37,020 nucleotides of DNA from Segetibacter aerophilus (GTDB lineage: Bacteria > Bacteroidota > Bacteroidia > Chitinophagales > Chitinophagaceae), in the NCBI RefSeq assembly GCF_007991655.1, contig NZ_BJYT01000035.1, forward strand, positions 1 to 37,020, in the 5' to 3' direction. The notes beneath the pieces were generated by a model. That model was not told the origin of the DNA, did no database searches, and saw only the letters and a program-made list of their open reading frames with translations. Shown one piece after another: positions 1 through 37,020 of the stretch. Within the stretch, counting starts at the first letter, position 1. The number at the start of each line of letters is the position of its first letter. A program made the position numbers and the translations under genes.

Positions 1-153
1 TCGCAGCTGTGTCATATTCACCATCAAAGAGCTGAGATAACAGTTTTACCAAACGAAAAGCTAGTTTTAAACACTTGTTGTATTCTTTTTAAAGAACAGC
101 TGAACCTACTGGCATTAAAAGATGGAAAGGAGATTTATTTGGAAGAATTATAA
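1..153 (+). CDS. C-terminal end of an unknown protein, cut by window edge
   Basis: Frame 1 is open from the first base to a TAA at 151-153 and gives 50 codons with ordinary, non-repetitive composition, ending in KEIYLEEL. The start lies outside the window. No family is recognised. It lies inside the putative integrated element and is read in the same direction as the sigma factor 160 bp downstream. An open frame of this length could arise by chance, so this is tentative. Confidence 0.4.
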   Translation, partial: SQLCHIHHQRAEITVLPNEKLVLNTCCILFKEQLNLLALKDGKEIYLEEL

Positions 154-313
154 AGACTTCTCTACCTCTTAATAGATTTGCTGTATTAGTGATCAGTCAA
201 TAATGCAAATTAAAAAGATTAAAGGCTCTATTAAAGGTTAGCCATTTTTTTATCTCTATATCTTCCCAATTTGAAATTTCATACGTGGCTGCGGTAGCTG
301 CTAAAATATTATT

Positions 314-850
314 ATGACAAAGGATAGAATAAGTGAGACACTGATGATCAGAAAGTGTATTAGCGCAGATAGAAGGAGTCAGAAAATGCTTTATGATAAG
401 TTTTTTTTTAAAATGCGCTATATATGCTTGCGATTTACAAAAAATGATGTTGACATCGAAGACATTTTACAGGATGGTTTTGCCAGGTTATTTACTAACC
501 TGCACAAATACAGAGGAGATGGATCTTTTGAAGGCTGGGTAAGAAGGATTTTTACAAATGTCTCCATTGAGCATGTCAAGCGCAAAAAGGTTCACATTGT
601 GGATTTTGAAGGATTGGAAAATTTATTGGTAGCAAAGCACTTCAATGTACTTGAAACACTGTATGCCAAGGATTTATTAAAGGCCTCTCATACCATAAGT
701 CCAGGATGTAAAACCGTTTTCAACTTATATGCAGTGGGTGGTTTAACACATCAGGAAATAGGCAGAAAATTGGGAATAACGGAGAGCACAAGTAAATCGC
801 AGTACACAAGGGCAAAGGTAAAACTGAGAGATATCATTCGCAGCAGATAG
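314..850 (+). CDS. ECF-type RNA polymerase sigma factor (sigma-70 family)
   Basis: A 178-aa protein with the usual Bacteroidota ECF layout. Region 2 spans about residues 22-95 and contains the DIEDILQDGF stretch followed by GSFEGWVRRIF, the core-binding and -10 melting part. Region 4 spans about residues 120-175, where LTHQEIGRKLGI and STSKSQYTRAKVKLR form the helix-turn-helix for the -35 element. The family redirects RNA polymerase to a small regulon, usually held by an anti-sigma factor. Here no anti-sigma factor or TonB receptor follows, so it is an orphan in this view. The ATG at 314 is the first in frame and no clear Shine-Dalgarno precedes it, as is common in Bacteroidota. It lies in the integrated element, so its targets may be element genes. 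The family call is firm; the regulon is unknown. Confidence 0.9.
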   Translation: MTKDRISETLMIRKCISADRRSQKMLYDKFFFKMRYICLRFTKNDVDIEDILQDGFARLFTNLHKYRGDGSFEGWVRRIFTNVSIEHVKRKKVHIVDFEGLENLLVAKHFNVLETLYAKDLLKASHTISPGCKTVFNLYAVGGLTHQEIGRKLGITESTSKSQYTRAKVKLRDIIRSR

Positions 851-1047
851 GGGTTAACGTTCTCTTTATTTGAAGTTTTTTATCTCTTTTTAACTCTCGA
901 ATTATCGAATAGAAAATGCTTTAAAGCGACTTGCTGGTGCAGAGGTGATGCTGAGAACTTAGAAATATTTGATAGTCTTGTAATAGCAGAAACCGCACTT
1001 TCACTGAATATCCATTTTATCACTGCTCTCCGGGACATAGTTAGAAC

Positions 1048-1441
1048 GTGCCCCTCCTTCAAAAAGTAGCTGATAATCGTTTATTACACCTACTGAATTG
1101 GCTAGGTACCTTAAAGAGATATATAATAATACTGTCGCCCAACACAGAACTCAAAAGCAAACTGCTTAAGGATATTACAAAGCAACTAGAGGCTAACTAT
1201 AGCAAGCAGGTTGAAAACTTAGACACAAACCTACAGAATCTGCAGAAGGCAAATGAGAGGGATGTAAATGTGCTGAACCAGCAGCTACTAGCTGCTAAAG
1301 AAGTGAAGCAGGGTTATACAAACCAGATACAGGATTTACAGAAGCAGATTGAAAGGGCAGGCAGGATAAGCACGGCTATTTTTTTTAATTATAGCAGCAT
1401 TGGTAATAGGATGGCTAGTGGGAAGACTTATAGGTCTCTAA
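1048..1441 (+). pseudogene. Coiled-coil protein with C-terminal membrane anchor, frameshifted
   Basis: The forward frame encodes a Gln/Lys/Leu-rich heptad-like coiled coil over about residues 33-108. It then meets a run of eight T at about 1382-1389 and continues in an unconvincing frame to 1470. If one T is added to that run, the frame instead reads a hydrophobic helix (FFLIIAALVIGWLVGRL) and stops at TAA 1439-1441, which looks like a genuine tail anchor. I therefore read the gene as ending at 1441, with a one-base homopolymer deletion or sequencing error. The N-terminus is uncertain: the only upstream start in frame is a GTG at 1048 and the first 30 residues look poor. It converges with the small gene on the minus strand, overlapping by about 14 bp. 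Function unknown. Confidence 0.5.
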
Positions 1442-1676
1442 CGCTGGTTATATCTATATCCTTTAAGTAAGGCTCAAGCTGACTAGTATCACAGAACGAA
1501 CGCACACTCTCAATCTCATTATCATCATAATAAACCTCCACATAGAAAGAGTAAAGCTGATAAAGAGCTACCCTTAAATTACCAACAGCTCTTTCACCCA
1601 CAAATGCTCCTTCTGACCATAAAAGTGATTTCCTTTCATCCTCAGACAGTTCATTATATTGATACAGTGTGATCAT
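1428..1676 (-). CDS. Small conserved-looking hypothetical protein (82 aa)
   Basis: An 82-aa acidic protein starting MITLYQYNELSEDERK and rich in Tyr, Asp and Glu, with a VEVYYDDNEIESV stretch typical of small mixed alpha/beta proteins. It has no membrane segment or signal peptide. The ATG at 1676 is the only sensible start. The composition looks like a real protein, and small proteins of this general style are common in Bacteroidota mobile elements, but I cannot name a family or function. It faces the coiled-coil gene tail to tail. A possible terminator for this strand is not evident within 100 bp. Confidence 0.6.
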   Translation of the reverse strand: MITLYQYNELSEDERKSLLWSEGAFVGERAVGNLRVALYQLYSFYVEVYYDDNEIESVRSFCDTSQLEPYLKDIDITSVRDL

Positions 1677-1782
1677 AGTACTATTCTAAAAATAGCATTT
1701 TATCTCTCCTCTGCCTAGATAATTCTCTTAAGGCTTACGATTATTGTCTCTGTTATGATTACACATTTGTTGACTAGAAAAT

Positions 1783-1812
1783 AAAAAACCGCTACTTTCG
1801 TAACGGTTTTGT
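1783..1812. terminator. Hairpin with flanking A/T runs, likely terminator
   Basis: AAAACCG at 1785-1791 pairs with CGGTTTT at 1804-1810, extended inward by three pairs after one mismatch, with loop TTTC. T-rich sequence follows on the plus strand and A-rich sequence lies on the other side. It sits 15 bp past the stop of the 40-aa minus-strand ORF (1827-1949) and could end its transcription. Confidence 0.55.
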
Positions 1813-1826
1813 TTACTCAGTCACTT

Positions 1827-1949
1827 TTAAAGCTTGTAGATCGCGCCAACGATATTTACAACATGCTCTAAAATGATTGTGAGACTTAAGATTAGGCTTA
1901 TCCACTCCGGAAGGCCTTTTTTGTGTCTAGGGGGCTTTTGTTTGTCCAT
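1827..1949 (-). CDS. Small membrane peptide (40 aa)
   Basis: The minus strand encodes a 40-residue peptide: a basic, Pro-rich head (MDKQKPPRHKKG) followed by a long hydrophobic stretch from about residue 15 to 36, ending IYKL. This gives one predicted membrane helix with a positive N-terminal side, a layout typical of genuine tiny membrane proteins. The reading frame is uninterrupted and a hairpin terminator lies just beyond the stop. No strong Shine-Dalgarno precedes the ATG at 1949. No family is recognised; roles such as toxin, holin-like protein or complex subunit are all possible and none is shown. Confidence 0.5.
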   Translation of the reverse strand: MDKQKPPRHKKGLPEWISLILSLTIILEHVVNIVGAIYKL

Positions 1950-2114
1950 AATTAACCGTTTGGTTTATCATAGAGGTCAAAGCTTTTAAGGCACTACGCA
2001 AAGCAAGCAAATAAATAGTTACCGTGCAAAGTTACTCTGCTAGATAGGTAGCAATGTGAATAAGATTGTGTACAGGCGTTACCTACTAGAAGTATTAAAG
2101 AGGAGGATGCAAAA

Positions 2115-2304
2115 TTGAGACTCATAGTGTATTTTGATACAGAGATAGTTTCCCATGGCCCGCAGAATATTTACAGCAGTATCGAAAATATTATTTTAAA
2201 TGAATATTCCTAATAACCATCATTTCGTACCCGAAGTCTATTTAAAACAATTTTCTAACTCTCAAAAGCTGCGTATAGTGGAAACATTCTTACAAAATTC
2301 ATGA
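2115..2304 (+). pseudogene. Truncated DUF4238-like gene with a small overlapping upstream frame
   Basis: An ATG at 2200 opens a 34-codon frame ending at TGA 2302-2304. Its peptide starts MNIPNNHHFVPEVYLKQFS, which matches the hallmark N-terminus of DUF4238 proteins (HxVPxxYLxxF). Family members are usually about 250-350 residues long, so only the head remains. Immediately before it, an AGGAGG at 2101-2106 precedes a 32-codon frame starting with TTG at 2115 and ending at 2213, overlapping the DUF4238 start; whether that is real is doubtful. The downstream sequence to about 2470 is AT-rich and shows no continuation in any frame. Interpreted as a decayed cargo gene of the integrated element. Confidence 0.5.
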
Positions 2305-2482
2305 ACCAAAGACAGATACGTTAAGTGGAAAGGTGTTGCGTTAACTCTTCCTGTTTTATATTTTGTTTCTAAGAATTGAAGGTACATTTTTGATTTTCGA
2401 ACGCTTAATAGGTTTTTTAGATTTTAGATTTTTACTTTAAGTACTTTCTAATGTTTATAATGATTATTTGAGTTAACGTATC

Positions 2483-2509
2483 AAAGGGCAGCTTAGGCTG
2501 TCCTTTTTT
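2483..2509 (+). terminator. Rho-independent terminator
   Basis: AAAGGGCAGC and GCTGTCCTTT form a ten-position stem with one G-T pair around a TTAG loop, directly followed by a run of T. It points in the plus direction and lies 180 bp past the DUF4238 fragment, so it may be the terminator of the original intact gene. It isolates the downstream 218-aa gene from upstream transcription. Confidence 0.7.
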
Positions 2510-2681
2510 AATATGTACAACAGTCCTCTACTAATTGAATTTCCCCCGATTCTTATATTGGAGCAACCTTCAGCTTCACAACTCATACTTTGTCATGATA
2601 GCAAAATTCACGCTATATAAAGTGCTTTTAGGTGAAGTAGTCATGAATTTGTTATCTTAAGACCCAACAACTCATCTCAAC

Positions 2682-3338
2682 ATGCAGCTCGTGGATTTAT
2701 ATGTACTTGTCAGAAAGGAAGCAGAATTAAAGTTTGATAGAGTTTTAAGACTCTGTAAATCTGAGATACAAAAGAAGTTCATAGGCTACTTCTACTACTT
2801 CTTTCTTAAGAATGATTTTGATCTTCACCTGCTGAGTATTGAGTGGAAAGAGTTTGAAAACACTGGTGACGCTTATAGACCGGTCTACTACCTAGAAAAC
2901 GATGACGGATTAGCTATAAGAGCTTCTAATGATGCAGTGCAGGTTATTAATCCATTTACAGGAGACTTTGAATTATTAATAGGATTTACAGTTAAAGTTG
3001 GCGATGTTGCTTATGAGATTATCCCTAACTACTATCTATTTAACAGGACCCATTCATGCAGCCTTGAAGTTGGTATTATTATGAAGGTGCCAAAGACTGG
3101 AAATGTTTTGGGTCGATTTGCAATAATATTCAATGAAAAAAACACTCCAGCCTCTCCAAAATTAACCCCCGAGGCAAACATCCTCTTAAATCAAAATGAT
3201 TTTGTTACTATTGAATTTTCTGCTAATGAAATCGACACAATTTCTGATAAAACTATCGTTGAGCTAGAGAACGCCATGTATAAGGTGATATTTGGAAAAG
3301 AAAGTGAGTATTACAGATTTAAGAGTGAGGAGGTATAG
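2682..3338 (+). CDS. Unknown 218-aa protein, partner candidate of the adjacent helicase
   Basis: A 218-aa soluble protein without signal peptide or membrane segment. The N-terminal 50 residues look alpha-helical (KEAELKFDRVLRLCKSEIQKK followed by an aromatic-rich FIGYFYYFFL patch). The middle (about 85-150) alternates hydrophobic and polar residues as in a beta-sheet core, and the tail is acidic and helical. The segment SEIQKKFIGYFYYFF faintly recalls the entry helix of some PD-(D/E)XK nuclease-like proteins, but I cannot locate a convincing D...ExK set, so I do not assign nuclease activity. It lies 144 bp upstream of the 818-aa helicase-like gene on the same strand, at the end of an integrated element, which suggests but does not prove joint function. 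Start ATG at 2682 is the first in frame after the terminator. Confidence 0.6.
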   Translation: MQLVDLYVLVRKEAELKFDRVLRLCKSEIQKKFIGYFYYFFLKNDFDLHLLSIEWKEFENTGDAYRPVYYLENDDGLAIRASNDAVQVINPFTGDFELLIGFTVKVGDVAYEIIPNYYLFNRTHSCSLEVGIIMKVPKTGNVLGRFAIIFNEKNTPASPKLTPEANILLNQNDFVTIEFSANEIDTISDKTIVELENAMYKVIFGKESEYYRFKSEEV

Positions 3339-3482
3339 AAAGAGTAATATTAAAGCGCTAGATATAAGTTGTATTTTTTAGTGTAAAAGTGTATACAGTA
3401 TAATCCTTACAATGCTTACATTCCAATACGAACCCCTATAAGAAGTTGGTTATGAAACAGAAGCGTTAGCACAAGCAAAAAA

Positions 3483-5939
3483 GTGTTTATTTTTAGTGTA
3501 AAGCACTTCATCCATAATCACTATCTTTTGGAAGAGATTAAATTCACAAAGCCTGCCTTCAAAGTCAGACAACAGAACATAGACTACTTTGAGTTGAAGG
3601 AGGAATATTTCCCTAAGAATGACTTTGTATTTTCAAGAGAGATGCTTTCGTTAGGAAAGATTGAAGAATACATTGAGCAGGTAAAGCACTTAGGAACTCT
3701 TGATTTACAGAAGGAAGAAACTGTAGTATTTAACTTCCAAGTGGGCAAAGGGAAAACTACCTTGAACTACAAGTTGATTAAGGACTATTATGACTCAGGT
3801 TACTACGTAATCGTATGCAGTCCTTTCATAAAGTTGGTTTTTAAAGACGACAAGTGGGTAACTGATAGTTTTCCGTTGGTAGAAATAGAATTACCTGAAC
3901 ACATTAAAAAAGTTACTAAGTCAGGAAAGCTCTTTCTCCATTCTGGTTTAAATAAAGTATTTCGAGCTACGTTTTCAGGAAGCACCTCCCTTGAGGAAAA
4001 AAAGGAAACTGCTAAGACAATACCTTATAAGGTTCGGGTTCACATTATGACCATTAATACTCTCTTAGCTAATTCAGGGGATGACGCAGGGGAGCAAAGT
4101 TTCGTGAAAAAATTATATTTAAGCCATCTTCTTAAAGCAACAGAACACAAAAAGGTAGTTTTATTCCTTGATGAAATTCATGAGGGGGTAAAAAACTTTA
4201 GGTCGCTACTAATACCAAACTTGCTGAGATGGAAAGGCAGCATAAAGAAGGTATTTATATCAAGTGCAACCTTTACACCAGCAACAATACCAGTAATCAA
4301 GGCAGCGTCATTGTTAACGAAGAAAGAAATTAAAGTATATGAATTAGCAAGAACAAAGAATGATATACAAGCTAAAATTCACTTACACGTCTTTAATAGC
4401 GCCTATAACTCTACGAGCAAAAAGCTTATGAATGCAGTAGACAGCATAATACAAAATTATAAATCAAAGGACCTTCCTCTTAGCATTATAACAGGAACCA
4501 AAGGATTAGCAAAAAATATTGCAGTAAACAGTTATGGCAAAAATGTGATAGACAAGCCTCACAAAACTGATCCATCTTTGTCATTAGAAGCTATAAATCT
4601 CTGCACTACAGATACTCAAGTCTTATACCAGCAAGATCAAAATAACATTGGAACCACCTTCAAAACTGGTATTAATATAGATAAGGCCGATCATGTCTTG
4701 TTTATTATCATACCTGCTATAAAAAAAGAAATCAAGTACAGACATTATGGTACCTTTTCTGATGGAATACCTTCAATCGTGCAAGCGTTTGGTAGATTAA
4801 GAAATGGAGGAGATATACATGTATTTATTCACGAGCCTGTAGAGTTGCTTGGTAACTCAAGGAGCTATCCAAAATTATTTCATAGCAAAGATTTTATTGA
4901 ACATAGAAAAGTAAATAGTCACTATGATGCAGTTATTAAAAAGTACACAGGAAAAGTAAGTGAAATTGCTGCTTTCGTTGCGGACATGGAAACAGATATA
5001 AAGAAACCTCCGTCAACTGCAATATTAAAAGACAAAGAAGAATTTGGCTTCTGGTATCATAATCAACATGAATATTTACTACTCCATAGTAAGGCTGTCG
5101 CACTAAATCATAAAAATCCATCTTTTGGTAGCTTCCTTTCACCTTACATACTGTGGGCTTGTTTACATGACCAATTTGCTAATGCAACTCTAAACACTAT
5201 TACTTACTATGACTATAGAAAGACGGTTATCATTAATGCAGCCAATGCAACAAAGACGTTCTTTCAGATAATAAGTAAATGGCAATCTGAAATCAAAACG
5301 CAGGGTTTTAGAGCCTCCTTAGAAGAATTGACACAATACATTGGCCAGGAAAAGAATGTGTCAGGAGAAATTGAAACTATAACGTATGAAGTAGGAGTTA
5401 AGAAGTGGAGTGCTGCAAGTTTAATTAACAAAGAACCTAATTTAACTAAGGCAGCAATTGAGGCTCTGTATGAGGTATATTCAGGAAAACACTACTCGTT
5501 AAAAGATAAGGCACATTATTTAAATAGTGGCATCTCAGCAAGTACAATGGAGGATGATACAGATTTATTGAAAGCATACAAGGAGTTAGGAGAACTTCAA
5601 CTTGATTTTGAAATATGGTTCATAAGTGAAATGATACCACATAAGGGAGGATTTTATGTAAGGCATGATTTGCAGCAGGATTTAGAGGATGACTTAGTAG
5701 CAAAAATCACAACTGCTGTAGATGATTTAAAGACGCTTGATTACGTGTTACAAAACAAGGGAATAAGCTTCCTACAGCATTTAGGCAAAGACAGCAAAAG
5801 TGATAAAAAGTCCATCTACAACGAGTTTCGAGACTTGTCCTTCAAGGTGTCATCCAAGCCAACACAAATACAGGGTAAAAAGCATTTTAAGGTGGAACTA
5901 ATCACAGTGCACACTCCAGAGATCCTGTTGTTTCAGTAA
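3483..5939 (+). CDS. SF2 (DEAD/DEAH-type) helicase-like ATPase, 818 aa
   Basis: A large protein with the superfamily 2 helicase motifs in order: Walker A GKGKTT at about residues 88-93, Walker B DEIH at 230-233, SAT at 261-263, motif V-like TTFKTGIN at 391-397, and motif VI QAFGRLR at 435-441 (Gln at 434-435). Such enzymes couple ATP hydrolysis to movement on, or remodelling of, DNA or RNA. After the RecA-like core there are about 370 residues with no domain I recognise; no nuclease, methylase or zinc-finger motif is seen. The start is a GTG at 3483 without a good ribosome binding site, and a short in-frame-looking piece upstream (ATG at 3412, interrupted by a stop) leaves open that the N-terminus is longer or damaged. 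It is the last gene before the attR-like tRNA fragment. A role in defence or element maintenance is inference; the ATPase/helicase class is well supported. Confidence 0.75.
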   Translation: MFIFSVKHFIHNHYLLEEIKFTKPAFKVRQQNIDYFELKEEYFPKNDFVFSREMLSLGKIEEYIEQVKHLGTLDLQKEETVVFNFQVGKGKTTLNYKLIKDYYDSGYYVIVCSPFIKLVFKDDKWVTDSFPLVEIELPEHIKKVTKSGKLFLHSGLNKVFRATFSGSTSLEEKKETAKTIPYKVRVHIMTINTLLANSGDDAGEQSFVKKLYLSHLLKATEHKKVVLFLDEIHEGVKNFRSLLIPNLLRWKGSIKKVFISSATFTPATIPVIKAASLLTKKEIKVYELARTKNDIQAKIHLHVFNSAYNSTSKKLMNAVDSIIQNYKSKDLPLSIITGTKGLAKNIAVNSYGKNVIDKPHKTDPSLSLEAINLCTTDTQVLYQQDQNNIGTTFKTGINIDKADHVLFIIIPAIKKEIKYRHYGTFSDGIPSIVQAFGRLRNGGDIHVFIHEPVELLGNSRSYPKLFHSKDFIEHRKVNSHYDAVIKKYTGKVSEIAAFVADMETDIKKPPSTAILKDKEEFGFWYHNQHEYLLLHSKAVALNHKNPSFGSFLSPYILWACLHDQFANATLNTITYYDYRKTVIINAANATKTFFQIISKWQSEIKTQGFRASLEELTQYIGQEKNVSGEIETITYEVGVKKWSAASLINKEPNLTKAAIEALYEVYSGKHYSLKDKAHYLNSGISASTMEDDTDLLKAYKELGELQLDFEIWFISEMIPHKGGFYVRHDLQQDLEDDLVAKITTAVDDLKTLDYVLQNKGISFLQHLGKDSKSDKKSIYNEFRDLSFKVSSKPTQIQGKKHFKVELITVHTPEILLFQ

Positions 5940-6051
5940 AATCTATGGAAATACTAGCTTTGATAAAATAAAAAAACACCAATTTAAACACCCAAAAGTG
6001 TATAAGCGAAAGAATAAGTAAAAAAAGGTGTACAATGAGCTGATTTTCAAG

Positions 6052-6097
6052 CTGCTTTGGGAGCAGGAGGTCGCAAGTTCGAATCTTGCCGCCCCGA
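6052..6097 (+). tRNA. 3' half of tRNA-Pro(UGG), attR-like integration scar
   Basis: The sequence reads as the second half of a bacterial tRNA-Pro. The anticodon loop TTTGGGA (6056-6062) carries anticodon UGG and its 3' stem is GCAGG (6063-6067). A T arm follows with stem GCAAG (6073-6077), loop TTCGAAT (6078-6084) and stem CTTGC (6085-6089), then acceptor strand CGCCCCG (6090-6096) and discriminator A (6097); CCA is not encoded. The match begins within the anticodon stem: base 6051 is G where C would be needed to pair with G6067, and nothing upstream looks like a D arm or 5' acceptor strand. The gene is therefore only a half, as left by integration of a mobile element into tRNA-Pro with the crossover near the anticodon stem-loop. 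Confidence 0.85.
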
Positions 6098-6103
6098 CTT
6101 ATC

Positions 6104-6139
6104 AAGGGCTTAGAACTTATAGTTCTGGGCCCTTTTTTT
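6104..6139 (+). terminator. Rho-independent terminator of the tRNA-Pro locus
   Basis: AAGGGC...AGAAC at 6104-6116 pairs with GTTCT...GCCCTT at 6122-6134 around a short TATA-like loop, followed by a run of seven T. It lies 7 bp after the tRNA 3' end and in the same direction, so it is the native terminator of the tRNA gene that the element interrupted. Confidence 0.8.
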
Positions 6140-6400
6140 ATTTGCACATACTTTGCACTAAGAACAGGCATTTGATACTATATTTTTCAATAATGACTCA
6201 AATAGCTCTACTACCATTTGTGCTTTTGCCTCTCTTTAGTCAGCTACTTAATACTGCCAACCGGGCCTCTTATAACTAATTAATTATGCTATTACAAAAT
6301 ATTAGGTTATAGGTTTCCGAGGTTCGCACGACTAAAGTTTGTTTTCATTTTTAAGTATGCAGAAGTTTCTGCTTTATCCTTTGAAGCTTCAAATCCTCAA

Positions 6401-7503
6401 CTAATTATCTTTAGATATTTCAATATAAAAAGTAGTACCAATACCTTCTGTACTTTCAAACCAAATCTGCCCGTTATGCCATTCAACAATTGTTTTAATA
6501 ATTGACATTCCCAAACCAACGCTGGGTTCTCCGTGAATGCCTTGCCTTCCTGCTTTGGTAAATTTATCAAACAAAAAAGGCTGTAAATGGGCAGGTATAC
6601 CTATGCCGGTATCCTGTACTTTTATCAAAATATTGTCGTTTTTGTCTTCAACGCTAATCCGGATATTACCAGAATCAGGAGTAAACTTTAAGGCATTTGA
6701 TAACAGGTTAGTAATGACCTGCATAAACTTATTGTCATCAATAGTAACAAATAATGTTTCTGAACACGTTACAAATTCAAACAGTTGCGGTGGTTTAGAT
6801 ATCGGTGACTTCTGCAACTATCAATAACATTATTTATTCTTTCCACAAGATCTACTCGTTGCTTTACCAGGCTCGCTTCGCTTGAATTTAAAAACTCATC
6901 ATTAATGAGATCACGTATCATGGTGACACCCTTTTTGCAGTTTCTCTTAATCGTATCAACCAGTTCCATTACTGACTCATCGCTACTGATCTTAGTTTCT
7001 TCTGAAAGCATTAATGATGACATTTCGATGTTTCCTAACGGACCCAACAGATCGTGCGAAAGTATATGTAGAATAGAATTTTTCTTATCTGAAAACTTAT
7101 GAAGGGTATCGTTGTAATCTTTATCTGCGGTAATATCCTCAGCGACGCCCACAATAATTTCTTTATTGCTTTTTTCAGAAGCGTACGCCTTCAGTCGTAT
7201 CCATTTTTGCTGTTGTTCGGGGGGGAGTAGTATACGAAACTCAAGTTTTTGATTTTGCCTGTCACTTTTAATCTTAGTAAAAGAATCTTTAACAAGCTCC
7301 CTGTCGTCAGGATGGATGGTATCAAAAAGCAGCGATAGGTTACAACCGATAAATTCGCGCGAGACATTCCAAACTTTCTCAAAAGCTGCATTTAAATAGA
7401 GCACTTTGTCTATTTGCAAATGAAACGCAAAGAGAACCTCGTCAGTGAGTTCGGGAAGTTCATGCAAGGGAAAACCTGAAGGAAAGGGTATTGTATTATC
7501 CAT
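6401..7503 (-). pseudogene. PAS-domain sensor histidine kinase, frameshifted
   Basis: Two overlapping minus-strand frames together make one cytoplasmic-type histidine kinase. The first frame, from ATG 7503, has a PAS fold (about residues 20-125, ending in EDITADK), then the dimerisation/phospho-acceptor helix with LSHDLLGPLGN (His about 150). The second frame, from about 6818, has the ATPase domain: N box NKFMQVITNLLSNALKF, G1 DTGIGIP and G2 GLGMSI. The break is near 6818-6826, where adding one base would join VIDS to LQKSPIS. All catalytic motifs survive on either side. The second frame has a TTG that could start a free ATPase domain, but this is unlikely to be functional. No response regulator is adjacent. 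Real mutation or sequence error cannot be separated here. I preferred ATG 7503 over the in-frame 7536 start because of the PAS length. Confidence 0.85.
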
Positions 7504-7741
7504 AAAAGCGACTTTTTTTAAGCTGATTCCAGTCAACTTTTATTTGCACAATTAGCAAGTATAACAGAAGAGGAGTGATTAAAGGTAAACCATTAATCTG
7601 GTAATGATACAATTAATCTTAATATGAAAAATCTTATAGCCTTGGTATACAAGATAACAATCAATAGTAGATGCGACAGAGCCGTAGGTGCAGGTGGTGC
7701 AATAATTGTAAATAATATCTAATATAATCAAATCATAAGCA

Positions 7742-8614
7742 ATGGCAGAAGACAATAAAAGTGCGTGTCCGGTACCGGCAGGTACGTTATTAATTATTGG
7801 CGGAGCGGAAAACAAAGGTGAGCAGAAAGCAAAAAAGAAACAAACGCCCAGTGATTTCGAACGTCTGCAGGTTTTAAAGTCCTTTATCCACTTAACAGGC
7901 AAAGAAGATCCGCAGGTTGAAGTGATTACAAGTGCAAGTACCGAGGGCGATGAATCGTTTGAGGATTATCGAAAAGCATTTGAGGAGTGTAACATATTTA
8001 AGGTTGGGCACATTCATCATACGCACCGCCAGGACGTTTTAGATGACGAGGCGCTTGTTGAAAGAATGGAAAAAACAGATGGGATATTCTTTGCCGGCGG
8101 AGACCAGTTGAAATATACCTACCTGTATGGGGGTACTCGCTTTCTAACAGCTTTAAAACATCGTTATATCAACGACAAGATTGTAATAGCAGGCACAAGT
8201 GCCGGAGCTATGTCAATGTCAACACCGATGATTTACGCAGGAAACGATGAAGTGCAGGAATTGGGGGGAATGATAAAAATAACGACAGGTCTTGAATTTT
8301 TAAAGGACGTGTGCATAGATACTCACTTTGTGCAACGGGGAAGGTTCGTTCGCATGGCGCAAGTGGTCGCTACAAACCCCACTTGTATAGGGATGGGTAT
8401 TGAAGAAGATACCGCAATGATCGTTCGTAATGGGTTGGATGCAGAAGTTGTAGGTACGGGAACGATCATCATTATTGAGGGATTTCATGTTTCTGAAGTT
8501 AGTATAGATGAATTTACGAGTGATAAACCTGTAACCATCCGAAATTTAAGAACACATATTTTGTCTGATGGAGATAAATTTACTATTGCTCAGAATAACC
8601 CGCCGCATGTTTAA
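7742..8614 (+). CDS. cphB: Cyanophycinase (peptidase S51 family)
   Basis: A 290-aa protein closely following the cyanophycinase layout. It shows a GTLLIIGGAENKG start, the VITSASTEG strand, GIFFAGGDQLKYT, and the nucleophile elbow GTSAGAMSM with catalytic Ser at about residue 153. The family is a cytoplasmic exo-type serine hydrolase that cuts cyanophycin (multi-L-arginyl-poly-aspartate) to beta-Asp-Arg dipeptides. Length matches the family. No cyanophycin synthetase gene or isoaspartyl dipeptidase is next to it in this window, so the partner genes must be elsewhere or the enzyme acts on imported polymer. It is divergent from the kinase at 6401-7503, with about 240 bp between starts. No signal peptide is visible. 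The family call is strong; substrate follows from the family. Confidence 0.9.
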   Translation: MAEDNKSACPVPAGTLLIIGGAENKGEQKAKKKQTPSDFERLQVLKSFIHLTGKEDPQVEVITSASTEGDESFEDYRKAFEECNIFKVGHIHHTHRQDVLDDEALVERMEKTDGIFFAGGDQLKYTYLYGGTRFLTALKHRYINDKIVIAGTSAGAMSMSTPMIYAGNDEVQELGGMIKITTGLEFLKDVCIDTHFVQRGRFVRMAQVVATNPTCIGMGIEEDTAMIVRNGLDAEVVGTGTIIIIEGFHVSEVSIDEFTSDKPVTIRNLRTHILSDGDKFTIAQNNPPHV

Positions 8615-9000
8615 ATCAGCTTTCTATATTTTGTTTTTTTAGTCATCACTAATACTTTAAGCAGCTCCGGTTGTGCCATGGGGAACGAATAGCATCTTGT
8701 TGGCCCGCATTCGAGAGTAAGTTTTAATGGCAACTTAATCAAGCGGTCCATATAAGCTCTCACGCGCCTTTTTTGCAAAATCTGGCTATTATAATCTTGG
8801 TCGTTTAGTTATTAAAAAAACCGAAGAGGCAGATATCGAGGTCATTCAATTATAGGTTGTTTTAATTATTATTAAGGCATTAGTTTTCGCAAGTATCCGA
8901 TAAAAGGGCAACGAATTTTTAAAAGAGTCTAATTTCTAAAAAGCGTCGTATAGCCTGGAAAGTACTGGATCAAAAAATTTCAACATAAAGAAGAATTACT
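8615..9000 (+). other. Intergenic stretch with a short coding-like remnant
   Basis: No complete gene. From 8739 to the TAG at 8855 one plus-strand frame is open for 38 codons with protein-like composition (GPYKLSRAFFAKSGYYNLG and EEADIEVIQL). It has no start codon and follows a stop at 8736-8738, so it may be the tail of a deleted gene. The last 150 bp should contain the promoter of the kinase gene at 9001, but no clear promoter pair was identified. Confidence 0.3.
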
Positions 9001-11768
9001 ATGGAACTAGACCCCTCTGTGGATCCCGTTGACAAGCTGAAGCGTAAATCGGAAGAATACTTGCGCTTGATGCTTGAGAGTGCAAGGGACTACGCAATCT
9101 TTACTCTCGATAAACATCGTCGTGTAGCAAGCTGGAATGAGGGGGCTGAAGTAATGATGGGCTATTTGGAGCAGGAGATGATCGGGCAGTCAGGGGATAT
9201 CATTTTTACGCCTGGCGACCTGGATAACAATGCTCCAGTATCTGAAGCGCAGATAGCAGACAAAGAGGGTCGTGCGATAAATGACCGATGGCATATTCGC
9301 AAGGACGGTTCCCGTTTTTGGGGTTCAGGTTCTTTAAGTCCCCTTCGCGATGCTGAGGGGAGATTGCTGGGCTTCGTAAAGATCATGCGCGACCTTACAG
9401 AAAGAAGGCGGCTGGAGGAAACGAAATTCTTCCTTGCTTCAATTGTTGAGACATTGGGGGATTCTATTGTTACGATTGATTTAGACAGGATAATTACCAG
9501 TTGGAATAAAGCAGCCGAAAATCTATACGGCTACTCGGCATCCGAAGCAATTGGCAAGAATTTGACCATGCTGACCCTTGACCAGGATCTTATGCTGATT
9601 GTGGACAAAATTGATAAGATTGAACAGAGCAGGCAAGTGGGGGTTTTTGAGACAGTCAGAGTAAAAAAAGACGGACGGCGCATAAATTTGGAAATAGTAA
9701 TGTCCCCAGTCTTGAACGCTTCAGGAGAAGTTATTGGCATTTCAACTATTGCCCGCGACATTACTGATCGTAAGTGCCGCGAGGCAAACCTTGCTTTTCT
9801 GGCAGAGATAAACGTGGAATTTGCCCCGTTGCTAACAGTTGATCAGCTAATGAGGCGTGCTGGCGAACGGCTCGCTAATTATCTCAAACTATCCAGGTGC
9901 AGCTTTGCGAGTGTTAATGAGGACGTCAACAGCATAGAGGTCGTCTACGAGTGGCGACGTGACGAACATTGGCCGGCTTTGCTCGGCGTGCATGCTATTT
10001 CTGAGATCCTTACGGAAGCAGGAAGGCAGCATTTTAGCCAAGGCAAGATTGCAGTGATCAATGTCCCAGAAAATAGTCCGCTGATAAATACGGCAATTTT
10101 CGGCAAGCGCTCTGGCTTTGGTTCAATTGTAGGTATGCCTCAGCACCAGGATGGAAGGTGGAGCTTTCTGCTCACCGTCGCCCGTTCAGAAATTAGGGAG
10201 TGGCGTGAAGATGAAGTGGATCTTGTAAGGGAAGTTACTTCAAGGGTTTTCAGTCGTATTGAGAGAGCTCGTGCTGAGAATAGGTTACGGCAGTCAGAAG
10301 AAAGGTTACGGACTCTTACAAACGCCATACCCCAGCTTGTCTGGACCAATGATGGTAAAGGCAGGGCGAATTACTTTAACAAGCGCTGGTTCGAATACAC
10401 CGGGCTTACATACGAGCAGTCTGAAGGGCTGGGCTGGCAGAAAATAGTAGAGCCAACCGATGCAGCTAGTTCCACAGAAAAATGGAAAAAGGCGTTAGCC
10501 GAAGGCAAAATATTTGAAGCAGAGTACCGTTTACGAAACGCAAGGGGTGAACACCGTTGGTTTATTGGGCGTAACGTGCCTTTGAAAGACGATGCAGGAA
10601 ATGTACTTGGCTGGTTTGGTACGGCAACAGACATTCAGACTTTGAAAGAAGCAGAGGAGGCAGCGAAAAATGCTGCAGATCATTTGCAACTAGCCCTTGT
10701 GGCAGGAAAACTGGGTACCTATGAATATGAATTTAAAACCGGGAAATATTCGTGTACGGCCCAACACAAAGCTCATTTTGGCTATACTGAAAACGAACCT
10801 GTTTCCCTTGAAAGCTTAAAGGAGCGGATTGTCCCAGACGATCGGGCATACATGGATGCGTCATTCGACAGAGCACTGGATAGAGATTCTGTTTATTCCA
10901 CTGAATACCGCACCCAAAAGCCTAATGGTGATATTAGGTGGATTAGATCAGTAGGAAGGTTTGTGTACAACGAGAATGGGGAACCGCAAAAAATGGTAGG
11001 TATCACTTTGGATATTACGGAGGAGAAAATGTTTACAGAAAAACTGAGCAAACTGGTAAAAGAAAAAACTGTGGAGTTGCAGCGTTCAAACGAAGACCTT
11101 CAGCAATTTGCGCACGTTGCCAGCCATGACTTGAAAGAACCTGTAAGAAAAATCAAGACCTTTAATAACCGGATAATAGAGGATTTTTCCTACATCCTGC
11201 CGGAAAAAGCGCAGACCTATTTAAATAGAATAAGTGTTGCAACGGACAGGATGTTTTCAATGATTGAAGGGGTGTTAAATTATTCTAAACTCGGTAATTC
11301 CAAACAGCTGTTTGAACCACTTGATCTAAATAAGATACTGCAAAATATTGAACTGGATCTTGAACTGCTGATAAGCAAAAAAAACGCTTCTATCGTAGTA
11401 ACAGAATTGCCTACTATAACAGCTAGTGAAATTCTAATGTACCAACTCTTTTACAATTTGATCCTCAATTCGCTCAAGTTCTCTAAAGCCGAAGAGCCTC
11501 ACGCATCAATATTACCTGTGGTTATTTGAAACAAGATCAAAAGGACTTTGTAAAAATTAATCTTTCCGATAATGGTATTGGCTTTCCACAGGAATATGCT
11601 GCCTCTATCTTTGACTCATTTACAAGACTTAACCCTGCAGACGTATATGAGGGAACGGGACTCGGCCTCGCATTGTGTAAAAAAATTGTAGAAAGACATA
11701 ACGGCTCTATCTCAGCTCAAGGGGAACCTGGGGAAGGAGCTGTATTTACGATATTATTACCCCTTTAA
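9001..11768 (+). pseudogene. Multi-PAS/GAF hybrid-less sensor histidine kinase, frameshifted in the ATPase domain
   Basis: The main frame (9001-11529) encodes, in order: PAS (about residues 20-135, ending IMRDLTERRR), PAS (about 140-260, ending IARDITDRK), a GAF-like region (about 265-420), PAS with PAC (about 435-555, ATDIQTLKEAEE), PAS with PAC (about 560-680, TLDITEEK), then the phospho-acceptor helix with ASHDLKEPVRK (His at about 709) and the N box YNLILNSLKFSK. It then runs into TGA at 11527-11529. A second frame carries the rest: ITCGYLKQDQKDF, DNGIGFP (G1), GTGLGLAL (G2), to a stop at 11768. Adding one base near 11500-11510 restores a single protein of about 922 residues. No membrane segment is seen, so it would sense cytoplasmic or diffusible signals. 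A receiver remnant follows directly. Confidence 0.88.
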
Positions 11769-11795
11769 AACCTGTCGATTAAACCGAAAACAACC

Positions 11796-11929
11796 ATGAT
11801 TCGCGGGAGCATTTTATTAATAGATGATGAACCATCGTACAACGATCAGGCAATGCTTAATCAGGATAAAGAACACCTCTATCCAAAAATTAATTTATTA
11901 TCTACGCAAGTGCGCTACAAGGAAAAGGG
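11796..11929 (+). pseudogene. N-terminal remnant of a response regulator receiver domain
   Basis: An ATG at 11796, 27 bp after the kinase frame stops, opens a frame beginning MIRGSILLIDDEPSYN. ILLIDDEP is the first beta-strand and acidic pair of receiver domains. After about 35 codons the similarity fades and the frame runs into the 3' end of the convergent receiver gene. The phospho-acceptor strand and later motifs are absent. It is probably the leftover of the kinase's own cognate regulator, cut off by a deletion that brought the minus-strand genes next to it. Confidence 0.55.
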
Positions 11930-12349
11930 TTACGTATTGTTTATGTGTTTACACAGTTCCCAATACTCAAATATTCTCACCATCAGTTGTTCTACATATG
12001 CTAATTCGCCTGGCTTTTCAAAATAGCCCTGCACATTCAATTTGTGCGCTGTACGAATTGCCTCAGCACTGGTATCTGTAGAAATAAAAACAAATGGAAT
12101 TCCCTTGTCTTTCAACTGCTCATCATTGTTTATAGTCTCTTTTAGTTCCAGCCCGTTCATCCCCGGCAAGTTTACCTCAGCAAGAATGATAAACGGTTTT
12201 TCGGTTGTAGTGTACAGATAATCCAAAGCACTCAGACCATTTTCAAAAAATCTTATCTCATTATGAACGTCTATTGTTTTAATAACGTTCGCATAAAACT
12301 GCCTTGATTTGTCGTCCGCATCTATAATTATTATAGGGCCTTCGTTCAT
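11930..12349 (-). CDS. Single-domain response regulator with Glu in place of the phospho-acceptor Asp
   Basis: A 139-aa stand-alone receiver domain of the Bacteroidota type that begins GPIIIID and has the motif IILAEVNLPGMNG. In normal relatives this strand reads ILxDxNLPGMNG, so Glu58 stands where the phosphorylated Asp should be. The N-terminal acidic cluster is also changed to D10-A11-D12-D13. The later Thr/Ser (FISTDTS) and Lys (FEKPGE) positions are kept. Glu can mimic a permanently phosphorylated state in some receivers; here that is inference. There is no output domain, so it would act by protein contact. It lies on the same strand as the CheB gene upstream, with about 75 bp between them, and is probably co-transcribed. 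Confidence 0.85.
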   Translation of the reverse strand: MNEGPIIIIDADDKSRQFYANVIKTIDVHNEIRFFENGLSALDYLYTTTEKPFIILAEVNLPGMNGLELKETINNDEQLKDKGIPFVFISTDTSAEAIRTAHKLNVQGYFEKPGELAYVEQLMVRIFEYWELCKHINNT

Positions 12350-12424
12350 TACTGTTTTACGTTAGTTAGCAAAAACATCTACTCATCAACAACGGAAGCT
12401 GAAGCTGTAAGATGCTTACCTATA

Positions 12425-13480
12425 TTATTTATGTTTCTTGTTCAAACGGCTATCTTCGCTAAACTGCTCATGCTGAAGAACAAGATCATGAATGGTACGG
12501 GCACGATCTGCTGCATGTTTTGCTTTTTCGATATAAAGCTTAGAATCCTCATTCTTATGCAGCTCCTTATAATGATCCGAAATGTTATTCATTAACATAT
12601 TCACTTCTTCAAGAGCCCGCATACATTGCCATAACCTCGCTTCCACAGTTTCGGTTACTTCCGACGCTAATGAACTTGCTGTATACGCATGGCCAGTATG
12701 ACATCTAAAACGTATCATATCAGCTTCCTTCAGGCGTACCAATGTGCCAGCACATTCCGGGCACGTAAAAGGTCTAAGCTCTCCCATTTCCATTATGCCC
12801 ATTTCGAAAGCATTGTCTCTCGTAGCAATAATAACCTCCGACTTCAGCCTACTCAGTTCCTCTTTCGACAACTTATTTTTATTGTGCGGCAACTCTTTTA
12901 TAAGGCCTGCAATTAAAGGCCCCATATCAGTTGCATCTACGATATAGTCGGGTGTAACATATTGCAGCACATTTTTAGGTAACTGCGGTTGTTCAGCATC
13001 TTCAGGTTTCTGAATAATGGTTATTCCACCCTGTTGTTGAATTGTCCAAAGCCCAGATGCTCCGTCATCTAATAAACCTGATAAGATAACCCCTATAACC
13101 CTTGATCCATACACGTAAGCCGCTGACCGAAACAAGGCATCAATGGCAGGGCGGAAGCGATTTTCTTTAGGTCCTCTTTTTACGACAACCTTGCCTTCCT
13201 GTAAAAGCATATGATGATCGTTTGGCGCTACATAGATCTTTCCAGGTTCAATTTCTTCTCCATCAAGCGGGAGCACTGCCTCAATATTACAAGCCTTTTC
13301 AAGTATCCAAGGCAACCGGGTTTCGGAGTAGGAGGGTATATGTAAAACAATGAAAATAGAGCCTTTAAAGTCTTTCGGAAGACTTTTCACAAACTGCTTT
13401 AAAGCCTCTACACCCCCCGCCGAAGCTCCTACCACAACAATATCCCTTGCTTTCCCCTTGCTTTTGCTGAAATTGAACAT
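12425..13480 (-). CDS. Stand-alone CheB-type methylesterase with C-terminal zinc-ribbon-like tail
   Basis: A 351-aa protein. Residues 12-195 form a CheB methylesterase domain with the nucleophile loop GASAGG (Ser20), IVLHIPS (His47) and SGLLDDGASG (Asp139), the expected catalytic triad. There is no N-terminal receiver domain. The C-terminal part (about 205-330) has CPEC (240-243) and CHTGH (260-264), a probable zinc-ribbon, and then helices. CheB removes methyl groups from, or deamidates, chemoreceptors. No receptor, CheR, CheA or CheW gene is seen near it, so it may instead serve the neighbouring PAS kinases, in line with CheB/CheR-PAS kinase fusions known from other bacteria. Likely the first gene of a two-gene transcript with the receiver protein. 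Confidence 0.9.
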   Translation of the reverse strand: MFNFSKSKGKARDIVVVGASAGGVEALKQFVKSLPKDFKGSIFIVLHIPSYSETRLPWILEKACNIEAVLPLDGEEIEPGKIYVAPNDHHMLLQEGKVVVKRGPKENRFRPAIDALFRSAAYVYGSRVIGVILSGLLDDGASGLWTIQQQGGITIIQKPEDAEQPQLPKNVLQYVTPDYIVDATDMGPLIAGLIKELPHNKNKLSKEELSRLKSEVIIATRDNAFEMGIMEMGELRPFTCPECAGTLVRLKEADMIRFRCHTGHAYTASSLASEVTETVEARLWQCMRALEEVNMLMNNISDHYKELHKNEDSKLYIEKAKHAADRARTIHDLVLQHEQFSEDSRLNKKHK

Positions 13481-14151
13481 AGCTTACCCTTATTATTTGT
13501 CTGCATTTTATATCTATTCACCACAAATTTTATTCCCCATAATAAGCAGAACACAGTTAGCTTACCTTGTTTGGGTAAGCTCATGAAAGCCAAAGACGAG
13601 CGGATTCTTTTTCAAGCGTATCGGCAGTGAAATCGGGAATGAAAGGATTAGCTAAAAATTGAAAACAAGAGTTGAGTATATTGAATATTTGCCTGCAGCA
13701 GATGAGCACTTTATAGTGAATGCTGCAGCGAAATGACAGCAAAACAGCAGGAAGTGAGCTTTGATCCTTTTGGAGACGCTTTTACCAAAATCATAAAAAC
13801 CAAATCAGCCTGGGTTAGTTAAAGACGTAGTATAACCGGGGACGAAAGAGAGCATCAACGAGGGATGCGTAATTAATTTGCGAAAAACTACAAACAAAAG
13901 AAGTATGGATCTACGATTACCTTATCAACATCCACCACACTCTTAAGGCGGCCCTTTGAAGCTTTTGGAGGAGATTTTCGAGAATTTGGAGAATTTGTAG
14001 GGGAGTTTTAAAAAGGTGTTGAGACAGGTGAAGAAATAAGGCATCCTACATGTAAGGCTTCAAATACCTTTATTAATTCAATACAAAAACATTCATGAGT
14101 TTCAACTTGTCGTTCTCTTTAATTTCGAGGTAATGTAAAAAAGTATTGCTT
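13481..14151 (+). other. Degenerate coding remnants, no intact gene
   Basis: Several short plus-strand pieces look protein-like but are broken by stops and frame changes. One is MKAKDERILFQAYRQ from 13583, or in the next frame FFFKRIGSEIGNERIS. Another is a piece with EYLPAADEHFIVNAAAK near 13675-13735, and a third has SFDPFGDAFTKIIKTK near 13757-13800. Together they suggest one or two decayed genes. An 8-bp perfect hairpin (AGCTTACC/GGTAAGCT, 13559-13581) precedes them but has no T-run. The promoter of the channel gene must lie at the right end. Confidence 0.4.
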
Positions 14152-14970
14152 ATGATGAATGGTAAGGATAAAACGTGGAGGCTGCGGCTCCATGAAATTA
14201 TCTACGAGTCGAACACTGCCGCCGGAAAAGCTTTTGATGTGTCGCTACTCGTATTAATTATTGCCAGCATCGTAATTGTCATGCTAGACAGTATTGAGCG
14301 CTGGCATAACCTTTACGGTCCTCTTTTTTCGCAATTAGAGTGGCTTTTTACATTTGTATTTACGATCGAATACATCTTACGGTTGATAAGCATAGAAAAG
14401 CCTTGGAAGTATGTCTTTAGCTTTCTTGGCATCATTGATCTGCTGGCTATTATTCCAAGCTATTTAAGCATAATATACACTGGTGGTCAATCATTACTTG
14501 TGTTTAGAGCTCTTCGTTTGTTGAGAATATTTAGAATATTTAAGCTTACCCATTTTCTTTCTGAAATGAAATTCCTCGGTGTCGCCATTCGTGGAAGCTT
14601 AACGAAGATCAGCATATTTATGACGGTTGTTTTAACGCTGGTTATTATCCTCGGTTCATTGATGTATCTGATAGAGAAAGGCGAGAACGGTTTTTCCAAT
14701 ATTCCTGAAAGCATATACTGGGCAATAGTTACTATTACGACCGTTGGTTATGGCGACATTTCTCCTGCGACGCCTTTAGGTAAATTTGTTGCAAGCATAA
14801 TCATGTTGATGGGCTACGGCATTATTGCAGTACCGACCGGAATTTTGACAAATGAAATTGCGCTGCAAGCAAGAAAAAAAGAACAAAAAAATGAAGTATG
14901 TCCGGGATGCGGTAAAGAAGGACATGATGTAGATGCAAAGCATTGTAAGAACTGCGGCGCCTTGCTTTAG
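14152..14970 (+). CDS. Voltage-gated-type potassium channel subunit with C-terminal zinc ribbon
   Basis: A roughly 272-aa inner-membrane ion channel. It has six hydrophobic segments. The fourth is Arg-rich (FRALRLLRIFRIFKL), as in voltage sensors, and the pore loop has TTVGYGD at about 196-202, the potassium selectivity filter. After S6 (ending IPTGILT-like VPTGILTNEI) comes a short cytoplasmic tail with a double-Cys zinc ribbon: CPGCG and CKNCG. The family assembles as tetramers and conducts potassium along its gradient. An in-frame TTG lies six bases upstream, but ATG 14152 or 14155 is the better start. No cyclic nucleotide-binding or RCK domain is present. The zinc-ribbon tail is common in Bacteroidota versions; its role is not known to me. 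Confidence 0.9.
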   Translation: MMNGKDKTWRLRLHEIIYESNTAAGKAFDVSLLVLIIASIVIVMLDSIERWHNLYGPLFSQLEWLFTFVFTIEYILRLISIEKPWKYVFSFLGIIDLLAIIPSYLSIIYTGGQSLLVFRALRLLRIFRIFKLTHFLSEMKFLGVAIRGSLTKISIFMTVVLTLVIILGSLMYLIEKGENGFSNIPESIYWAIVTITTVGYGDISPATPLGKFVASIIMLMGYGIIAVPTGILTNEIALQARKKEQKNEVCPGCGKEGHDVDAKHCKNCGALL

Positions 14971-15043
14971 TAACACGCCACAGTACTTCAGTTAGTACGG
15001 TTTCGATTCCTTTTCATAATCTTCTAAACCATCAAAAAGCATC

Positions 15044-16075
15044 TTAGGTTAACTTCCCCTTCCAAATTTGACTAAGAATTTCATAAGAATGAATCCTTGC
15101 ACTATGATCGTAGATGTGAGATGTTACCATTATTTCATCCACCTGTGTTTCGCTTAAAAACTGTTCAAGCTTCCCTTTAATCGTTTTAGGGCTACCGATA
15201 AAAGTATATTTCATCATTTGAAGTATAGCTGCCTTCTCTGGTTCACTCCAAATAACATCCATATTTGTAACAGGTGGTCTTAGAGGTTTGGTAGATCCGT
15301 GAATGATACCCATAGCAAGTTGGTAAAAAGAGGTGGCTATATAATTAGCCTCTTCATCTGAATCTGCAGCTACAACATTTATACAAGCTAAAGCATAAGG
15401 GGTCTGCAAGTCAGTAGAAGGCTGGAAATTATCACGATATAGTTGCAGGGCAGCTTGAAGATATGTGGGTGCAAAATGGCTGGCAAACGCAAAAGGCATC
15501 CCGAGTATAGCAGCAAGCTGAGCACTGTAGGTACTTGAGCCGAGCAGCCAGATAGGAATGTGAAGACCTTCGCCCGGGATGGCCCTCACTTTTGCTGTAC
15601 TGTTTTCCGCAGACAAATATTTCTTCAACTCCACCACACTTTCTGGGAAGTCATTTGGCCCCTCTACAAGATTTCGTCTCAGCGCCCTCATCGTTGTCTG
15701 GTCTGAACCGGGAGCACGACCGAGACCGAGATCGATGCGACCGGGATAAATAGACTCTAATGTTCCAAACTGTTCTGCTATAACCAGTGGAGCGTGATTT
15801 GGCAACATAATTCCACCGGCACCTACACGTATGGTAGACGTATGACCTGCTATGTGTCCAATTAAAATAGAAGTTGCTGAACTTGCAATGCTTTCCATGC
15901 TGTGATGTTCTGCCAGCCAATAGCGCTTAAATCCCCACCGCTCTACGTGTTGGGCTAAATCAATACTGTTTTTGTAAGTATCAGCAGCCTTCTTTCCTTG
16001 CAGAATGGTAGCCAGGTCGAGCACAGAAAAGGGTATATCGCTTAGCTTCTTTTGTTCCGTTGTATTATTACTCAT
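15044..16075 (-). CDS. LLM-class flavin-dependent oxidoreductase (luciferase-like)
   Basis: A 343-aa TIM-barrel flavoenzyme of the bacterial luciferase-like family, MsnO8-like subgroup. Visible hallmarks are SVLDLATI near the N-terminus, [27 protein letters not shown], and then [41 protein letters not shown]-type sequence around residues 80-120. Such proteins use FMNH2 and oxygen, or F420, on many substrates; the substrate here cannot be told. I chose ATG 16075 (MSNNTTEQ) over the longer frame from 16120, whose extra residues resemble non-coding sequence. It is a single gene: the flanking gene at 16166-16639 is on the same strand with a 90-bp gap and could be co-transcribed upstream. Confidence 0.9.
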
Positions 16076-16165
16076 CTTTATTTTCAAATTGATTATAGCT
16101 AATAACAGAAACTGTTCCAACTAAAATCTCATCTGCAGGGCAGCTTTGGGGGGAACTTGTTTGAG

Positions 16166-16639
16166 TTACTCCAATTGCTCCAACTGTCTTTTGTAGTCAA
16201 ACCGCAGGTCTTCGTGCACCTGCTCTACCAATGTGTTTAGCTTTTTTAGTTGCTGGTCATAAAGCGATGAGAGTACTTTATATGATCGAAAACGCAAGCC
16301 GGATTTTTTCACATTTTGACAAAAGTGTATTAGCATTTCGACTTCAGACTCCTTTGTTGAAGTATGCTTACTGTATTTATTGATCGCTTTTAATATTTTT
16401 CGAAGCGCTTTTTTTGCGAGGTACCAGTTCCCCTTTGGAAGTTCAACAAACTGCTCATCCATTTCTTTCTTTATACTTTCCACGTAACTGTGTTCATCAT
16501 GGGCCTCAAACAGGAGATAAGATAAAAGGTCTTTATTTTCTTTTTTAAACCTTGCAAGCCGCAGGCATAGTTCCAACACCTTCTTAGGGGGAAGGGTAAG
16601 CAGTTCTTGTTTTAATTCATTGATGCTTGCTGCTTTCAT
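16166..16639 (-). CDS. Hypothetical helical protein (157 aa)
   Basis: A Lys/Leu/Glu-rich, almost entirely alpha-helical soluble protein. Its start KAASINELKQELLTLPPKKVLELCLRLARFKKENKDLLSYLLFEA gives two amphipathic helices, and the rest reads as further helices ending in a charged QLEQLE tail. No signal peptide, membrane segment or catalytic motif is seen. Proteins of this style occur in many Bacteroidota, but I know no function. ATG 16639 is preferred over the longer frame from 16669 because the ten extra residues look non-coding. Confidence 0.7.
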   Translation of the reverse strand: MKAASINELKQELLTLPPKKVLELCLRLARFKKENKDLLSYLLFEAHDEHSYVESIKKEMDEQFVELPKGNWYLAKKALRKILKAINKYSKHTSTKESEVEMLIHFCQNVKKSGLRFRSYKVLSSLYDQQLKKLNTLVEQVHEDLRFDYKRQLEQLE

Positions 16640-16807
16640 ACGCTCATTTGTCCTGCAAAGTAAACGCACCGTGCAATCAATCTGCCTTACTAATTCTTTC
16701 TCGCCTCATTTTAGTACCAACTTGAAACCCGTAAGTTTTACGCTATGCCTTTCTTTTTCTTGAATGTTTTATTTGAGTAACGAGCAGTATAACGTTCCTT
16801 AACTTTT

Positions 16808-16827
16808 GTTGCGTCGCACACTTGTAC
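16808..16827 (+). repeat. Dispersed 20-bp intergenic repeat, copy 1
   Basis: GTTGCGTCGCACACTTGTAC, plus orientation, between two divergent genes. It matches four other copies in the window at 16-20 of 20 positions; see copies at 25784, 30186, 31110 and 34385. Confidence 0.6.
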
Positions 16828-16941
16828 GAGTACTCCTCATTCAGCCCTTTCAAATGCAACCTATAGCATTTCCGTCCAAATCATAGCCATACCAACAAGA
16901 GATTTAGTACCTGCCTAATACATTTTTAGTTACCTCAAGTT

Positions 16942-17754
16942 GTGCTCTCTTTTGTGCTTGAACCAGCACCAACTAGAGGGCATCACATTTGTATTAATAA
17001 AATCAACACAAAAAAAAGGGCACCAATAGCTGTTAGTTTGATTAAAAAATTTAAAAATATTATCTGGATTGCTGGCCTGATATTGTTGGCAATTTTTATC
17101 ATCGTTGTATACCGCAATTTCTCCGAACCAACCACCTCTTCAAATACTATGGGTTCATTACTTATCGGACTTTTACTAGGTGCTGTTATTATGTTCCTCG
17201 TTTGGAGATTGCTCAACAAGGGAAAGCAGGTGGAGGTTAAAGAAAACTCGCATACAGTTGTTGAAAGTATAAGAAGAGTTTTTAAAATTGTTTTTGCTGA
17301 AGGCCATTTCAACGAGCTATATAATTTTGAAGAGACCAGGAAGATATTTGGCTTTATACCTTCCACCAAGCGGGCGCTGGTTATTATTAAAGCAAAAGTG
17401 TTGGTAGGGTACGACTTCAAAAAATGTGTGTGGGAAGTGGATGAGCAAAACAGGAGAATCAAAATGATCTCGTTCCCTGAACCAGAGATTTTAAGTATTG
17501 AGCCCGATTACCTTTATTATAATTTCGATGAAGGCATCTTTAATTTGTTGGGACGGGAAGATCTTACCAAAATTCAAAATAACGGCAAAAAACAGGTAGA
17601 GCTGGCAGCTATCAACAGTCACCTTCCCAAAATTGCTGCAGACCAAATGCGCACCATGCTCACCGAAGTATTGCAATCAAGAAACTGGCAGTTGGAAGGT
17701 TACGACAAGATTTCTGAAGGAAATAATAAATCATTGCCTTCTTCAAATAGCTAG
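16942..17754 (+). CDS. DUF4230 membrane-anchored protein
   Basis: The protein has two hydrophobic segments near its N-terminus (IIWIAGLILLAIFIIVVY and MGSLLIGLLLGAVIMFLVW), separated by a short polar loop. A roughly 180-residue domain follows, typical of DUF4230: VVESIRRVFKIVFAEGHFNELYNFEE, ALVIIKAKVLVGYDF, PEPEILSIEPDYLYYNFDEGIFN and a C-terminal AADQMRTMLTEVL. Function of the family is unknown; the domain probably faces the periplasm or cytoplasm from an inner-membrane anchor. The start is unclear. The long frame uses GTG at 16942 and has an unlikely 30-residue head; a TTG near 17038, just before LIKKFKN, would place the first membrane helix normally. No ATG is available upstream of the first helix. 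Confidence 0.82.
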   Translation: MLSFVLEPAPTRGHHICINKINTKKRAPIAVSLIKKFKNIIWIAGLILLAIFIIVVYRNFSEPTTSSNTMGSLLIGLLLGAVIMFLVWRLLNKGKQVEVKENSHTVVESIRRVFKIVFAEGHFNELYNFEETRKIFGFIPSTKRALVIIKAKVLVGYDFKKCVWEVDEQNRRIKMISFPEPEILSIEPDYLYYNFDEGIFNLLGREDLTKIQNNGKKQVELAAINSHLPKIAADQMRTMLTEVLQSRNWQLEGYDKISEGNNKSLPSSNS

Positions 17755-17776
17755 GCATTTGAGGCTATAAAAGCAA

Positions 17777-17802
17777 AAAAGCATCCCTGGGGAGATGCTT
17801 TT
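17777..17802. terminator. Bidirectional rho-independent terminator
   Basis: AAAAGCATC (17777-17785) pairs perfectly with GATGCTTTT (17794-17802) around an eight-base loop. It has A-runs on one side and T on the other and stands between two converging genes, so it can serve both. Confidence 0.8.
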
Positions 17803-17826
17803 GCAGAAGAAGAATTTTATCGTCAT

Positions 17827-18108
17827 CTAGTCATTTTCCTGCCTGTCGGTAGGACCGTTTAATGTAAATGCATTTTCTTCAGGTATATCCCCTGCTCCAA
17901 CTGTTCCTTCGTTGCGCATTTCACCATCACCTATATTGGTTTCAACGTCTTTCTTCACAGTGTCCACATCGTAATAGTGATCAGTCCCACTTGTCTTATC
18001 GCTTTCAAATTCCTTATTTGTTTGTAGTGTCCCATCTCCCGCGGAGATAGTACTTGTATCAAGACCTGCTTCTGAAGCTTCGTTTGAAGCGCTCTTTTCT
18101 TCGTTCAT
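17827..18108 (-). CDS. Hypothetical acidic low-complexity protein (93 aa)
   Basis: A highly acidic, Gly/Thr/Ser/Asn-rich protein from ATG 18108 (MNEEKSASNEASEAG) with no hydrophobic core segment and no signal peptide, so probably intrinsically disordered. Composition resembles small stress-type or spacer proteins seen in Bacteroidota, but no family is recognised. The longer frame to 18180 has an unrelated-looking basic head and is rejected. It shares a terminator with the convergent DUF4230 gene. It could be transcribed alone: the upstream gene on this strand starts 1.3 kb away. Confidence 0.55.
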   Translation of the reverse strand: MNEEKSASNEASEAGLDTSTISAGDGTLQTNKEFESDKTSGTDHYYDVDTVKKDVETNIGDGEMRNEGTVGAGDIPEENAFTLNGPTDRQEND

Positions 18109-18216
18109 TTTTTCGGTTTTAAAATTTACCTTATCAATGCTAAAGTTGTGCCATCGGAAAGCTTGGTACTTCGCTATCAATTATAAGTCTCTGTAATAGA
18201 AGCGAAATAAGCGCCA

Positions 18217-19386
18217 TCAAAGTTTATAGAAAGGTTTAGTTGCCACTCCAAACTGCGTCGTCACTTTTATAAAATAAGAACCTGCGGTTAGTTTATTTAC
18301 TGGAATGGTCAATGGATTGTACCCTTCAACAAGGGTAAACTGTTTAGAGGACCGAACTACTCCATACGCATCAACGATAGCAACTGTTGCTAACACATTA
18401 TTGTGCTTGCTTAGAACAACCACCTTTAAATTTTCATGTGCCTGTGTTGGATAAAGAGAAACTATCTGGATTGCGTCGTTGTCGGGAGGAGCTACTTGTT
18501 CAACTTTTACGACTGCGCAAAACCTGCTCTCGCACCCTCTCGCAGTTTTGATTGTCAAGCACACTTCATAATTCCCGGGTTTTGCAAACTCATGTGCAGG
18601 CGACAGGTCACTACTAACAGTGCCATCCCTGAAATCCCACTTTCTTTCAACAATGTTGTCGTTGGCCTCGATAGCAGATGAAGAACTATTGAAACGGAAT
18701 TTCTTAGGGCCTAATCTTTCGAAAGTAAATTTTGCAGCGCAAGTAGTGGCCGTCGACGGGGGAACAATCACCTGTTTGCAAACTTTGCTTTCGCATCCGG
18801 ATGCTGTCTTAATAGTAAGGCAAACTTCATAAGTGCCGCCGCGGGGAAAGGTGTGCAGCGGGTCAACACGATCATTTAGCAGGGGTGTACCATCATGAAA
18901 GTCCCACGTGCGATGAATAATATTTTCGCCGTTATTGGTTTCTGATGAGTTGCTATTAAACCTGGCGGAATAAGGCAAAACCGTCGAAGAAGCGGGAATC
19001 GGTTCGGCAGTGAATTTAGCTGTACATGCAGTTGACTTATTTTGGCAAATTGTAAAATTTGCTTCAATAACCTTTGAAACGGGAACTTCTTTTTCCAGCA
19101 CCAGTACTGCTCCATCACAGTTCTTTAAAGAAATCCTTGACCTGTGAATGTCACCGGTACAACTTATTTCTTTGGAGTAGAAACCCAGGTTGTTTGTCAC
19201 AACTACCTCCTCTTTACAAGCGGAGGTTGAGGTGCCAACATAAGCGGCAATTCTTACCTCTACATTCGCAACGCCGTTTCCGTTGGCCAGCCGAACATAT
19301 CCTTTCACTGTAATCCCACTTGCCATTGTAGCCAAAGAAGAAAAAAGGGCAGTACACAAGAGTGTTAAGTAGAAAATTTTTTTCAT
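18217..19386 (-). CDS. Secreted PKD-domain protein with T9SS-like C-terminal sorting module
   Basis: A 389-aa exported protein. The N-terminus is a classic signal peptide (MKKIFYLTLLCTALFSSLATMASG). Next comes a beta-sandwich segment (about 25-110, GYVRLANGNGVANVEVRIAAY) like carboxypeptidase-regulatory or CNA-B folds. Two PKD repeats follow (about 125-210 and 215-300), each with WDFHDGT or WDFRDGT and a closing YEVCLTIKTA-GCES motif. The last 80 residues (SLYPTQAHENLKVVV to GSYFIKVTTQFG) match the type A C-terminal sorting domain used by the type IX secretion system, which sends proteins to the cell surface. The many Cys pairs suggest disulphides. Probable role is a surface or adhesive protein; no catalytic domain is seen. 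Confidence 0.85.
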   Translation of the reverse strand: MKKIFYLTLLCTALFSSLATMASGITVKGYVRLANGNGVANVEVRIAAYVGTSTSACKEEVVVTNNLGFYSKEISCTGDIHRSRISLKNCDGAVLVLEKEVPVSKVIEANFTICQNKSTACTAKFTAEPIPASSTVLPYSARFNSNSSETNNGENIIHRTWDFHDGTPLLNDRVDPLHTFPRGGTYEVCLTIKTASGCESKVCKQVIVPPSTATTCAAKFTFERLGPKKFRFNSSSSAIEANDNIVERKWDFRDGTVSSDLSPAHEFAKPGNYEVCLTIKTARGCESRFCAVVKVEQVAPPDNDAIQIVSLYPTQAHENLKVVVLSKHNNVLATVAIVDAYGVVRSSKQFTLVEGYNPLTIPVNKLTAGSYFIKVTTQFGVATKPFYKL

Positions 19387-19674
19387 GGCAGTTTCGTTTC
19401 GTTTTAAAAAATAGGGCTCTATCTATTCGCTTTTGCAGAAACTTATCACGGTAGTTGACCTTTCCGAATTTACGAAATTTAAAAGGACTTTTGGGAATTC
19501 AGATTCTCTTGCAAAAAAGGTTATTAGTACCAAGCTTCTTTTCTCATCCCGCTACATTCCCATGCTTGTTACAAACAGCATGAGGGCTTCATATCATTAG
19601 ATCTTAAAATGTAATGGCAGGAAAATTGCACTTCTGCTTCTATTATCATTATCTCAACCAATTATTCTACAACT

Positions 19675-19989
19675 ATGACACTTCATCCAAACGAATTCCC
19701 GATTACCATCCAGGCGTTTGATATTAGTAACGATAAAGAGTTCTTTGTTGCAGAGCAGATTGTAAATAATCAACAGGAGGTAGAGACCTTTTCAAGCAGG
19801 TATGCGGGTAAAGTAATAAAGGCAAAGGCGTTGTCCTCAACAGAAAAAAGTACGACTGTAACAAAAACGCGCAAGAGTAGTGGTTCAGGTTTAAGAGTTT
19901 TTCTGGTGATTTTAGTTATTCTCATAATCCTGGCTGCGATTGGTTTTTATACCGGTTGGATACAGCGCAATACAGGTATTTCGTTTTAA
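19675..19989 (+). CDS. Hypothetical tail-anchored membrane protein (104 aa)
   Basis: A small protein with a soluble N-terminal part of about 60 residues (TLHPNEFPITIQAFDISNDKEF), then a basic, Ser/Thr-rich linker (KSTTVTKTRKSSGSG) and one strong membrane helix at about 74-93 (VFLVILVILIILAAIGFY), ending GWIQRNTGISF. This predicts a cytoplasmic domain with a C-terminal anchor. No family recognised. ATG 19675 is the first in-frame start and the gene stands alone between two minus-strand genes. Confidence 0.65.
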   Translation: MTLHPNEFPITIQAFDISNDKEFFVAEQIVNNQQEVETFSSRYAGKVIKAKALSSTEKSTTVTKTRKSSGSGLRVFLVILVILIILAAIGFYTGWIQRNTGISF

Positions 19990-20076
19990 AAACCTTTTAA
20001 TTTTTCTTTGTAGAGCGGGAAACAGTTGCGTCGCCAGTAGCAGAACGACCTCCAGCGCACATTTCAGTTGCTGTTG

Positions 20077-20373
20077 TTACTTATTACTATCCAACAAGAA
20101 AGTTTGTACTAATTGTTCCCATTCTTCATTTAAGGTAGCGGAAGGCCTTTTCTTTCCTGCCCGTTTATACCAGTAATCTGCGTTCCGAATATCACCCTCC
20201 TTTCGATGCAGGTAAGCGTGTACCCAGCAAGCATTTTTATCATTCAAATGATCTACTAAATCATGAGCTGACTTCCAATTGTCTTTTGCATCAAACCATA
20301 ACGCCTGCAGGTAAACCGATGACGCGGGAGGTGTATTTCCACTTAAGCTTGCATTAAAAGTTGAAAGGTCCAT
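20077..20373 (-). CDS. Hypothetical small helical repeat-like protein (98 aa)
   Basis: A soluble 98-aa protein with aromatic-rich amphipathic helices: YLQALWFDAKDNWKSAHDLVDHL, NACWVHAYLHRKEGDIRNADYWYKRAGK. The helix pairs resemble one and a half TPR/Sel1-type units, with ADYWYKRAG typical of the second helix, so a role in protein contact is plausible. The family is found as hypothetical proteins in Bacteroidota as far as I can recall; no function is known to me. It lies just 36 bp upstream of the BamA-like gene's stop, on the same strand, and is read after that gene, so they may form one transcript. Confidence 0.7.
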   Translation of the reverse strand: MDLSTFNASLSGNTPPASSVYLQALWFDAKDNWKSAHDLVDHLNDKNACWVHAYLHRKEGDIRNADYWYKRAGKKRPSATLNEEWEQLVQTFLLDSNK

Positions 20374-20409
20374 AGACGAAATTTAATTTTTAAAGATAAA
20401 ATCTATTAC

Positions 20410-21711
20410 CTAAAATAATTCACCAACAGTTATAAAGAGACCTTTTGATCCTTGCGTTCCAAAGGCATAATCTATTGCAAGATTTGTATCTGACTTCTTG
20501 TTTAGTTTTATTCTTAACCCGGTTCCGTAGCCTGCTTGAAACGCCTGCAAACTACTATGTGGAACGGTTGAAAAAGCTTGTTCATTCGCATATACAACAC
20601 CACCAAAAAGACCATTAGATGTTATCTTAAAACGGTACTCTGTTTCGAAATAAATCATTTTAGCACCTCTGAACCTTCCTTGTATAAAACCTCTTCCGGT
20701 GGCATTGTAATTATCCCAACCTGTGCTTGGCAAATCGAGATAAGGAGGTTTACCATCGATAACGTATGTGTTATAAGACCAAAAAGCCAACGTGTTTTTT
20801 GATTTTCCCGGAAGCGCCACATACTTTCTTATATCCAACGTAGCGGATCGCCAATTACTGTTGCTGCCAATTGCTCTAAAATTATTTCGCACCTGCACAC
20901 TTGCATAAAGACCTTTTTTCGCATTTATAGGATTGTCCCTGCTATCGAACAAACCATTGGCAGTAATGCCGGACGACGTTGTCTCACTCACCGTTTCATA
21001 TTTTGAATAGTCGCTTTCAGCGCCATTTGGGTTGCCTTTATGGGAGATCCTCCAATGTCGATCGAAGTTGTATCCAAGCCCCGCATAAAAGTTCCCTTTT
21101 ATCTTCCTTAACACTGTCTCATAGAACCTGAAGTAGTCGTAGACCATCGGGTCTTCATTTGAAATAGATGAGTTGGACCCTAGACCGAAAGTACTCTGGG
21201 GGTACTTATAAAAACGAAAATCGCCAATGAGCTTATACCGGTTGTCTTTGATGGAAATGTTAGAAAGTATTGGAATGAAGAACTGCTTGTTTTGAGTATA
21301 CGTCGCGCTGGCAGTGATAGTAGAAAGGTTGGCTTGAGGCACAGTTCGAAAGACGACGTTTCCGGAAATAACTGCGGCCAACTTTGTTTGTAACGTATAG
21401 CCAACAGCAGGAACAATAGAGTAAATTGGCTTTGTTGAAAGGCTGTCAACATTATCTTCTGCAATTGGATGTTTTCTCAAAAGTGAACTTACTACATCGA
21501 AAAGATCTTTAATAGCCACGTAATTTTTGTGGACTGTAGAGTCGTTTGGAACGGCAGAAGAACCAAAAAGGTTTGGAAGTTTTTTGTTGTTTTGTTCCTG
21601 CGCATTTACTTCTGAAAACAGCAATAATGCTGTTATCAAAAGTACTTTTAAGGGAAGGTTACGTGCAATGAAAAAGGATATTTTTCTTATAGGTTTAAGC
21701 AATTGGGGCAA
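20410..21711 (-). CDS. BamA/TamA-family outer-membrane barrel protein (surface antigen D15-like)
   Basis: A 433-aa outer-membrane protein: signal peptide-like N-terminus (LPLKVLLITALLLFSEVNAQ), a short periplasmic segment, then a barrel made of alternating strands from about residue 100, ending with the aromatic GELF terminus typical of outer-membrane proteins. Features such as GLFDSRDNPINAKKGLYASVQV and GRFRGAKMIYFETEYRFKI match the Bac_surface_Ag barrel. The large POTRA array of BamA is missing, so this is one of the small single-barrel relatives common in Bacteroidota, perhaps for transport or export of a lipid or protein, not the essential BamA. There is no ATG before the signal peptide; a TTG at 21711 is the only reasonable start. 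Confidence 0.87.
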   Translation of the reverse strand: MPQLLKPIRKISFFIARNLPLKVLLITALLLFSEVNAQEQNNKKLPNLFGSSAVPNDSTVHKNYVAIKDLFDVVSSLLRKHPIAEDNVDSLSTKPIYSIVPAVGYTLQTKLAAVISGNVVFRTVPQANLSTITASATYTQNKQFFIPILSNISIKDNRYKLIGDFRFYKYPQSTFGLGSNSSISNEDPMVYDYFRFYETVLRKIKGNFYAGLGYNFDRHWRISHKGNPNGAESDYSKYETVSETTSSGITANGLFDSRDNPINAKKGLYASVQVRNNFRAIGSNSNWRSATLDIRKYVALPGKSKNTLAFWSYNTYVIDGKPPYLDLPSTGWDNYNATGRGFIQGRFRGAKMIYFETEYRFKITSNGLFGGVVYANEQAFSTVPHSSLQAFQAGYGTGLRIKLNKKSDTNLAIDYAFGTQGSKGLFITVGELF

Positions 21712-21872
21712 GCAGTTTGAAACGATAAAATTAAAACAATTTTGAATCTCTATTCCTCATAACTTATTTTAATGATGACCGATATTAGAGGATTTTAAAA
21801 AGCGCCCGATAAAGGCCTAAACCTTGCAATCGTTTACTCCAAATATTTATAATAAAATTCCCAGCGTCCATT

Positions 21873-22625
21873 ATGATTCGATTATTGTGCTTACTGCTGT
21901 TCCTGTTTGTTTATACCGCAGCTCCCTGCCAGTTGATTGTAAATGTTGAGAACAGCAGAATTCAATCCGATACCACTGGTTGGAACGGTAGCGTTGGAAC
22001 GTCCTTTTCTTTTAGTAAAAATGTGCAGCAAATCCTCAATATAAATGCTACCGCTCATTTGCAGTACAAGACGCAAAAAGATTTGTATTTATTCTTAGCC
22101 AATTACAACCGGCTCACCAACTTTCAACAGCAACTACTCAACAACGTTTTTTATCACCTGAGGTACAATCGGAAGTTAGGAAAAGTAGTACGGTGGGAGG
22201 CCTTTACTCAGCTACAACAAAACAAGATCAGCAATATTGATCTACGTGCATTATTTGGTACCGGCCCACGATTGAAATTACACGAGGACAAAAAGTTCAG
22301 GATATATTCAGGCATTTTGGCGATGTATGAATACGAGGTCGACAAAGATCCGCACGTCATATTGGGCGATATCAGAAGCGATAACTACGTCTCTTTTACC
22401 TTTAAGCCTAACGCCATATTTGACGTTACAAGTACTACTTTTTACCAGCCACTTTTTCGGCAGCTAAATGATTTTAGAATTTTAAACCAGGTTGTCTTTA
22501 ACATTAAGGCTACCAAACATTTTTCTATCTCTACCAATTGGGATTATTCGTATGACTCATTTCCTGCGGCCGGAACTCCAAATGTAAATTTTACTGTCAC
22601 CAACGGATTTAGTTACAATTTCTAA
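21873..22625 (+). CDS. DUF481 outer-membrane-type protein
   Basis: A 250-aa exported protein with signal peptide MIRLLCLLLFLFVYTAAPCQ followed by about twelve predicted amphipathic beta-strands, ending in a strand with terminal Phe (VTNGFSYNF). The pattern GWNGSVGTSFSFSKNVQQ, RWEAFTQLQQNKISNIDLRALFGTGPRLKL and KFRIYSGILAMYEYE is characteristic of DUF481, a family of small outer-membrane barrels related to the YdiY salt-induced protein. Function unknown; likely a pore or structural barrel. It is divergent from the BamA-like gene, with a 160-bp shared promoter region, which may mean joint control. Confidence 0.85.
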   Translation: MIRLLCLLLFLFVYTAAPCQLIVNVENSRIQSDTTGWNGSVGTSFSFSKNVQQILNINATAHLQYKTQKDLYLFLANYNRLTNFQQQLLNNVFYHLRYNRKLGKVVRWEAFTQLQQNKISNIDLRALFGTGPRLKLHEDKKFRIYSGILAMYEYEVDKDPHVILGDIRSDNYVSFTFKPNAIFDVTSTTFYQPLFRQLNDFRILNQVVFNIKATKHFSISTNWDYSYDSFPAAGTPNVNFTVTNGFSYNF

Positions 22626-22745
22626 GCAATGGCAAATGCACTGGCAGATAAAACTTTGGCGTCAGACAACCCATAACAGCTACCTTGTGAGGAATAGATT
22701 TTGTATAAGTAAATTCTTTCAAACAGATCTTGATACAACCCGACA

Positions 22746-23702
22746 ATGAAATTAATTCCCCTTATTCTTCTAGGTTTTTTGTTTAGTTGTTCTTCACAGC
22801 CTAAAGAGAAAAGTCCTTTGGCTGTTAAAACTATATTGCCTAAAGAGTTGAAGGAAATATCGGGACTCTCGGCGGTAGGTGAAAGTATTTGGGTGATTTC
22901 TGATAAACCAAAGTCAAGAGTTTTTAAGTTGAATGCATCCGGCAGGCTTTTGCAGACTGTAAATATTACAAACGTGCAAGCTACTGATGTGGAAGCTGTT
23001 ACTTCAGACCAAACCTATATTTACTTAGGTGATGTAGGTGACAACCTTGGTGATAGGGTAGAACGAAAAATCATTAGGGTGGCAATTGCAAGTATTCCGG
23101 ATGGAGAGGAGGTTGACATGACGGGCGATACCATTGAATTTACTTTTCCTAATGAAGGGGCAACAGAGAGCAAAAAGCAAAACAATTTTGACTGCGAGTC
23201 CATGCTGAGCTTCAAAGACTCTTTGTATTTTTTTACCAAAGACAGAGAAGATAAAGAAACCAGACTGTATGTCGTTCCTAAGACTCCAGGCAAGTATCCC
23301 GCGAGGTATATCAGCACATTTAATAGTGAGGGGCTAATTACAGATGCCGCTATTAATCAAGCGGGAAATGAGGTTGCACTAATCGGTTATCATAAGGGCC
23401 ACACCTTTCCATTTATCTATTTATTCAACAATTTCCAAGGCAACGATTTCTTCTCCGGAGAACATAAAAAAATAGAGTTGGCTGATAAGAAATGGGATTG
23501 GCAACTTGAAGGAATTACTTACAGCAAAAACCTCGTTTACTTTTCATGCGAAGAAACGAAGGAAGTAGCGGCTACGCTATACGGCATTGATAGAAACAAC
23601 ATTTTTACCTTGGAGAAGAAGAAAAAAGAAGCTAAGAAAACGGCTAAAAACAAGGGTGGCGATGAAGAGACTTTGAGTACAAAAGGACATCTGAAGATGT
23701 AG
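22746..23702 (+). CDS. Lipoprotein with beta-propeller-like repeats
   Basis: A 318-aa protein with a lipoprotein signal (MKLIPLILLGFLFSCSS, lipobox LFSC) so likely anchored to a membrane on the periplasmic or surface side. The mature part has propeller-like strands: ELKEISGLSAVGESIWVISD, DVEAVTSDQTYIYLGDVGDN, DCESMLSFKDSLYFFTKD, ITDAAINQAGNEVALIGY and WQLEGITYSKNLVYFSCEE, about five to six blades. The tail is Lys-rich (KKKEAKKTAKNKG). The pattern recalls SdiA-regulated or esterase-like-phytase propellers, but the identity is not certain. It is 120 bp after the DUF481 gene on the same strand; co-transcription is possible. Confidence 0.75.
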   Translation: MKLIPLILLGFLFSCSSQPKEKSPLAVKTILPKELKEISGLSAVGESIWVISDKPKSRVFKLNASGRLLQTVNITNVQATDVEAVTSDQTYIYLGDVGDNLGDRVERKIIRVAIASIPDGEEVDMTGDTIEFTFPNEGATESKKQNNFDCESMLSFKDSLYFFTKDREDKETRLYVVPKTPGKYPARYISTFNSEGLITDAAINQAGNEVALIGYHKGHTFPFIYLFNNFQGNDFFSGEHKKIELADKKWDWQLEGITYSKNLVYFSCEETKEVAATLYGIDRNNIFTLEKKKKEAKKTAKNKGGDEETLSTKGHLKM

Positions 23703-24093
23703 ACCACTTCAAATAATTTGTATTCTTCACCTGCTTCAAAAGGTGAGTTGAAAAGCAGTAAACCTGCATCCTCTACCAGTGCTCCGGTTCACTATTACAC
23801 TTAAAAAGAATTAAAGAGAGAAGTAAGTTCACAGCCTTTTCTACCGAAGCTTTTTTATTTTTTTGCAATCATTCGTTAGGGAATAATTTATCTTCGAAAA
23901 AACTTGAGGATATTGAATTAGTTATTAAAGAGCTAGTTAAATAGTCAAAAAAAAGTTACCGCTTACTATCAAGCTTTTGTAAGAGTTATTTCCTTTTAAC
24001 AAAGATCAGTTAGTTATAAAACTAGACGAGGCAAGGAAATCAAATTAAGTATATAGTTAAAGAAAGCATCGATCTTAATTTAAAAAGTAAAAC
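23703..24093. other. Intergenic region before the dehydrogenase operon
   Basis: About 390 bp without a gene. It is AT-rich near the right end and should contain the operon's promoter. A possible Bacteroidota-like pair is TTTG at 23862-23865 and TATCTTCG at 23889-23896, but the 23-bp gap is a little long, so it is only a suggestion. No operator palindrome or riboswitch was seen. Confidence 0.25.
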
Positions 24094-24858
24094 ATGTTTA
24101 GTCTTCAAAATAAGCAAGCTGTTATTACGGGCGCAGGAAGTGGAATAGGGAGGGCTGTAGCTGAAGTGTTTGCTTCACAAGGAGCAGTTGTACATGCAGT
24201 TGACCTGAATGCCGATGCACTTACTGCTGTTGATGCAGCCATAAAAAGTAGCGGTGGCACTATTAAAACTTATCCATGCGATGTAACGGATCAAACGCAG
24301 GTAAACAAAATATTTAGTGAAATTGGAGTAATAAATATCCTGGTTAATAGCGCTGGTATTTCACACATTGGTAACGCAGCTAATACTGAGGTAGCAGACT
24401 TTGAAAGAGTATTCAATGTAAACGTAAAAGGTGTTTATAATTGCCTCCATGAAGCCATTCCTTCAATGAAAAAAAACGGGGGTGGAGTGATTGTTAATCT
24501 CGCTTCTATCGCAGGTAGTATTGGCCTGTCTGATCGCTTTGCTTACTCCATGAGCAAAGGGGCGGTTTATGCGATGACCCTGTCCGTAGCGAAGGATTAT
24601 ATTAAAGATGGTATTAGATGCAATTGCGTTTCGCCAGCTCGCGTTCACACACCTTTTGTTGACGGATTTTTGAAAAAAAATTATCCCGGCAAAGAAGAGG
24701 AAATGTTTGAGAAGCTAAGCAAAGCACAACCGATTGGCCGCATGGGAACTCCTCGTGAAATAGCGCATCTTATCTTGTACTTGTCTTCGGATGAAGCTTC
24801 TTTCATTACCGGTAGTGATTACCCAATCGATGGAGGTGCTATAAAACTAAATACCTAA
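24094..24858 (+). CDS. SDR-family dehydrogenase, probable 2-keto-3-deoxy-fuconate-type dehydrogenase
   Basis: A 254-aa classical short-chain dehydrogenase. The NAD-binding motif TGAGSGIG is at 12-19, NSAGI follows the fourth strand, and the catalytic set is Ser138, Tyr151 and Lys155 (YSMSK). The sequence RCNCVSPARVHTPFVDGFL and the closing GSDYPIDGG are typical of the BDH2-like subgroup, which includes 2-keto-3-deoxy-L-fuconate dehydrogenases of the non-phosphorylated fucose route. The product of that step is the substrate of the fumarylacetoacetate-hydrolase-family enzyme encoded 17 bp downstream, which supports this reading. The class is certain; the substrate is inferred from neighbours and could be another sugar acid. 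Confidence 0.85.
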   Translation: MFSLQNKQAVITGAGSGIGRAVAEVFASQGAVVHAVDLNADALTAVDAAIKSSGGTIKTYPCDVTDQTQVNKIFSEIGVINILVNSAGISHIGNAANTEVADFERVFNVNVKGVYNCLHEAIPSMKKNGGGVIVNLASIAGSIGLSDRFAYSMSKGAVYAMTLSVAKDYIKDGIRCNCVSPARVHTPFVDGFLKKNYPGKEEEMFEKLSKAQPIGRMGTPREIAHLILYLSSDEASFITGSDYPIDGGAIKLNT

Positions 24859-24875
24859 ACAACAATTACTGACAT

Positions 24876-25733
24876 ATGAAACTGATACGATTTAGAAATG
24901 GCAGCGAAGTAAAGCCCGGTGTGATCATCGACAACGAGATGTATGATACATCTTCTTTTGGTGAAGACTATGATGAGAAATTCTTCGGGCATGGCGGGCT
25001 GGCACGACTGAAACAATTTGTAAATGATAAGAGAAATGAGCTAACGAAATTAAGCGCCGATGTCTCTCTCGAAAGTCCGATAGCACGACCTTCTAAAATA
25101 ATCTGTATCGGTTTAAATTATATAGACCATGCAAGAGAAACGAATGCAACACCGCCCTCAGAGCCGGTGATTTTTCTAAAGTCGACCTCTGCGTTGTGCG
25201 GTCCAAACGACGATGTAGTGATGCCTAAAAATTCAAAGAAAACAGATTGGGAAGTTGAGCTTGCAGTAGTGATCGAAAAAAAGGCAAGTTATGTTGACGA
25301 AGCTAATGCAATGGATTACGTCGCTGGATATTGCTTACATAACGACATCAGTGAACGTGAGTTTCAACTGGAAAGAGGTGGCACATGGGATAAGGGTAAA
25401 GGCTGTGATACGTTTGCTCCCTTAGGTCCTTTTGTTGCGACCAAAGATGAAATAGCCGACGTAGGAAACCTGCGGTTGTGGTTGAAGCTAAATGGTGAAA
25501 TGATGCAAGACGGCACCACAGCCAATCTAATTTTCAATGTTCCTTTTGTTGTTGCATATGTAAGTCAATACATGACTTTGCTTCCGGGCGATATTATTTC
25601 TACCGGTACGCCTGCCGGCGTTGGGCTTGGAATGAATCCGCAGATGTATTTGAAAGAAGGAGATGTTATGGAGTTAGGCATCGATGGATTGGGAACTTCA
25701 AAACAAACGGTAAGGGCTTATACTGCCCAATAG
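24876..25733 (+). CDS. Fumarylacetoacetate hydrolase-family protein, probable 2,4-diketo-3-deoxy-L-fuconate hydrolase
   Basis: A 285-aa cytoplasmic enzyme of the FAH fold. The C-terminal domain has KIICIGLNYIDHARE, the metal-binding acidic residues Glu126 and Glu128 in DWEVELAVVI, Asp157 in HNDISERE, and PGDIISTGTPAGVG. Members of this subgroup split C-C bonds of 2,4-diketo acids; in the fucose route they yield pyruvate and L-lactate. Alternative annotations in this family (ureidoglycolate lyase, hydroxyheptadienedioate isomerase) are less fitting here because two SDR genes flank it. ATG 24876 follows the upstream SDR by 17 bp, so the two are one operon. Confidence 0.85.
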   Translation: MKLIRFRNGSEVKPGVIIDNEMYDTSSFGEDYDEKFFGHGGLARLKQFVNDKRNELTKLSADVSLESPIARPSKIICIGLNYIDHARETNATPPSEPVIFLKSTSALCGPNDDVVMPKNSKKTDWEVELAVVIEKKASYVDEANAMDYVAGYCLHNDISEREFQLERGGTWDKGKGCDTFAPLGPFVATKDEIADVGNLRLWLKLNGEMMQDGTTANLIFNVPFVVAYVSQYMTLLPGDIISTGTPAGVGLGMNPQMYLKEGDVMELGIDGLGTSKQTVRAYTAQ

Positions 25734-25783
25734 AAGTAAGTGATTTTAAGCCTGTAGGAAAAAAGCTGCGTAAAAGAATAAAA

Positions 25784-25803
25784 GTACCAGTGAGTGACAC
25801 AAC
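25784..25803 (-). repeat. Dispersed 20-bp intergenic repeat, copy 2
   Basis: Reverse-strand GTTGTGTCACTCACTGGTAC, sitting in the 154-bp gap between the FAH-family gene and the second SDR. Shares GTTGTGTCACTCACT exactly with the copy at 30186. Confidence 0.55.
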
Positions 25804-25887
25804 GATGTCGCACGAAGCTATAAAGGCCACTACAAAATTTACTATAGCTAACGATTTTACTTTCATAAATGCCATAAACCATTTCAA

Positions 25888-26676
25888 ATGGATTTACAGT
25901 TAAGAGACAAGATTATTATTGTAACAGGTGGAGCAAAAGGTATTGGAGAAGGAATTACAAAAGTCCTCGCAGCGGAGGGGGCAATACCAGTTATTGTTGG
26001 CAGGAGTGCTGAAGACAATAATAATGTAATAAAGGAAGTGGAGGAAAGGGGAGGCAAAGCTTTCCAGGTAGAAGCAGAATTGACGAAGCCTGAGGAATGT
26101 GAAAAAGTGATTACCACTATTGTTGAACAGTTTGGCAGAATAGAAGGGCTTGTAAACAATGCGGGTGTGAATGACGGCATAGGTTTAGAAAAAGGCAGTT
26201 ACGAAGGGTTTATTGCGTCGATGCATCGCAACGTTGTTCATTATTACCTGCTGGCGCATTTCGCACTTCCGCAATTAATTAAGTCAAGGGGGAGCATTGT
26301 AAACATTACGTCTAAAACGGCTGAGACTGGCCAGGGAAATACTTCTGCGTATGCTGCAGCAAACGGTGCCCGAAACGGTTTAACGCGCGAATGGGCCGTA
26401 GAATTATTGAAATATCGAATTCGTGTAAATGCTATTGTTGTGGCCGAAAGCTGGACGCCACAATATGAAACGTGGATTCAGACACTGTCAAATCCTGAAG
26501 AAAAGCTGAAAGAAATTACTTCAAAAATACCTTTCGAAAACAGGATGACTACTCCCGAAGAAATTGCTAACATGGCTGCTTTTCTGTTGTCAGAAAAGTC
26601 TAGCCATACCACGGGCCAGATCATACATGTCGACGGAGGCTATGTGCATCTGGATCGTGCACTTGCCAACGCGTAA
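25888..26676 (+). CDS. SDR-family oxidoreductase, L-fucose dehydrogenase-like, with altered catalytic Lys
   Basis: A 262-aa short-chain dehydrogenase with TGGAKGIG at 13-20, NNAGVND, Ser142 (NITSK) and Tyr155. At the position of the active-site Lys, the motif reads YAAAN instead of YxxxK, so residue 159 is Asn (codon AAC). The region LTREWAVELLKYRIRVNAIVVAESWTPQYE resembles the L-fucose dehydrogenase group, which oxidises L-fucose to its lactone as the first step of the non-phosphorylated pathway. Without Lys the normal proton relay would be impaired, so either this subgroup uses another residue or activity has changed. It is 154 bp after the FAH-family gene and ends shortly before the hexosaminidase gene. 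Confidence 0.82.
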   Translation: MDLQLRDKIIIVTGGAKGIGEGITKVLAAEGAIPVIVGRSAEDNNNVIKEVEERGGKAFQVEAELTKPEECEKVITTIVEQFGRIEGLVNNAGVNDGIGLEKGSYEGFIASMHRNVVHYYLLAHFALPQLIKSRGSIVNITSKTAETGQGNTSAYAAANGARNGLTREWAVELLKYRIRVNAIVVAESWTPQYETWIQTLSNPEEKLKEITSKIPFENRMTTPEEIANMAAFLLSEKSSHTTGQIIHVDGGYVHLDRALANA

Positions 26677-26721
26677 GACTTGTGATAGTTGCTATTTTCT
26701 AAAACCAGAAATGAAATTTCT

Positions 26722-28320
26722 ATGCTGAAATATTTCCTCTTTGTTACTCTTTGTATAGCCATTTCTCCTGCAGTTTCCTGCCAGCGCGTAAGTATCATCC
26801 CTCAGCCTGTAAGTGTACAGGAAGGGCAGGGAGATTTTTTAATCAGTCAGAAAACAATGATTTCTGCGGTGGATAAGGAAGACGTCAAAACAGCCAATTT
26901 TTTCAACGACTACCTGTTCAAAGTATACGGTTTTAAGCTTCCTGTAAATAAGAAAAAAGCAGGAAAATACATCGAAATTGCTACACGAAAATCTACAGCG
27001 GGGCCTACTACCAATACGTATACTCTAAAGGTTACTCCTACAGCAATAAGGCTTAATGGCGATACTTATGATGCATCTTTTTTCGGTGTACAATCTCTAA
27101 TTCAATTGTTGCCGGTGCAGGTAAGTTCTTCGCTCACGGTTCCTGCAGTGACCATTGTCGATTCACCTCGCTTTGCTTACAGGGGAATGCACCTTGATGT
27201 GGGCAGGCATTTCTTTCCTGTTCAATTCGTAAAAAAGTATATTGATTATATCGCGTTGCATAAGATGAATTATTTCCACTGGCACCTGACCGAGGACCAG
27301 GGATGGAGGATTGAAATTAAAAAATATCCTAAGCTCACGGAGATAGGAAGCTGTCGCAATGGAACTATCATCGGTCATAACCCGGGTACAGGTAATGACA
27401 GTATTCGCTATTGCGGATTTTATACACAGGAAGAAATAAAGGATGTAGTGAGTTATGCGACTGACAGGCATATCACGGTTATCCCTGAAATTGAGATGCC
27501 CGGTCATGCTGAGGCTGCCCTCACTTCTTATCCGTTTTTAGGTTGCCCCGGCACGGGCCCTTACCAGGTTCAACAAAGGTGGGGCGTTTTTAAAAATGTG
27601 TTTTGTGCAGGCAAGGACTCTACTTTTCAATTTATACAGGACGTGTTGGATGAAGTGCTAACCCTATTTCCTTCACGCTATATTCATATTGGTGGCGATG
27701 AATGTCCTAAGACAAATTGGAAATCTTGTCCGCTATGCCAGGCGCGTATTAAAGAGCAAGGTCTCAAGGACGAACACGAGCTGCAAAGCTATTTTATACA
27801 AAGAATCGAAAAGTACTTAAACAGCAAAGGCAGGCAGATAATCGGCTGGGATGAAATACTGGAAGGGGGACTTGCACCAAATGCAACCGTAATGAGCTGG
27901 CGCGGAGAAGAAGGTGGAATTGCTGCGGCAAAGCAAAATCATAAAGTAATTATGACGCCCGGATCTTACGTTTACTTTGATCATTCCCAAGTTCAAAAAG
28001 ACGACTCGCTGCACATCGGCGGTTATCTTCCTTTGGAGAAAGTTTATAGCTATGAGCCGGTACCGAAAGAACTAAACGAGGAGCAGGGAAAATACATATT
28101 AGGTGCACAGGCAAATGTGTGGACAGAGTACATGGCCTACCCGAGCAAGATTGAATACATGATTTTTCCAAGGATGAGTGCTTTAAGCGAGGTGCTTTGG
28201 AGTCCTAAGCAAGCCCGAAACTGGAGCAACTTCGAGCCGCGATTACAAAACCAGTTCAAGCGCTACGACCTTTGGAAGGCTAATTATAGTAAAGCTTTTT
28301 TCCAAGGCAAAAGCCAGTAA
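26722..28320 (+). CDS. Secreted beta-N-acetylhexosaminidase (GH20)
   Basis: A roughly 532-aa exported glycosidase. An N-terminal signal (MLKYFLFVTLCIAISPAVSC, possibly a lipoprotein signal) is followed by the GH20 N-terminal alpha/beta domain (about 20-140) and the TIM barrel (about 150-500). Hallmarks are RGMHLDVGRHFFP, MNYFHWHLTEDQGWRIEIKKYP, PEIEMPGHAEAAL and the catalytic pair in HIGGDECPK (Asp326-Glu327), with Trp-rich sequence near the C-terminus. It releases terminal beta-linked GlcNAc or GalNAc from glycans or chitin fragments, using the substrate acetamido group. The longer frame from 26689 adds eleven non-signal residues, so ATG 26722 is chosen. Placement at the end of the fucose-type operon suggests glycan foraging. 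Confidence 0.92.
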   Translation: MLKYFLFVTLCIAISPAVSCQRVSIIPQPVSVQEGQGDFLISQKTMISAVDKEDVKTANFFNDYLFKVYGFKLPVNKKKAGKYIEIATRKSTAGPTTNTYTLKVTPTAIRLNGDTYDASFFGVQSLIQLLPVQVSSSLTVPAVTIVDSPRFAYRGMHLDVGRHFFPVQFVKKYIDYIALHKMNYFHWHLTEDQGWRIEIKKYPKLTEIGSCRNGTIIGHNPGTGNDSIRYCGFYTQEEIKDVVSYATDRHITVIPEIEMPGHAEAALTSYPFLGCPGTGPYQVQQRWGVFKNVFCAGKDSTFQFIQDVLDEVLTLFPSRYIHIGGDECPKTNWKSCPLCQARIKEQGLKDEHELQSYFIQRIEKYLNSKGRQIIGWDEILEGGLAPNATVMSWRGEEGGIAAAKQNHKVIMTPGSYVYFDHSQVQKDDSLHIGGYLPLEKVYSYEPVPKELNEEQGKYILGAQANVWTEYMAYPSKIEYMIFPRMSALSEVLWSPKQARNWSNFEPRLQNQFKRYDLWKANYSKAFFQGKSQ

Positions 28321-28343
28321 GTGGAAACATCGGAAGTCACTAT

Positions 28344-28390
28344 AAGAAAAAGCCTGGTTAGAAAAGAATTTTCTATCCAGGCTTTTTCTT
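28344..28390. terminator. Strong bidirectional terminator
   Basis: AAGAAAAAGCCTGG at 28344-28357 pairs with CCAGGCTTTTTCTT at 28377-28390, and after a single mismatch seven inner pairs (TAGAAAA/TTTTCTA) extend the stem. It lies between the convergent GH20 and DUF4188 genes and can end both transcripts. Confidence 0.9.
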
Positions 28391-28395
28391 ATCCC

Positions 28396-28887
28396 TCAAG
28401 TAAGATTTGGAGGTTGCATGTTTTCCTTTGCTTTGATTCTTCCTCCGGCTAGTTCCAATTTACCTGAAGCTGGTATAAGTTCCCCGACCTTTCCTAAACC
28501 GTAAGGAGGCATGTTGTGATAGATGCATTCGTAATCCCCTGCTCGAACGAGGAACGTTTCATGCCAAATGCCTATAGAGTTGGTACTTCTCACTTTTGTG
28601 TTAAATTCTTTCCAGGCGGGATAGTGAAGACCGCTTCTGTCTTTCGCGTAGGCCTCAAGTTGTTCAAACGATCTCCAGTATTGAATGATTGTTCCAAACT
28701 TTCCTTCCGAGCCTAAAAAACCACTTTCCGGCTTTTGCGAAAGTTCTTTCAACATCTTCGGCATCGACATTACTACATTCAGCCACTTATGCACCATCCG
28801 ATATTTATAGATGCGTAATCCTATCAAAAAAACTACAAAATCGCCTTCTATATTTACCGTCATTCTTTGATTAATAGGAGCTGCCAT
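28396..28887 (-). CDS. DUF4188-family protein
   Basis: A 163-aa soluble protein with the features of DUF4188, relatives of haem-containing aldoxime dehydratases and dimeric alpha/beta-barrel monooxygenases: MTVNIEGDFVVFLIGLRIYKYRMVHKWL, GFLGSEGKFGTIIQYWRSFEQLEAYAKDR, and SIGIWHETFLVRAGDYECIYHNMPPYGLG. The His/Trp/Tyr positions in IWHETF are typical. The reaction of this subgroup is not known to me. ATG 28887 is the only start before the conserved core. It is a single gene, ending at the shared terminator. Confidence 0.85.
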   Translation of the reverse strand: MAAPINQRMTVNIEGDFVVFLIGLRIYKYRMVHKWLNVVMSMPKMLKELSQKPESGFLGSEGKFGTIIQYWRSFEQLEAYAKDRSGLHYPAWKEFNTKVRSTNSIGIWHETFLVRAGDYECIYHNMPPYGLGKVGELIPASGKLELAGGRIKAKENMQPPNLT

Positions 28888-28982
28888 ATCTTGATAATTT
28901 CTACCAAAATAGAAAAAACCAAAACGAGTAACGAATTTTTAGAGGAGGAATTTTAATTACTGGAAGTACGAGATATTCGACA

Positions 28983-29996
28983 CTATTTCGCGGCAGTGTA
29001 GTTTTTCCTGACATTCAGTTTATACCGCATAACCACTTCGTCATTCATGACAACGCTAAGCCATTTGTCAGCATCCGAAGAAGGGATGTAAGTATATCTT
29101 ACCTTATCGCCAGAAATAACTGCGGTATTTTTGAAGATATCATGAGTTGCAGTAGCAATTACGGCAGAGTCTACAAAGGCAGTATCAAGCACCATCATAT
29201 TTTTCTTGTCGCTCGATGTTTCCAGCTCAAACCGTAAAGTATCTCCTTCTGCCGCCTCAATCACTCCTGCCCCTGGTGTAAAAGACCGTACATTAAATTT
29301 TAGAAAACCATGGGTTTTAAAAGGCGAACTACGAAACTCACTTCTATAAGGTGGCTCAGACAAAAGCGTCCAATGGAGGTCTTCAGGATAATGGTCCCGT
29401 GCAAATTCCTGTGCGGGAGTTAAAAAGTAGTGATTGTTGTAAGACTGTATAAAATCGTTGGAGCTATATGTTAGATGACCACTTGCCCACGTTGGATCAA
29501 GCAATTGCCAGGTGCTGTCTAAGTAAACGGCATTCCAGCGGTGATTCGAACCAAATTTTCCTCTTCCTACATTTGTTGATGCATACCCAGTAATCACTTC
29601 AGACTTGATACCCGAGTAGTCGCACAACGTTTTGAACAAACGGGCATATCCATCGCAAAAAGCAATTCTTCTGTTTAAAACATCAATAGCTACTCTTTCA
29701 CTTAACGACTTAAGCGCAGCGGTGTCATCATCATCAAGCAGGTGTGCGGTAGAAGGGTTGTGAGTGGCGTTGTAAAAAGGCCGAACGTTGTAAGTGATGT
29801 TTTCTGTAATCCAGCGAAAAATGGAAGTAACCTTTTCGCGATCCGTTTTATAATCGGCAGTAAGCTGGCGGGCAAGGGAGTCGGGGGTTAAAACAAATTC
29901 AGCCCTTTTATTAACGGTATGCAAATTCTTCGTTGAATACTGGGCGAGAGCAGACAACGGTAACAATGCAACAATCAATCTTACCAGCAATTTCAT
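28983..29996 (-). CDS. Secreted transglutaminase-like (papain-fold) protein
   Basis: A 337-aa protein with a signal peptide (MKLLVRLIVALLPLSALAQ) and a transglutaminase-like core at about 45-200. The catalytic triad is visible as Cys in RIAFCDGYARLF, His in NHRWNAVYL and Asp in LLDPTWASGH. A beta-rich region of about 110 residues follows (GVIEAAEGDTLRFELETSSDKK). Bacterial members are mostly peptidases or cross-linking enzymes acting on peptides of the envelope; the substrate here is unknown. The combination with a C-terminal sandwich is common in Bacteroidota periplasmic proteins. It is followed at some distance by a terminator shared with the SGNH gene region. Confidence 0.88.
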   Translation of the reverse strand: MKLLVRLIVALLPLSALAQYSTKNLHTVNKRAEFVLTPDSLARQLTADYKTDREKVTSIFRWITENITYNVRPFYNATHNPSTAHLLDDDDTAALKSLSERVAIDVLNRRIAFCDGYARLFKTLCDYSGIKSEVITGYASTNVGRGKFGSNHRWNAVYLDSTWQLLDPTWASGHLTYSSNDFIQSYNNHYFLTPAQEFARDHYPEDLHWTLLSEPPYRSEFRSSPFKTHGFLKFNVRSFTPGAGVIEAAEGDTLRFELETSSDKKNMMVLDTAFVDSAVIATATHDIFKNTAVISGDKVRYTYIPSSDADKWLSVVMNDEVVMRYKLNVRKNYTAAK

Positions 29997-30101
29997 ACGA
30001 CTAAATAATTAGCAAAAATCTTAATACAAACTGTAACTACCTACCCAAAAATTGTCAATTCCAGTAGTTTAACAGTTTCTAATGCCTTTATTAAATTTAG
30101 C

Positions 30102-30146
30102 AAAAAAACAAACAGGGCAACGATTGCTGCCCTGTTTGTTTTTTTA
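30102..30146. terminator. Rho-independent terminator with A/T flanks
   Basis: AAACAAACAGGGC (ending 30118) pairs with GCCCTGTTTGT (30129 on), with an extra A-T pair and a loop around CGATTG, flanked by A-runs on the left and T-runs on the right. Between two minus-strand genes, it most likely ends the SGNH hydrolase transcript, about 110 bp past that gene's stop. Confidence 0.75.
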
Positions 30147-30185
30147 ATTTTTTTGTAGCCGGCTTATGCCCGCTCCCGAACTTTT

Positions 30186-30205
30186 GTTGTGTCACTCACT
30201 GCGAC
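30186..30205 (+). repeat. Dispersed 20-bp intergenic repeat, copy 3
   Basis: GTTGTGTCACTCACTGCGAC in plus orientation, 45 bp beyond the terminator at 30102-30146. The first 15 bases equal those of the copy at 25784. Confidence 0.5.
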
Positions 30206-30254
30206 AGTTAGTTCTTTTTTGACCTTTTTATAAAATCTGACTTATTGCTCGTTT

Positions 30255-30932
30255 TTACTTCAAACCTAAACCTTCCATCATTCTTTCAGCAACGAAGGTG
30301 TTTCCTTTTTCATTTAAGTGAACGCGGTCGGTAGTAAGTATTCCTGACTCTCTGTTTTCAGTGTTGTTCTTCAGGTTATAATCACGAAAATCAGTTCTTA
30401 AGTCGATCAATTTGCAGTTGTTGGCTTTTGCCAGTTTCCTGATAATATTGCTATAATTGTTTAAATCTCCATCCTGCTGATTTGAGTAATCTGTCTTCTC
30501 GCCAATCGTTGAAGGGGTGCACAAAACCAGCTGAATATTTTTTGCCTGGAACTTCTTGATGATGGCTGTATAAAATTTTTCGAACTTGTCTGCATCTGTT
30601 CCCGTGCCTGACGATGCTTTGTGCCAAACGTCGTTTACGCCTACCCAAATCACTACTACATCGGGGTTTTTTGCAAGTACATCATCGTCCATTCTTAAAT
30701 AGAGATCATAGACTTTGTTGCCTCCAATACCTGCACCCATTAGTTCGTACTGAGCTGCTGTTCCTTTTTGCTGCAGCATCTCCTGCATCTTTGTGATGAA
30801 GCCGGTCTTACCAACGCCTGCCTGCGTAATTGAATCTCCGAAAAATACAATTCGTGTCTTTTTTTGTTTCATCATAGACATAGCTGTTACACCTAAAATT
30901 GCGAGAAGAAAAGTGCGGGAAAGAAATTTCAT
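30255..30932 (-). CDS. SGNH/GDSL hydrolase family esterase
   Basis: A 225-aa protein with a hydrophobic N-terminal signal (KFLSRTFLLAILGVTAMSM). The SGNH blocks are in order: FFGDSITQ with the nucleophile Ser, GAGIGGNKV with the oxyanion Gly, GVNDVW with Asn, and TDRVHLNEKG with the Asp/His pair. The family hydrolyses esters of lipids, sugars or cell-wall acetyl groups; the platelet-activating-factor acetylhydrolase-like subgroup is the nearest look. Envelope location fits nearby glycosidases, and removal of O-acetyl groups from glycans is plausible but not shown. It follows a divergent or separate promoter near 30933-31100. Confidence 0.9.
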   Translation of the reverse strand: MKFLSRTFLLAILGVTAMSMMKQKKTRIVFFGDSITQAGVGKTGFITKMQEMLQQKGTAAQYELMGAGIGGNKVYDLYLRMDDDVLAKNPDVVVIWVGVNDVWHKASSGTGTDADKFEKFYTAIIKKFQAKNIQLVLCTPSTIGEKTDYSNQQDGDLNNYSNIIRKLAKANNCKLIDLRTDFRDYNLKNNTENRESGILTTDRVHLNEKGNTFVAERMMEGLGLK

Positions 30933-31109
30933 AAAGCGTGTTGTTTTTAGAACCCGATAAAGTTATATAAGATAGAAGTTGGGTGAAAAAAAATCTCATT
31001 AAGTGTTGGCTGGATAAGTTGACTTACACAGGCTGCATGTGTAAACCTTTCTGTTGTTGTTACCATGTTTTATAAACACACGCAACGGAAAGCTGCTATA
31101 AAAGATGGT

Positions 31110-31129
31110 GTACAAGTGTGTGACACAAC
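31110..31129 (-). repeat. Dispersed 20-bp intergenic repeat, copy 4
   Basis: Reverse-strand GTTGTGTCACACACTTGTAC in the 245-bp gap between the SGNH and GHL10 genes. It combines the left half of copies 2 and 3 with the right half of copy 1. Confidence 0.6.
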
Positions 31130-31177
31130 CGGAGAAGCAATGGAAGACCACTGCCCGTTACCACAATAGCACTTTCT

Positions 31178-32656
31178 CTATTTCAGTTTCACCCATTCGC
31201 TTACGTTGTTGTTTCGATCGATGGAAGAAATGAAAACCTTTTCCCTGTCTTTAGTGGGGATGTTATCAAGGTTTAAATCAATTGTTTTGTCTGCAACAAT
31301 TATCTGAACGAGGGTAGCATTGTTGACTGTTTCGTCTTCATTGCGAGGGAGTGCATAAATAGCAAATCCTTTGATTGGCTCTGCGCCACGATAATAGATC
31401 CTGAACTCGTCTCGCTTCAACTTATCGAACAAGGGAGCAAGCGGTGGAATGCTGTCTATCCAATGCATTGGAGGAACGAGCGCGGGGTATTTATAATAGT
31501 TATTTCTAAGGGAGTCGTTCCAACCATTTGGATTTTTTGAAAACGTAGCACTGCTAAAATAAACACTGCCTTGTGCAATACCATTTGCCCGAATCGCCTT
31601 TATCTGGTTAGGTAATTCTGTTCTTTTATGCCAAGCAAGGCTTTTGGGTTCCAGCGCCCGGTAAATTCCCTGTCCGATAAACAATTGTGTGTCAAAAGAA
31701 TTGTTGGCCCACCAATCCAGGAGCATGTAAAACCCCACGTAAGGATGAGTCGTTTCCCAATACAATTGAGGCACTACATAATCGATCCAACCGTTTTGTA
31801 GCCACAACAAAATGTCGGCGTATAAATCGTCGTAGTTGGTAACGCCTGCTTTCGAATCGCTGCCGCGGGGATCAGTTCTTTTGTTTCGCCAAACACCGAA
31901 CGGGCTAATACCAAACTTCACCCTGGGATTAGCGCTTTTAATAGTTTTTCCAAGCATGACTATGATGGAATCGACGTTGCTTCTGCGCCAGTCTTCTTTG
32001 GCCATTCCATTGCCATATTTTGCAAAACTTCCTGCATCAGGAAACTCTTTGCCCGGGATGCGGTACGGATAAAAGTAGTCGTCGAAATGAATGGCATCGA
32101 GGTCGTATCGTTCCACCAAATCTCTTACAACTTTGTTCACATGGTCACGAACTTCCGGCAGTCCCGGATCGAAGTATTTAGTACTTCCATAAGTAAGAAA
32201 CCACTGTGGAAATAACTTGGTAACGTGCGTCGGCGAGATCGAAGAACGATTAACATTGAAGACCGCGCGGTAAGGGTTCATCCACGCATGAAACTCCATA
32301 GCACGTTTATGCGTTTCTTCAATCATGAACTGTAAAGGGTCATAGTAAGGAGATGGCTCCTGGCCTTGTTTGCCTGTTAAGTATTCGCTCCAGGGTTCAA
32401 AACGTGAGGGATAAAAAGCGTCGGCAACGGGGCGGATTTGCATGACCACAGCATTCATACCATTGCGCTGATGCATGTCGAGCAAGCGGGTAAATTCTTC
32501 TTTTTGCTGCTCTACAGGCAATCCTTTCCTGCTTGGCCAGTCGATGTTGTCAACTGTTGCAATCCATACTGCCCTGAACTCGTAATGTGGTGATTTTTGT
32601 GCTAATGAAATAATGGAAAAAAAGGTTGAAAGTACCGTAACAATAAAACTCCTCAT
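31178..32656 (-). CDS. GHL10-family glycoside hydrolase (DUF187, YngK-like)
   Basis: A 492-aa secreted protein (signal peptide MRSFIVTVLSTFFSIISLAQ). The TIM barrel starts with EFRAVWIATVDNIDWPSRKGL and contains GMNAVVMQIRPVADAFYPSRFEPWSEYLTG, EFHAWMNPYRAVF, YDLDAIHFDDYFYPYRIPG and VKFGISPFGVWRN, all typical of the GHL10 family. A beta-sandwich tail of about 90 residues follows (RIYYRGAEPIKGFAIYAL). Members are thought to cleave glycosidic bonds in cell-wall or exopolysaccharide material, but defined substrates are few. The gene stands alone between the repeat copy 4 and the MarR gene, which lies 40 bp upstream on the same strand and may share its transcript. Confidence 0.9.
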   Translation of the reverse strand: MRSFIVTVLSTFFSIISLAQKSPHYEFRAVWIATVDNIDWPSRKGLPVEQQKEEFTRLLDMHQRNGMNAVVMQIRPVADAFYPSRFEPWSEYLTGKQGQEPSPYYDPLQFMIEETHKRAMEFHAWMNPYRAVFNVNRSSISPTHVTKLFPQWFLTYGSTKYFDPGLPEVRDHVNKVVRDLVERYDLDAIHFDDYFYPYRIPGKEFPDAGSFAKYGNGMAKEDWRRSNVDSIIVMLGKTIKSANPRVKFGISPFGVWRNKRTDPRGSDSKAGVTNYDDLYADILLWLQNGWIDYVVPQLYWETTHPYVGFYMLLDWWANNSFDTQLFIGQGIYRALEPKSLAWHKRTELPNQIKAIRANGIAQGSVYFSSATFSKNPNGWNDSLRNNYYKYPALVPPMHWIDSIPPLAPLFDKLKRDEFRIYYRGAEPIKGFAIYALPRNEDETVNNATLVQIIVADKTIDLNLDNIPTKDREKVFISSIDRNNNVSEWVKLK

Positions 32657-32695
32657 GCGCTCTTACTATTTTTTAAATGTTGAAACAAAGCCCTG

Positions 32696-33148
32696 CTATT
32701 TTTTTTCTCTCATCTTGTCCAACAACACATTAAGGGAGTCTGTTTCGGGGTCGCTGAGGTTAGAAATGATAGAATCAAGCTCATCTGTTTTTTTATCCAG
32801 CTTTTGCAAAAGTTGAGCCCCCGTGTCGCTGATGGTTACATCCACCAGCCTTTTATCGTAAGAGCAAATCTGTTTATTTACCAGTTTTTTCTTTAACAAG
32901 CGCTCCACTATACGACTTGTATCGCTCATTCTATCCATCATACGTTCTCTGATCTTAAGCGTAGAAAGGGGTGTATCGCTGGTTTGAAGGATGCGGAGAA
33001 TGTTATATTGTTGAGGAGTAATATCGTCAGCTTCTAAAAATTTTTTTAATCTTTCAGAGATCCAGTTTGAGGTAAATAAAACATTCACCAAAGCTTTGTG
33101 CCTGTGGCTGCGAAAATAGGTTTGTGGAATTTCTTTTTCGATGCCCAT
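32696..33148 (-). CDS. MarR-family transcriptional regulator
   Basis: A 150-aa winged-helix regulator: an N-terminal dimer helix, ITPQQYNILRILQTSDTPLSTLKIRERM, the recognition helix with MSDTSRIVERLLKKKLV, the wing NKQICSYDKRLVDVTISDTGAQLLQ, and a C-terminal dimer helix. Such repressors release DNA on binding small aromatic compounds or on oxidation. It is read in the same direction as the GHL10 gene 40 bp downstream, and 63 bp after the radical SAM gene, so its target could be one of these genes. One Cys (QIC) lies in the wing region. Effector unknown. Confidence 0.9.
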   Translation of the reverse strand: MGIEKEIPQTYFRSHRHKALVNVLFTSNWISERLKKFLEADDITPQQYNILRILQTSDTPLSTLKIRERMMDRMSDTSRIVERLLKKKLVNKQICSYDKRLVDVTISDTGAQLLQKLDKKTDELDSIISNLSDPETDSLNVLLDKMREKK

Positions 33149-33210
33149 TCTTACTTGTTTTGAAGGTCGTGTTGTTGAAGATAGGTAAAATTGTAATAAT
33201 CAAAACAACC

Positions 33211-34242
33211 TCAGTCTTCCCACACTTTTAAACCTTCGCTACAGTTTGCACAAATATCAATGTTTTTTCGGCTGGTCATTATTTCCTTTCGGAACTGTTT
33301 ATAGTTGTCGTTGTTCCAGACTTCTTTAAAGGTTTGCACTTGTAAATTGCCGAGGCGATGTGCAGCATCCTTATCAAAGCAACAAGGGACTACAAGTCCA
33401 TCCCATGAGATTACATTGCCTTGCCATAGTTTCCAGCAGTGATTACCCAGTCCACTTTTCGACTTCATTTTTCCGTCTTTACCTTTACGATAACGGCTGT
33501 ATTTCTCTATTGATGGAATTAGGTTGTTTGGGTCGTTTTCATAGTCATACACCTGCGCTGTCTTAAACCGCACCTGGTCAACACCAATTTCCTTTGCCAG
33601 TTGTTTAATCTCTTCGATCTGGTGTTCATTGTGCTTAACCACTAAAAACTGGAAGAACACAAACGGCTTTTTACTGTTCAACTCTTTTTTCCACTTCACT
33701 ATGTTCTTTGCGCCTTGCATTACTTTCTCCAGGTTACCACCAACTCTGTATTGCTTATAAACATCCTGGGTAGTTCCATCGATTGAAATGATTAAACGAT
33801 CAAGGCCGCTCTCGACGGTTTTTTTTGCGTTAGCATCAGTAAGGTAATGGGCGTTTGTGCTGGTGGCTGTATAGATGCCTTTGTCGGTTGCGTATTTCAC
33901 CATATCCAAAAACTCGGTGTTCAGATAGGGTTCGCCTTGGAAATAAAATATGAGGTAAGTAAGCTCTTTGTAAATGTCATCAATAGTGCGTCGGAAGAAG
34001 TCTTTTTTAAGCATCCCGGTAGGGCGGGTAAAAGCTCTTAGTCCGCTTGGACATTCAGGGCAACGAAGGTTACAGGAAGTAGTGGGTTCGAATGAAACCG
34101 AGATTGGATAGCCCCACTGTATTGGCCTGCCCAAAATTCTGCTAAGGCGGTAACTCGACCAAACTTTCAATGCATTCCAACCACGTGCAGGAGTAATTTT
34201 AGATATTAAATTTAAACTGTCATTGAGATTGAAATAAGGCAT
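33211..34242 (-). CDS. Radical SAM protein with SPASM-type C-terminal domain
   Basis: A 343-aa cytoplasmic enzyme. The 4Fe-4S motif CNLRCPEC has Cys57, Cys61 and Cys64, and the radical SAM barrel includes the GEPYLN loop and IISIDGTTQDVYKQYR. The C-terminal part has extra Cys residues (NHCWKLW, VVPCCFD, DICANC) of a SPASM/twitch cluster domain. Such proteins modify peptides or other molecules by radical chemistry with a second iron-sulfur cluster. No precursor peptide or partner gene is recognised next to it. The N-terminus before the Cys motif (about 50 residues) is helical and has no signal. Substrate unknown. Confidence 0.9.
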   Translation of the reverse strand: MPYFNLNDSLNLISKITPARGWNALKVWSSYRLSRILGRPIQWGYPISVSFEPTTSCNLRCPECPSGLRAFTRPTGMLKKDFFRRTIDDIYKELTYLIFYFQGEPYLNTEFLDMVKYATDKGIYTATSTNAHYLTDANAKKTVESGLDRLIISIDGTTQDVYKQYRVGGNLEKVMQGAKNIVKWKKELNSKKPFVFFQFLVVKHNEHQIEEIKQLAKEIGVDQVRFKTAQVYDYENDPNNLIPSIEKYSRYRKGKDGKMKSKSGLGNHCWKLWQGNVISWDGLVVPCCFDKDAAHRLGNLQVQTFKEVWNNDNYKQFRKEIMTSRKNIDICANCSEGLKVWED

Positions 34243-34624
34243 GGTGTAAAATTAAAGCTTGTAAGTGTATTGGAATGGTAAAATTTCATCCTTTCGCAAG
34301 CGCTGATACGTAGGTGTAGGTCTGTGTCAGAACGAAGCAGTCTATTTTTTTTGTTAGCCGCGCTTAACACCGTTATTCTACATTGTTGCGTCGCACACTT
34401 GTGCTTGTATAAATTTTGGCTGCGGTAGAAAAAGCACTCGTTTTCATTGAAAGCGTGAAAGCGGCAATAGCACAACAAAGCATGCGAAAGCTGACCAGAG
34501 ATATGACTTTAAACGGAGCGTCGCAAGCAAAGCCGCATAGAATACTTATGCCGGCTACCTTAAAGTTTTCATTTTTACTTCACACATTATTGGTCATATT
34601 TGTTGTTGCAGATGCTGCTGTGCT
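34243..34624. other. Intergenic region with repeat copy 5
   Basis: About 380 bp between the divergent radical SAM and GH25 genes. It carries the 20-bp repeat at 34385-34404. An apparent 95-codon frame starting at 34416 overlaps the GH25 start in another frame and has no protein-like features, so it is not called. No promoter pair was identified with confidence. Confidence 0.4.
34385..34404 (+). repeat. Dispersed 20-bp intergenic repeat, copy 5
   Basis: GTTGCGTCGCACACTTGTGC, differing from copy 1 at one position near the end. Located between divergent genes. Confidence 0.6.
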
Positions 34625-35407
34625 ATGGCAAAACGTACAACCAAAAAGAAAAAGACGGGAAATAAATGGTGGATTTTTGTTCCTGTTATTTTGGTCGGCG
34701 TAAGTTCTCTTATCTATATATGGTACAAAGTCGGGAGAATAAATCATGCAAAATTTGTTCGTTACCCGGCCTTCGGAATCGATATTCCTGATAGCTACGA
34801 AATCCACGGAATAGATGTAAGCAAATACCAGAATTATATCGACTGGCCCTCGGTAAAAGAAATGAAGGTGCATGACGTGCGCATAGGTTTTGCCTTTATA
34901 AAAGCAACCGAGGGTCTCGGAAATACCGACCGCCTGTTCAAACGCAACTGGAAAAAGACAAAGGAAGCCGGGGTTATCCGGGGCGCATACCATTTTTTTC
35001 TGGCTACAAAGAGTGGCAAGGTGCAGGCGAAGAATTTTATCAGTAGTGTAAGTCTTGAGCCCGGGGATCTGCCTCCCGTGTTAGACATAGAGCAACTGTA
35101 CGGTGTGAAACCCGAGAAAATGCGCAAAGAAGTTCAAGACTGGCTTACGATCGTAGAAGATTATTATAAAGTAAAGCCAATCATTTATACGTACGTGAAT
35201 TTTTACTCAAACTACATGGCCGGCCAGTTCGATGACTATCCCTTATGGGCCGCACATTACCTGGAAAAAGATAAACCTCGCATCAACCGCCCTTGGATCT
35301 TCTGGCAACACAGCGAAAGAGGAAGGGTAAACGGAATTACCATGCCTGTTGATTTCAATGTTTTTAATGGAGATAGTGTGGATTTCGAAAACCTGCTCGT
35401 TAAGTAA
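34625..35407 (+). CDS. GH25 lysozyme-type muramidase, membrane-anchored
   Basis: A 260-aa protein. The N-terminal Lys/Arg-rich start (MAKRTTKKKKTGNK) precedes one membrane helix (WWIFVPVILVGVSSLIYIWY), and the rest is a GH25 barrel. HGIDVSKYQNYIDW begins it and AFIKATEGLG, GAYHFFL, PPVLDIEQ (catalytic Asp-x-Glu) and IIYTYVNFYSNYM follow, with WQHSERGRVNGI near the end. GH25 enzymes cut beta-1,4 bonds between N-acetylmuramic acid and N-acetylglucosamine in peptidoglycan. The catalytic part likely faces the periplasm, anchored to the inner membrane, for wall remodelling rather than lysis. ATG 34625 fits the usual length. Confidence 0.9.
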   Translation: MAKRTTKKKKTGNKWWIFVPVILVGVSSLIYIWYKVGRINHAKFVRYPAFGIDIPDSYEIHGIDVSKYQNYIDWPSVKEMKVHDVRIGFAFIKATEGLGNTDRLFKRNWKKTKEAGVIRGAYHFFLATKSGKVQAKNFISSVSLEPGDLPPVLDIEQLYGVKPEKMRKEVQDWLTIVEDYYKVKPIIYTYVNFYSNYMAGQFDDYPLWAAHYLEKDKPRINRPWIFWQHSERGRVNGITMPVDFNVFNGDSVDFENLLVK

Positions 35408-35453
35408 AACGACGACTTACGCCGTAACTTTACAAAGAGACAAATATTTTTAG

Positions 35454-35675
35454 ATGGAACCGGAAATGGTTGCTTTTTTAAGACGCATTGGTAAAAGCCT
35501 CACGATCGCTTTTTGCTGGCTTGCTATTACTGCTACGGCCGCTATAAAAGGTGACAATGCTTTTATCGGTGACCACATCAACCTGGGCAACATTTTGTTT
35601 TATGTGTGGCTCGTAATTAGCATCATCATTCTTATTATCATCTACAAAAGAATGTGGTTTTCAAAGAGTGATTAA
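35454..35675 (+). CDS. Small hypothetical membrane protein (73 aa)
   Basis: A 73-aa protein with two predicted membrane helices (about 15-31, IAFCWLAITATAAI, and about 45-65, ILFYVWLVISIIILIII) and a short cytoplasmic tail KRMWFSKSD. It begins 46 bp after the GH25 stop on the same strand, so it may be co-transcribed. No family recognised. Confidence 0.65.
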   Translation: MEPEMVAFLRRIGKSLTIAFCWLAITATAAIKGDNAFIGDHINLGNILFYVWLVISIIILIIIYKRMWFSKSD

Positions 35676-35679
35676 ACGC

Positions 35680-36129
35680 CTAGCTACTATGGTCTGATAC
35701 AATCACCCAACCGTTCTTGATCTTTCTGAAGAGCAAAGTAAAATAACCTTCCAGATCGCCTATTGATCTTTTTAAGGCCCATTTTCCTGTTACGTAATAA
35801 TATTCGGGCGAGAGCTTTTTCAACTGCAACAAATCAAAGCGAAGCTTACCCATGGCAGCTGTGTCGGGATAACCTTTCTTATAATTTTCGAGTGTAGTCT
35901 TGTAACCCCATTTTGGACCATTCTTTCCAATAAACATAAGGCTATCGCTTTGCCAATAGCCTTTCATGTATTCTTCAATATTGCCGCTGTTCCAACCTTT
36001 AATCTGTTTTTCGAGCACTTGTTGTATGGCCTGCTCATCACGTTGAGCAAGCGCCGTAAATGGCAAAGCAGTAATCAGTATGAGATAAAATATTTTTTGA
36101 GAAAGCGTTCTGAGCCAGCTTGTTTTCAT
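35680..36129 (-). CDS. Secreted NTF2-like (DUF4440/SnoaL-type) protein
   Basis: A 149-aa exported protein: signal peptide (KTSWLRTLSQKIFYLILITALPFTALAQ) and a cone-shaped NTF2-like domain (EQAIQQVLEKQIKGWNSGNIEEYMKGYW, DSLMFIGKNGPKWGY, YYVTGKWALKRSIGDLEGYFTLLFRKIKNGWVIVSDHSS). The closing W-x-I-V-x-D-H motif is typical of DUF4440. Such domains bind small ligands or have isomerase-like activity; the role is unknown here. ATG 36129 is chosen since it opens directly on the signal peptide; the frame from 36156 adds nine unneeded residues. Confidence 0.85.
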   Translation of the reverse strand: MKTSWLRTLSQKIFYLILITALPFTALAQRDEQAIQQVLEKQIKGWNSGNIEEYMKGYWQSDSLMFIGKNGPKWGYKTTLENYKKGYPDTAAMGKLRFDLLQLKKLSPEYYYVTGKWALKRSIGDLEGYFTLLFRKIKNGWVIVSDHSS

Positions 36130-36189
36130 GCCCTTGTTTTTTGTAAATACGATCACACAATGTAATGCTGTAAGTACTAATTTTAAAAA

Positions 36190-36798
36190 ATGGATTACCT
36201 ACTTCACTTGCAGAAAGACAAAAAACTCGCAAAAATCTTAACTGAGCAGTTACCCCTTTTGCAAATGCGCCAGAACGTACCACTAAGGTTAATGGCAAGT
36301 ATAATGAGCCAGCAACTAAGCACCAAAGTTGCCAAAGTGATTTACAAACGTTTTCTTGAAATTTATCATGGAGAGGAGCCAGATCCACAACAAGTGCTTG
36401 ACACTCCGTATGAAACATTGCGGGCTATTGGCCTTTCTAATGCCAAAGTCAACTATGTACAAAATGTAGCCAGGTTCTGCCTTGAGCACGAAATAACTGA
36501 CGCTAAACTTTTGTCTTTAAGCAACGAGGAGATTATTGAGCTGCTTACACAAATAAAAGGCGTAGGTAAATGGACGGTTGAGATGCTGCTCATGTTTACA
36601 CTTGGTCGCGAAGATGTTTTTGCAGTTGACGACCTGGGTATTCAACAAGCGATGGTGAAGGTGTATAAAATACCAACTGAAGATATAAAAGCAGTTAAGG
36701 AAAAAATGCTCAAAATATCTTCAAAGTGGTCGCCTTACCGCACCTATGCCTGCCTGCATCTTTGGAACTGGAAGGATACGTCCGTGGTTGTTGAGTAG
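36190..36798 (+). CDS. DNA-3-methyladenine glycosylase II-type (AlkA-like, HhH-GPD)
   Basis: A 202-aa DNA repair enzyme. It has the HhH-GPD core: LMASIMSQQLSTKVAKVIYKRF, LRAIGLSNAKVNYVQNVARF, the helix-hairpin-helix LTQIKGVGKWTVEML and the catalytic Asp in FAVDDLGIQ (Asp148). It has no FCL iron-sulfur loop after the core, unlike Nth/MutY. The enzyme removes alkylated purines from DNA by cleaving the N-glycosidic bond. At 202 aa it is shorter than E. coli AlkA (282 aa), lacking the N-terminal domain, as many Bacteroidota homologues do. The gene has no adjacent Ada-like partner. It is divergent from the NTF2-like gene with a 60-bp intergenic region. Confidence 0.9.
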   Translation: MDYLLHLQKDKKLAKILTEQLPLLQMRQNVPLRLMASIMSQQLSTKVAKVIYKRFLEIYHGEEPDPQQVLDTPYETLRAIGLSNAKVNYVQNVARFCLEHEITDAKLLSLSNEEIIELLTQIKGVGKWTVEMLLMFTLGREDVFAVDDLGIQQAMVKVYKIPTEDIKAVKEKMLKISSKWSPYRTYACLHLWNWKDTSVVVE

Positions 36799-37020
36799 GT
36801 GGTGAAGGACGTAGCGCCTTAATGCCTTAAAAATATTCCTACCTCTTATAACTTTTGAAAGCCAAAAGTAAATGTGCATGAAATTCTAATACTGAAACCA
36901 AAGCAGCACACCTGCTTAACAAGGAATAAAGAAAGTGACAAGCTGCACCTAAGACTTTTTGTAAAAAGAAACTACCTAGACATAGGCAAGTATGCATGCA
37001 TCTGTTCTTTAATTTTTATT

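Follow-up and report, generated by a model that had tools for sequence, protein, structure and literature searches.

A 3' fragment of a tRNA-Pro gene marks the right end of an integrated element in Segetibacter aerophilus

The stretch of DNA analyzed here (the window) is the complete contig C35 of the Segetibacter aerophilus genome, 37,020 bp in length. Positions 6052–6098 on the plus strand are identical over 47 bp to positions 30–76 of the 76-nt tRNA-Pro(TGG) gene that ARAGORN calls at C12:177199–177274 in the same genome, and they comprise the loop TTTGGGA preceded by four of the five bases of the 5' anticodon-stem strand, then the complete T arm and the 3' acceptor strand with one further base. 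From base composition alone, the expected number of occurrences of this 47-mer in the genome is about 2e-23. ARAGORN calls no tRNA gene in the window, and alignment of the DNA upstream of 6052 with the 5' half of the tRNA, inspected by eye, is at chance level. An earlier note on this DNA had described a 3' half of tRNA-Pro(UGG) that lacks its 5' half, which is what we find; it placed the half gene at 6052–6097, of which the start stands but the end does not, as the repeat reaches 6098 and measures 47 rather than 46 bp. The proper terminator reported behind the half gene is borne out by a hairpin at 6104–6134 followed by T's (MFE –20.5 kcal/mol, z score –5.65), matched by none of 200 shuffled sequences, and 6104–6140 (plus strand) is accordingly annotated as a predicted Rho-independent terminator. 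Beside the half tRNA, on the minus strand at 6401–7536, there are two overlapping ORFs in different frames, a PAS/HisKA part (6769–7536) and a HATPase part (6401–6817), which together look like one histidine kinase.

Positions 1–6051 of the window have a G+C content of 35.2%, compared with 40.7% for positions 6099–37020, and in the interpretation developed below they form the right-hand part of an integrated element, inside which the contig starts and which is bounded by the half gene as attR. On its plus strand this segment encodes a 178-aa sigma-70 family factor (314–850; Pfam, PHROGs), a 140-aa coiled-coil-like protein with only sub-threshold matches in Pfam, PHROGs and PADLOC (1048–1470), a 218-aa protein without a match in any of these three collections (2682–3338), and an 818-aa helicase-like protein (3483–5939; Pfam ResIII, E = 6.2e-5), for which a search of 298 other genomes of the order found one relative, in G024.

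When the sequence 6052–6098 is searched against its own genome it is found in three places, namely the window itself, C12:177228–177277, and part of a tRNA-Pro(GGG) gene on contig C9. The C12 match extends over 50 bases at 98% identity, the first 47 being identical, and is part of the intact tRNA-Pro(UGG) gene, which is located just 3' of a tRNA-Ser(GCU) gene. Upstream of this tRNA pair, a 480-aa ORF (L004:6635–8077) reads by eye like DnaA. Downstream, 143 bp behind the tRNA-Pro gene, begins a gene (L004:8719) for a tyrosine integrase of 415 aa, in which Pfam recognizes an arm-binding domain (Arm-DNA-bind_5, 2.6e-10), a SAM-like domain (SAM_5, 5.7e-17) and a catalytic domain (Phage_integrase, 1.3e-15). 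The earlier note proposed to look for a second copy with a tyrosine recombinase up to about 150 kb upstream of the window; as the window is a complete contig, the search was directed at the remaining contigs, and such a copy is present on C12. As in islands that target tRNA genes, the gene is whole at one end (C12) and a 3' fragment at the other (C35), and a tyrosine integrase gene adjoins the tRNA.

Seven relatives were compared by BLAST in search of an empty site, and this was complemented by an alignment of the joined flanks with four relatives. In G006 and G007, both of the same genus, the match to the window runs unbroken at about 84% from 6052 to 6148 and to 6161, respectively, and upstream the two genomes share 80–91% identity with the dnaA-like gene and the tRNA-Ser gene of C12. 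Consequently, the intact tRNA-Pro gene in these relatives runs into the counterpart of window position 6099 and onward, which is the outcome that had been anticipated for a relative without the element. An empty site is therefore found in two of the seven relatives, and in the remaining five the window match ends within three bases behind the tRNA. The chromosomal match behind the tRNA gene is just 50–63 bp long and the gene order beyond it differs in G007. We annotate 6099–6161 (plus strand; the match ends at 6148 in G006) as chromosomal flank that lies directly 3' of intact tRNA-Pro in G006 and G007, and comparison with these relatives suggests that the terminator within it is the original chromosomal terminator of tRNA-Pro.

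The half gene could in principle be a decayed tandem duplicate of tRNA-Pro, formed without any element, and degenerate tRNA-Pro-like copies do occur behind tRNA-Pro in two genomes of the same genus, G002 and G003. However, the copies in G002 and G003 retain the D-arm strand and lie a short distance 3' of an intact gene, whereas the window copy has no intact gene near it and shows no mismatch anywhere from the anticodon stem onward. Moreover, the DNA downstream of the half gene corresponds to what flanks the intact tRNA-Pro gene in G006 and G007. We consider a tandem duplicate scarcely credible. The degenerate copies themselves (L038:2240–2980 in G003, where four were counted by eye, and L045 in G002) fall below the threshold of the Rfam tRNA model; some of them are followed by terminator-like hairpins, and in G003 a gene for an 80-aa GIY-YIG nuclease (2544–2786; Pfam E = 1e-16) is situated between copies. 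No paper describing such copies was found in the open-licence literature.

The motif AACACCC occurs four times, counting both strands, in the 17.47 kb of presumed element DNA (11,420 bp from C12, 6,051 bp from C35); three copies fall within 144 bp of the left end and one within 120 bp of the right end. On the window side it is seen by motif count in AAACACCC at 5986–5993 (plus strand), a candidate arm site of the integrase, the same motif being present three times beside attL on C12; AACACC at 5975–5980 (plus strand), read from the sequence and counted, is a weaker candidate. In addition, ATTTAAACACCCA is read at both element ends, and TTTAAACACCC is found once in each of the two sequences, on the C12 side and on the C35 side. 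AACACCC was picked after the ends had been viewed and its rarity is indicative only; it has no end enrichment in G006, and in G215 and G115 a concentration at the ends is seen only for a shorter form. The G+C content on C12 is 36.9% on the element side versus 39.0%, although part of the C12 stretch has a near-host G+C content (38–41% around C12:180700–184700) and holds response regulators, which counts against the reading developed here.

The partner gene with its integrase on C12, the empty site in relatives, and the presence of AACACCC at both ends place the right end of an integrated element at 6098; the earlier note, which took the half gene to mark such an end, was right in this respect. 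We are confident in a reading in which 6052–6098 is the attR of an element that a Bacteroidota-type tyrosine integrase inserted into the chromosomal tRNA-Pro(UGG) gene, and in which C12:177199–177274 is the corresponding attL. Within this reading we infer that the ends on C12 and C35 belong to a single element and that the integrase is active. The element would extend from behind the C12 tRNA-Pro gene past the contig end (188694) to window position 6051, and its length would be at least 17.5 kb if the two contigs adjoin; the C12 end and the C35 start do not overlap, the contigs are unjoined in the assembly, and the middle may be missing. Because C12 and C35 are unjoined, the integrase end and the right end might instead belong to two elements stacked in the same tRNA gene, or to a decayed composite, and tandem integration is known for such elements, as in SGI1. 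Yet the assembly contains one half copy only and the same motif is read at both ends, which makes stacking quite improbable compared with a single element. Defining this element fixes a boundary that routine annotation would miss, since its ends are split between two contigs and a fragment of this length escapes a tRNA finder.

With one element integrated, the attL tRNA-Pro gene would consist of the 5' part of the original gene together with last bases and a terminator brought by the element, so that the tRNA would stay whole. After integration the intact C12 gene ends in an element-side hairpin (MFE –18.5, z score –5.0), and the hairpin taken to be the original one is located behind the half gene. 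Inspection by eye revealed a hairpin with a T run in five of six attL flanks, the exception being G242. We considered that the attL terminator might be a common repeat and rejected this, as the pattern occurs once in the genome. In G001 (L044:7640–7690), the hairpin behind tRNA-Pro resembles the element-side attL hairpin of the present genome, the tRNA-Pro gene differs by one base in its last part, and no integrase is evident by eye among ORFs of at least 100 aa at that locus. As a guess, the attL hairpin might have been carried off from a relative's chromosome.

On the C12 side, the cargo includes a homing-type HNH endonuclease, a 493-aa protein, three response regulators and RadC; PADLOC assigns a homing-endonuclease model to the HNH protein and yields a few weak matches besides. 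Pfam detects no relaxase or conjugation families in 15 element ORFs (10 of the 16 with at least 70 aa on the C12 side and 5 of the 8 with at least 60 aa on C35 ahead of the att site), and PHROGs detects no capsid, portal, terminase or tail proteins among 8 element proteins, which match only integrase, HNH, sigma factor and unknown families. The 493-aa protein (L004:10577–12058, minus strand) has no Pfam match and no PDB sequence match. It has relatives in the elements of G046 and G215, with which it shares D267 in VDIKNSQP, R366, K370 and H448-D449-S450. The best 50 of 649 structure matches to its model (E up to 10) are all A-family-type DNA polymerases, with a best E of only 3.4e-3 and a pLDDT of 53.8, and the protein may bear a weak resemblance to this family. 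The TV-Pol family is defined by an A-family palm with two acidic catalytic residues (PMC2579912, PMC10061031), and the conserved residues and weak fold matches of the 493-aa protein may point to the TV-Pol and A-family polymerase primases of mobile elements described there.

Integrases that are 54, 46 and 43% identical to the C12 integrase are found in G046, G215 and G115, respectively, behind the same tRNA-Ser/tRNA-Pro pair. The G215 element is complete on one contig, extending about 17.5 kb from tRNA-Pro to a 52-bp repeat; judged by eye from translations, it seems to carry a type I restriction-modification set (L088:7738–13743). In six aligned integrases, H359, R362, H386 and Y395 are invariant, and S or A rather than arginine follows 'TGL', a region that we take to be box I of the integrase. 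In a tree of 102 integrases, all 10 that lie beside tRNA-Pro (UGG 6, GGG 3, CGG 1) are on one side of a single branch with no other row (support 94), and in a tree of 152 rows the 15 labelled tRNA-Pro form, together with G514, one group of 16 that contains no row with another target (support 94). The G514 integrase (L194) is labelled 'none' in the larger tree because its ORF starts ahead of the tRNA, but it is in fact located beside tRNA-Pro(ggg). The support of 94 is below the threshold of 95 for starring, and the trees are of a quick kind, with a root chosen for drawing only and some long branches. Six rows were left out of the smaller tree (L079, short; L159, long; and four duplicates) and twelve out of the larger one (the same six and six more duplicates). 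The other rows have tRNA-Ser, tmRNA, tRNA-Asp, Arg, Glu, Lys, Val or His as neighbors, or no tRNA was found. Among 80 named loci, a tRNA or tmRNA is present within 500 bp upstream of the integrase in 55 and absent in 25, and no far repeats were detected in the DNA examined at those 55 loci. Viral contigs searched with the integrase gave no match, and we found no paper on a tRNA-Pro integrase group in the open-licence literature.

The mechanism is an ordinary one, namely insertion of an element in a tRNA gene, which the earlier note read correctly while over-reading the crossover. According to PMC5704250, Tn6031 of Sphingobacterium sp. integrates in the 3' end of a tRNA-Pro gene. As described, it resembles the C12/C35 element in its Bacteroidota host, tyrosine integrase, tRNA-Pro target and use of the gene 3' end; Tn6031 is classed as integrative mobilizable, whereas our scan of element ORFs detected no relaxase. 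NBU1 of Bacteroides inserts in the 3' end of tRNA-Leu (PMC5704250, PMC8138268) and likewise has an arm-binding tyrosine integrase of Bacteroidota that uses a tRNA 3' end. It differs in the tRNA, in its MobP relaxase, and in an integrase that keeps the first catalytic arginine, where the six aligned here have S or A. Integrases of the IntCTnDOT subgroup, as PMC8138268 describes them, have an arm-binding domain, often lack the first catalytic arginine, and keep His-x-x-Arg, His and Tyr; compared with this description, the C12 integrase, with Arm-DNA-bind_5, the four invariant residues H359/R362/H386/Y395 and no arginine after 'TGL', may be a member. The Riemerella anatipestifer 10K genomic island, beside Arg-tRNA, is about 10 kb long, and both its integration and excision were shown by its authors (PMC6764341). 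It shares with the present element a Bacteroidota host, a tyrosine integrase adjoining a tRNA, and repeats (53 bp), but the tRNA is another one and the 53-bp repeat is described as next to it.

The two repeats of the C12/C35 element are identical, and the position of the crossover is consequently undecidable from this element alone. We therefore turn to the far repeats of related elements, which were sought for 17 elements beside tRNA-Pro and found in 7. Counted from the 3' end of the tRNA gene, the repeats start at the 64th base in G514 (67 bp), at the 47th base in the C12/C35 element (47 bp) and in G215 (52 bp), at the 30th in G115 (34 bp), at the 17th in G046 (18 bp), and at the 16th in G006 (18 bp) and in a second, tRNA-Pro(GGG) element of the present genome (16 bp). 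Only the last 16 bases, approximately the 3' T-stem strand and the 3' acceptor strand, are common to all seven. No far repeat was found in G262 (about 119 kb examined), G242 (about 60 kb, to the contig end) or G774 (about 59 kb), nor in G349, G003, G355, G553, L130, L156 and L094, where the sequence ends within about 12 kb; the search misses repeats shorter than about 15 bp or spanning the borders of the examined stretches. G553 and L094 are probably one record, as their integrases are identical and their contigs equally long, and the L156 tRNA contains a masked run of N. In the far copy of G046, positions 30–58 look like a worn copy of the tRNA with 16 of 29 bases matching (a level reached at 4 of 19,971 control places), beside a perfect match of positions 59–76. 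A search of the whole G046 genome with its own tRNA returned the gene itself and a single further match, 36 bp long at 86% identity, on a different contig.

The earlier note preferred the anticodon stem-loop to the T arm as the site of the crossover, a claim that the spread of repeat starts from the 64th to the 16th base does not uphold. A repeat that starts at the anticodon does not imply a crossover there, because its leftward extent beyond the point of exchange depends only on how far attP and the tRNA are alike. For the same element, a crossover in the anticodon stem-loop would be in keeping with two of the seven repeats, here and in G215, which begin at the same place, the second pair of the anticodon stem, and many integrases have their classical core in the anticodon loop and the stem that flanks it (PMC8371274). 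Such a crossover should, however, leave the whole 3' half of the host gene at the far end, whereas four of the seven repeats (G115, G046, G006 and the tRNA-Pro(GGG) element) begin behind the anticodon arm, and we regard it as unlikely. The repeats suggest instead that, if the clade shares its site, exchange occurs at the 3' end of the tRNA gene, the position reported for NBU1 and Tn6031, which fits better than the anticodon although it is unproved for the C12/C35 element; we infer that strands are exchanged somewhere in the final 16 bases. Where a tRNA repeat starts should thus not be equated with the place of crossover.

A more general possibility, which we offer tentatively and with some doubt, is that one Bacteroidota integrase lineage is dedicated to tRNA-Pro (UGG, GGG and CGG), recognizes nothing but the 16 terminal bases that these genes share, and supplies a new terminator in place of the old one. 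The attP would have been repeatedly re-copied from the host tRNA, the repeat drifting between 16 and 67 bp with the crossover fixed. If this is true, the 5' limit of the repeat is not a safe guide to the crossover in the tRNA-Pro integrase family. Integrases that target tRNA-Pro only could serve as predictable insertion tools in Bacteroidota.

The second element of this genome, with an integrase of the same clade, lies at the tRNA-Pro(GGG) gene at C9:1640–1714 on the minus strand (L003/L257). Its integrase (C9:145–1353) is 41% identical to the C12 integrase, and its 16-bp far repeat is on a different contig, at C18:36140–36155 (L258). A 15-mer of the C18 repeat is expected 0.004 times in the genome by chance and is found twice, in the tRNA and on C18. 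Elsewhere in the window, a short repeat at about 25781–25809 is common to other genomes of the genus, and its 19-base core occurs exactly at four distinct places in the compared loci (L016 and L044 overlap).
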